From Gemmatimonadota bacterium (GTDB lineage Bacteria; Gemmatimonadota; Gemmatimonadetes; Gemmatimonadales; GWC2-71-9): a DNA stretch of 54,161 nucleotides. The stretch lies in assembly GCA_003223415.1 (NCBI GenBank), contig QHUY01000007.1:1-54161 (forward strand). The letters are read 5' to 3'. Below the pieces are notes generated by a model that ran no database searches, was not told where the DNA came from, and was given only the letters and a program-made list of their open reading frames with translations. This document shows, in pieces, positions 1 through 54,161 of this stretch. Made by a program: the position numbers and the translations under genes. How positions within the stretch are numbered: the stretch's first letter is position 1; each line of letters starts with the position of its first letter.

Positions 1-216
1 GATGCCATTCAGATAGGTGCCGTTGCGGCTGCCGAGGTCGATCAGACGCCAGCCGTCCGCGTCATGGCGTAACTGGGCGTGCTGAGCCGAAACGACTCTG
101 CCCTCGTCACCGGCGAACGTGATGGTGCTTGTCGGGTCGCGCCCGAGCCGCACCACCGATTCGCGCACCTCGCACACGCGCTGGGTGGCGGTGACGATCA
201 GTTTGAGGTAGGACAC
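1..216 (-). CDS. FHA-domain protein, N-terminal 72 residues (gene runs off the left edge)
   Basis: FHA domains bind phosphothreonine in partner proteins and usually serve Ser/Thr-kinase signalling. The 72 visible residues contain the family signature: a GRDP turn near residue 25, a ligand-contacting S-x-x-H (VSAQHAQL) near 43, and the G-S-x-N-G-T loop (LGSRNGTYLNG) near 62-71. The GTG at 216 is the only reasonable start, because an in-frame TAG lies three codons upstream (223-225). The C-terminus is outside the window, so attached domains (for example a cyclase or GGDEF) cannot be judged. No Shine-Dalgarno site is obvious. The upstream reading frame overlaps this start, see the entry at 107-691. 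Confidence 0.8.
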   Translation of the reverse strand, partial: MSYLKLIVTATQRVCEVRESVVRLGRDPTSTITFAGDEGRVVSAQHAQLRHDADGWRLIDLGSRNGTYLNGI

Positions 217-691
217 GGGCCGCTAGTAGGAGCCGCCGGAGGCCGTCAACGACCCGGAGCAACTCACATCGGGGGTTGGCCTCGCGGCTTGCGGAAGCGG
301 CGGTCGGGCAAGACGCGGCGATCCTCCCGTCCCCGTCGCGGCGCCACGCGACGCTCCGCACCGGCCCGACGGTCGGAGCCACTGTCGGTGCTTGGCGCTC
401 GGCGGGCTCGGCCGCTGCGTGCCGGATTACGGACTGGAGGTTGATGCTGACTTGCGCCAGTGTCGTTACATCTACCGTACGCTTGGCGCCGGGATTCATC
501 CAATGCGAGAGGGCCGCGTGAGCCACGTCCAGGGTGTGAAGGCTGGGCTGGACGTCGACAACAGTGGCGGTGGCTTGCAGGGTGCCACGAGACTGGGCTT
601 CTGCGAGTGACGGCAGGGCCAATGCGACCCCGGAGTAGGCCAAGACGGTTGCGGCTACCCTGAGAATCGTCCTGCGATCGGCTACAGCCAC
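107..691 (-). CDS. Small secreted protein of unknown function; 3' end uncertain
   Basis: A GTG at 691 opens a reading frame beginning VAVADRRTILRV, followed by a hydrophobic stretch ending PSLAEAQ, a convincing signal peptide. The mature part starts SRGTLQATATVV, like the N-termini of the DUF4402 proteins across the control region, but I do not recognise a domain. The frame stays open to 107 and would overlap the FHA gene by 110 nt on the same strand, which is unlikely. Another frame over 223-270 reads DVSCSGSLTASGGSY and stops at TAG 223-225. The true end may therefore be near 223 through a frameshift, or the tail may be decayed. Divergent from the DUF4402 gene, so perhaps co-regulated with it. 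Confidence 0.45.
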   Translation of the reverse strand: MAVADRRTILRVAATVLAYSGVALALPSLAEAQSRGTLQATATVVDVQPSLHTLDVAHAALSHWMNPGAKRTVDVTTLAQVSINLQSVIRHAAAEPAERQAPTVAPTVGPVRSVAWRRDGDGRIAASCPTAASASREANPRCELLRVVDGLRRLLLAARVLPQTDRHRHPARVRGARIGGAARARPDKHHHVRR

Positions 692-754
692 CTTGGGCTC
701 CCGGCTTGGGTGAGAGGTCACTTCCGCCCAGAGACAAGGCACGCCTCATTCCAC

Positions 755-930
755 TGGTGTCTGTCATATATGTTAAATCACATCATATAGTTATGATCGT
801 TACCCTGGTCTCAACTCATGGGAAATTCGTCGTCTTTTTTGACAGCGCTCTGTATTGTATTCGCTAAGCGCTGGTACTATCTTCGCCAGCTGTTCGGAGG
901 CCATTTCGTCAAAAATATCGACAGTGACTA
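755..930. promoter_or_regulatory. AT-rich divergent control region with two inverted-repeat operators
   Basis: This stretch is strikingly AT-rich compared with its surroundings and lies between the secreted-protein gene (minus) and the fimbria-like operon (plus). It carries a perfect 16-bp inverted repeat, ATCATA-TAGT-TATGAT, at 782-797, with TCATATA also repeated at 766-772. A TTGACA sits at 839-844 and a TACTAT at 875-880. Their spacing is too long for one sigma-70 promoter. The palindrome AGCGCT occurs twice, at 844-849 and 867-872, 23 bp apart (about two helical turns). These look like regulator sites, but the regulator is unknown. Confidence 0.5.
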
Positions 931-946
931 GGTGTTGCACGCATGC

Positions 947-1012
947 GGCACAGGTCTTGCCCTAACGGTGTTGCGGCAGGCGGCGGAAGCGCAAGCAACC
1001 CCGCTAGTTGCT
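947..1012 (+). promoter_or_regulatory. Structured 5' leader of the fimbria-like operon
   Basis: Two stem-loops can be drawn upstream of the first DUF4402 gene: 957-979 (TTGCC pairs with GGCAG, TAAC with GTTG, tight loop) and 994-1012 (AGCAAC pairs with GTTGCT). A GCACAGG at 948-954 and GGTTACC near 1016-1022 recall conserved blocks of the cyclic-di-GMP-I (GEMM) riboswitch. However, the P1b stem lacks a GNRA loop and the spacing is longer than usual, so I do not call one. The ribosome binding site GGAGAGGGA follows at 1042-1050. Confidence 0.3.
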
Positions 1013-1057
1013 AGAGGTTACCAGCAGACACGATATAACCCGGAGAGGGAAGACCAG

Positions 1058-1558
1058 ATGAACACTGCTTCGAAGCTCACGCTCGCCGCGCTCGCGCTGG
1101 TAGTTGCTGGGGCCACCACGGCCCAGGCCCAGGGCGTCAACGGGAGCATCACGGCGACTGCCAGCGTGCAGGCGCCGATCACGGTCAGCGGCACGCGGGG
1201 CCTGGATTTCGGCAACGTATTCCCTGGCATCAGCAAGACTATCGCTGTGGGCGACCCCGGCGCCGGCCTCTTTAGCGTCACTGGTCAGGCGAGCACCCAG
1301 ATCACCTACGCCTTCACGCTGCCGGGCAACCTGACGTTCGGCCTTAACAACCTGCCGATCAGCCCGTGGACTGGTTACGTGAACACCACGAACTCCACCT
1401 CGGGTGGTTCGACCTTCCCTCCCTCGGCGGTGGCGGCCAACGCCACGCTGAGCGGCAGCGGCGCCCTCTTCTTCTTCGTCGGTGCCACAGTATCGCCGCC
1501 GAATAACCTGCCGGCAGGGTCGTATACCGGTACGGTGACGTTGACGGTGTCCTACTAA
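1058..1558 (+). CDS. DUF4402 secreted protein, probable major fibre subunit
   Basis: 166 residues. A cleavable signal peptide (MNTASKLTLAAL... ending AQAQ) is followed by a beta-rich domain with the DUF4402 hallmark L-x-F-G-x-x-x-P-G (LDFGNVFPG, near residue 50) and the closing strand AGSYTGTVTLTVSY. DUF4402 proteins resemble fimbrial adhesins/subunits. Four downstream genes encode two more DUF4402 proteins, a PapD-like chaperone and an usher-like barrel, so this is probably an exported, chaperone-handled fibre subunit. The ATG at 1058 is preferred over an upstream in-frame codon because of the GGAGAGGGA site 8-16 nt before it and the signal peptide. It is followed by a perfect 15-bp hairpin before the next gene. 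Confidence 0.8.
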   Translation: MNTASKLTLAALALVVAGATTAQAQGVNGSITATASVQAPITVSGTRGLDFGNVFPGISKTIAVGDPGAGLFSVTGQASTQITYAFTLPGNLTFGLNNLPISPWTGYVNTTNSTSGGSTFPPSAVAANATLSGSGALFFFVGATVSPPNNLPAGSYTGTVTLTVSY

Positions 1559-1586
1559 TCGGACAACGATTAGGCGGTCTGCTGGC

Positions 1587-1627
1587 CTGCGCCGGCAGGG
1601 GTAGCTCGACCCCCCCTGCCGGCGCAG
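1587..1627 (+). terminator. Perfect 15-bp hairpin after the first DUF4402 gene
   Basis: CTGCGCCGGCAGGGG (1587-1601) pairs perfectly with 1613-1627 around an 11-nt loop, starting 28 nt after the stop codon. There is no U-tract behind it. It is therefore more likely a partial terminator or an mRNA 3' end stabiliser, which would make the first subunit more abundant than the chaperone and usher, as in classical pilus operons. Confidence 0.6.
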
Positions 1628-1651
1628 TCGCAAATAGGCCACTCATTGATC

Positions 1652-2119
1652 ATGCGCTTCCGTCCGCTCTCGCTCGCGCTCGTCCTGTTGGGCCCGGCAT
1701 CGCTCGCGGCCCAGGGCAAGCCCATCACGGTCCAGGGGGTGCGATCCCTGACGTTCGGAGCGGTGCTGCCGGGAGTGCCGCGCGTGATCTCGCGGACCGA
1801 TCCCGTGAACAGCGGGCAGTACGATATTACCGGCGCGAACAACAACCAGGTGCAGCTCAGCTTCACCCTTCCGAACGTCATGAACGGGCCGGCGGGCGCG
1901 ACGATGCCTATCGTCTTCGGCGGTAACGACGCTGGCTACTCTCAGTCTCAGGCGATCGGGAGCCAGGTGGCGTTCGATCCGAAGCAGTCGTTCCTGGCGA
2001 CCCTGAACAAGAATGGCCGGGGATCCGTCTTCGTGGGCGCGACGGCGCGGCCAACTCCCACGCAGCGGGCCGGCAGCTACACGGCGACGCTCACACTCAC
2101 GGTGGCCTACTTCCCATGA
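1652..2119 (+). CDS. DUF4402 secreted protein, second fibre subunit
   Basis: 155 residues with a signal peptide (MRFRPLSLALVLLGPASLAAQ) and the DUF4402 motif LTFGAVLPGVP near residues 32-42, closing with AGSYTATLTLTVAYFP. A paralogue of the gene before it. The ATG at 1652 is taken; a TTG two codons upstream is also possible. The last four bases (ATGA, 2116-2119) are shared with the chaperone start, which indicates translational coupling. It probably forms a minor or tip subunit of the same fibre; this role is inferred from the operon. Confidence 0.75.
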   Translation: MRFRPLSLALVLLGPASLAAQGKPITVQGVRSLTFGAVLPGVPRVISRTDPVNSGQYDITGANNNQVQLSFTLPNVMNGPAGATMPIVFGGNDAGYSQSQAIGSQVAFDPKQSFLATLNKNGRGSVFVGATARPTPTQRAGSYTATLTLTVAYFP

Positions 2120-2949
2120 GCCGCGGGCTGCTGGTGCCCCTGGTGCTGCTCACCGTGGCAGCCGCCACGCTTGCGGCCCAAGGTGTGGTGATCGCTCCCC
2201 ACGCGGTTTACATCGACGCGCGGGTCCGTAGCGCCTCGGTCCTGCTCTACAATCCCAACCCGGAGCCGGCGGAAGTCACGATCTCGACCTTTTTCGGCTA
2301 CCCGGTGACCGATTCGCTGGGGCGTATCGTGCTGCGCACGGTGGACCGCCCCGACTCGACGGCACCGTCGGCCGCCGGGTGGATCCAGGCATTTCCCCGG
2401 CGGCTCACGGTCGTGCCGCTCGAGCGTCAGACCATCCGCCTGCTCGCCACACCGCCGCCAAGCCTGCCCGACGGCGAGTACTGGGCGCGCCTCGTGATCG
2501 CGGCCAAAGGCGGCCAAGTGCCCATCACGGGCGTGACCGACACGGCCAAAGTCAAGGTCGGCCTCACCCTCGAGGTGCGGACGATCATCGGGATGGCGTA
2601 CCGCAAGGGCGCGGTGCATACCGGGGTCGCGATCTCCCGCCTACGTGGTGCGGTGGTCGGTGATTCGCTCGAAGTCTGGAGCCGGATCGAGCGCCAGGGG
2701 AACGCCGCCTACGTCGGTACGATTCACGGCTCGCTGGTGGACTCCGCGGGTCGGGTGCGGGCCGAATTCCGCGCGCCGATCGGCGTCTACTACATGCTGG
2801 AACCTCGCTACGCGGCCGCCGTGGGCGCTCTGGCACCGGGCCGCTACTGGCTGAAGCTCGAGCTGACGACGGAGCGCGAGGACCTCGCGCCCGAGGTGAT
2901 CCTGCCGAGCGCGGCCGTCCGCGACTCGGTCGAACTGCGGATCCCGTGA
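2116..2949 (+). CDS. PapD-like periplasmic pilus-assembly chaperone
   Basis: 277 residues with an N-terminal signal peptide (LVPLVLLTVAAATLAAQG). Features typical of pilus chaperones follow: an early strand of the type I-x-P-x-x-V-x-I (VIAPHAVYIDAR), paired positions binding stretched subunit strands (ASVLLYNPNPEPAEV), and the block FPRRLTVVPLERQTIRLL followed by LPDGEYWARL near residues 95-130. This block corresponds to the P-R/K-x-x-x-L-x-P-G-x-x-Q-x-x-R-x segment of chaperones. It is slightly longer than FimC/PapD (about 230 residues). It overlaps the preceding subunit gene by 4 nt and the next by 1 nt. Function is inferred from fold-level similarity and context. Confidence 0.7.
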   Translation: MSRGLLVPLVLLTVAAATLAAQGVVIAPHAVYIDARVRSASVLLYNPNPEPAEVTISTFFGYPVTDSLGRIVLRTVDRPDSTAPSAAGWIQAFPRRLTVVPLERQTIRLLATPPPSLPDGEYWARLVIAAKGGQVPITGVTDTAKVKVGLTLEVRTIIGMAYRKGAVHTGVAISRLRGAVVGDSLEVWSRIERQGNAAYVGTIHGSLVDSAGRVRAEFRAPIGVYYMLEPRYAAAVGALAPGRYWLKLELTTEREDLAPEVILPSAAVRDSVELRIP

Positions 2950-3302
2950 TGCGCCGCGCGCTCGGTGTGGTCCTCTGGGCCGCGCTCGTCGCCATGCCCC
3001 GCCCGGCTCATGGGCAGAACAGCGGCGGGATCAGCGTCGACGCCGAGGTGATCGCTGTCGGGATGACCGTTACGAAACTGAGCGATCTCAACTTCGGACA
3101 GGTCACGAAGGGGATCGCGACTTCGGTGCTGCCGACCGACGCCGGCGCCGGCGAGTGGCAGGCGCTGGGGAACAAGAATGCGAACGTACAGATCACGTTC
3201 ACGCTGCCAACGCAGCTGACTAACATTCAGGCGTTGCCGGGCAGCACGATGCCGATCACCTTCAGCGCGACGTCAGCGCGCTGGCGCCGGGATGTCAACT
3301 AG
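2949..3302 (+). CDS. DUF4402 secreted protein, C-terminally truncated third subunit
   Basis: 117 residues: a signal peptide ending PAHGQ, then the DUF4402 motif (LNFGQVTKG) and the strand VQITFTLPTQL. The reading frame stops abruptly after PITFSATSARWRRDVN. The roughly 50 residues that carry the second half of the fold and the closing A-G-S-Y-T-x-T strand in its two paralogues are missing. The stop lies 18 bp before a G8-A-G7 tract inside the next gene, so a small deletion (or assembly error) is likely. The ATG at 2949 overlaps the chaperone stop (TGATG); a GTG one codon earlier is possible. Confidence 0.6.
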   Translation: MRRALGVVLWAALVAMPRPAHGQNSGGISVDAEVIAVGMTVTKLSDLNFGQVTKGIATSVLPTDAGAGEWQALGNKNANVQITFTLPTQLTNIQALPGSTMPITFSATSARWRRDVN

Positions 3303-3307
3303 CCCCC

Positions 3308-5896
3308 ATGCTGCCCGGTCGGGGGGGGAGGGGGGGCACGCTCCTGTCGCTGCTCCCGCTCCAACTGTTGGCCGGCGCTCTGTCTGCCACGGTTCCGCGC
3401 CCTCCCGCCGACACCGAGCCCGAGCCGGTGATCCTCGAGCTGCAGCTCGGGCGGCTCGCCAGTCGCACCGTGCCGGCGTTCCGGGTCCGCAGCGAGGCGC
3501 TGGTACCGATGTCCGAGTTCCTGCAGCTCGCCGAGGTCGGCTACGTGCTCAGTCCGGAAGGGCGGATCGAGGCGTCGATCGATCCGGGCGGCCGCAAGCT
3601 CGTCATCGACGCGCGCCGTGACACGATGAGCTACGGGGACCACCGGGTGCGACTCGAACCGGAGTTCCGGCTGTTCCGCAACGGCGAGCTCTTCGTCGGC
3701 GCCGAGCGTCTAGGTGACCTGCTCGGCGTGCGGATCGTGGTGAGCTGGGCCGACCTCACCGTCGTCGTCACCGATGCGAGCGGCCTGCCGGTGGGCCGGC
3801 GGGCGCAGCGCGAGGCGGCGCGCGCGGCGTTTCGGCGCCGCTTCGCCGGGCCCCCGCCGGAGCTGGCCTTGGCCTTGGAGCGGCCGCGCTGGGATGGGAT
3901 GGTGGTCGATTACTCGTTTCTCGCGCCCAGCAGCGGCGTGGGCGCGGGCGGCGCGTACAGCGTCGCGGTCGGCGCCGACGCGTTCGGGGGCTCGCTCGAG
4001 CTAGGCGCGTCGAGCGTCGGCCGCCTCGACGCGGGCGTGGCGCGCATCGATGGCTCGTGGACCGGCGTCTGGCGGGACAGCCGTTGGCTCAGGCAGGTGC
4101 GCCTCGGTGACGGGCCGGTGTCGGGGCCGAACCCATGGATCCAGCGCGGGGTCTTGGCCACCAATGCCCCGTTCGTCCGCCCTTCCTTCGTCGGGACGAC
4201 GCGATACGACGGGCGTCTCGAGCCGGGGTGGGCGCTCGAGGCCTACCGCGGCTCGGAGCTCGTCGCCTTCGACTCCACCGACGCCCAGGGGCGCTTCGCC
4301 GTGGACCTGCCGGTGCGCTACGGGGAGAACCCCGTGGACTTCGTGGCGTACGGGCCGTTTGGACAGATCCGGCAGTTCAACCGCACCTACCGCGTGCTGA
4401 GCGAGCTGCTGCCGGCGCGGACGTTCGAGTACGGCGTGTCCGGCGGCGTCTGCCGGACGCCCCAGTGCGCAGCGACGACGAACCTCGACCTGCGCTACGG
4501 GATCTCCCCGCGCGCCACCGTGCAGGCGGGCTTCGACCGGTTCTGGCGGGACACCCTCCCCGACCTGTTTCATCCTTACGGCGCGGTGACCGTCGCGCCG
4601 ACGACGACGTGGGGTATCGAGCTCGACGGTGTCGGCGGCGCGCTCGCACGGGGCACCCTGCGCTACGAGCCGTCTCTCGACTTACGCCTGATGGCGTCGT
4701 ACACGGCGTTCGACCGCGGCACCGTCGCACCGATTCTCTCGCCGGCGGGACAGCGCTCCGACTGGCAGGTGCTCGGGTTCCTGCGCCCGATCCCGGGGCA
4801 GGGGTTCTTCTACCTCGAGAGCAGCCTGGAGCAGGCCGCGAGCGACGCGGGGACCATTACACGGGCCCGCCTCGGCGCGTCGCTGCAGGCGAACGAAGTG
4901 CGGGTGCTCCCCTACGTCCGTCTCGAGCGGGACGTGACGACGCGAGGGTTCATGGGCGTCAGCACGTCAGTGCTGCCGCGACCACAGTGGGGGCCGGTCT
5001 TCGGCAATGTGCTGCTGCGCTCCTCGATCGAGTGGCAGCAGGCGGGGCCCGCACTGGTCCGGCTCAATTCGTACGCACTCTCGGCCGCCCGGCCGATCGG
5101 GCCGGCAACGCGCCTGGAGGCGGGCGTGAGCTGGACCAGAGGAGGCCAGGGGGCGACGCTACAGCTGGCTTTGTCGAGCTACCTGCCGATGCTGCGCTCG
5201 TACACGACGGTGACCGCGCCTGCCGCGGCCCCCGCGTTCGCCACCCAGTACGTGCAGGGCTCGCTGCTGTGGGACCGGCGGGACGGCCGGCTCACCGGCG
5301 CGCCGGGGCCATCGCTGGAGCGGTCGGGGCTGACGGGACGGGTGTTCCTCGACGAGAACGGCAACGGTCGCTACGACCCGGGTGAGCCGACGCTGCCGCG
5401 CGTGCGCGTGCTGGTGGGCTCGAGCAGCGCGACCACCGACTCGAGCGGGGTGTTCCGCGTCTGGGACATCGTGCCGTTCGAGCCGATCCTGGTGACCGTG
5501 GATTCGCTCACCCTGGAGTCGCCGCTCCTCGTGCCGGTGTACGCCGCCGCGAGCATCGTGCCGGGCCCGAACCGGTTCCGCACGCTTGACATCCCGATCG
5601 TGCAGGCAGGCGTAGTCGAGGGACAGGTAGTGCGGGCCGAACAGGGAGGCGGGGTTGGCGGCGTCACGCTGCTGCTGACCGAGCGCAACAGCGCCGCGCA
5701 GCGCACGGTCACCACATTCAGCGACGGGGGCTTCTATACGCTCGGAGTGAAGCCTGGTGACTACCAGTTGACGGTGGCGCCGCAGGTGTTGGAGGCGCTG
5801 GGCGTGCGGGCTGTGCCGCTGCGCTTCACGCTGGCGCCCGGCGCGCAAGGCGTCGGCCGTTCCGGAATCGAGATCCGGCTCACCCCGACGCGGTAG
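3308..5896 (+). CDS. Usher-like outer-membrane protein with SdrD-like C-terminal module
   Basis: 862 residues, about the size of a FimD/CS1-type usher. After a signal peptide (LLSLLPLQLLAG) comes a domain of about 120 residues rich in short strands. A long beta-barrel region follows, containing the usher-like segment W-A-L-E-A-Y-R-G-S-E-L, then D-A-Q-G-R-F, then YGENPVDFVAYGPFGQ (about residues 308-358), which resembles the barrel/plug entry of ushers. Residues about 675-765 form an SdrD-B-like module with a calcium-type loop DENGNGRYDPGE (near 682). Residues about 770-840 resemble a carboxypeptidase-regulatory-like beta-sandwich, in the place of the usual CTD. The first residues are distorted by a G8-A-G7 run. 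It probably secretes and assembles the DUF4402 subunits. Confidence 0.65.
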   Translation: MLPGRGGRGGTLLSLLPLQLLAGALSATVPRPPADTEPEPVILELQLGRLASRTVPAFRVRSEALVPMSEFLQLAEVGYVLSPEGRIEASIDPGGRKLVIDARRDTMSYGDHRVRLEPEFRLFRNGELFVGAERLGDLLGVRIVVSWADLTVVVTDASGLPVGRRAQREAARAAFRRRFAGPPPELALALERPRWDGMVVDYSFLAPSSGVGAGGAYSVAVGADAFGGSLELGASSVGRLDAGVARIDGSWTGVWRDSRWLRQVRLGDGPVSGPNPWIQRGVLATNAPFVRPSFVGTTRYDGRLEPGWALEAYRGSELVAFDSTDAQGRFAVDLPVRYGENPVDFVAYGPFGQIRQFNRTYRVLSELLPARTFEYGVSGGVCRTPQCAATTNLDLRYGISPRATVQAGFDRFWRDTLPDLFHPYGAVTVAPTTTWGIELDGVGGALARGTLRYEPSLDLRLMASYTAFDRGTVAPILSPAGQRSDWQVLGFLRPIPGQGFFYLESSLEQAASDAGTITRARLGASLQANEVRVLPYVRLERDVTTRGFMGVSTSVLPRPQWGPVFGNVLLRSSIEWQQAGPALVRLNSYALSAARPIGPATRLEAGVSWTRGGQGATLQLALSSYLPMLRSYTTVTAPAAAPAFATQYVQGSLLWDRRDGRLTGAPGPSLERSGLTGRVFLDENGNGRYDPGEPTLPRVRVLVGSSSATTDSSGVFRVWDIVPFEPILVTVDSLTLESPLLVPVYAAASIVPGPNRFRTLDIPIVQAGVVEGQVVRAEQGGGVGGVTLLLTERNSAAQRTVTTFSDGGFYTLGVKPGDYQLTVAPQVLEALGVRAVPLRFTLAPGAQGVGRSGIEIRLTPTR
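3321..3336 (+). repeat. G8-A-G7 homopolymer tract at the start of the usher-like gene
   Basis: Eight G, one A, seven G, five codons into the usher-like frame and just after the truncated DUF4402 gene. A one-base change would shift the usher frame before its signal peptide. This could act as a phase-variable switch or be an assembly weak spot. Confidence 0.5.
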
Positions 5897-5925
5897 GCGG
5901 GACGGCAGGCGCGGCCGGCGCCGGT

Positions 5926-5940
5926 TATGTTTGCGGCCGC
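5926..5940 (+). promoter_or_regulatory. -10-like TATGTT ending 9 nt before the pgi start
   Basis: TATGTT at 5926-5931 followed by nine bases and the ATG of pgi. The distance leaves no room for a leader, so the transcript may be leaderless. The same arrangement recurs at 9670-9675, 20987-20992, 36618-36623 and 45571-45576. Confidence 0.45.
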
Positions 5941-7263
5941 ATGAATCGCCTCGGCTGGATTGACGCTCCAGGGCGGTCGCTCGCCCAATTCGCACGGCTC
6001 GCGGCGTTCGCCGAGGCCGCGCGCGCCGGCGGACTCACCCATACGCTCGTCTGCGGGATGGGTGGGTCGAGCCTCGCGCCGCGGGTCCTGGCCGCCACGT
6101 TCGAGCGCTCCAGCCTCGAGGTGCTCGACAGCACCGACCCCGCCGCGGTGCTCGCCGCCGAGCGTTGGCACGATCCCCACGAGACGTTGTATCTCATCGC
6201 CAGCAAATCCGGCACCACCGTGGAAACGATCGCGGCCTATCGCTACTTCGCGGCCCGCGCCCGGCCGGACCAGTTCGTCGCCGTCACGGATCCCGGCACG
6301 CCTCTCGAAACGCTCGCTCGCGAAGCCGGCTTCCGCGCCGTGTTCGAGCATCCCGCCGACGTCGGCGGCCGGTACGCGGCGTTGACGGTGGTCGGCATGC
6401 TGCCGGCGGCGCTCCTCGGGGTCGACGGCGCCACGTTGCTCGAGCGGGCGCTGGCATTGGACGTGGCGGCTGCCAAGGCGCTCGGCATCCGGCTCGCCGA
6501 GGCCGCTGTCGCGGGTCGGGACAAGCTGGCGCTCCGACCGCCGCCCCCCACGGCAAGCCTGGCGGGCTGGATCGAGCAGCTGGTAGCCGAGAGTACGGGA
6601 AAAGAAGGGCGGGGAGTGGTTCCCGTCGTCGGCTGCCCGGACACCGGCGGGCCCGACGTCCAGGCGATCAGCGAGTTCTCGGCGGATCCGCTGGACCTTG
6701 GCGCCGAGTTCCTGCGGTGGGAGTATGCGACGTGGGCGCTATGCGAGCGGCTGGGCGTGAACGCATTCGACCAGCCGGACGTCGAGGCCGCCAAGACGTT
6801 CGCCCGTGCGGCGCTGGAGCGGGCCCCGCGGGCCAGACCGGAGCGGCTGCCGACGCTCAGCCCCGAAGCGCTGCGTCGCGCCGCCAAGGCGCGCGACTAC
6901 TTCGCGATCCTCGCGTACCTGCCGCCCACGCCGGAGACTGAAGCGCGACTCGAGGCCGTGCGCGCGGCCTGGGGTCGGTCGCTGGCAGAGGGAGTGGGCC
7001 CTGTCACCACGCTAGGGTTCGGGCCGCGCTACCTGCACTCGACCGGTCAGCTCCACAAGGGCGGGCCGAACACCGGGCTGTTTCTGGTGATCACCGCCGC
7101 CGACGCCGTGGACGTCGACATCCCGGGGATGGGGCGAACGTTCGGGCAGCTCAAGCGGGCGCAGGCACTCGGCGACATCAAGGCGCTGCTCGCCAAGGGG
7201 CGGCGCGTCGCGCACGTGCACCTGGCACGCCCGGAAGACGTGACGGCGCTGGCCGCAGTCTAA
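5941..7263 (+). CDS. pgi: Glucose-6-phosphate isomerase (PGI-domain type found in Tal-Pgi fusions)
   Basis: Interconverts glucose-6-phosphate and fructose-6-phosphate in the cytosol. 440 residues. The SIS-type sugar-phosphate loop SKSGTTVET lies near residue 90, and the C-terminal active-site block HSTGQLHKGGPNTG near 366. Sequence and length match the isomerase half of bifunctional transaldolase/PGI proteins rather than the 550-residue classical enzyme; no transaldolase domain is attached here. There is no Shine-Dalgarno site, but a TATGTT element ends 9 nt before the ATG. The stop codon TAA is formed by the first bases of an inverted-repeat element (7261-7322). Confidence 0.9.
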   Translation: MNRLGWIDAPGRSLAQFARLAAFAEAARAGGLTHTLVCGMGGSSLAPRVLAATFERSSLEVLDSTDPAAVLAAERWHDPHETLYLIASKSGTTVETIAAYRYFAARARPDQFVAVTDPGTPLETLAREAGFRAVFEHPADVGGRYAALTVVGMLPAALLGVDGATLLERALALDVAAAKALGIRLAEAAVAGRDKLALRPPPPTASLAGWIEQLVAESTGKEGRGVVPVVGCPDTGGPDVQAISEFSADPLDLGAEFLRWEYATWALCERLGVNAFDQPDVEAAKTFARAALERAPRARPERLPTLSPEALRRAAKARDYFAILAYLPPTPETEARLEAVRAAWGRSLAEGVGPVTTLGFGPRYLHSTGQLHKGGPNTGLFLVITAADAVDVDIPGMGRTFGQLKRAQALGDIKALLAKGRRVAHVHLARPEDVTALAAV

Positions 7264-7322
7264 TGCCGTTCCACCCTGTTTCCCCCGCCTAACGTCTAGG
7301 CGAGAAGGTTGGAACGGCACTA
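7261..7322. mobile_element. Inverted-repeat miniature element, copy 1 (62 bp)
   Basis: Left end TAATGCCGTTCCACC, right end (reverse complement) TAGTGCCGTTCCAACC, bounded by TA on both sides, with an inner hairpin CGCCTA-ACGTC-TAGGCG at 7286-7302. It lies between two convergent genes. Its left TAA is the stop of pgi and its right TA gives the TAG stop of the phosphoesterase gene. Copies 2 (37793-37902) and 3 (50963-51071) share the ends. The TA boundaries and lack of coding capacity fit a MITE of the IS630/Tc1-mariner kind, but no transposase is present here. Confidence 0.7.
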
Positions 7323-9662
7323 ATCGGGGTCGTGCACCAGCAGGGAGCGGCGCGGCGCGGGCATCCGCTCGCGCGGTCGCACGCTGGTCCAGATCTCCTC
7401 GTTCAACAACCGCTCATCGGCCCGGTCCGGTCCCGCGAGGTCGCGGTCCGGGATGCGCGAGCGGAACGCCACAGGGTTCCGCTCGTCGAGCGACCATGTG
7501 CTGGGGAGGGCACGGAACGGGGGGGAGGCCGTGTCCGGCCGCGTCGCGAACGCATTCCAGAGCGGGGTTGCGCCCGCGTCGTACTGCGATAGTGGCGGGA
7601 GACCGAGCAGCAGCCCGATGGTGCGCACCACCGCGCTGGTCGTGTAGAAGGTGCTGTCCACGGCGCCGCGGCGCGCCCAGGGCGAGGCCAGCAGCAGCAC
7701 GGAGCGGTGCGCGTCGATGTGGTCGGGTCCGTTCTGGGCGTCGTCCTCGAGCGCGAACAAGGCCAGAGCACCCCAGGCCGGCGAGCGCGACAGCCGCTCG
7801 ATCACGCGGCCGAGGCCGAGATCGTTGTCGGCCACCATGGCGCGCGGCGTCGGTTGGCCGGGGCGCCGCCCGAGGGTGTGGTCGCGCGGCAGGTACAGGA
7901 TGACGAGGTCGGGGAAGCGGCCCTGCCGGTCCCAGCTGTCCACCGAGTCGGCGAACATCCCGGCGCGCACGGTGTCGGGGATCGCGAGCACGAAGCTCGG
8001 ATACTGCAGGTCGGTGATTCCGCGCAGGCCAGGGAGATTGGTGTGGTAGACGGTCGCGGTCGATTCGCCCTCCACCATCTCGCCGAAGTTCACCACCCAC
8101 AGCCCCTTCTTGCGGGCCGCATCCCAGAGATAGGCGTCGCGAGGATTGGCGAGGTCTTCGCCGCTCGACACGTCCCATGTCCGCCGGTTGGAGTAGATGG
8201 CGGGCCAGGTCTTCTCGTTGTACTCCCCGGCGAAAGCGCGATCACTCCACTCATGGCCATCGGCGCTGACTTCCCCGTCCACGTAAAAGTTGTCGAACAG
8301 CACCCAGCGCCCAGCGATGGCGTGCGCGTTCGGCGTGACCGAGTCGTTGAAGAGGGCGAGTGAGCGATCACCGTTGCCTTTGGCCACGTCTCCGAACACC
8401 TGGTCGTACGTGCGGTTCTCGCGAATCACGTACACAACGTGTCGGACGGGCGGACGGGCGGACGGTCGGACCGAGGCCCGCAAGGCCGGATTCGTGTAGG
8501 GACTCAGTGCATACACTTCCCGTGTGTAACGGGCTAGGCGAACGTCATCGGGGACAGGGATGATCGAGATCGATCCCGTGATGACGTCCCCGATGTATTT
8601 GTGGTCGGCGTTGGGAGCCGAGCCGTTGCCTTTTCCGTTGGCGACGTAGAGGGTCTTGCCGTCGGCGCTCACCGCTACGGCCGTCGGATACCACCCAGCG
8701 GGGATCAGACCCGCCACGCGCATCGGGCCCGGGGCAGGGGCGAGGGAGACCACGGCCACGGCATTGTTGCCTGCCATAGCGACGTATAGCGTCCGGCCGT
8801 CGGGAGCGAGGGCGAGCCCGTTCGGGTCGCTGCCGACCGGCGCGCGGGAGGGGGGGCCCAGCGCTACCGTGAGCTGCTCGATCACCTTGCCGGTGGCGAG
8901 GTCAAGCCGCGCGACGCCGTTGGCGCCGGCGAGCGCCGCCCACAGCTCGCGGCCGCGCACCGCCAGCGCGGAAGGGTGGGGGCCGACGAACAGGGCGGTC
9001 GGGCGGTCAGGCGGTCGGGCGGTCAGGTCGATGACCGACACCGTCGAGTCGCCCCAATTGCTGACGTAGAGGTGCGAGGAATCCGCCACGACGGTGTACG
9101 GATGCTCGCCCACGGGGAACGCGCCGCGGCGCGCGAGCGTTGCCGCGTCGATCAGGTAGACGGAATCGCTGAGGTTGCCCACCGCGGCTACGAGGCCGCG
9201 CCCTGGCACCACGGCGATACCGCCCACGAAGAGCCTCACGGCGGAGTCCGCGAGCTGCATGGAATCGCGCGTCCAGCTCGAGTCGGCCCGCACGAAGCGG
9301 TGGACCGTGTTCATCTTCCCGCCGCTCACCCACAGCGTGTCGTGTCCGGCGGAACCCGAGCGCGCGAGGCCGACCCAGGCGGCGTGCTGCGGCAACGTCC
9401 ACACCACCCGACCGGCGGCAGGGTCGACGCCGCGCACACCGTTCGCCCCGTATCCGTTCGCCGGTACGGCCAGCTGCCCGTCGGAGAGAACGACCAGATT
9501 GAGCGGCAACGTGCCGACGGTGACCTGCCGGCCGGCGGGGTGAATGCGCCAACCCGACGGCAGGACGACCGTGCCGTCGGGGCGGGGGCCGGGGACGAGG
9601 CGGGTGGCGAGCAGGCCGATGCCGGCCGCGGCGGGAAGGGCGAGCCAGGAGTATTTGCGCAT
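7320..9662 (-). CDS. YVTN beta-propeller / phosphoesterase-family protein, exported
   Basis: 780 residues. An N-terminal anchor or signal (MRKYSWLALPAAAGIGLLAT) precedes a YncE-like beta-propeller with repeated V-Y/W-V-S/A-N-x-G motifs (residues about 35-390: LYVSNWGDSTVSVIDL, LYVAMAGNNAVAVVSL, LYVANGKGNGS). A phosphoesterase domain of the acid phosphatase/phospholipase C family follows (VVYVIRENRTYDQVFGD near 420, DGHEWSD, FALEDDAQNGPDHIDAHRS near 660). It probably hydrolyses a phosphate ester outside the cytoplasm; the substrate is unknown. The ATG at 9662 is chosen because TATATT ends 7 nt before it. Two 8-nt repeat clusters (8441-8471, 8993-9026) expand Arg/Pro loops. The stop codon lies in the repeat element. 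Confidence 0.8.
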   Translation of the reverse strand: MRKYSWLALPAAAGIGLLATRLVPGPRPDGTVVLPSGWRIHPAGRQVTVGTLPLNLVVLSDGQLAVPANGYGANGVRGVDPAAGRVVWTLPQHAAWVGLARSGSAGHDTLWVSGGKMNTVHRFVRADSSWTRDSMQLADSAVRLFVGGIAVVPGRGLVAAVGNLSDSVYLIDAATLARRGAFPVGEHPYTVVADSSHLYVSNWGDSTVSVIDLTARPPDRPTALFVGPHPSALAVRGRELWAALAGANGVARLDLATGKVIEQLTVALGPPSRAPVGSDPNGLALAPDGRTLYVAMAGNNAVAVVSLAPAPGPMRVAGLIPAGWYPTAVAVSADGKTLYVANGKGNGSAPNADHKYIGDVITGSISIIPVPDDVRLARYTREVYALSPYTNPALRASVRPSARPPVRHVVYVIRENRTYDQVFGDVAKGNGDRSLALFNDSVTPNAHAIAGRWVLFDNFYVDGEVSADGHEWSDRAFAGEYNEKTWPAIYSNRRTWDVSSGEDLANPRDAYLWDAARKKGLWVVNFGEMVEGESTATVYHTNLPGLRGITDLQYPSFVLAIPDTVRAGMFADSVDSWDRQGRFPDLVILYLPRDHTLGRRPGQPTPRAMVADNDLGLGRVIERLSRSPAWGALALFALEDDAQNGPDHIDAHRSVLLLASPWARRGAVDSTFYTTSAVVRTIGLLLGLPPLSQYDAGATPLWNAFATRPDTASPPFRALPSTWSLDERNPVAFRSRIPDRDLAGPDRADERLLNEEIWTSVRPRERMPAPRRSLLVHDPD
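8441..8471. repeat. 8-nt tandem repeats (unit GGACGGGC) in the phosphoesterase coding sequence
   Basis: About four units of an 8-base repeat. On the coding (minus) strand they give a loop of R-P-S-A-R-P-P-V-R type just before the catalytic domain. A second cluster with unit GGGCGGTC lies at 8993-9026 in the propeller (TARPPDRPT). An 8-nt unit means that gain or loss of one unit would shift the frame. Confidence 0.6.
8993..9026. repeat. 8-nt tandem repeats (unit GGGCGGTC) in the propeller coding sequence
   Basis: Four near-identical 8-base units encoding an Arg/Pro-rich loop between propeller blades. Sister cluster to 8441-8471 in the same gene. Confidence 0.6.
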
Positions 9663-9693
9663 GCCCTCGAATATAGGCAGCCTTAGGCCCGGC
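9663..9693. promoter_or_regulatory. 31-bp divergent promoter, phosphoesterase / mannosidase
   Basis: Only 31 bp separate the two divergent starts. On the minus strand TATATT (9675-9670) stands 7 nt before the ATG, which implies transcription starting at or near the start codon. The plus-strand promoter must overlap the other gene or sit in the CCTTAGG region. Confidence 0.5.
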
Positions 9694-12426
9694 ATGGGTG
9701 GATTCATCTTTCACCTCATCGCGCACACCCACTGGGACCGCGAATGGTACCTGCCGCGCGCTTCATTCCACGCGCGGCTCGTGCCGGTGCTCGACGATTT
9801 GATCGCGCGACTCCACGCCGATCCCGGGTACCGCAGCTTCCTGCTCGACGGCCAGACCATCCTCCTCGAGGACTACCTGCAGGCGCGCCCCGACCGCGAC
9901 GCGGAGGTCAAAGCTCTCGTCAAGACGGGGCGACTCCAGGTCGGGCCGTGGTACGTGCTCGCGGACGAGCTCATCCCCTCGGGGGAGTCGTTGATCCGCA
10001 ACCTCCTCCTCGGTGCCGCCGACGCCGAGCGGCTGGGCGGGCGGCTGGACGTGCTGTACTCGCCCGACGCGTTCGGCCACCCGGCGGCCTGGCCTGAACT
10101 CGCGCGTGAGTTCGGAATCCGGTATGGGGTGCTGTGGCGGGGCCGGGGTGGTGAGCCCGGCGAGGAGCGCGATCTGTTCCGCTGGGCTGGCGCGGCCGGC
10201 CGGGAGGTGCTCGTCTGGCACCTGCCGCCGCAGGGGTACGAGATCGGCGCGGCGCTCCCAGCCGCGCGCGAGCGTCTGAGCGAAGCGTGGCCGCGCGTGC
10301 GCGACGCGCTGCTGGGACGCGCGCAGGGCAAGCATGTCCCGGTGTTCATCGGGGCCGACCACCATGCCGCGCATCCCGATCTGTCCCATCTGCGTGACCA
10401 GCTGGCGGCGCTCGAACCCGAGAACGCAGTGCGCATCTCGCGGCTCGATGAATTCTTCCAGGCGGCGGCCGCTGAGCCCGGGGGCGCCGGGGGAGGGGGG
10501 GGGGGAACGGGGCGGAAGGGGGCCACGGTCCCGGTCCACGCGGGTGAGCTCCGGTGGTCCTACCGCTACACCTGGACGCTGCAAGGCGTGCACGGCACGC
10601 GGCTGCCGCTCAAGCGGCGGCACGCCCTGCTGGAGCTGTGGCTCGAGCGATACGCGGAGCCGCTCGCCACCCTGGCGCGTCGGCACGGCGTCAGCGGGCG
10701 CGACCGACGGCCTTTGCTCGAGCTCGCCTGGCGGACGCTGGTCCGATGCCAATTCCATGATGCGATCGCCGGCTGCACGAGCGACGAGGTGGCCGCGGCG
10801 GTCGAGGCTCGGTTCATCGACGTCGAGGCGTACGCGCGCGAGATCGTGCGAGGCGCGCTGCAGGAGCTCGTGGGGTACGATCCCGACGTGGCGCGGGAAC
10901 GCCCCGCGGCAGCGGGGGGTGGGGGCAGGGGGGGGAGGGAAGGAGGAGGCAGGCTCGCGCTGTGGAACCCCGCGGCACGGCCGCGGGGCGGCGTGGTGAT
11001 CGCCGACGTGTCGTTTTTTCGGCGCGACATCCTCGTGGGTCCGCCTGGCGATCGCAGGCCCCGAGTCGGAGCAGGATACCAGCCGTTCGCCCTGCGGACC
11101 CCGGACGGCCGAGCGGTGCCGGTGCAGCTGCTCGACCGCCGGATGGGGCTGGAGCGGCGCGACGCCGCGCGGCACTATCCGGATCAGGACGAGGTAGACC
11201 AGGTCCGGATCGCGTTCCGGGCGCCGAGCGTAGTGGGTCTAGGGTTCGGGATGCTGGACGTGGGGGAGGTGGTCCCCGGGACCCCTGCATCGACCGGAGG
11301 CGCCGGGGTGCGCGGGCGGACGCTGGTGAATCGGTTCGTCGAAGTGACGCTCGAGCCGGCGGGTGCGCTCGCGTTGCACGACCGCCGCACCGGTGAGCGC
11401 TTCTTCGACCTGCTGCGGCTCGAGGACGGCGGGGATGCCGGGGACACGTACACCTACTGCCCGCCGGCGCGCGACCGAGTCGTGCGCAGGACAGGGCAGG
11501 GGCGGATTCACGTCCGGCGCCTCGCGCCGGGGCCGCTGGTCGCCGCGCTCGAGGCGCGCTGGAGCATGAAGACCGTCGCCGCGCGGCTCGTGGTGATGCT
11601 GTACGCCGACCACCCCGTGGTGCGGTGCCTGCTCGAGGTCGACAATCGCGCGCCCGACCACCGCCTCCGGGCCCGGCTCCCGACGGCGCTCGGCGGAGGG
11701 AGCCCGGCGCTAGCGGGCGCGGCCTTCGGGACGGTGCGCCGCCCGCCGGTGAGCGTCGATCCGGCCGACTTCCCCCTCGAGACGCCGGTCGCGACGGCGC
11801 CGGCGCATCGGTTCGTGGCGGTCGCCCAGGGGCGACGCGGACTGGCGTTGCTCGCGCCGGGGTTCTTCGAGTATGAGTGGACGTCAGGCGGCGACCTGGT
11901 CGTCACACTGCTGCGGGCGGTAGGCGAGCTCTCGCGCGGGGACTTGCCGACGCGGCCAGGCCACGCAGGCTGGCCTACCTCGACGCCGCAGGCGCAATGC
12001 CTTGGCGGCCACCGCATCGAGCTCGGGCTGGTGACGGTTCAGGAAGAGGAGCTCGTGCACGGGCATGTCGTGCTGGCGCACTGGGAGGACGCGTTCGTCC
12101 CGGTGAGCGGCCACTGGATCCGGGACGCCGGGCCGCTGACGCCGGCGCCGGTGGACATCGCGCTCGAAGGCGCGGGACTCATGCTGTCGGCGGTGAAGCC
12201 GGCGCACGCAGGGGGCTCGGGAGCGGGGGGGGGGCTCGTGCTGCGGTGCTACAACGCGACGGACGGAAAGGCGGCGGGCGCCTGGCGCTTCGGCGAGGGT
12301 GTGAAGAGCGCCCATCGCGTGCGCGCGGACGAGCGCGACTCGGTCGCCCTGGTGCTGGAGAACCGCGGCCGCACGGTGCGGTTCGTGGCGGAGCCAAGAG
12401 AAATCGTGACGATTCTGGTGACGTGA
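9694..12426 (+). CDS. GH38 alpha-mannosidase
   Basis: 910 residues, usual for bacterial GH38 enzymes, which remove alpha-linked mannose using a zinc ion. The N-terminal metal-site motif HTHWDREW is at residues about 11-18. The nucleophile block SPDAFGHP is near 123-130, with the catalytic Asp in it. A further helical domain (QGVHGTRLPLKRRHA, near 305; CQFHDAIAGCTSDE near 352) and C-terminal beta-sandwich domains follow. There is no signal peptide, so it is probably cytoplasmic. Three G-rich tracts (10490-10507, 10914-10940, 12226-12236) add Gly/Arg loops (GGAGGGGGGTG and similar) not expected in the family. The ATG at 9694 is preferred because the conserved N-terminus begins there. Confidence 0.9.
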   Translation: MGGFIFHLIAHTHWDREWYLPRASFHARLVPVLDDLIARLHADPGYRSFLLDGQTILLEDYLQARPDRDAEVKALVKTGRLQVGPWYVLADELIPSGESLIRNLLLGAADAERLGGRLDVLYSPDAFGHPAAWPELAREFGIRYGVLWRGRGGEPGEERDLFRWAGAAGREVLVWHLPPQGYEIGAALPAARERLSEAWPRVRDALLGRAQGKHVPVFIGADHHAAHPDLSHLRDQLAALEPENAVRISRLDEFFQAAAAEPGGAGGGGGGTGRKGATVPVHAGELRWSYRYTWTLQGVHGTRLPLKRRHALLELWLERYAEPLATLARRHGVSGRDRRPLLELAWRTLVRCQFHDAIAGCTSDEVAAAVEARFIDVEAYAREIVRGALQELVGYDPDVARERPAAAGGGGRGGREGGGRLALWNPAARPRGGVVIADVSFFRRDILVGPPGDRRPRVGAGYQPFALRTPDGRAVPVQLLDRRMGLERRDAARHYPDQDEVDQVRIAFRAPSVVGLGFGMLDVGEVVPGTPASTGGAGVRGRTLVNRFVEVTLEPAGALALHDRRTGERFFDLLRLEDGGDAGDTYTYCPPARDRVVRRTGQGRIHVRRLAPGPLVAALEARWSMKTVAARLVVMLYADHPVVRCLLEVDNRAPDHRLRARLPTALGGGSPALAGAAFGTVRRPPVSVDPADFPLETPVATAPAHRFVAVAQGRRGLALLAPGFFEYEWTSGGDLVVTLLRAVGELSRGDLPTRPGHAGWPTSTPQAQCLGGHRIELGLVTVQEEELVHGHVVLAHWEDAFVPVSGHWIRDAGPLTPAPVDIALEGAGLMLSAVKPAHAGGSGAGGGLVLRCYNATDGKAAGAWRFGEGVKSAHRVRADERDSVALVLENRGRTVRFVAEPREIVTILVT

Positions 12427-12493
12427 TGCGCGGACGGGAGTACCCGGCCGGGCAGGCGCCGTGATTGACCCAATCGGCGGCTCGCCGGTCGTG

Positions 12494-12509
12494 CGCGGCT
12501 GTAGCCGCG
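12494..12509. repeat. REP-like palindrome, left flank of the transposase remnant
   Basis: CGCGGCT-GT-AGCCGCG, a perfect 7-bp-arm palindrome. Its near twin CGCGGCT-TC-AGCCGCG lies at 12877-12892 on the other side of the remnant. The GCGGCTxxAGCCGC form is typical of ends recognised by REP-associated/IS200-like transposases. Confidence 0.6.
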
Positions 12510-12521
12510 GCTCGGCACCTG

Positions 12522-12795
12522 TCAGTAAACTGACTTGGGGAACTGCATGTCGTCCTGGCCCGCGGGCTCGAACTCAGGGGTGTCCCCTGTCCAACCGGGG
12601 ATTGCTTCGTTGGGATGATTGACTAGCTGCTCGCGCAGATACTGCCGGACACGAATCAGGCTACGCTGGCTGACGCTTTCAATGAAGTAGCCCTTGCTCC
12701 ACTGAGCCGCTGAAGCAGTCTCGGTAGTCGGGTGGTGGAGGGGGCTGACGGTCTCGGGTCGTCCAAACGACGTGGCAATAGATCCGATCGTGCAT
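12522..12795 (-). pseudogene. REP-associated tyrosine transposase (RAYT/IS200-like), internally deleted remnant
   Basis: The start MHDRIYCHVVWTTRDRQPP (ATG at 12795) matches the first strand of Y1 transposases. In another frame the DNA encodes the family's C-terminus: AAQWSKGYFIESVS, then RVRQYLREQLVNHPNEAIPGW, stopping at 12522. The central part with the HUH metal site and catalytic Tyr is gone, so the gene is dead: about 90 codons remain of a usual 140-180. REP palindromes on both sides (12494-12509, 12877-12892) and a GCCAC-TTTA-GTGGC hairpin (12852-12865) are the expected substrates. Confidence 0.75.
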
Positions 12796-12851
12796 GCCTG
12801 GAAGGTTGCACCGACGACGCCGGCATGCGGTATCATTTCCCCGCAACAGGA

Positions 12852-12892
12852 GCCACTTTAGTGGCAGAGGCCGACCCGCGGCTTCAGCCGCG
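12852..12892. repeat. REP-like palindromes, right flank of the transposase remnant
   Basis: Two palindromes in tandem: GCCAC-TTTA-GTGGC (12852-12865) and CGCGGCT-TC-AGCCGCG (12877-12892). Together with 12494-12509 they bracket the remnant like a BIME. The second lies 37 bp before the esterase start and may shape its mRNA or promoter. Confidence 0.6.
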
Positions 12893-12928
12893 TCGTAACA
12901 GGGGGCCGGCCTTACTCCCACGAATCAA

Positions 12929-13582
12929 ATGCGCGAACATCACCTCATAGTCCCCCGTTCCGCCCGCTACTTCACCCTGGGCGAGCTCGGTCCCGGCACA
13001 CGCGATGTCTGGTTCGTGTGTCACGGGTACGGGCAGCTCGCCGGCCGGTTCCTGCGACAGTTCGAGCCGCTGATGGACGGAACGCGGTTCGTCGTCGCCC
13101 CCGAGGGTCTGTCGCGCTTCTACCTCGAATCGGGACGAGGGCGCAACGAGAAGGTCGGTGCGAGCTGGATGACGCGGGAGGACCGCCTCAGCGAGATCGC
13201 TGATTACGTCCGATATCTCGACGCGTTGCAGGCGGAGATCCTCCGGGACGTGGACCCCGGCACGGTGGGGGTGCACCTGCTCGGTTTCTCACAGGGCACC
13301 GCCACGGTGAGTCGCTGGACGGCGCTGGGCGCCGTGCGACCCGAACGGATGATCTTGTGGGGCGGGGAAGTGCCCCCTGACCTGGATCTGGCCGCCGGGG
13401 CGCAGGCCCTGCGTCGCGGCCGACTCATCCTCGTGGCCGGGGACCAGGATGAATTCATGACCGGCAAAGTCCTGGCCCGTGACGAAGGGCGGCTGCGCGA
13501 GCAGGGCATCCCGTTCGAGACGCGGCGGTTCCCCGGTGGCCACGAGCTCGACGCCGGCGTGCTGCGGGAGTTGGCGTCATGA
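12929..13582 (+). CDS. Alpha/beta-hydrolase, phospholipase/carboxylesterase type
   Basis: 217 residues, the size of small cytosolic carboxylesterases. The nucleophile elbow G-F-S-Q-G (Ser121) follows LLGF. The acid is in the GDQDEF loop (about 172-174) and the base is His205 in GGHELDAG, so a full catalytic triad is visible. HGYG near residue 32 forms the oxyanion side. It probably cleaves a small ester; the substrate is unknown. It stands alone between the transposase remnant and a heptamer hairpin that starts just after its stop. It has no clear Shine-Dalgarno site. Confidence 0.85.
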   Translation: MREHHLIVPRSARYFTLGELGPGTRDVWFVCHGYGQLAGRFLRQFEPLMDGTRFVVAPEGLSRFYLESGRGRNEKVGASWMTREDRLSEIADYVRYLDALQAEILRDVDPGTVGVHLLGFSQGTATVSRWTALGAVRPERMILWGGEVPPDLDLAAGAQALRRGRLILVAGDQDEFMTGKVLARDEGRLREQGIPFETRRFPGGHELDAGVLRELAS

Positions 13583-13583
13583 C

Positions 13584-13658
13584 GGGGACTGGGGAAGGGG
13601 GAATGGGGAATGGCGCGGCACTGCCTTACCTTTCCCCATTCCCCTTTCCCGATTCCCC
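13584..13658. repeat. Heptanucleotide inverted-arm hairpin, copy A
   Basis: The left arm (13584-13612) is GGGGACT, GGGGAAG, GGGGAAT, GGGGAAT. The right arm (13630-13658) is the reverse complement of four similar heptamers, around a 17-nt loop. It lies between convergent genes and could stop transcription from both sides. The Rieske stop codon is inside the loop, so the protein ends with repeat-encoded residues (GESGKGNGER). Confidence 0.7.
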
Positions 13659-14783
13659 GTCGTGCCCCAGCGCCGCGAGAAACGCCCGGTCCCACGCCGC
13701 CGGCATGCTCTCGCGCGGTGAGTAGGGGCCCGGCACGTAGGCGCGCGAGGAGATCCCCGCAAAGCTCTGCTCGCAGATGTGCCAGTCTTGCCTGTTGGTG
13801 AGGTCCCAGAACTGTACGGCGTCCTCTGGGTTGAAGTCGGCGCGGCCGGGCGCGTCGGCGCGGAACAGCCACTCGCATTCGATGTGGGTCCGTCCCGGTC
13901 CCTGCGGCCACAGCATGTAGGAGACCGCATAATCGGGGTGGATGCTGAGCATCAGATTGGGGAAGATCGTGTAGTAGTATGCCCGGCGGCGCTCCTCGGC
14001 CGGCACGCCGTCCCCCCCCAACGGCAGGGCGCAGGCCCGGCCGCTCAGCGTCAGGCTGGCGTTGGGCTCGGTGATCAGCATGTAGCCGCCCAGGAACGGC
14101 CCCTCAGTGAGGTCGTTCGCCCCGCTGGTGTAGGGCATCAGGCTGGAGAGCTCAGGGTGGATCACCGGGCAGTGCAGGCATTCGGAGTAATTCTGGAAGA
14201 TCAGCTTCCAATTCGCCGCCACGTCATAGTCGATGCGCTTCACGGCCACCAGGCGAGGCAGCTCGAAGCGCGCCAAGCGGCCGATCAGCGGAGCGAAGGC
14301 CTGCGCGAACGGCTCCGGATCCTGCGCGAGCGAGAGGAACAGGAATCCCTCCCACTCCTCCAGCGCGACGGCGTGGAGGGGATAGTTCCGCTTGTCGAAG
14401 CCTGCGACCTCGTTCATATGAGGCGCGCCGATCAGCTGCCCCTCGGTGGTGTAGGTCCACGCGTGGTAGGGGCACTGGATGGTCTCGGCGAGCCGCCCGC
14501 GCGGCGCTTCGCGCAACCGCGTGCCGCGATGGCGACACACGTTGTAGAACGCGCGTGCCGTACCACGCCCGTCCCGCAGGACGATGATGCTCTCGCCCGC
14601 GATGTCCCGCAGGAAGTAGTCCCCCGGCTGCGCGATCTGCTCGGCGCGGCCGGCGCAGAACCAGCGCGTCCGGAGCAGCCGCTCGATCTCCTCGGCGTAG
14701 ACCTCGGGCGACGTGTAGTACCGCCCCGGCAGGGTGCGGGCGCCCTGGCGGTAGCTCTCGACGGTCTTGAGGAAGGCAGGCAT
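13626..14783 (-). CDS. Rieske non-haem iron oxygenase alpha subunit (GbcA/ring-hydroxylase family)
   Basis: 385 residues, normal for the family. The Rieske [2Fe-2S] ligands are C83-x-H85 (NVCRHRG) and C104-x2-H107 (CPYHAW). The mononuclear-iron site is NYSECLHCPVIHPEL with H204 and H209. Relatives include glycine-betaine, stachydrine and carnitine monooxygenases, which N-demethylate, as well as aromatic dioxygenases. The GcvT-like gene upstream in the same operon makes oxidative demethylation attractive (inference). A reductase partner is not in the window. The ATG at 14783 lies 4 nt after the FAD gene's stop. The last ten residues come from heptamer repeat DNA. Confidence 0.9.
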   Translation of the reverse strand: MPAFLKTVESYRQGARTLPGRYYTSPEVYAEEIERLLRTRWFCAGRAEQIAQPGDYFLRDIAGESIIVLRDGRGTARAFYNVCRHRGTRLREAPRGRLAETIQCPYHAWTYTTEGQLIGAPHMNEVAGFDKRNYPLHAVALEEWEGFLFLSLAQDPEPFAQAFAPLIGRLARFELPRLVAVKRIDYDVAANWKLIFQNYSECLHCPVIHPELSSLMPYTSGANDLTEGPFLGGYMLITEPNASLTLSGRACALPLGGDGVPAEERRRAYYYTIFPNLMLSIHPDYAVSYMLWPQGPGRTHIECEWLFRADAPGRADFNPEDAVQFWDLTNRQDWHICEQSFAGISSRAYVPGPYSPRESMPAAWDRAFLAALGHDGESGKGNGER

Positions 14784-14787
14784 CGGC

Positions 14788-16344
14788 TCAGCTCCGCGTC
14801 GTTTCCTTGAGGATGGTGCGCGCGGCGTTGCGGCCTGCCAGCCCGGCGAGGCCGCCGCCCGGATGCGTGCCCGGCCCGCAGAGATAGAGGCCGTCCACCG
14901 GCGTGCGATACCGGCTCCACCCCGGCACCGGGCGCATGAACAGAATCTGGTCGAGCGACAGCTCCCCGTGGTAGAGGCTCCCCTCGGTGAGGCCCCAGCC
15001 GTCCTCCAGGTCCTTCGGCGTGAGCACCTGCCGAGACACGATCGCGGTCTCGAGATTCGGGGCGTACTCGGCCAGCGTCGCCACGACGACGTCTCCCAGG
15101 GCCTCCCGTTGCGCCGCCGTCCAGCCGCCCCGCAAGTGGTACGGCGCGTATTGTACGAGCACCGACATGACGTGCCGCCCCTGCGGAGCGAGGCTCGGGT
15201 CGAGGAGGCTGGGCAAGCGAACCTCACAGTACGGTTTCCGGGAGATGGCGCCGTGCTTGGCGTCGTCGGAGGCGCGCTCCAGATAGTTGAGGCTCGGGCT
15301 GATCGAGACGGCGCCGTGACCGGTGAGGCCCGCGAACCGCGGCAGCTCGCCGAGGGCGAGGTTCACCTTGGCGACCGCGCCGCGACATTTGATGTGTCGC
15401 ACCGCCAGGGCGACGTCGGGGTCCAAGTGGATCGGCTCGACGAGGCCAAGCAGAGTGCGCCGTGGGTCGGCGGCCGAGACGATCGTCCGCGCCGTCAGTT
15501 CCTCGTCGGACGCGAGGACCACGCCGGTCGCGCGGCCGTCCTTGACGGTGATCCGCCGGACGGCGGTGCCGATGCGGATCTCGGCGCCGTGGCGCTGGGC
15601 CGTCGCGGCGAACGCGCGTGCCAGCGCGCCGACCCCGCCGCGCACCACCATCCGAGAGCGAAACGCTCCCTGGCCCACCAGGTGATGCAGCAGCCCGAAC
15701 GCGGTGCCGCCCGAGCCTGGCCCCTGGTGGAGCCCCGTCACGGCTCCCGCGGCGAGGGTGCCCTTCAGCCCGTCCGCCTGGAACCACTCGTCGAGCAGCT
15801 CGGCGACCGACATCGGCAGGACGCGGAGCAGGTCGATCATCCCGCTCTTGCCGAGTCCGCGGAATCGCCGGCCCAAGCCGAAGAGCGCGAGCAAGTCGCG
15901 CGGCGCGGTGCGCAGCGGCTGGGGCGGCGGCTCCAGGTACAGCGCCTCGAGAAACCCCGCGAGCCGCGTCATCCGCTCGCTGAACTCCGCCCACCTGGCG
16001 GCGTCGGCCGGGGAGAGCGCCCGAATGGATGCGGCGCTCTTCCCGCGGTCGCGAGAGAGCTGGAGTGAGCGGCCGCCGTCGAGCGGTGTCACGACGGCCG
16101 GATCGCTGCGGACCAGTTCCACGCCGTTCACGCCGAGCTCGGAGGCGATGCGCTGCGGCAGCCAGCCGATGTCGTGCTGCACGGTGTCGCAGCGGAAGCC
16201 CGGCGCGATCTCTTCCGTGACGGCCGTGCCGCCGACGCAGGGGCGCTGCTCCAGCACCAAGACGCGCCGTCCGGCCTGCGCCAGATAGGCCGCGGTGACG
16301 AGGCCGTTGAGGCCGGCCCCCACGACGATGACGTCCCCCCCCAT
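14788..16344 (-). CDS. FAD-dependent oxidoreductase, phytoene-desaturase/PYROXD2-like (B)
   Basis: 518 residues. The Rossmann FAD loop VIVVGAGLNGLVTAAYLAQAG is at the very N-terminus, followed by LVLEQRPCVGGTAVTEE. The C-terminal FAD-contact motif YLCGPGTHPGGGLAGLAGRNAA is typical of phytoene-desaturase-like/PYROXD2 proteins. There is no carotenoid gene nearby, so carotenoid synthesis is unlikely. It is paralogous over its whole length to the gene before it (16344-17924), with which it overlaps by one base (TGATG). A paired or heteromeric dehydrogenase acting on the operon's substrate is my inference. Confidence 0.85.
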   Translation of the reverse strand: MGGDVIVVGAGLNGLVTAAYLAQAGRRVLVLEQRPCVGGTAVTEEIAPGFRCDTVQHDIGWLPQRIASELGVNGVELVRSDPAVVTPLDGGRSLQLSRDRGKSAASIRALSPADAARWAEFSERMTRLAGFLEALYLEPPPQPLRTAPRDLLALFGLGRRFRGLGKSGMIDLLRVLPMSVAELLDEWFQADGLKGTLAAGAVTGLHQGPGSGGTAFGLLHHLVGQGAFRSRMVVRGGVGALARAFAATAQRHGAEIRIGTAVRRITVKDGRATGVVLASDEELTARTIVSAADPRRTLLGLVEPIHLDPDVALAVRHIKCRGAVAKVNLALGELPRFAGLTGHGAVSISPSLNYLERASDDAKHGAISRKPYCEVRLPSLLDPSLAPQGRHVMSVLVQYAPYHLRGGWTAAQREALGDVVVATLAEYAPNLETAIVSRQVLTPKDLEDGWGLTEGSLYHGELSLDQILFMRPVPGWSRYRTPVDGLYLCGPGTHPGGGLAGLAGRNAARTILKETTRS

Positions 16345-17924
16345 CAGCGCCAGTCCTTCAGGACCTGGAGGGCGGCCAGCCGACCGGAGGCGCCCATGAT
16401 GCCGCCGCCCGGATGCGTGCCCGCGCCGCACTGGTAGAGCCCCCGCACGGGAGTGCGGTACTTGGCCCACGCCGGCGCGGGGCGAAGGAAGAACAGTTGG
16501 TGCAGGGACAGCTCGCCCTGAAAGATGTTGCCTTCGGAGAGGCCGAGGATGCGCTCGATGTCGGCCGGCGTCAGCACCTGCCGACCGAGGATCGCCGACC
16601 GGATGTTGGGCGCGTACTGGGCCACCGTATCCACCACGGCGTCGCCGAACGCTTCGCGCTTCGCGTCGTCCCAGCCGCCGTTCACGTAGTAGGGGGCGTA
16701 CTGCACGAAGATGGACATCACGTGCTTGCCGGGCGGGGCCATCGCGGGGTCGATCATCGAGGGGATGACGATGTCCAGGTACGGTCGGCGCGAGAACTCC
16801 CCGTACTTGGCGTCGTCGTAGGCGCGCTCGACGTACTCGAGGCTGGGGCTGATCGAGATCGCGCCCCGCAGGTGCGGGCCGACGCCCGGGAGGCAGGTGA
16901 AGTCCGGCAGCTCGGCGAGCGCCAGGTTCACCTTGCCGGAGGAGCCACGGAACTTGTAGCGGCGGATGTCGCCCACGAAGTCGGCGGGGAGCTCCGGTTC
17001 CTCGACCAGCTGAAGGAACGTGCGTCGCGGATCGAGCCCCGAGACCACGACGGACGCGGCGACCTCCTCGCCGCTCTCGAGTGCGACGCCGGTGGCGCGG
17101 CCGCCCTTCACGAGCACGCGCGCCACCGGGGCGTCGGTGCGGATCTCGGTGCCGCGGGCGCGGGCCGCCGCGGCGATGGCCTCGCTGATCGCGCCGGTGC
17201 CCCCCTTGGCGAACCCCCAGGCGCGGAACGCGCCGTCGATCTCGCCCATGTAATGGTGCAGCAGCACGTAGGCGGTGCCGGGGGAGCGGGGGCCGAGGAA
17301 CGTCCCGATGATGCCACTCGCCGCCTTCGTCGCCTTGAGCCCGTCGAACTCGAACCATTCGTCGAGGAAGTCGGCGGAGCTCATCGTCATGAGCTTGCAC
17401 AGCGCGTGGAAGTGCCGCTCGCCCAGTCTCCGGAAGTGCTTCGCGAGCCGCGCGAGGCCCAGCAGGTCGCCGGGGCTGAGCGACGTGGGATCGGGCGGCA
17501 CCATGCCGAGGATCGGCTTCACAGCCATGGCCATGTGGTGCATCAGCTGCCCGAACTCATCGTAGGCCTCGGCATCGCGCGCCGAGTGGCGGCACAGCTC
17601 GCGGCGGGTCTGATCGTGATCGCTCCACATCGCGAGGTAATCGCCGTTCGGCAACGGGGTGAGCGTGCTCTCGAGCGGCAGGATCTCGAGACCGTGACGC
17701 GGCAGCTCAAGGTCGCGGATGATCTCCGGCCGGAGCAGGCTCACGACGTAGGAAAACACCGAGAACTTGAACCCGGGGAAGATCTCCTCGGTGACCGCCG
17801 CGCCTCCCACCCGCGGGCGGCGCTCCAGGACGAGCACCCGCTTGCCCGCGCGGGCGAGATAGGCCGCGTGGACGAGCCCGTTGTGCCCGCCGCCGATCAC
17901 GATCGCATCGTAGCGCTGCGGCAT
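16344..17924 (-). CDS. FAD-dependent oxidoreductase, phytoene-desaturase/PYROXD2-like (A)
   Basis: 526 residues. The N-terminal FAD motif AIVIGGGHNGLVHAAYLARAG precedes RPRVGGAAVTEE. The middle motif LHHYMGEIDGAFRAWGFAKGG lines the presumed substrate tunnel, and the C-terminus GLYQCGAGTHPGGGIMGASGR closes the FAD site. Same architecture as gene B with clear full-length similarity, which points to tandem duplication. The start overlaps the GcvT-like gene's stop by one base. Cytoplasmic, soluble. The substrate is unknown. Confidence 0.85.
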   Translation of the reverse strand: MPQRYDAIVIGGGHNGLVHAAYLARAGKRVLVLERRPRVGGAAVTEEIFPGFKFSVFSYVVSLLRPEIIRDLELPRHGLEILPLESTLTPLPNGDYLAMWSDHDQTRRELCRHSARDAEAYDEFGQLMHHMAMAVKPILGMVPPDPTSLSPGDLLGLARLAKHFRRLGERHFHALCKLMTMSSADFLDEWFEFDGLKATKAASGIIGTFLGPRSPGTAYVLLHHYMGEIDGAFRAWGFAKGGTGAISEAIAAAARARGTEIRTDAPVARVLVKGGRATGVALESGEEVAASVVVSGLDPRRTFLQLVEEPELPADFVGDIRRYKFRGSSGKVNLALAELPDFTCLPGVGPHLRGAISISPSLEYVERAYDDAKYGEFSRRPYLDIVIPSMIDPAMAPPGKHVMSIFVQYAPYYVNGGWDDAKREAFGDAVVDTVAQYAPNIRSAILGRQVLTPADIERILGLSEGNIFQGELSLHQLFFLRPAPAWAKYRTPVRGLYQCGAGTHPGGGIMGASGRLAALQVLKDWR

Positions 17925-19129
17925 CAGGCCCCTCCCCCTCCGCCCCCCCGCTTCCGTTCGGGATTGAAGAACGGCGTCTTGGCGACGCGGGCGGCGGCCT
18001 GCTTGCGGCGGTGCTCGACGGTGATCTCCATGCGCACCGGCGTGCCCGGCCGGGCGAATGCCGATTCGAGGTGCGCGAGCGCGATGTACTGCTTGAGCAG
18101 CGGGGACCAGCCGCCGCTCGTCGCGTAGCCGACCTGCCCGCCGTCCGCGTAGATCGGGACGCTGGCGCGCCAGGCGACCGTCGGGAGCCGCGGCGGCAGC
18201 CTGACCTCCGCATACAGCCGCTCGAGCGAGTCCCAGTCCACTTCTATCCCCATGAACTGCCAGGCGGCGCCGCGCCGCTGCTCCCCGAGGAGGGCTCCCT
18301 TGCCGTTGAACTGCTCCTTGTCGAGCGCCACGGTCCAACCGAGGCCCAGCTCGAAGGGCGAGGACTTCTGGGCTTCGATGAAGGCACGGTGTGAGGAGAT
18401 GTAGTCCACCTCGATGAGCAGCAGTCCCGCCTCGATGCGCGCCACGTCGAGCGCCAGCATGCCCGCTGGCGTCAGCCCGTACGGCGTGCCGGCGGCGATC
18501 AAGGCGTCCCACAACGGGACCGCCTGGGCCGCGTCCACCCAGATCTCGTAGCCGAGGTCGCCGGTGTACCCGGTGCGGGAGATCGTGACGGGGATGCTGC
18601 GGATCCGCGCGCTGGTGAGATGGAAGTACTTGAGGCCGGTGAGGTCGAAGTCGGCCGCCACCTGGAGGATCGTGCGGGCATTGGGTCCCTGGAGGGACAG
18701 CGCCGCGGTGCGCTCGGAGACATCCTCGATCGTCACGTCGAGCCCCGCGGCATTCCGGTGCAGCCAGCGCAGGTTTGGGTCGGCCGCGGTCATCCGAAAC
18801 GTTCCCTCGGTGAGTCGGGAGATCGTGCCGTCGTCAATCTGCTTGCCGTCGGCGTCGCACCAGGGCGTGTACAGCACCTGGCCGACCCTGCACTTCGCGA
18901 CGTTGCGGGTCACGACCCGGTCGAGCAGCCGCACGGCGTCCCGCCCGCCGATCACGTACTTGTAGAGGGGCGAGACGTCGAACAGCGCCGCGGCGCCGCG
19001 GATGGCGTGGTACTCACGGTCGTGCAGCAGCTCGTAGGAGCTCGCGACCACGTAGCCGGCCCAGCGGCGCCACGCCTGGCCCTGGGCGAGGGGTGCGGTC
19101 CGCGGGTGGAATGGCGTGACCTTCAGCAT
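17924..19129 (-). CDS. GcvT-like aminomethyltransferase / folate-dependent demethylase
   Basis: 401 residues with the GcvT fold: FHPRTAPL at the start, then the conserved folate-side region HAIRGAAALFDVSPLYKY near 45, YTPWCDADGKQIDDGTI near 100 and SRTGYTGDLGYEIWV near 195. Relatives move methyl or methylene groups from N-methyl (or S-methyl) substrates to tetrahydrofolate: GcvT, sarcosine/dimethylglycine oxidase C-termini, DmdA. Being in one operon with a Rieske oxygenase and two FAD enzymes, it probably captures the C1 unit released from an N- or O-methylated compound (inference). It starts 4 nt after the permease gene ends. A poly-C run makes a Gly-rich C-terminus. Confidence 0.85.
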   Translation of the reverse strand: MLKVTPFHPRTAPLAQGQAWRRWAGYVVASSYELLHDREYHAIRGAAALFDVSPLYKYVIGGRDAVRLLDRVVTRNVAKCRVGQVLYTPWCDADGKQIDDGTISRLTEGTFRMTAADPNLRWLHRNAAGLDVTIEDVSERTAALSLQGPNARTILQVAADFDLTGLKYFHLTSARIRSIPVTISRTGYTGDLGYEIWVDAAQAVPLWDALIAAGTPYGLTPAGMLALDVARIEAGLLLIEVDYISSHRAFIEAQKSSPFELGLGWTVALDKEQFNGKGALLGEQRRGAAWQFMGIEVDWDSLERLYAEVRLPPRLPTVAWRASVPIYADGGQVGYATSGGWSPLLKQYIALAHLESAFARPGTPVRMEITVEHRRKQAAARVAKTPFFNPERKRGGGGGGA

Positions 19130-19133
19130 GAGC

Positions 19134-19985
19134 TCAGCGTTCCCGTCCGGCGCGGGCCGGGTCGAGGGCGTCGCGCAGCGCGTCCCCGAGCAGGGTACAG
19201 GCCACTACGACGAGCGCGAGCGCGAGTCCCGGCGCTGTCGCGACCCAGGGCGCGTTGACCAGCGTGTCGCGACCGGAGGCGATCATGGTGCCCCAGGAGG
19301 GCGTCGGCGGCTGGACGCCGAGGCCCAGGTAGGACAGGCCGGCTTCGAGCAGGATCGCGTTGCCGACGCCGAGCGCCGCCGCCACGATCACCGGTGTGAG
19401 CGCATTGGGCAGGAGGTGCCGCCAGAGCACGCGGCCGCGCCCGGCCCCGAGCGCCACGGCGCCCTCGGCGAACGGCCGGGCGGCGAGCGCGCGGACCTCC
19501 CCGTGCACCAGGCGGGCCACCGACATCCATCCGGTGACGCCGAGCACGATGATGACGAGCGCGGCGCTGGGACGCCACAGCGCGGCGAGCAGCAGCAGCA
19601 GGACGACGCGGGGCAGGGCGAGAGCGAAGTCGGTGACGGCCAGCAGCAGCGCGCCGACGGCCCCGCGCCAGTAGGCCGCGACGGCGCCGACCGCCGTGCC
19701 GATGGTGATCGAGAGCAGGACGGCAAGGAACCCGACGCCGAGCGAGACGCGGGCGCCGTACACCAGCCGGGTCCAGACGTCGCGGCCGAAGCGGTCCGTG
19801 CCCAGCGGGTGGAAGACGCCGTGCCGGTCGCCGGCGAGCGGTGGCAAGAACCGCGTGGCGACGATGTCGCGCTGGGTGTCGGGGTCGCCCGAGGACACGA
19901 GAGGGGCGGCGAGCGCGGCGAGCACGATCGCGGCGAGGACCAGGAGGCCGAACAGCCCGCGGCGGTCACGGAGCAATCGTTTCAC
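19134..19985 (-). CDS. ABC transporter permease, DppC/OppC type
   Basis: 283 residues with an N-terminal transmembrane helix (LFGLLVLAAIVLAAL). The HPLGTDRFGRDVWTRLVYGARVSL segment is diagnostic of DppC-type permeases. The EAA loop is partly conserved (AVALGAGRGRVLWRHLLPNALTPVIV near 200). The GTG start overlaps the DppB-type gene by four bases (GTGA). It forms the inner-membrane channel with that partner. No ATPase subunit gene is present in the window. Confidence 0.9.
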   Translation of the reverse strand: MKRLLRDRRGLFGLLVLAAIVLAALAAPLVSSGDPDTQRDIVATRFLPPLAGDRHGVFHPLGTDRFGRDVWTRLVYGARVSLGVGFLAVLLSITIGTAVGAVAAYWRGAVGALLLAVTDFALALPRVVLLLLLAALWRPSAALVIIVLGVTGWMSVARLVHGEVRALAARPFAEGAVALGAGRGRVLWRHLLPNALTPVIVAAALGVGNAILLEAGLSYLGLGVQPPTPSWGTMIASGRDTLVNAPWVATAPGLALALVVVACTLLGDALRDALDPARAGRER

Positions 19986-20953
19986 GGTTGCCGTGTCCCG
20001 ATTCTGGGGTCGACGACTCCCTGGAGCAGGTCCGCCAACAGATTGCCGAGCACGACGAGCACGGCGCTGATCGTCGTCGCGGCCATCACGACCGGGTAAT
20101 CGCGTGCCTGCACGGCCTCGACCAGCACCCGCCCCACGCCCGGCCAGGCGAACACCGCTTCGACGAACACCGCGCCGGAGAACAGTGCCGGGAGGGAGAG
20201 CCCGAGCAGCGTGACGACGGGGATCAGGGCATTGCGTAACACGTGGCGCCGGATGACGTGCGACGGCTTCAGTCCTTTGGCGCGCGCCGTCGTGACAAAG
20301 GGCGCGGCGAGCACGTCCAGCATCGCCCCCCGCACGAAGCGCGCGGTGCCGCCCACCCCGATCAGCGTCAGCGTGAGCAGCGGCAGCGCGAGGTGGCGCA
20401 GCCGATCGGCGACGCGGGGCCAGCCGGTGAGGAAGTCGCTGTCGAATCCGGCCGAGCCGAATGCCGGCAGCACGCGCAGCCAGTACGTGAACACCATCAC
20501 CAGCATCAGGCCGAGCCAGTACCCGGGCAGGGCGAAGAGGGCGACGCTCGTGATCGAGAGCGCGGTGTCGAGCCGCGAGCCGTCGTGCGTCGCCTGCACG
20601 GCGCCGACGGCGAGGCCCAACCCATAAGCGAGGAAGAGGGACAGCAGCACGAGCCGCACCGTGGCCGGCCAGGCGCCCGCGAACATCGCGACCACGGGAC
20701 GCCCGGTCGCGATGCTGATGCCCCAGTCGCCACGCGCGGCGCGGGCCAGCCAGGTCGCGTACTGGGTCGGCAGGGAACGCTCGAGCCCCAGCGCGCGGCG
20801 CTGGGCGGCGAGCTGCTCGGTCGTCGCCGTGGGGCCGAGCAGGCGCTCGGCGGGATCGCCCGGCGCGGCGTGGAGCAGGAGGAACGTCAGCGTTACTACG
20901 CCCCCGACCACCGCGATCCCGGCGATGGCGCGTTGCGTCACGTGCCTGAGCAT
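19982..20953 (-). CDS. ABC transporter permease, DppB/OppB type
   Basis: 323 residues. The N-terminal helix is followed by LLHAAPGDPAERLLGP and LGLERSLPTQYATWL, both typical of DppB-type peptide/nickel-family permeases. The EAA loop is TARAKGLKPSHVIRRHVLRNALIPV near 230. Five to six membrane helices are visible. First gene of the minus-strand operon that ends with the Rieske gene. On its own strand GAGATT ends 6 nt before the ATG, so it may be leaderless. Confidence 0.9.
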   Translation of the reverse strand: MLRHVTQRAIAGIAVVGGVVTLTFLLLHAAPGDPAERLLGPTATTEQLAAQRRALGLERSLPTQYATWLARAARGDWGISIATGRPVVAMFAGAWPATVRLVLLSLFLAYGLGLAVGAVQATHDGSRLDTALSITSVALFALPGYWLGLMLVMVFTYWLRVLPAFGSAGFDSDFLTGWPRVADRLRHLALPLLTLTLIGVGGTARFVRGAMLDVLAAPFVTTARAKGLKPSHVIRRHVLRNALIPVVTLLGLSLPALFSGAVFVEAVFAWPGVGRVLVEAVQARDYPVVMAATTISAVLVVLGNLLADLLQGVVDPRIGTRQP

Positions 20954-20998
20954 CGTCCGAATCTCGCGCGCTCCTCACGCCCCCGCTAGAATCCACGC
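20954..20998. promoter_or_regulatory. 45-bp divergent promoter between permease operon and binding-protein operon
   Basis: Minus strand: GAGATT (20965-20960) then 6 nt then ATG. Plus strand: TAGAAT (20987-20992) then 6 nt then GTG. Both arrangements put the expected transcription start on the start codon. The shared 45 bp suggests that both operons respond together, fitting one transporter split over two strands. Confidence 0.5.
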
Positions 20999-22441
20999 GT
21001 GACCAGGCGGCTCGTGGCCGGAAGGGGGGGGGCGCTGCTCGCCGCGACCGCGCTCGCGGTGGCGGGGTGTGGTGCCGTGGGCGGGGCGGAGCGCCGTGGC
21101 CGCACGGTGTTGTTCGCGTCGGGGGCGGACCTGCAGAGCGTGAACCCGCTGCTCACCCTCCACCCCCTCGCGAAACAGGTGCAGCGTTACGTCTTACTCA
21201 CTACGCTCTCCCGTTACGATTCTGCGTTGGTGCCGCAGCCCTACCTGGCGCGCCGCTGGCGATGGTCGGCTGATCGCCGCACCCTCACCTTCGCCCTGCA
21301 GCCGGGCGTCCGCTGGCACGACGGCGCGCCGACGACGGCGCGTGACGTCGCCTGGACCCTGGATGCGGCACGCGATCCCGCGACGGGCTACCCGCGACTC
21401 GCCGACCTGGACGACGTCGCATCCGTGGCGGCGCCTGACGATTCGACCGTGGTCGACGCGCTTCCCGACGTCTTCACCGACCTCGCGATCCTGCCGGCCC
21501 ACCTGCTCGACACGGTGCCGCACGCGCTCCTCCGGCAGGCCGGGTGGAACGAGCGGCCGGTAGGGAATGGCCCGTTCCGCTTCGTGGCCCACGAGCCGCA
21601 CCGCCGCTGGGTGTTCGCTGCCAACCCCGACTTCCCAGCGGCGCTCGGCGGCCCGCCGCGTCTGGAACGGTTCATCGTGGTCGTGGTGGATGAGCCGACC
21701 GCTAAGCTCGCCGCGCTCACCGCCGGCGAGCTCGACTTCGCGGGCATCAGCGCCCCGCATGCGACCTTCGTGCGCCGCGATCCACGGCTCGCGGTGCTGG
21801 ACTATCCCTTGATCTTCCCGTACGGCATCGTCTTCAACACTCGGCACGCCCCGTTTGACGACCATCGCGTGCGGCTCGCCGCGGCGCTCGCGCTGGACCG
21901 CCAGGAGATCGTGGACGGCTACACGTTCGGCTTCTCCACCGTCGCCGATGGGCCCGTCCCGCCCATCCTGCCGCAGTATCTTCCCGTACCGCGACTCCCG
22001 GTTGCGCCCGACTCGGCCCGCGCGCTCCTCGTCGGGCGGCGGATCCCATTCGAGCTGCTCACCGTCGGCAGTGGAGAAGCGCCGCTGGAACAGATGATCC
22101 AGGCGCGCCTCGCGGCGGTGGGATTCGATGTCGCGATCCGTCAGCTCGAGCTGTCGGCGCTCCTGGACCGCGTGTACGGCCCCCGGCATGCATTCACCGC
22201 CGCCGTGCTGGGCATCGCGGGCGACCCTGGCCTCGGCTACCTGCGGCCGCTGGGCGATCTCGCCGGGATGCCGGTGCCGCGCGATCCGGCGGCGGCGCAG
22301 CGCCTGTTCGCCGACTCGCTGCCCGTCGCTTGGCTGTACCACGCCCGGGGGGTGAACGGCATGAACCGGAGGGTGCGGGGCGTGACGATGGACGTGCGCG
22401 GCGAGCTGCCGACCGTGACCCGCTGGTGGACCGCGCCATGA
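20999..22441 (+). CDS. Solute-binding lipoprotein, family 5 (peptide/nickel type)
   Basis: 480 residues. A lipobox AVAGC puts the acylated Cys at residue 24. The SBP_bac_5 signatures follow: DLQSVNPLL near 40, L-x-P-x-L-A-x-x-W (VPQPYLARRWRWSADRRTLTFALQPGVRWHDG, residues about 80-110) and NGPFRFV near 195. Somewhat shorter than DppA/OppA (about 530). It captures the solute for the divergently encoded permeases. The stop overlaps the kinase start by four bases (ATGA), so binding protein, kinase and lyase are coupled, which points to a carbohydrate-derived rather than peptide ligand (inference). Confidence 0.88.
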   Translation: MTRRLVAGRGGALLAATALAVAGCGAVGGAERRGRTVLFASGADLQSVNPLLTLHPLAKQVQRYVLLTTLSRYDSALVPQPYLARRWRWSADRRTLTFALQPGVRWHDGAPTTARDVAWTLDAARDPATGYPRLADLDDVASVAAPDDSTVVDALPDVFTDLAILPAHLLDTVPHALLRQAGWNERPVGNGPFRFVAHEPHRRWVFAANPDFPAALGGPPRLERFIVVVVDEPTAKLAALTAGELDFAGISAPHATFVRRDPRLAVLDYPLIFPYGIVFNTRHAPFDDHRVRLAAALALDRQEIVDGYTFGFSTVADGPVPPILPQYLPVPRLPVAPDSARALLVGRRIPFELLTVGSGEAPLEQMIQARLAAVGFDVAIRQLELSALLDRVYGPRHAFTAAVLGIAGDPGLGYLRPLGDLAGMPVPRDPAAAQRLFADSLPVAWLYHARGVNGMNRRVRGVTMDVRGELPTVTRWWTAP

Positions 22442-23451
22442 GGCTCCGCGACCTGCCGACGCGGTTTCGCGCCACAGCGCCGGTGCGGCTCGATTTCGCC
22501 GGCGCCTGGACCGACGTGCCGCCGTTCTCGGCGCGGGAGGGCGGCGTCGTGGTCAACGCCGCCATCAGCTTGCACGTCACCGCGGAGCTGGAGTTCGGCG
22601 GCCCGCGGATTCGCCTCGTCTCCGAGGACTTGGGCCAGCAGGTCGAGTGTGTGAACTCGGGCGGCCTAGTGCTGGACGGTCGGTTGAACATCCACAAGGC
22701 CGCGCTGCGGATGTTCCCGATCCTGGGCAATTTCACGCTCACCACGCGCTCGGCGGCGCCGCCGGGGGCGGGCCTCGGCGGCTCCGGGGCGCTCGACGTG
22801 GCGCTGGTGTCGCTCCTCACGCAGGCTCGGCAGGAGCGGCTCGACCCGCGCGACATCGCCGAGCACGCCTGGCGCCTCGAAGCCGTGGAAGCCGCGATCC
22901 CCGGTGGCCGGCAGGATCAGCTCGCGGCGGCGCTGGGGGGCTTCCACCGGCTCACGTTCCGAGATCCCGATGTCGGGATCGAGCCCCTCACCCTCGACCC
23001 CGCCTTTGCCGCGGCGTTGGAGCGCAACCTGGTGGTCTGCTACACCGGCCGCTCGCGTGTGTCGGGCGAGACGATCGCGCGGGTGATGGGCGCCTACGAG
23101 CGCGGGGATCCGCGCGTGACCGGCGCGCTGCGGGCGCTGAGGGACCTCGCCGAGCGGATGACCGAGGCGTTGCGAGCGGCGGACCTCGCGAAAGTCGGTG
23201 CGGTGCTCGCCGAGAACTGGCGTCACCAGCAGGTGCTCGATGCCGGGATGCGGACGGAGGAGATGGCCCGACTCGAGGCGGAGATGGGAAAGGTGCAGGT
23301 ATTGGGCGGCAAGGCGGCGGGCGCGGGCGCAGGGGGCGCCATGTTTTTCTTGACGTCGGACGACCGGGAGCAGGCGGTGCGGCGGGCCAAAGCCGCCGGC
23401 GCCACCGTGCTGTCCGTCGGCTTCGTGGGAGAAGGCGTGCGCGCATGGTGA
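22438..23451 (+). CDS. GHMP-family sugar kinase (HddA/fucokinase-like)
   Basis: 337 residues. Starts at the ATG overlapping the binding-protein stop. The N-terminus RATAPVRLDFAGAWTDVPPF is the substrate motif of D-glycero-D-manno-heptose-7-phosphate kinase and related sugar kinases. The ATP loop PPGAGLGGSGALDVAL is near 105, and KAAGAGAGGAMFF near 285 is GHMP motif 3. It phosphorylates a monosaccharide or heptose phosphate with ATP. Neighbours (transporter and lyase) suggest catabolism of imported sugar rather than LPS heptose synthesis; this is inference, since no gmhA/gmhB/hddC lies nearby. Confidence 0.82.
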   Translation: MRLRDLPTRFRATAPVRLDFAGAWTDVPPFSAREGGVVVNAAISLHVTAELEFGGPRIRLVSEDLGQQVECVNSGGLVLDGRLNIHKAALRMFPILGNFTLTTRSAAPPGAGLGGSGALDVALVSLLTQARQERLDPRDIAEHAWRLEAVEAAIPGGRQDQLAAALGGFHRLTFRDPDVGIEPLTLDPAFAAALERNLVVCYTGRSRVSGETIARVMGAYERGDPRVTGALRALRDLAERMTEALRAADLAKVGAVLAENWRHQQVLDAGMRTEEMARLEAEMGKVQVLGGKAAGAGAGGAMFFLTSDDREQAVRRAKAAGATVLSVGFVGEGVRAW

Positions 23452-26210
23452 CGGCAGAGCAGCTCGCGGCGCGGCGGCGGGGGATCGCGGCGTCGCCGGA
23501 CCTGCAGCGGCTGCGCGACCATCTCACGGCACGCGCCGCGCCGTTGCTCGAGCGGATGCCGGTCGTGCCGGCGGCCAAGGCGCTGCTGTCGGTGGACGGC
23601 GGCGTCTGCCCGCAGGACCGCTCGGCGCTCACGTTCGATCCCTGGAGCCCGACGGAGCACCGCTGCCCGCACTGCGGCGTCACGGTCCGCGGGGAGCGAC
23701 ACGACCGCGCCTGGGCCAAGTACCAGCACCTATGGCTCGCCGAGCGGGCCGCCCATCTGGCCGCGCTGCGAGCACTGGACGGGAACGAAGCGGCGGGGCG
23801 GCGGGCCCGGGAGATTCTGGCAGCATACGCTCAGCGCTATTGGTCCTACCCCAACCGCGACAACGTGCTCGGGCCGAGCCGCCTGTTCTTCTCGACCTAC
23901 CTGGAGTCGATCTGGATCCTGAACTATCTCGCGGCGGCGGTATTGCTCCGCGAGGCGGGGGGGGGAGTGCTCGAAGAGCCCGTCCGCGCCGGCGTCAGCC
24001 GGGTCGCGGACGAAGCGGCCAATCTGATCGGCGAATACCACGAGCAGTTCTCCAACCGCCAGACCTGGAACAACGCGGCGCTCGCGGCGATCGCCGTGTG
24101 GTTCGAGGACGAGGATCTCGCCAAAGGGGCGATCGAGGGGCCGGGCGGCCTGATCGCCCACCTGCGCGGCTACCGCGGGGACGGGATGTGGTACGAGGGG
24201 GAGAACTACCATCTGTTCGCGCTGCGCGGGCTGCTCACCGGCGCGGCGTGGGCGCTCCACGCGGGGGTCGATTTCTTCGGGGATTCCGAGCTCGCGCCGC
24301 GCGTCGCCGCGGCGCTGCGGGCACCGGCGGTGAGCGCGCTGCCCGACCTCACGTTTCCCGCGCGCAAGGACGCGCGGTTCGGCGTCTCGCTCGCCCAGCC
24401 GATGTATCTCGAGCTGTGGGAGGTGGGGCTGGGAAGGCTCCAAGGCCGGGAGTGGGGAGTGGGGAGTGGGACCACCGAGCTGGCGTCGTGGCTCGGCGCC
24501 CTGTACCGAGTGCCACCCGTCAAGCCCGAGCTTTTCGAGTCGTATCTGCATGACGCCCCGGTCGAACCACTCCCCACTCCCCACTCCCGCTCGGGGTTGT
24601 CATGGTGGGCGTTGCTGGAAATGCCCCCCGAGCTTCCCGGGGACGCCGCGCCCTGGGAGCCGCGCAGCGAGTTGCTGACAAGTCAGGGCCTGGCGATTCT
24701 GCGCGCCGGGGATCGCTACGCGAGCCTCGAGTGCGGTAGCACGGGGGGAGGGCACGGCCACCCTGATCGCTTGAACCTCACGCTGCACGCCGATGGGGGA
24801 TACTGGCTGCCGGATTTCGGCACGGGCTCCTACGTGGCGCGCGATCTCTTCTGGTATCGTTCCACCCTGGCGCACAACGCGCCGCGGCTCGATGGCGTGT
24901 CGCAGCCGCTGCGCGATGCGAGGTGCGTGGCGTTCGACGTGCAAAAAGGCTGGGCGTGGACGCGCGGCACGTGGGGCGACGTCACGCGCACGCTCGCCGC
25001 GGGGCCGCAGTATCTCCTCGACGTCGTGGACCTCACTGGAAGCGAGGACCACGTCCTCGAGCTGTCGTGGCACCTGGGTGGACGTGGCGACGTCACCACA
25101 GCAGGTCGGTGGGAGGACGGAGACCTGGAGGATGAATTCGTAACGTGCGTCCAGCGGTTCGTCCCCGAAAGACCCGGTCCCATCGTGATCGAGCACGCGG
25201 CCGAGCGTCGACGGCTCACGGTGCATTTGCTTTTCGAGGGAGAGCTGCTGCGCGCGGAAGCGCCGGGACGACCGGGAGCCGGGAGCCGGGAGCCGTTTTA
25301 CGTGGTGCGGGTGCGAGGACGCAATTCCCGGCTCGTCACCGTGCTCGAGCCCTGGCGCGAGAATCCCGTGATTCGCGGCGTGCGCGTGGCGGGGGACGTT
25401 GTGGACATCGAGACCACGGGCGGCGTAGAACGGCACCGCGACCACGTCGCCATGTGGGAAGTCGAGGCGGATTCCGGAGGCGCGAAGCTCGCCGGCACGC
25501 GCGAGCCGGTGGAGCCGTTCGTGCCGATCCTGGAGCTCGACCGCCCTCTGGCCGCGACGGCCACCGCGCTGCGTGTGGACGCCCCGCCGGTGCTCGACGG
25601 CTCGCTCGACGGGTTCGACACCGGCGAGCCGCTGCGGCTCGAGGTCGAGGACCAGTACCGCCGCAGTGAAGAGCCGTACTCCCCGGAGGACTTGTCCGCG
25701 GTGGCCTACGTCAACTGGGACGACGAGGCGTGCTACCTGGCCGTGGAGGTCGTCAAGCCGGACCTGTGCTTCCGTCCCGCCGCCGAGCCGCCACGGCGGC
25801 TCGACAACGAGCCCGACGACATCCATTCCGATGGGCTGCAGGTATACCTCAGCGGGGAAAGGGGAAAGGGGAGTGGGGAAGGGTCCGTCGCGTATCTGAT
25901 CGTTCCAGAGGAGAGCAAGCGGCTGCGAGTTCAGACGGTGAGCGAAGCGTCGGGCGATCCCGCAGCAGTGCGGGGCGCCTGGCGCCGCACGGACAACGGG
26001 TATCGAGTCACGTTGGCCGTGTCCTGGCCGGAAGGGATCCGCACCCACGTCGGCGGCCGGCTCGGGTTCGACCTGCTGGTCAACGAGATGCTGCCGGGCC
26101 GCGAGCGGCGCGCGGGCCAGCTGGTGTGGAGCGGCGGCGACGGCTGGGTGTGGTTGCGGGGGGACCGGCAGGATCGGGAGCGGCTGGGTATTCTGGAGTT
26201 GGTGGGATGA
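23445..26210 (+). CDS. Heparinase II/III-like polysaccharide lyase with C-terminal CBM9-like domain
   Basis: 921 residues. A zinc-ribbon-like segment (C-P-Q-D, then RCPHCGV) lies near 47-70. An alpha/alpha toroid with conserved NRQTWNNAALAAIA and GDGMWYEGENYHLFALRGLL (residues about 205-265) follows. The central beta-sheet domain has GGGHGHPDRLNLTLHADG near 435 and DFGTGSY near 455, typical of the heparinase II/III family (uronate-specific lyases). Residues about 740-920 resemble a CBM9/DOMON-like domain. No signal peptide is visible. The start at 23445 overlaps the kinase by 7 nt. Two heptamer arms (24447-24473, 24564-24590) and a third array (25852-25883) are built into the reading frame, adding loops such as WGVGSGT and LPTPHSR. 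Confidence 0.82.
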   Translation: MVTAEQLAARRRGIAASPDLQRLRDHLTARAAPLLERMPVVPAAKALLSVDGGVCPQDRSALTFDPWSPTEHRCPHCGVTVRGERHDRAWAKYQHLWLAERAAHLAALRALDGNEAAGRRAREILAAYAQRYWSYPNRDNVLGPSRLFFSTYLESIWILNYLAAAVLLREAGGGVLEEPVRAGVSRVADEAANLIGEYHEQFSNRQTWNNAALAAIAVWFEDEDLAKGAIEGPGGLIAHLRGYRGDGMWYEGENYHLFALRGLLTGAAWALHAGVDFFGDSELAPRVAAALRAPAVSALPDLTFPARKDARFGVSLAQPMYLELWEVGLGRLQGREWGVGSGTTELASWLGALYRVPPVKPELFESYLHDAPVEPLPTPHSRSGLSWWALLEMPPELPGDAAPWEPRSELLTSQGLAILRAGDRYASLECGSTGGGHGHPDRLNLTLHADGGYWLPDFGTGSYVARDLFWYRSTLAHNAPRLDGVSQPLRDARCVAFDVQKGWAWTRGTWGDVTRTLAAGPQYLLDVVDLTGSEDHVLELSWHLGGRGDVTTAGRWEDGDLEDEFVTCVQRFVPERPGPIVIEHAAERRRLTVHLLFEGELLRAEAPGRPGAGSREPFYVVRVRGRNSRLVTVLEPWRENPVIRGVRVAGDVVDIETTGGVERHRDHVAMWEVEADSGGAKLAGTREPVEPFVPILELDRPLAATATALRVDAPPVLDGSLDGFDTGEPLRLEVEDQYRRSEEPYSPEDLSAVAYVNWDDEACYLAVEVVKPDLCFRPAAEPPRRLDNEPDDIHSDGLQVYLSGERGKGSGEGSVAYLIVPEESKRLRVQTVSEASGDPAAVRGAWRRTDNGYRVTLAVSWPEGIRTHVGGRLGFDLLVNEMLPGRERRAGQLVWSGGDGWVWLRGDRQDRERLGILELVG
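24447..24590. repeat. Heptanucleotide inverted arms inside the lyase gene, copy B
   Basis: Three GGGGAGT-type heptamers at 24447-24473 and their reverse complement at 24564-24590, separated by 90 bp that encode ordinary lyase sequence. Each arm is about 27 bp and the reading frame is kept through both. A related single-arm array (GGGGAAA, GGGGAAA, GGGGAGT, GGGGAAG) lies at 25852-25883 in the same gene. Confidence 0.7.
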
Positions 26211-26220
26211 ACCTCTCAGT

Positions 26221-26302
26221 GCGGAATTCGGAATGCGGAATGCGGAATGACAAGGGAAGCTCGCCTATCCATTCCGCATTCCGCACTCCGCATTCCGCAT
26301 TC
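26221..26302. repeat. Heptanucleotide inverted-arm hairpin, copy D
   Basis: The left arm (26221-26249) has units GCGGAAT, TCGGAAT, GCGGAAT, GCGGAAT. The right arm (26270-26302) is their reverse complement with one GCGGAGT variant. The 20-nt loop lies between. It fills the gap between the lyase stop (26210) and the trmJ start (26308), with no other visible promoter element. Confidence 0.72.
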
Positions 26303-26307
26303 GAAAC

Positions 26308-27057
26308 ATGATCATCGTCGTCTTGCACGAGCCACAAGATCTCGTCAACATCGCCCACGTGGTGCGGGCGATGAAGAACTTCGGCTTCCGGGATCTCCGG
26401 CTGGTGCGGCCGCGGGAGTACGACGCCTACCGGGTCGAGGGGATCGCCCACCAGACGCAGGACGTACTGGCGCGCGTCAAGGAGCTCGCGGACTTGGACG
26501 CTGCGCTTGCGGACTGCGTCCACGTCGTCGGGTTCACCGCGCGCGAGCGCAGCGCCAAGCGGAATCGGCAACGGCCCAGGGCCGCCGCGGCGGAGATGCT
26601 GGAGCACGCCGGGGCGGGCCCCGTGGCGCTGCTCTTCGGCCGTGAGGACAAAGGGCTGCCCAACGAGGCACTGGACCGCTGCCACCGCATCGTGACCATT
26701 CCGACGACGCCGGCCTACGCCTCGCTCAACCTCGGCCACGCGGTGGCGCTCATGCTCTACGAGCTGGCGCTGGCGCGCGGCGACGAGGAGCGGCCGTTCA
26801 AAGGGCCGCGCCGCGAAGCGCCCCCCGCGACCGTGGAGGAGCTGGAGCGGCTGTTCGCCGACGTGGAGCGGGCGCTCGAACGAGTGGCGTTCTTCAAGAC
26901 GCGGGACCGGGAGACCATCATGCGGACGGTGCGCGAGGTGGTCCACCGCACTCCGCTCGACCAGCGGGAGGCGAAGCTGCTGCGCGCGATGGCCATCGAG
27001 ATCGGGAAGTACGGTGAACGACTGGCGCATTCCGGGCTTCACGTCCACCGCCAGTAA
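26308..27057 (+). CDS. trmJ: TrmJ-type tRNA 2'-O-ribose methyltransferase (SPOUT family)
   Basis: 249 residues. Knotted SPOUT methyltransferase that uses S-adenosylmethionine to 2'-O-methylate tRNA (position 32 for TrmJ). Motif 1 is N-I-A-H-V-V-R-A-M-K-N-F-G near 13-25. Motif 2 is LLFGREDKGLPNEAL near 108-124. Motif 3 is IPTTPAYASLNLGHAVALMLYEL near 130-152. The helical C-terminal extension ending in KLLRAMAIEIGKY is typical of TrmJ rather than TrmL. Its last 44 bases overlap the aminotransferase start. Symbol assigned on overall likeness; another TrmH-family member is possible. Confidence 0.8.
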   Translation: MIIVVLHEPQDLVNIAHVVRAMKNFGFRDLRLVRPREYDAYRVEGIAHQTQDVLARVKELADLDAALADCVHVVGFTARERSAKRNRQRPRAAAAEMLEHAGAGPVALLFGREDKGLPNEALDRCHRIVTIPTTPAYASLNLGHAVALMLYELALARGDEERPFKGPRREAPPATVEELERLFADVERALERVAFFKTRDRETIMRTVREVVHRTPLDQREAKLLRAMAIEIGKYGERLAHSGLHVHRQ

Positions 27058-28189
27058 GCGCCCCGAGGCGTTGTTCGGCGAGGGGGGGGAGGGGGGCGAC
27101 TCCGCGCTCCCCCGCCGCCTGGTGCGGGCGCAGGGCGCGCGCGTGTGGGACGCGGACGGCCGCGAGTACGTGGACTACATCATGGCGCTCGGCGCGGTCG
27201 CCCTCGGCTACGGCCACGCGGCGGTGAACCGCGCCGCCGAGCAGGCGATCACCGCGGGGGTCGTCGGCCCGCTGCCGCCGGTCCTCGAGGAGGAGCTCGC
27301 CGAAGCGCTGGCGCAGCGGATCCCCTGGCTCGAGCGCGTGCGGTTCTTGAAGACCGGTGCCGAAGCGGTGGCTGCCGCCGTCCGGCTGGCCCGCCTCGCC
27401 ACCGGGCGCGGGCAGGTGCTCGGCTGCGGCTACCACGGCTGGCTCGACTGGTGTCAGGGGAATGCCGAGGGGGTGCCGGCCGCCGTGCGGGCGTTGTACG
27501 CCGAGCTGCCGTTCAACGACGTGCCGCGCACGCGAGCGATGATCCGTGAGGCGGGGACGCAGCTGGCGGCGGTCGTGGTGGAGCCGCTGGTCGTGACGGA
27601 GCCGTCGCGCGAATGGCTCGACGTCGTGAGGGCCGAGGCGACGCGCGCCGGAGCGGTGTTGGTCTTCGACGAGATCAAGACGGCGTTCCGCCTCGCGCTC
27701 GGCGGAGCGGCGGAGCGCTGGGGGGTGCGACCCGACCTCGTCGTGCTGGGAAAGGCGTTGGCGAACGGCTTCCCGCTCGCCGCCGTCGGCGGGCGGGCCG
27801 ACCTGATGCAGGGGGCGACCCGCACCTGGATCTCCTCGACCTTGGCCACGGAGAGCGTGGCGCTCGCCGCGGCGCGTGCGACGCTCCAGGTGTTCGAGCA
27901 GGAGTCGGTGTGCGCGCACCTGCATCGGGTGGGCACGCGGTTGCTGCACGGCCTCCATCGCCTGCAGCGTCTGCGGCCCGACGTCGTGACGGGGGTGAGC
28001 GGCGTGGCGGAGATGTGCTTCTTGCAGTTCGGGAGCGAGGAGCGGTCCCGCGCCCTCGCGGTGGGCTGCGCCCGCCGCGGGCTGCTGTTCAAGCGGACGG
28101 CCTACAACTTCGTATCACTTGCCCACGACGAGGCGACGATCGACCGGTCGCTCGCGATCCTCGAAGAAGTCCTTAGTAGCCTGGAGTGA
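27014..28189 (+). CDS. Class-III PLP aminotransferase, glutamate-1-semialdehyde aminomutase-like
   Basis: 391 residues (HemL is about 430). The N-terminus STASKRPEALFG and RVWDADGREYVDYIMALGAVALGYGH match GSAM-like enzymes. FLKTGAEAVAAAVRLAR near 112 and GYHGWLDW near 140 form the cofactor region. DEIKTAFR near 219 holds the pyridoxal Asp. The Schiff-base Lys is in VLGKALANGFPLAAVGG near 246. True HemL is a housekeeping enzyme; the short form and location suggest a specialised amino-sugar or amino-acid transaminase (inference). GTG start inside trmJ, 44-nt overlap. A G-run near 27080-27098 encodes the loop GEGGEGG. Confidence 0.82.
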   Translation: MNDWRIPGFTSTASKRPEALFGEGGEGGDSALPRRLVRAQGARVWDADGREYVDYIMALGAVALGYGHAAVNRAAEQAITAGVVGPLPPVLEEELAEALAQRIPWLERVRFLKTGAEAVAAAVRLARLATGRGQVLGCGYHGWLDWCQGNAEGVPAAVRALYAELPFNDVPRTRAMIREAGTQLAAVVVEPLVVTEPSREWLDVVRAEATRAGAVLVFDEIKTAFRLALGGAAERWGVRPDLVVLGKALANGFPLAAVGGRADLMQGATRTWISSTLATESVALAAARATLQVFEQESVCAHLHRVGTRLLHGLHRLQRLRPDVVTGVSGVAEMCFLQFGSEERSRALAVGCARRGLLFKRTAYNFVSLAHDEATIDRSLAILEEVLSSLE

Positions 28190-28193
28190 TTCC

Positions 28194-28811
28194 TCACATC
28201 CGGAACCCTCCCAGGCCGGCCATGCTGGGGAGGAATGCCATCCGCACAGCGCCGAGCAGGACGAACAGCACGATCCCGACCAGGATGACCACGATCGCGT
28301 ACGGCACCGCCTTGTCCTTGGGAGACTTCATCAAGGGCGACAGCCCGGCATACAGGAGGTACAAGCTGTACAGGGAGCACAGCAGTGCGATGATCGACAA
28401 CGCGGGGACCAGCGTGAAGACCCCGCCCACCCACGAAGCGGTGAATGAATAGGCTGCGACCTTTAGCGCCTGCACCTGGTTCCTCTGCCCGCTGAAGCTC
28501 GGAGCCAGAGCGTCGATGATCAGCGCGAACACGAACACGCCGACGAGTGCGAGCGCATACCCGATCGCGGCGTTGGTCAGTGCCGTCGTCAGCGGCAGCC
28601 TGATGGTGCCGGTGAAGGGCAGGGAGACCCCGAACACCGTCCACCCGATGGCGCCGCACACCGGCGCGATCGCCGCGAGCGGGATGATGTAGGTCTTGTA
28701 GAGGGTCGCCGTGTTCATGAGTTCGGTGTCGATCACCGCCCACTCGTCGTTCGGCTGCAGCAGGATCCTTTTCACGCGGCTAACGAGCGCCACGCGGTTG
28801 ACGAGCGCCAT
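28194..28811 (-). CDS. Yip1-domain integral membrane protein
   Basis: 205 residues. An N-terminal soluble part (VKRILLQPNDEWAVIDTE) precedes about five hydrophobic helices (YIIPLAAIAPVCGAIGWTVF, ALALVGVFVFALIIDAL, ALSIIALLCSLYSLYLLYAGL, AIVVILVGIVLFVLLGAV). This is the Yip1-family pattern found in many bacteria; the function is unknown. It has one of the clearest Shine-Dalgarno sites in the window (GGAGGA about 7 nt before the ATG), and a TATCTTC element about 35 nt upstream. It is oriented against both neighbours and ends only 4 nt from the aminotransferase stop. Confidence 0.75.
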   Translation of the reverse strand: MALVNRVALVSRVKRILLQPNDEWAVIDTELMNTATLYKTYIIPLAAIAPVCGAIGWTVFGVSLPFTGTIRLPLTTALTNAAIGYALALVGVFVFALIIDALAPSFSGQRNQVQALKVAAYSFTASWVGGVFTLVPALSIIALLCSLYSLYLLYAGLSPLMKSPKDKAVPYAIVVILVGIVLFVLLGAVRMAFLPSMAGLGGFRM

Positions 28812-28901
28812 GACATTCCTCCGGCTGAGGGCCTCTCCCCGGCCCGAAGATAGGGGCCGTCGCGCCGTTGCGCGAGGGCGGCCCCGCCCCAGATTCCCTG
28901 C

Positions 28902-29671
28902 ATGCTGATCGACGTCCACGCGCACTTCTTCCCGGAGAAAGGGCCGCGCGCCGACTGGCGGGAGTACAACGCCAGCCGCCTGCACGCCGGCGAAACGATC
29001 GGGATCACCATCCATCTCACGTCGATCCTGGGCACCTTCGGGCGCACGTCGCCGACCTACTTCCCGTCGTCCTCGCGCTGCAGCAGCAGCACCCCGACCG
29101 CATTCGCGGCTATGTGACCGTCAACCCGAACCACACCGGCCACGCCCTGGCCGAGATCGAGCGCGGTCGCACGGCCGGGATGATCGGCGTCAAGTTGGCC
29201 GCCAGCCGGCGAGCGAACGATCCTCTGCTCGATCCGATCTGCGAGGCGGCAGGCCGGCACGGGCTCCCCATCCTCCATCACATCTGGCAGCACCGCCGCC
29301 GCGACTGGCCCGGCCAGGAGGCCTCCGACGCGGCCGAGCTGTGTGCCCTGGCCGCGCGACACCCCGCGGTCACCTTCATCCTGGCGCACATCGGCGGGGG
29401 CGGGGACTGGCTGCACTCGCTCCCCGTCCTTACGGCGCGCTCCAACGTCTACGTCGATCTCTCGGGGAGCGGCGTGGACGGCGGCATGCTCGAGGCCTGT
29501 ATCGATGCAGTCGGCGTCGATCGCCTGCTGTGGGGAACCGACATGACGATGGAGACCGGCTGGGCCAAGCTGCGCTACCTGACGCACCTGCTCTCGGCCG
29601 AGGCGCTCGGGCGCGTGATGTGGAAGAACGCCGCCCGCATCTTCCCGCCGCACAGCTTTCCCACCGACTGA
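28902..29671 (+). pseudogene. Amidohydrolase-2 family hydrolase, frameshifted
   Basis: The first frame (28902 to about 29068) encodes MLIDVHAHFFPEKGPRADWR through RTSPTYFP, with the D-x-H-x-H metal motif. The remainder is in the -1 frame, from VVLALQQQHPDRIRGYVTVNPN to the stop at 29671. It includes GLPILHHIW, FILAHIGGGGDWL and LLWGTDM, the other metal and fold motifs. At the junction (29060-29072) roughly ten residues expected in this family also appear to be missing. It is therefore a 3n+1 deletion or a sequence error, not a simple slip. If intact it would be a TIM-barrel metal-dependent hydrolase or decarboxylase. CAGATT lies 6 nt before the ATG. Confidence 0.75.
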
Positions 29672-30465
29672 TGCGCATCGACGTCAACGCCTTCCTCGGC
29701 GCCTACCCGTGGCGGCGGGTACCCGGCACCTCCCCCGAAGCGCTGCTGGCCGCCATGGATCGCGTGGGCATCGACGAGGCATGGGTGTCGCACCTACCTG
29801 GCCTCTTTTGGCGTGATCCGACCGAGGGGAACCCCTGGCTGTACGAGACCACGGCCAAGCACCGGCGGCTACGGCCGGTGCCGGCGGTGCATCCGGGATT
29901 CGCCCACTGGGAGCGCGTGCTCAGCGAGGCGGCGAGCGCGGCCGTGCCGGCGGTCCGTTGTGACCCGCACTACCTGGGCCTCGCGCCCACAGGGGACGAA
30001 ATGCGGGTCCTCGCCGCGGCCTGCGGCACGGCGCGGGTCCCGCTGCTGCTCGCGGTGCGGATCGAGGACGGCCGGCAGCGACACCCCAACGACGTCGCCC
30101 CCGAGCTTGCCGCCGCGAGCGTGCGCGCCCTGATCCGCGGCGACGAGGACCTGCTGCTCATCGTCACGCACGCCGACCGCGGCTTCATCGAAGAGGTGCA
30201 CTGGGGGGCGACGCCCCCCGAGCAGCGGCGGATCTGGTGGGACATCAGCTGGCTGTGGGGGCCTCCGGAGGACCATCTGGCGACCGTGCTGGGCACTATC
30301 GGACCGGACCGGTTCGTGTTCGGGACGGGGCAGCCGCTGCGGCTGCCGGAAAACGCGGTGGCCAAGCTGGACCTGCTGGACCTCTCCAAGGAGGCCCGCT
30401 CCGCCATCGAGTCGCGGAACGTCCAGAATGGACTCACAAGTGCGACCGGCAGGCAAGGTGGTTGA
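29671..30465 (+). CDS. Amidohydrolase-like TIM-barrel protein lacking the metal motif
   Basis: 264 residues. The start ATG overlaps the preceding stop by one base. The fold-level pattern of amidohydrolase-2 proteins is visible (AMDRVGIDEAWVSHLPG near 30-45, PAVHPGF near 68, WWDISWLWG near 190, FGTGQPLRLPENAV near 215). The N-terminal motif reads D-V-N-A-F instead of D-x-H-x-H, and the later His residues are few, so the usual metal site is probably absent. It may be a regulatory or structural partner of the hydrolase before it, or an enzyme with changed chemistry. It overlaps the next gene by 38 nt. Confidence 0.7.
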   Translation: MRIDVNAFLGAYPWRRVPGTSPEALLAAMDRVGIDEAWVSHLPGLFWRDPTEGNPWLYETTAKHRRLRPVPAVHPGFAHWERVLSEAASAAVPAVRCDPHYLGLAPTGDEMRVLAAACGTARVPLLLAVRIEDGRQRHPNDVAPELAAASVRALIRGDEDLLLIVTHADRGFIEEVHWGATPPEQRRIWWDISWLWGPPEDHLATVLGTIGPDRFVFGTGQPLRLPENAVAKLDLLDLSKEARSAIESRNVQNGLTSATGRQGG

Positions 30466-31339
30466 GCTCTCCTCCCGCCTCGAGTGGGGGCTGATTCCCG
30501 CCGTCCCCGTTCCATTCCGCGGGACCGAGCTCGCAGAGGATGCCCAGCGCGCGCTCGCCGCCTGGATGGCCGGCCAGCAGGTCGCCGGCGTCGCGGTGTG
30601 GGCGCATAGCGGGCGTGGGCCGCACCTCTCGCTCCCACAACGGCACGCGGTGCTCGCCACGTGGCGCGCGGCGCTGCCGGAGAGCGTCATCATCGCCGGT
30701 GCGAATTCGGTGGGGATGGCCCGCGAGGCCAAGCGTGGCGGCGCCGATGTGCTGCTCGCATTTCCGCGCGCCGACGATCCAGTAGGGTACCATGAGGCCC
30801 TCGCGGAAGAACTCCCCGTCATCGCGTTCTATCTCTACGAGCCCGCGGGTGGCGTCTCCTACGACAATCCGACGCTGCACGCCATCCTCGAGATCCCCGG
30901 CGTGATCGGCCTCAAGGTGGCGACGCTGGACTCGGTCTGGACGTTTCAGCGCCTCGCAGGACTGGTGCGGCAGCACCCCGGCTCGCTCCTGATCACGGGC
31001 GAGGACCGCTTTCTCGGATACTCGTTCACGATGGGCGCCCGCGCCGCGCTGATCGGCATGGGAGCCGCCCTCACCGACCTCCATGCCAAGCTGCTGGACA
31101 CGTACCGCACCGAGGCGCTGGCGCGGTTCGTCCGGCTGTCGAGTCTCCTGGACCAGTTCGCCCTCGCCACCTTCGGGCCCCCGGTGGAAGGCTACGTGCG
31201 GCGGATGCTGTGGGCGCTCGCCGCCGACGGGGTCATTCCTGAGGACGCGTGCGACGACCCGTGGGGGCCGGCGCTCGACCCCGCCGAGCGCGACACCGTG
31301 CGCCAGGCGGTCCGCGATGCGCGCGCCGCTCGCGCGTGA
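30428..31339 (+). CDS. DHDPS/N-acetylneuraminate lyase family aldolase
   Basis: 303 residues, standard for class I Schiff-base aldolases. AVPVPFRGTELAED near the start and GANSVGMAREAKRGGADVLLAFP near 93-115 are family segments. The helper Tyr is in the FYLYEPAGG segment near 136 (usual form Y-Y-N-P). The Schiff-base Lys is in GVIGLKVATLDS near 162. Members cleave or form 2-keto-acid aldol bonds (sugar acids, sialic acid, hydroxyproline products, lysine pathway). The location among amidohydrolases and an OSBS/NSAR-like gene argues for catabolism rather than lysine synthesis (inference). Confidence 0.85.
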   Translation: MDSQVRPAGKVVELSSRLEWGLIPAVPVPFRGTELAEDAQRALAAWMAGQQVAGVAVWAHSGRGPHLSLPQRHAVLATWRAALPESVIIAGANSVGMAREAKRGGADVLLAFPRADDPVGYHEALAEELPVIAFYLYEPAGGVSYDNPTLHAILEIPGVIGLKVATLDSVWTFQRLAGLVRQHPGSLLITGEDRFLGYSFTMGARAALIGMGAALTDLHAKLLDTYRTEALARFVRLSSLLDQFALATFGPPVEGYVRRMLWALAADGVIPEDACDDPWGPALDPAERDTVRQAVRDARAARA

Positions 31340-32483
31340 CTTCGAGCGCTTCGCTCGTGAGCTGCCCCGCGACTTCCCGCACCACGTGCGCGAGACCTAT
31401 CGCATCGACCTCCGCGCCCGTTACCTCGGCGAAGCGATTCCGCACCCCATCGGCAAGGGGTCGGGCCAGCTCTCGCTGAACCAGAGGCAGCTGGAAGAAG
31501 ACGCGGCGGCCGGGTTGGCGTTCGCGATCCTGAAGACCGTCATCGCGCAGGATGGGTTGGGCGCACAGTCCATGGCCGCCTGGGCGATCCACGAGACGTG
31601 GATGCGGGTCGAGCGCCGCCGCTCGAGCGACGACCGCGAGGGGTGGACGGTCACGTGGAAGGGCCGGGGGTGGGACCGGTCGTTCGAGGAGTACCTCGCG
31701 CTGGTGCGGGCGGGCCGCGATCTCGCGCGCGGCGGAGCGCTGCTGTGCGTCCCCTCGGTGAAGTACCATCTCCCGCGGCTCGACGAGCCCTTCCGTGAGC
31801 AGGAATACGGATACACCACCCGGGCCCTGACGGAGGCGTGGGGGAGCGGAGAGTCACCGCTGCTGCTGGAGAAGGACTTTTCGCCCACGCTCGCCGGCGA
31901 CGCGCTCGCGGCGGACAAGGCCCAGATCCTGCGCTGGCTGCGCGAGGTGCCGCAGTACATTCGTGCCGCCGCCCCCACCTCTCTCCCGGTGCGCCTCGCG
32001 CTCAAGCTGATGAATGCCCGTTTCGACGACCAGTTCCAGCTCGAGATGCTGAACACGGCCGCGACCGGCGCGGATGCCCTGGTCGTGTTCAACCGGCTGT
32101 TCGACGACAAGCTCGGCGTGGCCTACGGGGGCTGGGACCTGAGCGAGCGGAATCTACGCGTTCTGGGGCGGCTGACCCCGGGCGCAAGCCCGGGGATCCC
32201 GGAGCTCTGCGGCACGGGGAACATCGGCTCCGGCCGGATGATCTTGGAGTACGCCCGCCGGGGTTGCTCCTCCGTCCAGGTCCACACGTTCTTCCAACTC
32301 CCCCTCTCGGAGTACGCCGCGACCACCGGGTCGCGCACTCAGCGAGCCCTGCACGCGCTGGTGTTTCATCCGGACGACGGGCTGATCGCGGGGCTGCTCG
32401 AGCTCGAGGCGCAGGGCCGACTGGAGCGGCGCGGTGGCGAGCTTCACTTTCTGGATCTCGTGGATGCGCATCGTCAGCGCTGA
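31317..32483 (+). CDS. Dihydroorotate-dehydrogenase-like FMN/TIM-barrel protein of unknown function
   Basis: 388 residues. I cannot match it to a named enzyme. It looks like a TIM barrel with a DHOD-type phosphate-binding end: ELCGTGNIGSGRMILEYA, then RRGCSSVQVHTFFQLP near residues 300-335 (compare G-G-I-x-x-x-x-D-A...G-A-x-x-V-Q in DHOD). Earlier segments include ALLCVPSVKYHLPR, LLLEKDFSPTLAGD, and LALKLMNARFDDQFQLEMLNTA followed by TGADALVVFNR (residues about 220-255). It overlaps the aldolase gene by 23 nt and the next gene by 20 nt, so it is made in step with them. Probable cytosolic flavoprotein; the reaction is unknown. Confidence 0.6.
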   Translation: MRAPLARDFERFARELPRDFPHHVRETYRIDLRARYLGEAIPHPIGKGSGQLSLNQRQLEEDAAAGLAFAILKTVIAQDGLGAQSMAAWAIHETWMRVERRRSSDDREGWTVTWKGRGWDRSFEEYLALVRAGRDLARGGALLCVPSVKYHLPRLDEPFREQEYGYTTRALTEAWGSGESPLLLEKDFSPTLAGDALAADKAQILRWLREVPQYIRAAAPTSLPVRLALKLMNARFDDQFQLEMLNTAATGADALVVFNRLFDDKLGVAYGGWDLSERNLRVLGRLTPGASPGIPELCGTGNIGSGRMILEYARRGCSSVQVHTFFQLPLSEYAATTGSRTQRALHALVFHPDDGLIAGLLELEAQGRLERRGGELHFLDLVDAHRQR

Positions 32484-33597
32484 GCTCTTCGAGCTCACCC
32501 TGCCGCTGGTCGAGCCCTTCCTCATCTCGGGGGGCGCGATCACCGAGCGGCGCTCCCTCGTCATCGCGCTGCACGACGCGGAGGGCCACCTCGGCTACGG
32601 CGAGTCGCCCCCGTTCGAGCTGCCGTTCTATTCGGAGGAGACGCTCGCCAGCGCCACCGACCTGGTGCGGCGGGTACTGCTGCCGCGCGTCGTCGGCAGA
32701 GAGTTCGAGACGCCGGAAACGCTCGACGCGGTGCTGCGGGACGGCGTCCGTGGGAACCCGTTCGCCCGTGCGGGCGTGGAGACCGCCGCCTGGGACCTCG
32801 AGGCGCACCGCCGCGCGGTCGGGGTCGCCACGCTGCTGGGGGAGCGGCTCGGCGCCCGGCCCGCCACGGCGATTCCCTGCGGCGTCGCCCTCGGCATCCC
32901 GCAGGACGGCAAGCTCGACACCCTCAGCCGGTGGGTGTACGACGCGCTGCAGCTCGGCTATCGCCGGGTAAAGATCAAGGTGAGGCCCGGCTGGGACGAC
33001 GCCGCGGTGCGCGCCGCGCGCGAGGCCATGGCCGGGGTCGATGTGCCGCTCACCGTGGACGCCAACGGTGCCTACGAGTGGCCCGCGCACGAGCGCAACC
33101 TCCGCGCGCTGGACGAAGCGGGTCTGCTCTACATCGAGCAGCCGCTCGCGCCCGACGAGCTGGTGGGCCACGCGCGGCTCGCCCGGGTGCTGCAGACGCC
33201 TGTGTGCCTCGACGAGACGCTGAAGAGCGCCGCCCACGCGCGCCAGGTCGTCGAGCTGGAGGGGCCGCGCGTGTGGAACATCAAAGTGCACCGCGTGGGC
33301 GGACTCACCGAAGTGTGCCGCATCTACCGGATCGCCGAGCCATACGCCGCCGAATTGTGGGCCGGCACGATGCCCGAGTCGGGGATCGGCTCGCAGGCGT
33401 CGCTTGCGGTGGCCGCGCTGCCCCTGTGCGCCTATCCCTCGGATCTCGAGCCCAGCGCGCGCTGGTACGGCCGGAGCGCGGACGTCATCAAGCTCACGAT
33501 GGGCAAAGACGGCCGCATGGCTGTCCCTGACCAGGCGTGCGCGCGGCTGCTGGACCAGGGCCGGTTCCGAGCGGCGACACGGCGAGTGGATGCTTGA
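32464..33597 (+). CDS. Enolase-superfamily enzyme, OSBS / N-succinylamino-acid racemase type
   Basis: 377 residues. Start MRIVSAELFELTLPLVEPF is typical of MenC/NSAR proteins. The capping domain is followed by the barrel with the K-x-K acid/base pair (RRVKIKVRPG, near 171), the metal ligands Asp (VDANGAY, near 198), Glu (IEQPLAPDEL, near 224) and Asp (CLDETLKSA, near 249), and the second Lys (NIKVHRVGG, near 273). All catalytic positions are present. No other men genes are nearby, so an N-acylamino-acid racemase or related catabolic role is likelier than menaquinone synthesis (inference). Confidence 0.85.
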   Translation: MRIVSAELFELTLPLVEPFLISGGAITERRSLVIALHDAEGHLGYGESPPFELPFYSEETLASATDLVRRVLLPRVVGREFETPETLDAVLRDGVRGNPFARAGVETAAWDLEAHRRAVGVATLLGERLGARPATAIPCGVALGIPQDGKLDTLSRWVYDALQLGYRRVKIKVRPGWDDAAVRAAREAMAGVDVPLTVDANGAYEWPAHERNLRALDEAGLLYIEQPLAPDELVGHARLARVLQTPVCLDETLKSAAHARQVVELEGPRVWNIKVHRVGGLTEVCRIYRIAEPYAAELWAGTMPESGIGSQASLAVAALPLCAYPSDLEPSARWYGRSADVIKLTMGKDGRMAVPDQACARLLDQGRFRAATRRVDA

Positions 33598-33656
33598 CGT
33601 CCTGCCCCGGGAGTGCAGAATCAGCGACGCGATCCTCCACTTCTCAGGAGCACCCG

Positions 33657-36553
33657 GTGACACTCCCTCACTGCCGCACCGCTTGCGGGCTCGCGATTCT
33701 CACAGTGACCGCCCTGCCGCCCGCCCGCGCCCAGCAGGTGGATCCCGCGTTGTTCACCGGCCTGCATTGGCGCATGATCGGCCCGTTCCGCGGCGGTCGC
33801 ACCGTCGGCGCGGTCGGCGTCCCGGGCCAGCCCAGCGTCTTCTACATCGGCGTCAACAACGGCGGCGTCTGGAAGACCACCGATTACGGCCGCACCTGGA
33901 CCCCGATCTTCGACGACCAGCCGACCGGTTCGATCGGCGCCATCGCGGTCGCCGGGGCGGACCCGAACACGATCTATGTGGGGAGCGGGGAAGGGCTGCA
34001 GCGCCCCGACCTCTCCGTCGGCGACGGGATCTACAAGACGACCGACGGGGGCAAGACCTGGCAGCACCTGGGGCTCCGAGACGGCCAGCAGATCGCCCAG
34101 ATTCTCGTGGACCCCCGCGATGCCAATCGGGTCTTCGTGGCGGTGCTGGGCCACCCCTACGGTCCCAACGCCGAGCGCGGCGTGTACCGCTCCACCGACG
34201 GCGGCGCGACGTGGCAGCCGCTGCTCACGAAGGATGAAAACACCGGCGCAGTGGATCTGGCGTTCGATCCCGCCAATTCCCTGACGGTGTTCGCGGTGCT
34301 GTGGGCCGCTCGGCAGGCGCCGTGGGAGGTCGGCAGCTCCTGGACGATCTCGGCCAACAACGGGCTCTACAAGTCCAGCGACGGCGGCACCACATGGCGC
34401 CAGATCACGGCGGGACTCCCCACGGCCGCCGACGGGCTCGGGCGGATCGGTCTCGCCTTCGCTCCGAGCGCGCCCCAGCGGCTATATGCGGTCCTGGGGG
34501 CCACGAAGAGCGGCGGGGTCTACCGCTCCGACGACGGCGGCGAAAACTGGCGCCGCGTGAACGGCGACCCTCGCCTGTGGGGTCGAGACGGGGATTTCAA
34601 CGAAGTGAGGGTGGACCCGAAGAACGCCGACGTGGTCTACGTGGCCAACGTGGTCACGTGGAAGTCCACCGACGGGGGACAGACGTTCGCCGCGTTCCGC
34701 GGCGCGCCGGGCGGGGACGACTACCACCGCCTGTGGATCAACCCCGACGATCCGAAGATCATCCTCCTCGCCGGCGATCAGGGCGCGGTGATCACCGTGA
34801 ACGGCGGCGAAACCTGGAGCTCGTGGTACAACCAGCCCACGGCACAGTTCTACCACGTCAGCACCGACAATGCGTTCCCCTACCGCGTGTACGGTGGCCA
34901 GCAGGAGAGCGGCTCGGCGGGCGTGGCCAGCCGCGGCGGCGACGGCGAGATCACGTTCCGCGAGTGGCACCCGGTCGGCGCCGAGGAGTACGGCTACGTC
35001 GCGCCCGACCCGCTGCGCCCCAACGTCATCTTCGGCGGCAAGCTGTCGCGGTTCGATTGGACGACAGGAGACGCGCAGGACGTGACGCCGGAGCCGGTGC
35101 GCGCGGGCCAGTACCGCTTCGTGCGCACGATGCCGCTGCTGTTCTCGCCGCTGGACCCGCGGATCCTCTACTTCGCGGGCAACGTGGTCTTCAGGACGCT
35201 GAACGGCGGACACAGCTGGCAGGTGATCAGCCCCGACCTGACGCGCGCTTCGTACGACGTGCCGGCGACCTTGGGCGCGTTCACCGGACTCGATCCCGAG
35301 CACGGCCAGCACCGCGGGGTGGTCTACACCATTGCCCCCTCGTTCACGCGCATCAACCTGCTGTGGGCGGGGACCGACGACGGACTGATCCACGTGACGC
35401 ACGACGGTGGGCGGACCTGGAAAAACGTCACCCCCCCCCCCCCCACATCCTTCGGACCAAGGATGGTGGGAAGACCTGGGCGGAAGTCGTGGCGGGAATC
35501 CCGGCGAATGAGGTCGTGAACGCGGTGCGTGAGGACCCCGTGCGACGCGGCCTGCTGTTCGCGGGCTCCGAGCGCGCCGTCTACGTCTCCTTCGATGACG
35601 GCGACCATTGGCAGTCGCTGCGGCTCGACATGCCCGCCACGGCGATCCGCGACCTCGTGATCCACGACAGCGACCTCGTGGTCGGCACCCACGGCCGGTC
35701 CTTCTGGATCCTCGACGATATCACGCCGCTGCGGCAGCTCGACGCGCGCACGCGTGACGCCGCGGCCGTGCTGTTCCGCCCGGCCGGTGCGGTCCGAGTG
35801 CGCTGGAACCGGAACCCCGACACCCCGCTGCCGCCCGACGAGCCGGCGGGGAAGAACCCGCCCGACGGCGCGATCCTCGATTACTACCTGCTGTCTGCCG
35901 CGACCGGGCCCGTCACGCTCACGGTACTCGACCGCCGTGGGACGGTGGTGCGCCAGTACTCCAGCGCCGATGTGCTGGCGCCGCCCGAGACCACGCTCAA
36001 CATCCCGAACTGGTGGATCCGACCACCGCAGGTTCTCTCCGCCGACGCCGGGATGCATCGGTTCGTCTGGGACCTGCACTATCCGCCGCCGGCGGCACTG
36101 TCGCACGAGTACCCGATTTCGGCCACCTATCGCGACACGCCGCGCGAGCCGCGCGGTCCCTGGGTGCTCCCCGGGATCTACACGGTGAAGCTGTCGGTGG
36201 ACGGGAAGACTTACACGCAGCCGCTCACGGTGCGGATGGACCCGCGCGTGCGCACGCCGGCCGCCGGTCTCGCGCTGCAGTTCACGCTGGCGCAGCGGCT
36301 CGTCACCGCGCTGCGGCAGGATTCTGCCGCGCTCGGTGAGGTGCGGCAGCGGAAATCGGCGGGGCAGGGCGCGCCCGTCGCGGCGCTCGATTCCCTCGAC
36401 ACCGCTCTCGCCCGGCTCAACGGGCAGCTCGCCCGCGCCTACGGCGTGATCGAGGGCGCCGACGCGACACCCACCACCCAGGCGGCGGCTGCAGTCGGGA
36501 AGCTGGAGCGGGAACTCGCCGCCTTGCTGGCGCGCTGGCGCCGGGCACGCTGA
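33657..36553 (+). pseudogene. Secreted sortilin-like (VPS10/BNR-repeat) protein, frameshifted at a C14 run
   Basis: GTG start with AGGAG 7-11 nt before it, and a signal peptide ending PPARAQQ. The BNR/VPS10 propeller repeats follow (S/T-x-D-G-G-x-T-W: TDYGRTWTP, TDGGKTWQH, TDGGATWQP, SDGGTTWRQ, NGGETWSS, DGGRTWKN). At 35431-35444 a run of 14 C breaks the frame. The -1 reading continues with RTKDGGKTWAEVVAGIPANEVV, VYVSFDDGDHWQSL and GTHGRSFWILDDITPL, ending at 36553 after a C-terminal beta-domain and a helical tail. About 40 residues normally found between NVTPP and Y-x-Y-R-T are absent at the same point. Such proteins are abundant in Gemmatimonadota and Acidobacteriota; peptidase- or glycan-related roles are proposed but unproven. 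Confidence 0.8.
35431..35444 (+). repeat. C14 homopolymer at the frameshift of the sortilin-like gene
   Basis: Fourteen consecutive C, the longest single-base run in the window, exactly where the reading frame changes and about 40 family residues are missing. Either a slippage-prone site or a misassembled or collapsed stretch. Confidence 0.8.
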
Positions 36554-36617
36554 TCCTCCGGCAACCCCTTGCCTGGCTTATGGATACCGCTCGGCTTCCA
36601 CTTCTGGAGCCGGCACT

Positions 36618-36632
36618 TACTTTTTCGGGGCG
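36618..36632 (+). promoter_or_regulatory. -10-like TACTTT ending 9 nt before the DUF3788-like gene
   Basis: TACTTT at 36618-36623, then nine bases, then the ATG at 36633. There is no Shine-Dalgarno sequence. Same geometry as the pgi start. Confidence 0.4.
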
Positions 36633-37094
36633 ATGTCCAAGCTCCCGGCCAATTACTGGGCCACGAATCTCTACAAGGATCCCCGGCAGCGTCCTAAGGC
36701 GGATGCGCCGGCCCGCGACCTTGCCACGCGCGCGGCCGCGCGTTTCAGGAAGGCGCGCGAGGGCATCCGCGCCCTCAAGCACGTCACCGAGCAGGTGGTG
36801 TTCCTCGGCACTGCCTGGAAGTGGGTGTGGATGTACGAGGTGGGCGGCCGCAAGCTCGGCTATCTGCATCCCATGGATTCCGGCGTCAGCGGGACCTTCG
36901 TCCTGACCGAAGCCGAACAGCAGGAGCTCGTGCTGGCCGACGGATTGCCGCGCGTCATCAAGCAGGCGGTGAAGGACGGCGCGGTCGACGCCGGTGTGCG
37001 TTGGTGCTGGCTCGAGTTCCCCGATCTCGACACCGTCGCCGCGTTCGTGGACGTGATCCGACTCAAACACCACTTCCTGGCACGGCCCGAATAA
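36633..37094 (+). CDS. DUF3788-like small protein
   Basis: 153 residues. The segments VTEQVVFLGTAWKWVWMYEVGGRKLGYLHP and the late GVRWCWLEFPDLDTVAAFVDVIRLK resemble DUF3788 proteins (YdhG/DUF1801-like fold, function unknown). No signal peptide or membrane segment, so cytosolic. It is a stand-alone gene between the sortilin-like gene and the act promoter. Confidence 0.6.
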   Translation: MSKLPANYWATNLYKDPRQRPKADAPARDLATRAAARFRKAREGIRALKHVTEQVVFLGTAWKWVWMYEVGGRKLGYLHPMDSGVSGTFVLTEAEQQELVLADGLPRVIKQAVKDGAVDAGVRWCWLEFPDLDTVAAFVDVIRLKHHFLARPE

Positions 37095-37097
37095 CCC

Positions 37098-37127
37098 TTG
37101 TGCCGGGTTCGGCGGCGGCGCTACATT
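37098..37127 (+). promoter_or_regulatory. Sigma-70-like promoter of the act operon
   Basis: TTGTGC (37098-37103) and TACATT (37122-37127) with an 18-bp spacer, about 75 nt before the actA start. It is the only clear two-box promoter in the gap before the operon. Confidence 0.5.
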
Positions 37128-37201
37128 GCGTCGCCCGCAGCCGGTGTCGTACCGACATTAACAACCGATTTCACCGATTCGCCATCGAGGCCACCGCATT
37201 G

Positions 37202-37795
37202 ATGACGAACAGTGGGTGGCAGGCCGCCCTCGGGGTCGTGTGCGCAGGGGTTCTGGCTTCCTCCATTCCCGCGGCCGCGCAGAGCGGACAACCCGGGGGC
37301 GGAGGGGGCGGGGTCGGGGCGCCGTTCAAAGCCCCCGTCATCAGCGATACGGCGTCGCTCGGGGGCCCTCGCCAGCCGATCTTCTTCCGACACGACGTTC
37401 ACGCCGGGCAGGACAGAATCCCCTGCCTGTACTGCCACTACACCGTGGCGGTGTCGAGCGAGCCGGGGATCCCGGCGCTGCAGACCTGCATCGGCTGCCA
37501 TCAGATCATCGGTGGCTCCGCCCCGTCGCACCAGGTCGAGATCCAGAAAGTGCGCAAGGCCTGGAGCGACCGGCAGCCCCCCCAATGGATCCGCATCCAC
37601 GCGCTGCCCGGGTTTGTGCGCTTCCCGCACCAGCGACACATCAAGGTCCTCGGGACGAATGCGTGCGCGATGTGCCACGGGCAGGTGGACACGATGGCCC
37701 AGGTCTCTCAGGTCTCCACGCTCCGCATGGGGTGGTGCGTCAGCTGCCACGCGGAGCGCAAGGTGACCCAGGACTGCACGGTCTGTCACTACTAG
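37202..37795 (+). CDS. actA: Alternative complex III subunit A, pentahaem cytochrome c
   Basis: 197 residues. Signal peptide (ALGVVCAGVLASSIPAAAQ), then five C-x2-C-H haem sites at residues 75-79, 96-100, 155-159, 179-183 and 192-196, the number known for Rhodothermus ActA. FFRHDVHAG and FPHQRHI supply distal His ligands. It passes electrons within the quinol:acceptor oxidoreductase on the periplasmic face. The order actA-B-C-D-E-F downstream confirms identity. A G-run gives the PGGGGGG loop near 31. The stop codon TAG is the first three bases of an inverted-repeat element, which separates it from actB. Confidence 0.92.
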   Translation: MTNSGWQAALGVVCAGVLASSIPAAAQSGQPGGGGGGVGAPFKAPVISDTASLGGPRQPIFFRHDVHAGQDRIPCLYCHYTVAVSSEPGIPALQTCIGCHQIIGGSAPSHQVEIQKVRKAWSDRQPPQWIRIHALPGFVRFPHQRHIKVLGTNACAMCHGQVDTMAQVSQVSTLRMGWCVSCHAERKVTQDCTVCHY

Positions 37796-37902
37796 TGCCG
37801 TTCCACCGTGTCTCGCCCAGCGAGCCAGAGCGCTCTCGCGAGACGTTGACCAGTGGGGGGGGGGAGCGAATCGACGTGGCGCAAAAAGTTGGAACGGCAC
37901 TA
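37793..37902. mobile_element. Inverted-repeat miniature element, copy 2 (110 bp), inside the act operon
   Basis: Left end TAGTGCCGTTCCACC, right end (reverse complement) TAGTGCCGTTCCAACTTTTT, TA at each boundary. The centre holds GTCTCGC...GCGAGAC (37809-37844), a second hairpin, and a G10 run. The left TAG is the stop of actA; the right end is 14 bp before actB. All other act junctions overlap, so the element accounts for the only gap in the operon. Confidence 0.7.
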
Positions 37903-37916
37903 GCGCGGAACGAGCC

Positions 37917-40913
37917 ATGAGCCACGGGATGAACCGGCGACGGTTCCTGAAAGTGCTCAGCGTGACGGGCGGGGGTGCGGCCGTCCTGTCGGGCTGCGGC
38001 ATCGGCCCCGAGCCGACCGAGAAGCTGATCCCGTACCTCATCGCGCCCGAGGACCAGATCCCCGGGACGCCCACCTGGTACAGCACCACCTGCCGCGAAT
38101 GCGCGGCGGGCTGCGGCCTGCACGCCAAGGTGCGCGAGGGCCGCGTGATCAAGCTCGAGGGCAACCCCGATTCGCCGATCAACCACGGGCGGTTGTGCGC
38201 CCGCGGCCAGGCCGGGCTGCAGGGGCTCTATAACCCCGACCGCATCGCGGGCCCGCTGGTCCGCAAGGCCCCAGGGCGCCTCGAGGAGACCACCTGGGAC
38301 TCGGGCGTCGCCCTGCTGGCCCAGAAGGTGGCCGAGGCGAAACGGAAGGGGATCGTCTTCGTCACCGGGCACGAGACCGGCGCGTTCGGCGAGCTCGTGG
38401 ACGACTGGCTGAAGGCGGTGGGCGGCCGGCACGTCACCTACGAGCCGTTCGCCTTCGAGGCCCTGCGCGAGGGCAACCGCCTCGCCTTCGGAACAAGCGC
38501 CGTTCCGTTCTACGATTTCGCGAGCGCGAGGTACATCCTCTCGTTCGGCGCCGACTTCATGGAGACCTGGCTCTCCCCGGTCGGCTTCCAGAACGGCTTC
38601 TCCCGCGCCCACGGGTTCGAGGCGGGGCGCGATGCGGCGATGGCGAAATTCGTCTCCGTGGCCCCGCGGATGTCGCTCACCGGCATGAGCGCCGATGAGT
38701 GGATCGCGGTGGCCCCGGGCACGGAAGGAGTGCTGGCGCTCGCCATGGCCCACGTGATCGTGAGCGGCAGGCTCGCTCGCGTGCCGGGCGAGATGGGGCT
38801 GGCAGCCCGGCTGGCGAACAACCTTGCCGCCTACGCACCGGAGAATGTGGCCCGGACGACCGGGGTCGGAGCCCACGTAGTGGAGCGCCTGGCCCGCGAA
38901 TTCGCGGCGTCCGGCGCCGGGCTCGCCGTCGCGGGTGGCATGGCGACGCACTATCCGAACGGCGCGGAGATCGTCGCCGCGGTGAACGTCCTCAATTTCG
39001 TCGCCGGCGCCGTCGGCAAGACCGTGAAGTTCGGTCCCGACCTCGCGGTGGACGCCGGGTCGTTCCGCGACGCGGCGGCGCTGCAGGCCGACTTGGCCGC
39101 CGGCACGGTGGCGCTGCTGCTCGTCCATGGCGCCAATCCGGTCTACTCCCTGGGAGGGTTCGCTCAGGCGTTGGGCAAGGTCGCCTTCACGGTGTCCTTC
39201 TCCTCCTACCTGGACGAAACGGCGAGCGCGGCCGACTTGGTGCTCCCCGACTTGCACCCGCTCGAGCAGTGGAACGACGCCCGGCCTCGCACGGGGGTCT
39301 ACGCGCTGCAGCAGCCGGTGATGCAGCCCGTCTTCCCCAACACGATGCACACAGGCGACGTGCTGCTGCGCGCGTCGGGCAAACCCGGCACGTTCCGAGA
39401 TTACCTGCAGGGGAAGTGGCGCGTGCTGCACCAACGCCACGGCAGAGGGAAGAGCTTCGAGCAATGGTGGATGGAAGCGGTGCAGCACGGCGGGATCTAC
39501 GACGAGGTTCCGACCCGCACGGTCCGTCTGAGCCCGAGCGCGATCCCTCCGGGACTCGCGGCGACCCGGCGTGGCGATGATCGCTATCCACTGACCGTCT
39601 TCCCGCACCCCGCGCTGCACGACGGCCGCGGCGCCAACAAGCCGTGGCTGCAGGAGCTCCCCGACCCGGTCTCGAAGATCAGCTGGCACGGCTGGGTGGA
39701 AGTCAACCCCGAGACGGCGGGGAAGTGGCAGGTGGCGAGCGGCGACATCGTCCTGCTGACGTCGCCGTACGGGGCGATGCGGGCGCCCGTGTGGATCACG
39801 CCCTCCGTCATGCCGGGCGTCCTCGCCGTCCCGACCGGCCAGGGGCACACCGCCTACGGCCGTTACGCTCGCGACCGCTCCTTCAACGCGTTTCAACTGC
39901 TCGGCGACTCGCCCGCCGCGTATGGCGGCCGGGAATTCCTGGTCAGCGTGACGGTCGCCAAGACCGGCGACCACCGCCGGCTCGCGACCGCCGAGGGCAA
40001 CGCGCGCGAGCAGGGTGAGGGGATCATCGAAGCCCTGCCGCTCGCGAAGGCGCGGCAGCTCCGGGCCGGGCAGCATCCGTTCGAAGAGAAGCAGATCCCC
40101 GACTACGCCGAGGCGGCCCGGGAGGGCTGGGCCGAGGCGCAGCACGAGAAGGCGTCGCTCGGCAATTACGCGGGGGCTCACCCGCGCTGGGCGATGGCCA
40201 TCGACCTCGCCAAGTGCACCGGCTGCTCGGCGTGCGTGACGGCCTGCTACGCCGAAAACAACCTCGCCACGGTGGGCGAAGAGTTGATAACGCGGCACCG
40301 CGAGATGAGTTGGATGCGGATCGAGCGCTACTTCACGGGCGGAGAGCGCGGCGTGCCGGTCGGCGCCGTCGTCACACCGATGCTGTGCCAGCAGTGCGGC
40401 AACGCGCCGTGCGAGCCGGTCTGCCCGGTGTACGCCGCCTACCACACGCCTGACGGGCTCAACGGGCAGGTCTACAACCGCTGCATCGGCACGCGCTACT
40501 GCTCCAACAACTGTCCGTACAAAGTCCGCTACTTCAACTGGTTCAACTACGCGGAGCCGGGCGGGGAGTGGGAGAGCTGGCCCGAGCCGCTCCAGCTGCT
40601 GCTCAACCCCGACGTGACGGTGCGCGAGAAGGGTGTGATGGAGAAGTGCACCTTCTGTGTGCAGCGCATCCGCGCGGCGCAGAACCAGGCCCGGCTCGAG
40701 GACCGGGCGGTGCACGACGGCGACATCGTCCCCGCCTGTGCCCAGTCCTGCCCGTCCGAGGCGATCGTCTTCGGCGACCTGAACGACCCGCGCTCCCGCG
40801 TCCACGCGCTGGCCGAAGACCCGCGCGGCTACCACGTGCTGGCCGGGCTCAACACCAAGCCGGGGATCACCTACCTGGCCAAGGTGACGGCCGGTCCCGG
40901 GGCGGAGGCCTGA
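37917..40913 (+). CDS. actB: Alternative complex III subunit B, molybdopterin-like/iron-sulphur protein
   Basis: 998 residues. A twin-arginine signal (NRRRFLKVLSVTGGGAAVLSGC) is followed by a molybdopterin-oxidoreductase-like domain (residues about 50-700) that in known ActB proteins holds no Mo. A ferredoxin-like domain follows with four Cys groups: CTGCSACVTACYAENN (near 768), CQQCGNAPCEPVCPVY (near 824), CIGTRYCSNNCPYK (near 858) and CTFCVQRIR...CAQSCPSEAI (near 912-950). These are the expected three [4Fe-4S] and one [3Fe-4S] centres. The N-terminus also keeps C-x2-C-x3-C (TCRECAAGCG) and a later LCARGQ, a possible extra cluster. The stop overlaps the actC start by one base. Confidence 0.93.
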   Translation: MSHGMNRRRFLKVLSVTGGGAAVLSGCGIGPEPTEKLIPYLIAPEDQIPGTPTWYSTTCRECAAGCGLHAKVREGRVIKLEGNPDSPINHGRLCARGQAGLQGLYNPDRIAGPLVRKAPGRLEETTWDSGVALLAQKVAEAKRKGIVFVTGHETGAFGELVDDWLKAVGGRHVTYEPFAFEALREGNRLAFGTSAVPFYDFASARYILSFGADFMETWLSPVGFQNGFSRAHGFEAGRDAAMAKFVSVAPRMSLTGMSADEWIAVAPGTEGVLALAMAHVIVSGRLARVPGEMGLAARLANNLAAYAPENVARTTGVGAHVVERLAREFAASGAGLAVAGGMATHYPNGAEIVAAVNVLNFVAGAVGKTVKFGPDLAVDAGSFRDAAALQADLAAGTVALLLVHGANPVYSLGGFAQALGKVAFTVSFSSYLDETASAADLVLPDLHPLEQWNDARPRTGVYALQQPVMQPVFPNTMHTGDVLLRASGKPGTFRDYLQGKWRVLHQRHGRGKSFEQWWMEAVQHGGIYDEVPTRTVRLSPSAIPPGLAATRRGDDRYPLTVFPHPALHDGRGANKPWLQELPDPVSKISWHGWVEVNPETAGKWQVASGDIVLLTSPYGAMRAPVWITPSVMPGVLAVPTGQGHTAYGRYARDRSFNAFQLLGDSPAAYGGREFLVSVTVAKTGDHRRLATAEGNAREQGEGIIEALPLAKARQLRAGQHPFEEKQIPDYAEAAREGWAEAQHEKASLGNYAGAHPRWAMAIDLAKCTGCSACVTACYAENNLATVGEELITRHREMSWMRIERYFTGGERGVPVGAVVTPMLCQQCGNAPCEPVCPVYAAYHTPDGLNGQVYNRCIGTRYCSNNCPYKVRYFNWFNYAEPGGEWESWPEPLQLLLNPDVTVREKGVMEKCTFCVQRIRAAQNQARLEDRAVHDGDIVPACAQSCPSEAIVFGDLNDPRSRVHALAEDPRGYHVLAGLNTKPGITYLAKVTAGPGAEA

Positions 40914-42298
40914 TGGCGCAAACGACCGCGCCCCCTCCCCCCCCCTCCCCCACCCAGGCCCCTGCGACCCGGCTCACTTACGACTTCGTCACGCGCGCCA
41001 TCGCGCAGACGCTCGGCCACCCCGGGAAGGGCTACTTCGCGCTCCTCGGCAGCGCGGTGACGCTGCTGGCGATCGGGATCATCTGCCTCCTCTTTCTGCT
41101 GCGCTACGGTCTGGGCCTCGCGGGCTACTCGCACCCCGTTTACTGGGCCGTCTACATCACCTGCTTCGTGTTCTGGGTGGGCATCGCCCATTCGGGCACG
41201 CTGATCTCCGCGATCCTGTTCCTGTTCCGCTCGGGGTGGCGCACCGCGATCTACCGCACCGCCGAGGCGATGACGGTGTTCGCGGTGATGACGGCGGCGT
41301 TGTTCCCGCTCATCCACATCGGCCGTCAGTGGTACTTCTACTGGACTCTGCCGTACCCCAACGAGCGCGGCCTGTGGCCCAACTTCAAGTCGCCGCTCAT
41401 CTGGGACGAGTTCGCGATCGGGACGTACTTCACCGTCTCGACCGTGTTCCTCATCATGGGACTGATTCCGGACATCGCCGCGGTGCGGGATGTCGTCACC
41501 GGGTGGCGCCGCAGGCTCTACAGCCTCACCGCCCTCGGCTGGCGGGGCACGAACGAGCAGTGGCGCCACTACACGCGCGGCTATCTCTACCTCGCCGCCC
41601 TCGCCACCCCCCTCGTCCTCTCGGTGCACAGCGTGGTGTCCTGGGACTTCGCGATGGCGATCGTGCCGGGGTGGCACGCCACGCTGTTCGCGCCCTATTT
41701 CGTGGCCGGGGCCATCTACTCCGGCGTGGCGATGGTGATCACGCTGCTGGTGCCGATCCGCAAGCTGTTCCACCTGGAAGACATCATCACCGTCCACCAC
41801 TTCGAGAACCTGGCCAAGCTGTGCCTGCTCACGGGCATGATCGTGAGCTACTCGTACGTCACGGAGAACTTCGTCGCCTGGTTCAGCGGCAATCCGCACG
41901 AGCGCGCGGCGTTCTGGTATCGCGCGTTCGGCCCGTTCTGGTGGGCGAGCTGGACCATGAACATCTGCAACGGGATCCTCCCCTGGCTGTTGTGGGTCAA
42001 GAGGGTGCGCACCAACATCGTGGCGCTGTTCGTGATCTCGATCTTCGTGAACATCGGCATGTGGTTCGAGCGCTTCGTCATCATCGCCGTGTCGCTGGCG
42101 GGCGAGCCGTTCGAGCGCTGGTCCAACGCGGGCTACAACCCGACTTGGGCCGACTGGGGCATCATGGCCGGCAGCTTCGGCTGGTTCTTCATGTGGTTTC
42201 TGCTGTTCGCCAAGAATTTCCCGGCCGTCTCGATCTCTGAGGTGAAGGAAGTGCTGGCGCCGCCGCGGCGGGGACGGGGGAGGGGGGGGGCCGCGTGA
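40913..42298 (+). CDS. actC: Alternative complex III subunit C, NrfD-type quinol-binding membrane protein
   Basis: 461 residues, ten predicted membrane helices, NrfD/PsrC family (GIAHSGTLISAILFLFRSGWR, then AMTVFAVMTAALFPLIHIGR near 85-130; YSYVTENFVAWFSGNPHERAAFWYR near 305). This subunit holds the menaquinol site near the periplasm. The N-terminal Pro-rich stretch (TTAPPPPPSPTQAP) comes from C-runs at 40931-40950. Starts TGATG over the actB stop and ends overlapping actD. Confidence 0.93.
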   Translation: MAQTTAPPPPPSPTQAPATRLTYDFVTRAIAQTLGHPGKGYFALLGSAVTLLAIGIICLLFLLRYGLGLAGYSHPVYWAVYITCFVFWVGIAHSGTLISAILFLFRSGWRTAIYRTAEAMTVFAVMTAALFPLIHIGRQWYFYWTLPYPNERGLWPNFKSPLIWDEFAIGTYFTVSTVFLIMGLIPDIAAVRDVVTGWRRRLYSLTALGWRGTNEQWRHYTRGYLYLAALATPLVLSVHSVVSWDFAMAIVPGWHATLFAPYFVAGAIYSGVAMVITLLVPIRKLFHLEDIITVHHFENLAKLCLLTGMIVSYSYVTENFVAWFSGNPHERAAFWYRAFGPFWWASWTMNICNGILPWLLWVKRVRTNIVALFVISIFVNIGMWFERFVIIAVSLAGEPFERWSNAGYNPTWADWGIMAGSFGWFFMWFLLFAKNFPAVSISEVKEVLAPPRRGRGRGGAA

Positions 42299-42849
42299 CC
42301 GCCCTGAACCCCGTCGCCGTCCTCAAGGGCATTTTCCACCCCCCGCCGACGCCCGGGGTGCTGGGCGTGTTCGCGCACCTCGACGCCACGGTGGAGGCCA
42401 TCGGCCGGCTCAAGGCGGGTGGCTACCAGGACTGCACCGTCTACTCGCCGATCCCCCGTCACGAGCTCGAGGACGCGCTGGCTCAGCGGGTGAGTCCCGT
42501 GCGGATGATCACCCTCATCGGCGGCATCGCCGGGTGCGCGATCGGGGCCTGGCTCACGCTCTACATGTCGTACGACTGGCCCATCGTCGTGGGCGGGAAA
42601 CCGGTCGGCTCGGTCCCGCCCTACGTGGTGATCATGTTCGAGATGACCATCCTGTTCGGCGCGCTCACGACGATTCTCGGGATCCTGTTCAATGCCCTCT
42701 TCGCGGCGCGCCGCCTCGGCACGGTGGCCTGGGACCCCCGCTTCACGAACGACAAGTTCGGGATCTTCGTGCCGTGCGAGCCGAAGGCCGCCGCCGCGGT
42801 AGAGCAGCTGCTCCGCGCCAGCGGGGCCGAGGAGGTGCGCCGTGCGTAG
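42295..42849 (+). CDS. actD: Alternative complex III subunit D (DUF3341)
   Basis: 184 residues. The DUF3341 domain begins GVLGVFAHLDATVEAIGRLKAGGYQDCTVYSPIPRHEL, and two membrane helices follow (ITLIGGIAGCAIGAWLTLYM; YVVIMFEMTILFGALTTILGILF). A small ferredoxin-like cytoplasmic lobe plus a helical hairpin that packs on the complex. GTG start sharing four bases (GTGA) with actC. Confidence 0.9.
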   Translation: MTALNPVAVLKGIFHPPPTPGVLGVFAHLDATVEAIGRLKAGGYQDCTVYSPIPRHELEDALAQRVSPVRMITLIGGIAGCAIGAWLTLYMSYDWPIVVGGKPVGSVPPYVVIMFEMTILFGALTTILGILFNALFAARRLGTVAWDPRFTNDKFGIFVPCEPKAAAAVEQLLRASGAEEVRRA

Positions 42850-43369
42850 CCTCCTGCTCTGCGGCCTCGGCGTCCTGGCGCTCGCCGCGTGCAACCCGGA
42901 CGACGTGGTGCACAAGGTCGGATGGTTCTCCACCATGCGCCACCAGCGCAGCGTGAAGCCGTACGCCCGGCCCATGGCGCCGGTCGACGGCACGGTGCCC
43001 GTGACCGGCGCCGAGCCGCCGGTGGACCTGAACACCGCCGACCGGCTGGTCAACGCCCGCACTCGCACGTCGGAGTCCCTGAATCACGGCCAGTTCCTGT
43101 ACGAGACCTACTGTCAGGTCTGCCACGGCGAGGGCGGCAAGGGTGACGGCCCAGTCTCCGCGCTCGCCGGCGGGGCGTTCCCCGCCGTCCGCAACCTCAC
43201 CGACGACGCCGCGCGCAAGCGCAGCGACGGCTACCTCTACGGGGTGATCGTGAACGCCCAGGCGATGGGCCGCGGGCTGATGCCGCACTACGGCGACAAG
43301 GTCCGCGGCTTGGACCGCTGGGACGTGGTGAACTACGTGCGGTCGCTGCAGCAGAAGGGGCGGCCGTGA
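42842..43369 (+). CDS. actE: Alternative complex III subunit E, monohaem cytochrome c lipoprotein
   Basis: 175 residues. Lipobox LAAC gives an acylated Cys near residue 17. A single haem site YCQVCHGEGGKGDG is near 95-108, with the Met ligand in GLMPHYGDKV near 145. It is the likely exit point for electrons from ACIII. GTG start overlapping actD by 8 nt; the stop overlaps actF by 4 nt. Confidence 0.92.
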   Translation: MRSLLLCGLGVLALAACNPDDVVHKVGWFSTMRHQRSVKPYARPMAPVDGTVPVTGAEPPVDLNTADRLVNARTRTSESLNHGQFLYETYCQVCHGEGGKGDGPVSALAGGAFPAVRNLTDDAARKRSDGYLYGVIVNAQAMGRGLMPHYGDKVRGLDRWDVVNYVRSLQQKGRP

Positions 43370-44577
43370 GCGCCGCGACCGCGGCGGTCCGCGGGCAGCT
43401 GGCCCAGAAGGCGCGCGCCTTCCCGGTTGGTGTCTACCGCGCCGGGGGCGGGGCGGCGCTGCTGCTCGGCGCGCTCGTGCTGCTGTGGGGCTTCGCGGGC
43501 GGGCACGAGGCGCGGGTGTGGCAAGCGTGGCACTTCAACCTGCTGTTCTGGATGGGGCTCGCGCAGGCGAGCGTGATCTTCGCGGCGACGCAGAAGCTTG
43601 CCAAGGGTCATTGGTCCGGGCTCGTCATCCGGTTCGCCGAGGCGGCGGTGGCGTTCACGCCCGTCGCCCTGGTGCTGTTCCTCGCCGAGTACCTGGGGCG
43701 CGGCCATATCTACTCCTGGATCCACGAGCCGCGGCCCGACGTGGGCGGGTGGCTCGCGCCCCGGTGGTTCTTCGTCCGCGACGGTGCGATCATCGCGCTG
43801 CAGTCGTGGCTCGCCTGGCGGTTCGTGCGGCGCGACCTCGCTCCCGACGTCGCGGAGCTGGCGAGCGGCACGCCGGCCGAGCGCACCGAGGACAAGGATC
43901 GCATCAGCCGCGACGCCGCGATCTTCCTCGTCGTCTGGGCCTTCGGCGCGTCGCTGCTTGGCTTCGACCTCGTGATGTCCCTCGCCCACAAATGGGTGAG
44001 CAACCTGTACGGCGCGTTCTACTTCATGGGCAGCTTCCTCGCCGCCCTGATGGCCCTCGCCGTGACGGCCATCGCGCTGCGCCGACCCATGGGGCTGGGC
44101 GATCTCTATTCCTCGAAACAGCAGCACGACCTCGGCAAGCTGTGCTTCGGGTTCACGGTGTTCTGGGCCTACCTGATGTGGGCGCAGTTCCTGGTGATCT
44201 GGTACGGCAACCTGCCGGAGGAGACGTACTTCATCTTCTACCGGTTGTGGGGTCCGTGGAGGCCGGTCGGGGTGGCGGTCTTCTTCCTGGTGTTCCTGAT
44301 CCCCTTCATCGGGCTGCTCGGCGTGAAGCCGAAGACGTTCAACCCCACCATGCTGGCCTTCGCGCTGACGAGCCTGGTGGGCGTCTGGCTGGAGCGCTAC
44401 CTCGAGGTCGTGCCGTCCATCAACGGCGGGGCGGGGCCGGCGATCGGCATCCCCGAGGTCGGCGTCACCTGCTTCTTCGGCGGGCTGTATCTGCTGGCGA
44501 TCGCGTGGTTCGCCGGCCGGTATCCGATGCTCTCGCCGCGCCTCGCGGCTGACACCCTGGAGCGCGAGCACCATTAG
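43366..44577 (+). CDS. actF: Alternative complex III subunit F, NrfD-like membrane protein
   Basis: 403 residues, about ten membrane helices, the second NrfD-like subunit of ACIII (FNLLFWMGLAQASVIFAATQKLAKGHW near 50; FGFTVFWAYLMWAQFLVIWYGNLPEETYF near 263-290). The pocket lacks the quinol role of ActC in characterised complexes and may take part in proton movement. GTG start coupled to actE. Last gene of the operon: no actG and no terminal oxidase follow in the window. Confidence 0.92.
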   Translation: MSAATAAVRGQLAQKARAFPVGVYRAGGGAALLLGALVLLWGFAGGHEARVWQAWHFNLLFWMGLAQASVIFAATQKLAKGHWSGLVIRFAEAAVAFTPVALVLFLAEYLGRGHIYSWIHEPRPDVGGWLAPRWFFVRDGAIIALQSWLAWRFVRRDLAPDVAELASGTPAERTEDKDRISRDAAIFLVVWAFGASLLGFDLVMSLAHKWVSNLYGAFYFMGSFLAALMALAVTAIALRRPMGLGDLYSSKQQHDLGKLCFGFTVFWAYLMWAQFLVIWYGNLPEETYFIFYRLWGPWRPVGVAVFFLVFLIPFIGLLGVKPKTFNPTMLAFALTSLVGVWLERYLEVVPSINGGAGPAIGIPEVGVTCFFGGLYLLAIAWFAGRYPMLSPRLAADTLEREHH

Positions 44578-44634
44578 CCGCTCCCGGTGTTCGCGGTATA
44601 GATTCGCACCAGGCCTTCTTCCCGCGGGGGTGAC

Positions 44635-45021
44635 ATGCGACTGATCTGTCTGCTGCTGGGAGCGGCGCTGATGGTGGGGCTGGCCTGCAAGAGCACGCCG
44701 AGCGGGAACGGCAGCGGCTGCAAGTCCACCGCGGCCTCGCAGACGATCGAGGCCGGCGATAACCTCACGTTCACTCCTGCCAGTGCGACCATTTCGCGAG
44801 GGCAGAAGGTGTGTTGGGAGAATCTTGGCAATACCTTCCACACCGTGACAGCCCTCATCACAGTCACGAAGGGGACAACGGTCGATACACTCTGGAACAT
44901 TGACGCGCAGCTGAATCCTGACTTGGTGGTGCTCGCCGTGTTCGACACAACGGGGGACTTTCCCTATCATTGTCGCTTCCATTCGGGGAGCGGCATGACC
45001 GGCATCATCCACGTGCGCTGA
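44635..45021 (+). CDS. Cupredoxin (plastocyanin-like) lipoprotein 1
   Basis: 128 residues. Lipobox VGLAC (Cys near 18). The blue-copper fold starts with LTFTPASATISRGQKVCWEN. Copper ligands are His in NTFHTVT near 69, and C, H and M in YHCRFHSGSGM near 110-120, so all four type-1 copper ligands are present. It probably carries electrons at the outer face of the membrane. It sits directly after actF, with a TATAGATT element (44597-44604) in the gap, and is followed by a terminator. Confidence 0.85.
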   Translation: MRLICLLLGAALMVGLACKSTPSGNGSGCKSTAASQTIEAGDNLTFTPASATISRGQKVCWENLGNTFHTVTALITVTKGTTVDTLWNIDAQLNPDLVVLAVFDTTGDFPYHCRFHSGSGMTGIIHVR

Positions 45022-45059
45022 TTCGTCCCGACACCACATGAGTCGGTACAATGAGGAGA

Positions 45060-45088
45060 GGCCCCGGCAATCCGGCCGGGGCCCTCTT
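45060..45088 (+). terminator. Rho-independent terminator after cupredoxin 1
   Basis: GGCCCCGG (45060-45067) pairs with CCGGGGCC (45076-45083) around an 8-nt loop, followed by CTCTTT. It lies 39 nt after the stop codon. Confidence 0.75.
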
Positions 45089-45158
45089 TGCGTCTATAGG
45101 GGTAAGACCGACACGCGGCTAATTCAGTCTCCCCCCTTTATACACGCCGGAGGTTTCT

Positions 45159-45521
45159 ATGCGGTTGACGCACCTGTGCGTAGCGGGAACGGTGACCCTG
45201 GTGGTTGCGGCAGTCACGGCCTGCAGCAATTCGACCTACGGCGGGGGCAGTGGCGGCTGCACCCCGACCGCGACGCAGGTCTGCATGATCAACACCGCAT
45301 ACTCTCCGACTCCGCTCACGGTGACCCATGGGACGACCGTGACGTGGATGAACGGGGATGGATTCGCCCACACCGTCACGAACGACGCCGGCTCCGGCGA
45401 GACATTCAACACCCAGGTCGGCGCCGGCGGGACCTTCACGCACCCGTTCAACACCGCGGGTACGTTCAACTACCACTGCAACATCCACAGTACCATGCAT
45501 GGGGCAATCGTCGTCAACTGA
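45159..45521 (+). CDS. Cupredoxin (plastocyanin-like) lipoprotein 2
   Basis: 120 residues. Lipobox VTAC (Cys near 22), Gly/Ser linker, then the copper domain with ligands His in FAHTVT near 70 and C, H, M in YHCNIHSTM near 106-113. Paralogue of cupredoxin 1; the metal loop is two residues shorter (C-x2-H-x2-M against C-x2-H-x4-M). It has its own clear GGAGG site (45149-45153) and a TATACA at about 45140, so it is expressed separately from the first. Confidence 0.85.
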   Translation: MRLTHLCVAGTVTLVVAAVTACSNSTYGGGSGGCTPTATQVCMINTAYSPTPLTVTHGTTVTWMNGDGFAHTVTNDAGSGETFNTQVGAGGTFTHPFNTAGTFNYHCNIHSTMHGAIVVN

Positions 45522-45570
45522 CGGGTGCGGGGAGCACGGGGCTCCCGGGGCGGATTGCGCTCCGGGAGTT

Positions 45571-45582
45571 TAGGTTTCCGGC
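45571..45582 (+). promoter_or_regulatory. -10-like TAGGTT ending 6 nt before a start codon
   Basis: TAGGTT (45571-45576) then six bases then the ATG at 45583 of a seven-codon reading frame that overlaps the XdhC-like start. Matches the spacing seen at other possibly leaderless starts. Confidence 0.4.
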
Positions 45583-45606
45583 ATGAACGACCCCCTGGCC
45601 CGATGA
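45583..45606 (+). CDS. Possible seven-residue leader peptide MNDPLAR
   Basis: ATG at 45583 directly behind a TAGGTT element, seven sense codons, then TGA overlapping the XdhC-like ATG (ATGA, 45603-45606). If transcripts start at 45583 this mini-ORF would be translated first and would reload ribosomes onto the main gene. There is no conserved sequence to judge by. Confidence 0.3.
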   Translation: MNDPLAR

Positions 45607-46595
45607 ACCTGTGGCGTGCGGCGGCCGAGCTGGTGCGCGCCGGCGCCACCGGCGCGCTCGCCACGGTGGCGCGGACGGCGGGCTCCACGCCTGTCCCTGC
45701 CGGCACCAAGATGCTGGTCGGCGGTGAGGGCCGGCTGCACGGCACCGTGGGCGGCGGCTGCGTGGAGGCCGACGTCATCCAGGCGGCGCTCGACGCCCAG
45801 GCCGCGGGGGCGCCCGTCCTCGTCACCCATCATCTCAACGCCGACCTCGCCGGCGACCTCGGCCTCTCCTGCGGCGGCACGGTCGAGATCTTCGTCGAGC
45901 CGCTGGTCGCCGACCCACGCTACACGGGTGCTCTGGAGCAGGCTGGCGCGGCGGAGGAAGAGGCGGGTGGGATCGTCACGACGGCGGTCTCGTGGGCGGA
46001 CGGGCCCTTCAAGCGCTTCGAGCCCCTGGCGCCTGGCGCTTCCTCGGCGGGCGCGCCGGCCGCGCTCTCGCCGGACCGCCAGTTCGTGATCGAGCGCCTG
46101 ACGCTCGCGCCGCGGGTGGTGGTGTTCGGGGCGGGGCACGTCGGGACGGCGATCGCGCGCGCCGCGGACGCGGCGGGGTTCCGCGTCGTGGTCGTCGACG
46201 ACCGGCCGGAGTTCGCCGATCCAGGGCGGTTCCCGGACCGGATGGCGGTGTGGACGGCGACAGTCCAGGAAGCGGTGGCGCGGGCCGCGATCACCGCCGC
46301 CGATGCGATCGTGATCGCCACCCGGGGCCACCGCCACGATGCCGTCATCCTGGAGCGGGTCGCGGCGTCCCCGGCGGGCTACGTGGGACTGCTGGGCAGC
46401 CGGCGCAAACGGGCGGTCATCACCAAAGCCCTCAGCGCCGCGGGCGTCCCCGCCCAGTCACTCGCGCGGGTCCGCGTGCCGGTGGGGCTGGCGATCGGCG
46501 CCGTCACGCCGGAGGAAATCGCGGTGAGTGTCGTGGCGGAGTTGATCGCCTGGAGGCGGAACGGGGAAAGGGGAATGGGGAAGGGGGAAAGGTAA
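45603..46595 (+). CDS. XdhC/CoxI-family molybdenum-cofactor insertion protein
   Basis: 330 residues. XdhC-family proteins bind and sulphurate molybdenum cofactor and hand it to xanthine-dehydrogenase-type enzymes. The N-terminal domain carries ATVARTAGSTPVPAGTKMLV and GTVGGGCVEADVI (near 15-55, conserved Cys). The C-terminal Rossmann domain begins VVVFGAGHVGTAIARAA near 178, and ends with GYVGLLGSRRKRAVITKAL then G-x-A-I-G-A-x-T-P-E-E-I-A-V-S near 260-310. No xdh or cox structural genes are in the window. The last residues (NGERGMGKGER) are encoded by heptamer repeats. Confidence 0.85.
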   Translation: MNLWRAAAELVRAGATGALATVARTAGSTPVPAGTKMLVGGEGRLHGTVGGGCVEADVIQAALDAQAAGAPVLVTHHLNADLAGDLGLSCGGTVEIFVEPLVADPRYTGALEQAGAAEEEAGGIVTTAVSWADGPFKRFEPLAPGASSAGAPAALSPDRQFVIERLTLAPRVVVFGAGHVGTAIARAADAAGFRVVVVDDRPEFADPGRFPDRMAVWTATVQEAVARAAITAADAIVIATRGHRHDAVILERVAASPAGYVGLLGSRRKRAVITKALSAAGVPAQSLARVRVPVGLAIGAVTPEEIAVSVVAELIAWRRNGERGMGKGER

Positions 46596-46636
46596 GGCCA
46601 AGGAGCCAAGACCATTCCCCATTCCCCATTCCCCGT
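46562..46636. repeat. Heptanucleotide inverted-arm hairpin, copy E
   Basis: The left arm (46562-46591) is GGGGAAA, GGGGAAT, GGGGAAG, GGGGAAA. The right arm (46612-46636) is the complement of three GGGGAAT units. The XdhC-like stop is in the loop, and the anti-sigma stop begins two bases after the right arm, so it sits exactly between two convergent genes. Confidence 0.72.
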
Positions 46637-46637
46637 C

Positions 46638-47738
46638 CTACTTCACGAGTTCGAGCAATTTCGAGAGGGAGTCTGTAGGCAGCGGCCCCGCGATCTCCAC
46701 CCGCAGGCCGCCCACGTACCGCGCCAGCCGCTCGACGCCTTGGGACTGGGCCGCCGCTGCAGCGTAGTCTCGGGCCGCGAGTGAGTCCGCCCGCGCGCGG
46801 CTCCGCAGGCTCACTTCCGGCCGATCCGCCCGCCGCTGGAAGAGCTGGACCACCGTCGCCTGATCCACCGCCTGCTCGACCAGGATCACGCCGTCGCCCA
46901 AGGGGCTGCGACGCACGTCTCGCACCGGCAGACCGGGGATGGTGACGGGGTTGACGCCGAGGGTCGGGCGTGCGGCGTCGAGGCCGATGATCGTCCAGCT
47001 CGATGTGAGCACCACCAGGCTCCGGCCGCGGACCGGCCGCGCCTGCCCGGTCACTACGCCTCCGTCCACCTCAGCGGGTACATTTGCCGCGGTCGTCGGG
47101 GGGGGTGTCGCCTTCAGCTCGGCGCGCGGCTGCGCCTGCGCGATCGCGGGCGCGACCTGGAGGGGAGCGGCCGCTGCGCTCGCACCCGCGGAGGGCCGTG
47201 GCTCGGATTCGGCCGCGACCCGATCGGCGGCCCGCTCGTCGGCCCGGCCGCCGGTCGGAATCGTGCCTGGCGTGACGACCCGTTGCTGCCGCTCCTCGCG
47301 CGCCGGCTCCATTGACCGGAGCGCCAATGCGTTCGTGGCTCCGGTATCGGCGCGCGTGGCCTTCGCGACGCTGCCCCCGGGAAGGGAGGGGGGGGGCGCG
47401 CGCATCGCCCGAGCGCCACCCAAGTACCAGCCGAGCCCCAGCGCCAGGAGAACCGTGGCCGCCCAGACTGCGGGCAACCGGAACTGCCACAACGGCCGCG
47501 GCTGGGGAGGGGGGGGGGAGGGGGAGGGGCGCAGCTGGTGGAAGGGGGGGATGGCGCGTTCGGGCGGCGTCGCCAGCGCGAGCAGGGCGTCGGCTCGCTC
47601 GATCAGCCCCCGCTCCTCGTCCAGCCGCGCGCGGCAAGCAGGGCAGGAGGCCAGGTGGGCCTCGAGCTGCGCCCGCTCTACGGGTGAAAGCTGCCCGTCG
47701 AGATAGGCGTGCAGTGTACCGTCATCCGCGTGCGACAT
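46638..47738 (-). CDS. Zinc-binding anti-sigma factor with membrane anchor
   Basis: 366 residues. N-terminal zinc-finger anti-sigma domain: H10, H28-x3-C32-x2-C35 (HLASCPACRARL). A Pro-rich linker precedes one membrane helix (AVWAATVLLALGLGWYLGG, near 90-108). A long periplasmic part follows, with a low-complexity Ala/Pro stretch and a conserved-looking domain near 240-340. It should hold the ECF sigma factor encoded immediately upstream until a periplasmic signal arrives. The ATG at 47738 overlaps the sigma gene by 17 nt (another at 47750 is possible). Confidence 0.82.
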   Translation of the reverse strand: MSHADDGTLHAYLDGQLSPVERAQLEAHLASCPACRARLDEERGLIERADALLALATPPERAIPPFHQLRPSPSPPPPQPRPLWQFRLPAVWAATVLLALGLGWYLGGARAMRAPPPSLPGGSVAKATRADTGATNALALRSMEPAREERQQRVVTPGTIPTGGRADERAADRVAAESEPRPSAGASAAAAPLQVAPAIAQAQPRAELKATPPPTTAANVPAEVDGGVVTGQARPVRGRSLVVLTSSWTIIGLDAARPTLGVNPVTIPGLPVRDVRRSPLGDGVILVEQAVDQATVVQLFQRRADRPEVSLRSRARADSLAARDYAAAAAQSQGVERLARYVGGLRVEIAGPLPTDSLSKLLELVK

Positions 47739-48225
47739 GTTTTCCCTCACTTCCGTCTTCGTAAGCCTCTAGCAGCCGCCGCCGGGCCCGGGCCAGCGTG
47801 GTGCCCACGGCGCCGTGCGCCAGGCCCGTCTGGGCGGCGATCTCGTCGTACGACATGCCGGCGTCCCACAGCAGCAGCGCCTCGCGGTCCCGTGGCGTCA
47901 GCCGCGCCAGCGCTGCGCGCACCCGCGCGCGCCGGGTCTCCGCGTCAATCTCCTCTTCCGGCGCACCGCTCACCGCAGCCGGCTCACCCTTGAGGAGCGT
48001 CAGGTGCCGGCGCTCGCGCGCCGCGCGGCGTGCTTCGTCCCGCGCCAGGTTCGCCGCCACCACGAACAGCCAGCCTCGCGCATTCTCGGGTTGGTGCACC
48101 AGCGCCCGGGCGAACGCCTCCTGGGCAAGGTCCTCCGCGCGATCGGCGTCCCACACCTTGCGATACAGGAACCGCACGAGCGCGCGGAAGGTGGTCTTGT
48201 AAACCTCGGCCAAGTCCTCGGGCAT
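47722..48225 (-). CDS. ECF RNA-polymerase sigma factor
   Basis: 167 residues. Region 2 begins VYKTTFRALVRFLYRKVWDADRAEDLAQEAFARAL, then GWLFVVAANLARDEARRA. Region 4 is LTPRDREALLLWDAGMSYDEIAAQTGLAHGAVGTTLARARRRLLEAY, a complete helix-turn-helix. It directs RNA polymerase to its own regulon when released by the anti-sigma factor downstream. The ATG at 48225 starts the conserved part; upstream in-frame codons lie in heptamer repeat DNA and are rejected. Confidence 0.88.
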   Translation of the reverse strand: MPEDLAEVYKTTFRALVRFLYRKVWDADRAEDLAQEAFARALVHQPENARGWLFVVAANLARDEARRAARERRHLTLLKGEPAAVSGAPEEEIDAETRRARVRAALARLTPRDREALLLWDAGMSYDEIAAQTGLAHGAVGTTLARARRRLLEAYEDGSEGKHVARG

Positions 48226-48230
48226 GGTCA

Positions 48231-48327
48231 AATGCGGAATGGGGAATGCGGAATGCGGAATGTAACGGCCGCGCTCCTCTTCGAACTCGCCCTTCCATTC
48301 CGCATTCCGCGCTCCGCATTCCACATT
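48231..48327. repeat. Heptanucleotide inverted-arm hairpin, copy F
   Basis: The left arm (48231-48262) has units GCGGAAT, GGGGAAT, GCGGAAT, GCGGAAT. The right arm (48294-48327) is their reverse complement with small variants; 31-nt loop. It fills the whole gap between the VIT/VWA gene and the sigma gene on the minus strand, where the sigma promoter would be expected. Confidence 0.72.
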
Positions 48328-48331
48328 CGTC

Positions 48332-50503
48332 TCACTGGCGGAACTGTTTCGCTAGCTCCGCGAGCTCCCCTTCGCGCCAGGATTCCAGGCCACCCTCCTG
48401 AATCTTCACGCTCACACGCCGCCCGGCCACCAGCACGGCCGGTTGCAACGCCGCGGGCTGCACGAGCTCCGGCAGGGCGCGCAACAGGGCGAAGTAAGCC
48501 GGGCTGAAGGGCGCGACCGTGACGACCCGCAACGAGTCGCCGTGGTGGGTGTCCGTCCAGACGTTGTCCTTGTGGAGGAACAGCCGCGCGCCAATCCGCT
48601 CGACACGCTGACCGCGCGTCAGGCTCCTGTTGACGGCCGCCGAATCCGCCTTCGCGGCCGTTCCGGTCACGACGATCGCGTCCAGGCTCATGCTGCTGCG
48701 GAGCCTCGCCTGCTCCTGCGCTTGCGCCACAGCGCCGGCCCCCGCCTGATCGCGCGGAGCCGACATCGGCACGGGGGGCCCTGGAAAGGCGACGATGCCG
48801 GGTTCCTGCACGAGGTACGACGTGTACTCGGTCAGGATCCCGTAGCGCAACGCCAGCTCTCGCAATTCTCGCATGATCTCGGGATTTTGGCCGTGCAGCC
48901 GGATCTCTTGAGACAGGCTGCCCGCTTTGCGCGCCGCCCAGAGCTGCTCGATGTAGCGCGCATCGGCGCTCTCCCTGTCACTGGCCGTTGTGTTGAATCG
49001 CTCTTCGTGGCCGCCCCGCTGTCCGCGCACGGCGATGGACCACTCCCCACTCCCCACGCCTCTGTATCTCCCGAACACCACCATCTCATCGCCTGCGAAC
49101 AGGTCCGGCAAGTGCTCGGGCTCCACGTCGTACACCTCGAGCCCCGAACCGGCCGAGAGGGCGAGGTCGGTGAGCACGGGGCTGGCGATCTTGCTCGCCA
49201 GGTCGCCCACCGTCGCCTCGAGGTCGGCGCCGGGGCGGACGTACTCGGTGACGCCGCGGGCCCGTTCCGTCAGCCGGTCGAGCAGATAGGTGTTGACGTC
49301 GTACCCGATGCCGAAGGCGAACACTCGGAACGCGCCCCGATTGTGCTCGGCCCCGTCGGCGATGTGCTCGGGGTCCGAGTCGCCTACCGTCGGCAGCCCG
49401 TCGGTGAGGAAGACGACCACTCCCAGCGTCCCGGCCGCCGGCGCCGCCGAGAACGCTTCCGTCAGCGCCCCCGCGATGTTGGTACCGCCTTCGGCCTCGA
49501 GGGACCGGATCCACTGTTCCGCGTCGCGGCGAGCGTCGGTGGAGACCGGCGTCCACTCGGAGCGGTACCGGCGCACACTGCTCGAGAACGCGACGAGCCG
49601 AAACCGATCGCCCTCGCGCAGCGTGGCGAGCAGTTGCACCAGCGCGCCCTTCGCCTGCTCGATCTTCTCCCCGGACATCGAGCCCGAGATGTCGAGCACG
49701 GCGACGAGGTCGCGGTGCACCGCGGCCGCGTCACGGGCGGCGCCCGGCGCGAGCAGCAGCATGAAGTAGCCGTCTTCGCCGCCGGGGTGGTGCGTGAGGA
49801 GCGACATTCCCACGAGTCCGCGCGCGAGCGGCAGCAGGAGCTCCAGGTCGCCGCGTGCACCGGAGTCGGCCAGCGTGATCTCGAGCTGGTCGCTGCGGCG
49901 CGTCGTGCGCACCTGGTGCGTCGGGGAATACGGGTCGCCGAACCGCGCCCCGCTGTCCACCACGACGCGAATGCTGCGCGGCGCGGCGTCCGGACCCGCG
50001 GAGTAGCGCAGCCGCCACGCGTCGCCCACCCGGTCGAGCACCTGCGTATAGCGCAGTGTGATCTTGCGCGTCTCCCCGGGGTTGATGGGGAAGACCCGGG
50101 CGCGCACCAGGCCGTGGCCGGCCAGCTCGATCAGCGCCGGGTCGCGCTTCCTCCGCACGATGCCCTCGTAGATGGCGCGCGCCTGGGCCGCGTCCATCGT
50201 CTCGCCACGCAGCTCCTGGTCGCCCTGCCACAGCGAGAAGCTGCTGAAAACGGCCTCGCCGGGGAGGGGATAGAGATACGTGCCCTCACCCAGACCGGGC
50301 CCGCGGTTTTGAAACCATTCCTCGACCGTCACCCGGGCTACCCGACCCGTGACCGCGGCTTGAACGGCGCTGCGGACCCGGACGATGCCGGCGCCGGGCA
50401 GCGGGTGCATGGGCTCGATCCAGCCCTGCGCTGTCAGCGCGAGGGAGGGAGCCGCGACGAGGGCCAGGATCAGCGTGGACAGGCGGAATGTGAGGCTGCG
50501 CAT
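48332..50503 (-). CDS. VIT + von Willebrand factor A domain protein, secreted
   Basis: 723 residues. Signal peptide (LSTLILALVAAPSLALTAQ). The VIT domain (residues about 35-170) has VTVEEWFQNRGPGLGEGTYLYPLP and IYEGIVRRKRDPALIE. The VWA domain has an intact MIDAS motif D-x-S-x-S (AVLDISGSMSGEKIEQAK, near 275), a Thr in EGGTNIAGAL and an Asp in FLTDGLPTVGD near 375. The C-terminal part contains LDAIVVTGT, like the plug start of TonB receptors. Related bacterial proteins resemble inter-alpha-trypsin inhibitor heavy chains; function unknown. First gene of the unit leading to the sigma and anti-sigma genes. A heptamer arm (49039-49058) encodes RGVGSGEWS. Confidence 0.85.
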   Translation of the reverse strand: MRSLTFRLSTLILALVAAPSLALTAQGWIEPMHPLPGAGIVRVRSAVQAAVTGRVARVTVEEWFQNRGPGLGEGTYLYPLPGEAVFSSFSLWQGDQELRGETMDAAQARAIYEGIVRRKRDPALIELAGHGLVRARVFPINPGETRKITLRYTQVLDRVGDAWRLRYSAGPDAAPRSIRVVVDSGARFGDPYSPTHQVRTTRRSDQLEITLADSGARGDLELLLPLARGLVGMSLLTHHPGGEDGYFMLLLAPGAARDAAAVHRDLVAVLDISGSMSGEKIEQAKGALVQLLATLREGDRFRLVAFSSSVRRYRSEWTPVSTDARRDAEQWIRSLEAEGGTNIAGALTEAFSAAPAAGTLGVVVFLTDGLPTVGDSDPEHIADGAEHNRGAFRVFAFGIGYDVNTYLLDRLTERARGVTEYVRPGADLEATVGDLASKIASPVLTDLALSAGSGLEVYDVEPEHLPDLFAGDEMVVFGRYRGVGSGEWSIAVRGQRGGHEERFNTTASDRESADARYIEQLWAARKAGSLSQEIRLHGQNPEIMRELRELALRYGILTEYTSYLVQEPGIVAFPGPPVPMSAPRDQAGAGAVAQAQEQARLRSSMSLDAIVVTGTAAKADSAAVNRSLTRGQRVERIGARLFLHKDNVWTDTHHGDSLRVVTVAPFSPAYFALLRALPELVQPAALQPAVLVAGRRVSVKIQEGGLESWREGELAELAKQFRQ

Positions 50504-50602
50504 GATGGCTCTTCCGGGGCTTGGGATGCCCAGAGAGACGCGCGGCGGCCGGCGCCATGCACAGGGTTGCGGGAATGCCTGAGGGGGCCGCAATCTTTGG
50601 CC

Positions 50603-50965
50603 GTGGCTCGGTTCACGTTCAGCCGGCTCAACCGCCTCCCCACGCAGGAAGAGGGACTGCGTCGCTACACGGTGCTCAACGCGCCGGGGATGCTGGCAGA
50701 GGGGGGGGGAGGACTCGAGGTGGGGCATGCGGTGCTGAAGCCGGGCGCCGACGTGTCGATCGCGGCCGATGCCCAACGCACGCTGGTCTTCACGATCGCA
50801 GGGCGAGGGGCCATCCTGCTCGACGACAACCGCATCGAAGTGGCGGCCGACGACCTCGTGTACATCGAGCCCGGCTGCTCCTACGCTCTCAAGACCGTCG
50901 GGATCTCGGACTGGGTGTACGTGGTGGTGCGGGGCGGTGAGGGGAGACCTGGCGGTCTGGGCTAG
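50603..50965 (+). CDS. Small single-domain cupin
   Basis: 120 residues. Cupin barrel with LKPGADVSIAADAQRTLVFTIAGRGAILLDDNRIEVAADDLVYIEPGCSYAL: motif 1 lacks the usual H-x-H-x3-4-E set, while motif 2 keeps a P-G-C-S-Y turn, so metal binding is doubtful. GTG at 50603; a G10 run at 50700-50709 gives the EGGGG loop. Divergent from the VIT gene. The stop TAG is the first three bases of the inverted-repeat element. Confidence 0.65.
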   Translation: MARFTFSRLNRLPTQEEGLRRYTVLNAPGMLAEGGGGLEVGHAVLKPGADVSIAADAQRTLVFTIAGRGAILLDDNRIEVAADDLVYIEPGCSYALKTVGISDWVYVVVRGGEGRPGGLG

Positions 50966-51071
50966 TACCGTTCCAACTTGTTCCGCCGAATGGCCCGGCG
51001 ACGTGCCCCCCGCGTGGATGCGTGGTCGTTTCCGTCCTCTATGCTAGGCACGAATAGTTGGAACGGCACTA
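50963..51071. mobile_element. Inverted-repeat miniature element, copy 3 (109 bp)
   Basis: Left end TAGTACCGTTCCAACTTG, right end (reverse complement) TAGTGCCGTTCCAACTATT, TA at both boundaries. It lies between two convergent genes and provides the TAG stop of both: the cupin on the left (50963-50965) and the rhodanese/MBL gene on the right (51071-51069). No coding capacity. Confidence 0.72.
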
Positions 51072-52235
51072 GGCGGCGCCTGGGACGGCGCACTGGTTCG
51101 GGCCGAACTCCACGATCTCGGCGTCCGCCTCGGACAGCGACATGAGTCCCAGATTCGCCAGCTTGATGGTCCGGTAGGCTTCCGGGGGCGTGACGGTCTG
51201 CCCCGTCACCCAGGCGAGGAACACCTGCTCGTCCTGGATCGCGACGGCCTCGTTGGTAGCGGCGATCACGTCGAACCGCGCGGCCACGCCGCGATCGGCC
51301 CGGCGCTCTCGCTCGCTGGCGTAGTGGGCCGGCAGCACCAGCAGCTCGCCCGGCCAGGAGCGACGCACGCGCTCCAGGCTGCGCCACAGCAGCTTCCCCC
51401 AGGCTGCTCCTTGGCCGCCGAGGTCCGGACGGCCGACCGACTGCACGAACAGGAAGTCGCCAGTGAGCGCGAGTCCCGCACCGTCGTCCGCGATCAGACA
51501 GACGCTGCCGAGGGTGTGGCCGGGGAGGTGCTCGACCTGTAGCGTCGCTCGCCCGAAGGCGATCTGGTCGCCGTCGGCGAGCGGCCGATACTCGAGTCGG
51601 CCCGGCGCGCCGTCGTAGGGCGAGCGGGCGTCGTCGGGATGCAGGCGGTAGGGCACGCCCCACCGCGCGGCCACGGCGCCTGCCCCGCTCAGATAATCGG
51701 CGTGCATGTGGGTGTCGAGCACGGCCACCGGCCGTGCACGGAGCTCGGCGAGGAGCGCGTCGTAGCGCTCCACGTGCCGGCCCGGATCCACCACCACCGC
51801 TTCCCCTTGGCTGGCGAGCACGTAGCTCAACGCCCCCTTGCCGACGCGGTCCACCTGCACCACGTGCTCGAGCGAGGGCGTGGAGGCGAGACGGCGCGGG
51901 ACGTATACCGCCTCCCAGGCCGCCATGCCGCCTGTCACCGAATAGGCCTCGACGCCGCGCTGGCGCAGGAAGGCGGTCGCCTGCTTGCTGCTGTTGCCGT
52001 GCCCACAGATCACCGCCACGGGGCGCGCGGCGTCGAGCGCCAGCGGCTCGAGACTCGGCAGCCGGTAGATCTCCGAGGCCGGCATGGCGCGAAAGTCGAG
52101 GGCGCGACCAAACTGCACGCGGCTGCGCGCGACCTTCTCCGGAGCGCGGATGTCGAGGACCTGGACCGGCTCCCCGCCGTCGAGCCGGCGGGCGAGTTCC
52201 TCGACCGACAGCTGCGGCAACGCGGGATCGCTCAT
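51069..52235 (-). CDS. Rhodanese - metallo-beta-lactamase fusion (persulphide dioxygenase-like)
   Basis: 388 residues. The N-terminal rhodanese domain has the active Cys77 in a ICGHGNSSKQ loop. The MBL domain (from about 120) has T-H-M-H-A-D-Y at 175-181, PGHT near 235, TGDFLF near 260 and PAHY near 305. The second motif carries Tyr where canonical enzymes have H-x-H-x-D-H. Relatives oxidise glutathione persulphide to sulphite and the rhodanese domain transfers sulphane sulphur, so sulphide detoxification is likely. The C-terminal extension (TGQTVTPPEAYRTIKLANLG) matches the fused family. Confidence 0.85.
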   Translation of the reverse strand: MSDPALPQLSVEELARRLDGGEPVQVLDIRAPEKVARSRVQFGRALDFRAMPASEIYRLPSLEPLALDAARPVAVICGHGNSSKQATAFLRQRGVEAYSVTGGMAAWEAVYVPRRLASTPSLEHVVQVDRVGKGALSYVLASQGEAVVVDPGRHVERYDALLAELRARPVAVLDTHMHADYLSGAGAVAARWGVPYRLHPDDARSPYDGAPGRLEYRPLADGDQIAFGRATLQVEHLPGHTLGSVCLIADDGAGLALTGDFLFVQSVGRPDLGGQGAAWGKLLWRSLERVRRSWPGELLVLPAHYASERERRADRGVAARFDVIAATNEAVAIQDEQVFLAWVTGQTVTPPEAYRTIKLANLGLMSLSEADAEIVEFGPNQCAVPGAA

Positions 52236-52268
52236 GGGCTCTTAGTGTCGCAAGTGCCTCCCGGAAAT

Positions 52269-52298
52269 GCAACGGCCTCCAAGTGCGGAGGCCGTTGC
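52269..52298. terminator. Hairpin terminator, downstream of the barrel gene
   Basis: GCAACGGCCTCC (52269-52280) pairs perfectly with 52287-52298 around a 6-nt loop, 27 nt past the minus-strand barrel gene. It is followed on the minus strand by ATTTCC, a weak U-tract. Confidence 0.65.
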
Positions 52299-52323
52299 TG
52301 ATGGCTGACGGCTGACGGCTGAA
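52299..52323. repeat. 7-nt tandem repeat (unit GGCTGAC) at the end of the barrel gene
   Basis: About three units of GGCTGAY directly after the hairpin at 52269-52298. A looser version (TGACCGGTGATGGCTGATGGCC) lies at 53566-53587, in the same position relative to the next barrel gene, also beside a hairpin. The arrangement hairpin + heptamers + stop is therefore duplicated with the genes. Confidence 0.55.
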
Positions 52324-52324
52324 G

Positions 52325-53422
52325 CTACTGCAGCGGCACCGTCAGGCCCAACGAGATGCCGGTGACGTTAGCGGCCGGGAATCTCGGGTTGGTCCGCCGC
52401 GCCGGGAACATGGTGTGGCTCAGCTCAATGCGCCCACCGAGCTCGTCGGACAGACCGAACCGGTAGCCTGCGGCCACGACGCCGCCCGGGCGCGCGTAGG
52501 CTGGCGTACCCGTGATCTTGACGTACTGGGCGTCGCCGCCAGCCGCGGCGTACCAACCGCCGTGGATGGCGTAGTCGAGGCGCGCGGCGATGTTGGACGT
52601 AGCGGAAGTGAGGCTCCCCGGTCCTGCCTGCTGCAGGCGGTGCAGGTCGAACCCGGGCTCGACTGCGAGCCGCTTCCCAATCGGGAAGATGGCGAACAGC
52701 GTCGGCGGCATTAAGCTGCGACTGCCTTGACCGAGGAAGGAGAGCATCGTGAAGTTGTTCGCGGCAGCGTTGTTCCGGATGCCGTGGATCTGGCTGTATC
52801 CGGCCGACACGCCGATCACCTGCCTCCACAGGCTGCGTGCAGGTCCTGCGGCCGCGCGTCGCGAAGTACCGCCACCAGAGGTGGCCGACAGCCCGAACAG
52901 CAGGGCGTAAACGTCCCGCGGGCCGTAGCGGTCCGTCTTACTCATGAGGTTGATCCGGGCTTCGACGCGCCCCCGCAGCGAGCCGGTGAGGTGCATACGA
53001 TACCCCCCGGCGATGAGTGCGCCGAGCTGAGTCTCCTCGAGGGCGGTGCCGCTTTGGTGGCCCAGGGTCAGGCCGGCCGCCCCGTACAACTTTGGGCTCA
53101 GCGCGTAATCCAAGCGCAGCCCCACGTCGGCCAACGTCGTATTGAGCGTTTGCTGGGTTTGTGACACGGAGAACGACGGCTCGATGGCGAGCTTCGGACT
53201 CCAGGGGATGACCGCGAACACCGCGGTGTAACTGGGTCGTGCGGGCGCAATGTCCAGTCCCGGGAGGTCGAACAGATCGATGCGATCGTTCAGGCCGGTG
53301 CCAGCCGGCTTGACTCGCGCAAAGCCTCCCTGAATGCCGATCTCCGAGCGCCACAGCTGCTGCGCGCGCAGTGCCGGAGCGGCCAGTAGACCGAACAGGG
53401 CAAAGACGAAGAGCTTCTTCAT
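52325..53422 (-). CDS. Outer-membrane beta-barrel protein with internal duplication
   Basis: 365 residues. Signal peptide (MKKLFVFALFGLLAAPALRAQ). Two homologous halves: SEIGIQGGFARVK near 26 and QVIGVSAGYSQIH near 203, each followed by LAIEPSF/LAVEPGF and alternating beta-strands (ARLDYAIHGGWYAAAGG; GYRFGLSDELGGRIELSHTMF). It ends in an amphipathic strand (GISLGLTVPLQ). Probable porin-like or transport barrel; no specific family recognised. A clear GGAGGG site precedes the ATG, and a CRP-like palindrome lies about 60 nt upstream. Confidence 0.7.
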   Translation of the reverse strand: MKKLFVFALFGLLAAPALRAQQLWRSEIGIQGGFARVKPAGTGLNDRIDLFDLPGLDIAPARPSYTAVFAVIPWSPKLAIEPSFSVSQTQQTLNTTLADVGLRLDYALSPKLYGAAGLTLGHQSGTALEETQLGALIAGGYRMHLTGSLRGRVEARINLMSKTDRYGPRDVYALLFGLSATSGGGTSRRAAAGPARSLWRQVIGVSAGYSQIHGIRNNAAANNFTMLSFLGQGSRSLMPPTLFAIFPIGKRLAVEPGFDLHRLQQAGPGSLTSATSNIAARLDYAIHGGWYAAAGGDAQYVKITGTPAYARPGGVVAAGYRFGLSDELGGRIELSHTMFPARRTNPRFPAANVTGISLGLTVPLQ

Positions 53423-53482
53423 CAGTCCCTCCAGTCATGGGTCCGTCTGCGCTCCCAACCTTCACTTAACTTCAGGCGGCTC

Positions 53483-53498
53483 AGTGACATAAGTCACA
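53483..53498 (-). promoter_or_regulatory. CRP/FNR-family-like operator upstream of the barrel gene
   Basis: On the minus strand TGTGACTTATGTCACT: TGTGA-N6-TCACT, one base from the CRP consensus TGTGA-N6-TCACA, with an inner perfect GTGAC-TTAT-GTCAC. It lies 61-76 nt before the start codon of the barrel gene, a normal activator position. Confidence 0.5.
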
Positions 53499-53526
53499 CC
53501 ATTCTGGGCCAGACCCCAAAACGCAA

Positions 53527-53551
53527 CGGCCCTCGAGGTTTGCGAGGGCCG
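53527..53551 (-). terminator. Hairpin terminator after the second barrel gene
   Basis: CGGCCCTCG (53527-53535) pairs with CGAGGGCCG (53543-53551). On the minus strand the stem is followed by TTGCGTTTTGG. It lies 40 nt beyond the stop of the partial barrel gene and before the next gene's promoter. Confidence 0.7.
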
Positions 53552-53590
53552 CCATTGGAGGCTGACCGGTGATGGCTGATGGCCGACGGC

Positions 53591-54161
53591 TTACTTCAGC
53601 GGCATCGCGGCCCCGACCATCAGCCCGACGGTGTTGGTCGCCCGGCTCAGGTCCGTGTTCTGCTTGAACATCGTGTAGTTGATCTCGACGCGGCCGGCCA
53701 GGTCGCCGCTCAGATGAAAACGGTACCCCCACCCGAGATTCACGCCCGGCACGCTCACGGCCGTCGTGCTGGTGTCGGCGAACGTGCCTTTCGTGGCCTT
53801 GATGATGTGGAGGTTCAGACCGCCGGCGGCGTACCAGCCACCGCTCACTGCCCAGTCCAACCGGCCGGCGAGGTTGCCGGAAAAGACGGTGACTCGATTG
53901 AACTGCGTGCGGTGGACGTCCACGCCCGGCTCGACTGCCAACCTGGTGCTCACCGGGACGATGGCGTACAGCGCCGGGGCGCTGGGCGCGACGGCCCCAC
54001 CCAGGGGCGAGGTCGTGAGGCCGGAGCCCCAACTGGGGAACGACAGGATCGTGATGTCTCCCGCGCCACCGACTAGATGAGTCCGCTGATAGCCTCCCTG
54101 GAGGCCGATCGCCGGCTGCCAGGCGCTCCGGGGGGGGCGCGCCGAGTCCGCCGCCAGAGAG
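53591..54161 (-). CDS. Outer-membrane beta-barrel protein, C-terminal 190 residues (gene runs off the right edge)
   Basis: The frame is open to the window edge, so the N-terminus and start are missing. The visible part matches one repeat half of the barrel gene next to it: WQPAIGLQGGYQRTH, LAVEPGVDVHR, GRLDWAVSGGWYAAGGLNLHI, GYRFHLSGDLAGRVEINYTMF, ending MVGAAMPLK. A tandem paralogue, transcribed first in this orientation and separated from its neighbour by a terminator and a CRP-like site. A G7 run lies near 54131. Confidence 0.72.
   Translation of the reverse strand, partial: SLAADSARPPRSAWQPAIGLQGGYQRTHLVGGAGDITILSFPSWGSGLTTSPLGGAVAPSAPALYAIVPVSTRLAVEPGVDVHRTQFNRVTVFSGNLAGRLDWAVSGGWYAAGGLNLHIIKATKGTFADTSTTAVSVPGVNLGWGYRFHLSGDLAGRVEINYTMFKQNTDLSRATNTVGLMVGAAMPLK

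Follow-up and report, generated by a model that had tools for sequence, protein, structure and literature searches.

Relation to described chaperone-usher systems

The closest described systems are the chaperone-usher pili; those of type 1 in E. coli are the same kind of machine as the locus described here but belong to a different branch. The archaic (sigma) class, for example Csu of Acinetobacter baumannii, shares with it a chaperone, an usher and Ig-like pilins that carry a donor strand at the N-terminus, as well as a two-domain tip protein and a related pilin domain (SCPU), and its usher is the nearest by profile. The two differ in that the ushers form separate clades, and the locus has DUF4402 subunits, the gene order subunits-chaperone-(C)-usher and a calcium-type loop, and is missed by the Pfam Usher model and, in the case of the window, by PapD_N. 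The classical FimD/PapC ushers have a barrel, plug and C-terminal layout like those predicted here and are the best structural matches, but identity is about 11% and the usher here carries SdrD/carboxypeptidase-regulatory-like domains. The alternate class (EcpC/CfaC; TcfC, CooC_C) has the chaperone closest to ours, whereas its usher link is the weakest, and its subunits, adhesin and clade are different.

The locus lies on the + strand of a 54,161-nucleotide stretch of DNA (the window) from a soil bacterium of the phylum Gemmatimonadota, for which we found no paper on an usher system in the open literature. The initial annotation had read the order as DUF4402, DUF4402, PapD-like chaperone, truncated DUF4402 and usher, and this order was correct in strand and coordinates: subunit A (1058..1558), subunit B (1652..2119), chaperone (2116..2949), subunit C (2949..3302) and usher (3308..5896). 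Overlaps of 1-4 nt had been reported throughout; they were present between B and the chaperone (4 nt) and between the chaperone and C (1-4 nt), but A and B are separated by ~90 nt and C and the usher by 5 nt. We consider it very probable that these genes form an operon for a chaperone-usher pilus and belong to a fourth class that has gone unrecognised, working as proposed below.

Predicted structure of the usher

The AlphaFold (AF2) model of the 862-residue outer-membrane protein (pLDDT 92.8, pTM 0.80) was examined by DSSP, and strands were counted by hand. The barrel (3890..5275) contained 6 + 18 = 24 strands, with a six-strand plug (4181..4399; conserved motif YGENPVDFVAYGP) between strands 6 and 7. 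When the PDB was searched with the model, ranks 1-18 were all FimD or PapC (best E 2.8e-28), far above any other barrel; after rank 18 there were matches to the C-terminal domains only or to unrelated barrels, at 3e-5 or worse. The plug segment was also aligned with that of FimD by hhalign. An N-terminal domain (3413..3769, residues 10-128 of the mature protein), predicted to dock chaperone-subunit complexes, was placed by position and strand/helix pattern and named by analogy with FimD. The model is thus that of an outer-membrane usher, with a predicted 24-strand plugged barrel and N- and C-terminal periplasmic domains. It had been set beforehand that a protein without barrel and plug, or DUF4402 proteins folding as complete Ig domains, would count against the interpretation, which survived on both points.

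The Pfam Usher model (PF00577) gave no match up to E 0.1 in 55 family members and a sub-threshold match in one further member, and its cut-off was reached in none of those tested. With Pfam and NCBIfam applied to the window proteins alone, the usher was recognised only through its C-terminal domains. PDB sequence searches with the family profiles were nearly empty: the usher profile retrieved only fragments of Bap and SdrD, the best relevant match of the chaperone profile was CfaA at 0.39, and the DUF4402 profile had no match. The case was therefore built on structure and on profile-profile comparison.

The C-terminal region (5303..5887) comprises two beta-sandwiches in place of CTD1 and CTD2, with Pfam matches to CarboxypepD_reg (9.2e-9) and SdrD_B (3.9e-6). 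A calcium-type loop, DENGNGRYDPGE (5351-5386), and a second beta-sandwich had been described correctly, but not their interpretation as a substitute for the usual domains. Because two beta-sandwiches occupy the CTD1/CTD2 position, as in ordinary ushers, they are sequence-divergent CTD1/CTD2 equivalents plus an added calcium-type loop, and not a foreign replacement. The loop pattern was found in 42 of 55 relatives and in 4/4 plasmid ushers, but none of 16 ushers of known class had it at this position, the one chance match, in SfmD, lying upstream. The loop may bind calcium.

Chaperone and DUF4402 subunits

The chaperone gene encodes 277 residues, including a signal peptide, and the window protein alone had no match in Pfam or NCBIfam. 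A conserved arginine of the chaperone lies in the motif YWxR. Within its family, PapD_N was matched by 11 of 45 members (best 1.1e-5) and TcfC, weakly, by three. Comparison by hhalign related the family to alternate (6.9e-8), classical (5e-6) and archaic (1.3e-5) chaperones, with reversed controls at 0.1-0.4. These profile matches point to a periplasmic, PapD-like chaperone, presumably of two domains, the second being suggested by length and a partial alignment. Ig-like fn3_5 matches had raised the candidate of a different family, which was rejected because PapD_N was stronger.

DUF4402 (PF14352), of which we found no mention in the open literature, was matched by the intact subunits A and B at 29.9 and 30.0 bits (cut-off 25.2). 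The best PDB matches of the AF2 model of A (pLDDT 96.4) were Csu, CFA/I, Fim and Pap pilins, with moderate E values (about 2e-3) and large rmsd. Like incomplete-Ig pilins, the domain ends after the last strand and is preceded by an N-terminal extension (QGVNGSITATASVQAP in A), the putative donor strand, which the monomer model did not show in an inserted position. As the initial annotation had supposed, the modelled DUF4402 proteins appear to be pilins with an incomplete Ig fold that would require a donor strand. No significant sequence link to FimA-type pilins was detected (hhalign 2.6%), and the DUF4402 profile built here matched a subunit of SCPU type from an archaic locus at 1.2e-10.

The N-terminal extension alternates, being present in A and C and absent from B. 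The distance from the predicted mature N-terminus to the FG motif was 17 residues in B and 28 in A and C, a pattern kept in relatives (median 16 vs 28, P 4e-10, 38 loci) when signal-peptide cleavage sites were assigned by a crude home-made rule. In Bacteroidota-type loci, the place of B is taken by a two-domain DUF4402 protein, again without the extension, that resembles CsuE, the two-domain tip adhesin of Csu (PMC9452303). As B has no donor strand, a feature newly observed here, it could only accept one, and we propose that it is the tip subunit. Subunit A, with a signal peptide and a single pilin domain, is probably the major pilin.

The gap between A and B contains a hairpin (1587..1627, + strand) with two perfectly complementary 15-nt arms. 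Folding of A-B gaps gave z below -2 in 23 of 28 cases (mean -3.6); the corresponding fractions were 8.6% for random segments and 11% for segments after usher stops. The hairpin is conserved, which is newly observed here; our search for papers on pilin hairpins yielded none of use. We propose that it is a partial terminator or an mRNA stabiliser favouring subunit A.

Truncation of subunit C

DNA alignment with seven relatives showed that subunit C in the window lacks about 180 bp, which would encode the ~50 C-terminal residues and with them the final strand; what is kept is the signal peptide, the donor strand and the N-terminal half of the protein. The seven relatives encode a full-length protein of about 165-175 aa, and among the genomes compared only that of the window was truncated. 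The truncation noted in the initial annotation is therefore real in the window, but as a feature of the class it was rejected. As judged from the alignment, this copy of C is probably non-functional, and with C broken the operon may be partly degraded. We also considered whether an operon of the right class is here decaying and makes no fibre, which would be compatible with the family-level explanation. The missing C-terminal third of C and the lack of an usher match in about half the family's genomes would suit such decay, but the other four genes are intact, C is dispensable in that several relatives (L056, L063 and L073) have no subunit C whatsoever, and the deletion could be an assembly error in a metagenome genome. 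We regard decay as unlikely.

Distribution and class placement

With the new profile, the usher was detected in 51 of 249 genomes of the phylum, compared with 2 of 121 for Pfam Usher. The chaperone was present in 46 of the 51, while a strong match occurred in none of the 198 genomes lacking the usher (Fisher P 6e-45), and in 44 of 48 cases the chaperone gene directly preceded the usher gene in the same orientation. Such co-occurrence and adjacency are not due to chance. The operon recurred in Gemmatimonadota, Bacteroidota-related bacteria, Zixibacteria/GN15 and Proteobacteria, and was carried by Polaromonas, Sphingopyxis and Pseudoalteromonas plasmids, so that its reading as a single-phylum system had to be abandoned; tblastn of DUF4402 subunit A against plasmids gave no match. 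In RefSeq, the Polaromonas/Sphingopyxis operon is labelled DUF4402 domain-containing protein, fimbria/pilus periplasmic chaperone and carboxypeptidase regulatory-like domain-containing protein. This is the same operon, yet its usher is not recognised as one and the whole system has been overlooked.

Profile comparison with known usher classes gave E values of 5e-16 to 6e-19 (98.6%) for archaic, 9e-11 (97.0%) for classical and 1.3e-5 (80.6%) for alternate ushers, with reversed controls at most 0.4%. In a tree of 47 ushers, in which known ushers came from annotated records and the archaic sample was only six, the 31 DUF4402-locus ushers formed a separate clade (100/99), in keeping with the divergent version originally suggested, and the archaic, classical and alternate ushers were each recovered with 100% support. 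No archaic, classical or alternate clade in this tree included the locus usher. Subunits of family loci carried DUF4402 in 49 of 54 cases and the archaic SCPU domain (PF05229) in 1/54, and TcfC or CooC_C was matched by none of 55 ushers. One locus with a Pfam Usher match (G153), tried as a relative, was an archaic SCPU locus.

Assigning the locus to the archaic class, as a divergent branch and not a class of its own, would agree with the archaic ushers being nearest by profile, the relatedness of DUF4402 and SCPU pilins and the two-domain tip protein common to both. Archaic and classical ushers were, however, far closer to each other by hhalign (1.8e-41) than either was to the DUF4402-locus ushers, and formed a clade that excluded the latter (99/98). 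Moreover, a true archaic SCPU locus (L135) coexists in the phylum and the chaperone is nearest to the alternate class. We therefore find this placement distinctly improbable. A barrel acting as a secretion pore or surface-layer anchor, with DUF4402 proteins secreted as monomers and no polymer, is highly improbable: the C-terminal domains do resemble Gram-positive surface-protein modules (SdrD_B, CarboxypepD_reg), but the full pilus set is present (a dedicated chaperone and a barrel with 24 strands, plug and N-terminal domain), with several pilin paralogues bearing donor-strand-like extensions and one without. More tentatively, the fourth class may be anciently diverged and spread over several phyla, possibly branching before the three-class split, with calcium-dependent C-terminal domains.

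Proposed assembly and implications

In a fourth-class pilus of this kind, the signal peptides of A, B and C would direct export to the periplasm, where the chaperone would complete the unfinished Ig fold of each pilin and hand it over to the usher N-terminal domain. Displacement of the plug would open the 24-strand pore, subunits would be joined by donor-strand exchange, and the base of the growing fibre would be held by the usher's two C-terminal domains. As an acceptor only, B would be exported first, as the tip; A, having a donor strand, would polymerise into the shaft, and the hairpin 3' of A would yield more A than other gene products. The product would be an adhesive surface fibre. We found no report of expression or imaging for proteins of the DUF4402 chaperone-usher class.

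These results assign a function to DUF4402, which Pfam lists as a domain of unknown function, and name as ushers an unrecognised family of outer-membrane proteins. Gemmatimonadota, relatives of Bacteroidota and other groups in which Pfam Usher is almost blind now also have a full chaperone-usher class, and tip and shaft subunits are predicted that can be tested in plasmid-bearing laboratory strains such as Polaromonas sp. JS666. The family also offers a distant branch from which to ask how pilus assembly arose.

Operon layout and sequence context

The five genes all lie on the forward strand. DUF4402-A (1058-1558) and DUF4402-B (1652-2119) score over the Pfam DUF4402 cut-off; the chaperone, a secreted protein of 277 aa (2116-2949), and the 117-aa DUF4402-C (2949-3302) are without a Pfam match, and the 862-aa usher (3308-5896) is recognized by Pfam at its C-terminus only. 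Two long G runs sit just inside the usher gene, near its start codon (3320-3340) and are a possible site of slippage or sequencing error; the position of this start is uncertain. The window opens at the end of a contig. The source genome (3.53 Mb in 280 contigs), whose relatives are Gemmatimonadota, contains no second usher match and no further DUF4402 match outside the locus. The gene next to the operon (5941-7263) is sugar-phosphate isomerase-like and does not obviously belong to the locus. Elsewhere in the window, Sortilin-Vps10/BNR matches occupy two overlapping frames (33537-36553), perhaps one gene with a frameshift, and genes for a molybdopterin/4Fe-4S protein and then an NrfD-like membrane protein (37917-42298) resemble an alternative complex III operon.

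Predicted usher fold and relation to known classes

The AlphaFold model of the usher (55-sequence alignment) had a mean pLDDT of 92.8 and a pTM of 0.80. Counted by hand from DSSP, in mature-protein numbering, six strands (169-259) are followed by a six-strand insertion (268-337) and eighteen further strands (347-630). The model thus predicts a barrel of 24 strands whose plug comes after strand 6, the layout of PapC and FimD. In Foldseek searches, ranks 1-18 were all FimD or PapC (2.8e-28 to 3.7e-10), and unrelated barrels (LptD, OmpU, OprC) appeared only at about 3e-5 or worse, with the exception of SlpA (6.7e-6). The usher-like barrel proposed in the initial annotation is supported by this model and these matches.

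Chaperone-usher systems are divided into classical, alternative and archaic classes (PMC4654587). None of the 55 family members matched Pfam Usher up to E 0.1. By hhalign, the DUF4402-linked family was nonetheless linked to ushers of the archaic (98.6%, 5.3e-16), classical (97.0%, 8.5e-11) and alternate (80.6%, 1.3e-5) classes, against 0.2-0.4% for reversed usher alignments. As archaic and classical ushers matched each other at 1.8e-41, and alternate and classical at 1.7e-8, the distance of this family from known ushers is about that of the alternate class itself. A maximum-likelihood tree of 47 ushers resolved the four groups as four clades (100% bootstrap each) and joined archaic with classical (99/98), leaving the DUF4402-linked family outside, a separate clade that bears out the divergence suspected from the first inspection. 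The midpoint root of this tree carries no evidence, and several rows are long and compositionally unusual. The class boundary is drawn from small samples of the three known classes. Under a strict pattern, a calcium-type loop in the two C-terminal sandwiches is shared by 42 of the 55 members, most of the others having a near variant, and by 4/4 plasmid ushers, but is present at the equivalent place in 0/16 ushers of known classes.

Chaperone

PapD_N matched 11 of 45 chaperone family members (best 1.1e-5). With hhalign the family aligned to alternate (6.9e-8), classical (5e-6) and archaic (1.3e-5) chaperones; reversed controls gave 0.1-0.4, and classical versus alternate 2.5e-7. The first domain has a nearly invariant arginine within a YWxR stretch. 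Archaic and alternate chaperones anchor the subunit C-terminus through an invariant arginine in strand F (PMC4654587). The YWxR arginine may be its counterpart, although the alignment sets the two 2 residues apart.

Subunits

In the model of mature DUF4402-A (pLDDT 96.4), the chain stops 1 residue past the last strand and residues 1-17 lie outside the sheet. All of its top ten PDB hits were subunits of chaperone-usher systems (Csu, CFA/I, Fim, Pap; E 1.9e-3 to 5.5e-3), and an SCPU pilin from an archaic locus matched our DUF4402 profile at 1.2e-10. Across 38 loci, the median distance between the predicted mature N-terminus and the conserved FG motif was 16 residues in the last subunit before the chaperone and 28 in other subunits (P 4e-10). 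The stretch absent from the pre-chaperone subunit is an alternating one (SITATASVQ in A), which looks like a donor strand.

Some other pilus operons carry a hairpin behind the major pilin gene that raises the transcript share of that gene. In the A-B gap, two 15-nt arms of perfect complementarity form a stem (1587-1627). Among the window and its relatives, 23 of 28 A-B gaps folded >2 sd better than shuffles (mean z -3.6), compared with 8.6% of random segments of the same loci and 11% of segments after usher stops; stem sequences differ among distant members. By likeness to those operons, A is likely the shaft subunit. In one relative (L058:2135-3016), A and B are joined in one reading frame, lacking the end of A, by either natural fusion or frameshift.

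In Bacteroidota-type loci, the pre-chaperone protein has two DUF4402 domains, again without the extension, resembling the two-domain tip adhesin CsuE (PMC9452303). As B lacks the N-terminal extension and a CsuE-like protein takes its place there, B is likely the tip. Subunit C retains the extension. Its description as truncated is correct for the window, where ~180 bp of 3' sequence is gone, but not for seven relatives, which keep it.

Distribution

DUF4402 was not mentioned in the 5.39 million open papers that we searched, nor was a Gemmatimonadota usher system recognized in titles and abstracts there; an earlier description may exist in subscription papers. Within the same family, 54 of 102 genomes gave usher matches, some of them short C-terminal ones. 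By profile search of the phylum (n=249), 51 genomes had the usher, 46 of these also the chaperone, and strong chaperone matches were absent from all genomes without usher (Fisher P 6e-45). Nearly all chaperones (44/48) lay upstream of the usher on the same strand, <=2.5 kb away. In G114, G115 and G252, genomes of one genus, the two are on separate contigs (both long in G115), and the pair may be split there. Genome G153 holds a separate archaic locus with SCPU subunits, a PapD_N chaperone and Pfam Usher (L135:6667-11280), so both the archaic and the DUF4402 class are present in Gemmatimonadota.

The subunit-chaperone-usher order is repeated in Gemmatimonadota, Bacteroidota, Kapabacteria/Ignavibacteria, Balneolaceae, Zixibacteria and GN15 loci. 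Kapabacteria loci keep chaperone and usher, with recognizable DUF4402 replaced by other small secreted proteins, which are possibly further pilin families. In five such loci (L099, L106, L107, L109, L110) these lie upstream of the chaperone, and several end with a strand-like stretch, e.g. TVSVTASI.

Plasmids of Polaromonas, Pseudoalteromonas and Sphingopyxis have the same gene order, the sole annotation of the plasmid usher being carboxypeptidase regulatory-like protein. Two IS6 transposase genes flank the pilus operon on Polaromonas sp. JS666 plasmid 2 (L117), and an IS6 transposase is close to its relative on a second Polaromonas plasmid (L120), which points to movement of the class between replicons.
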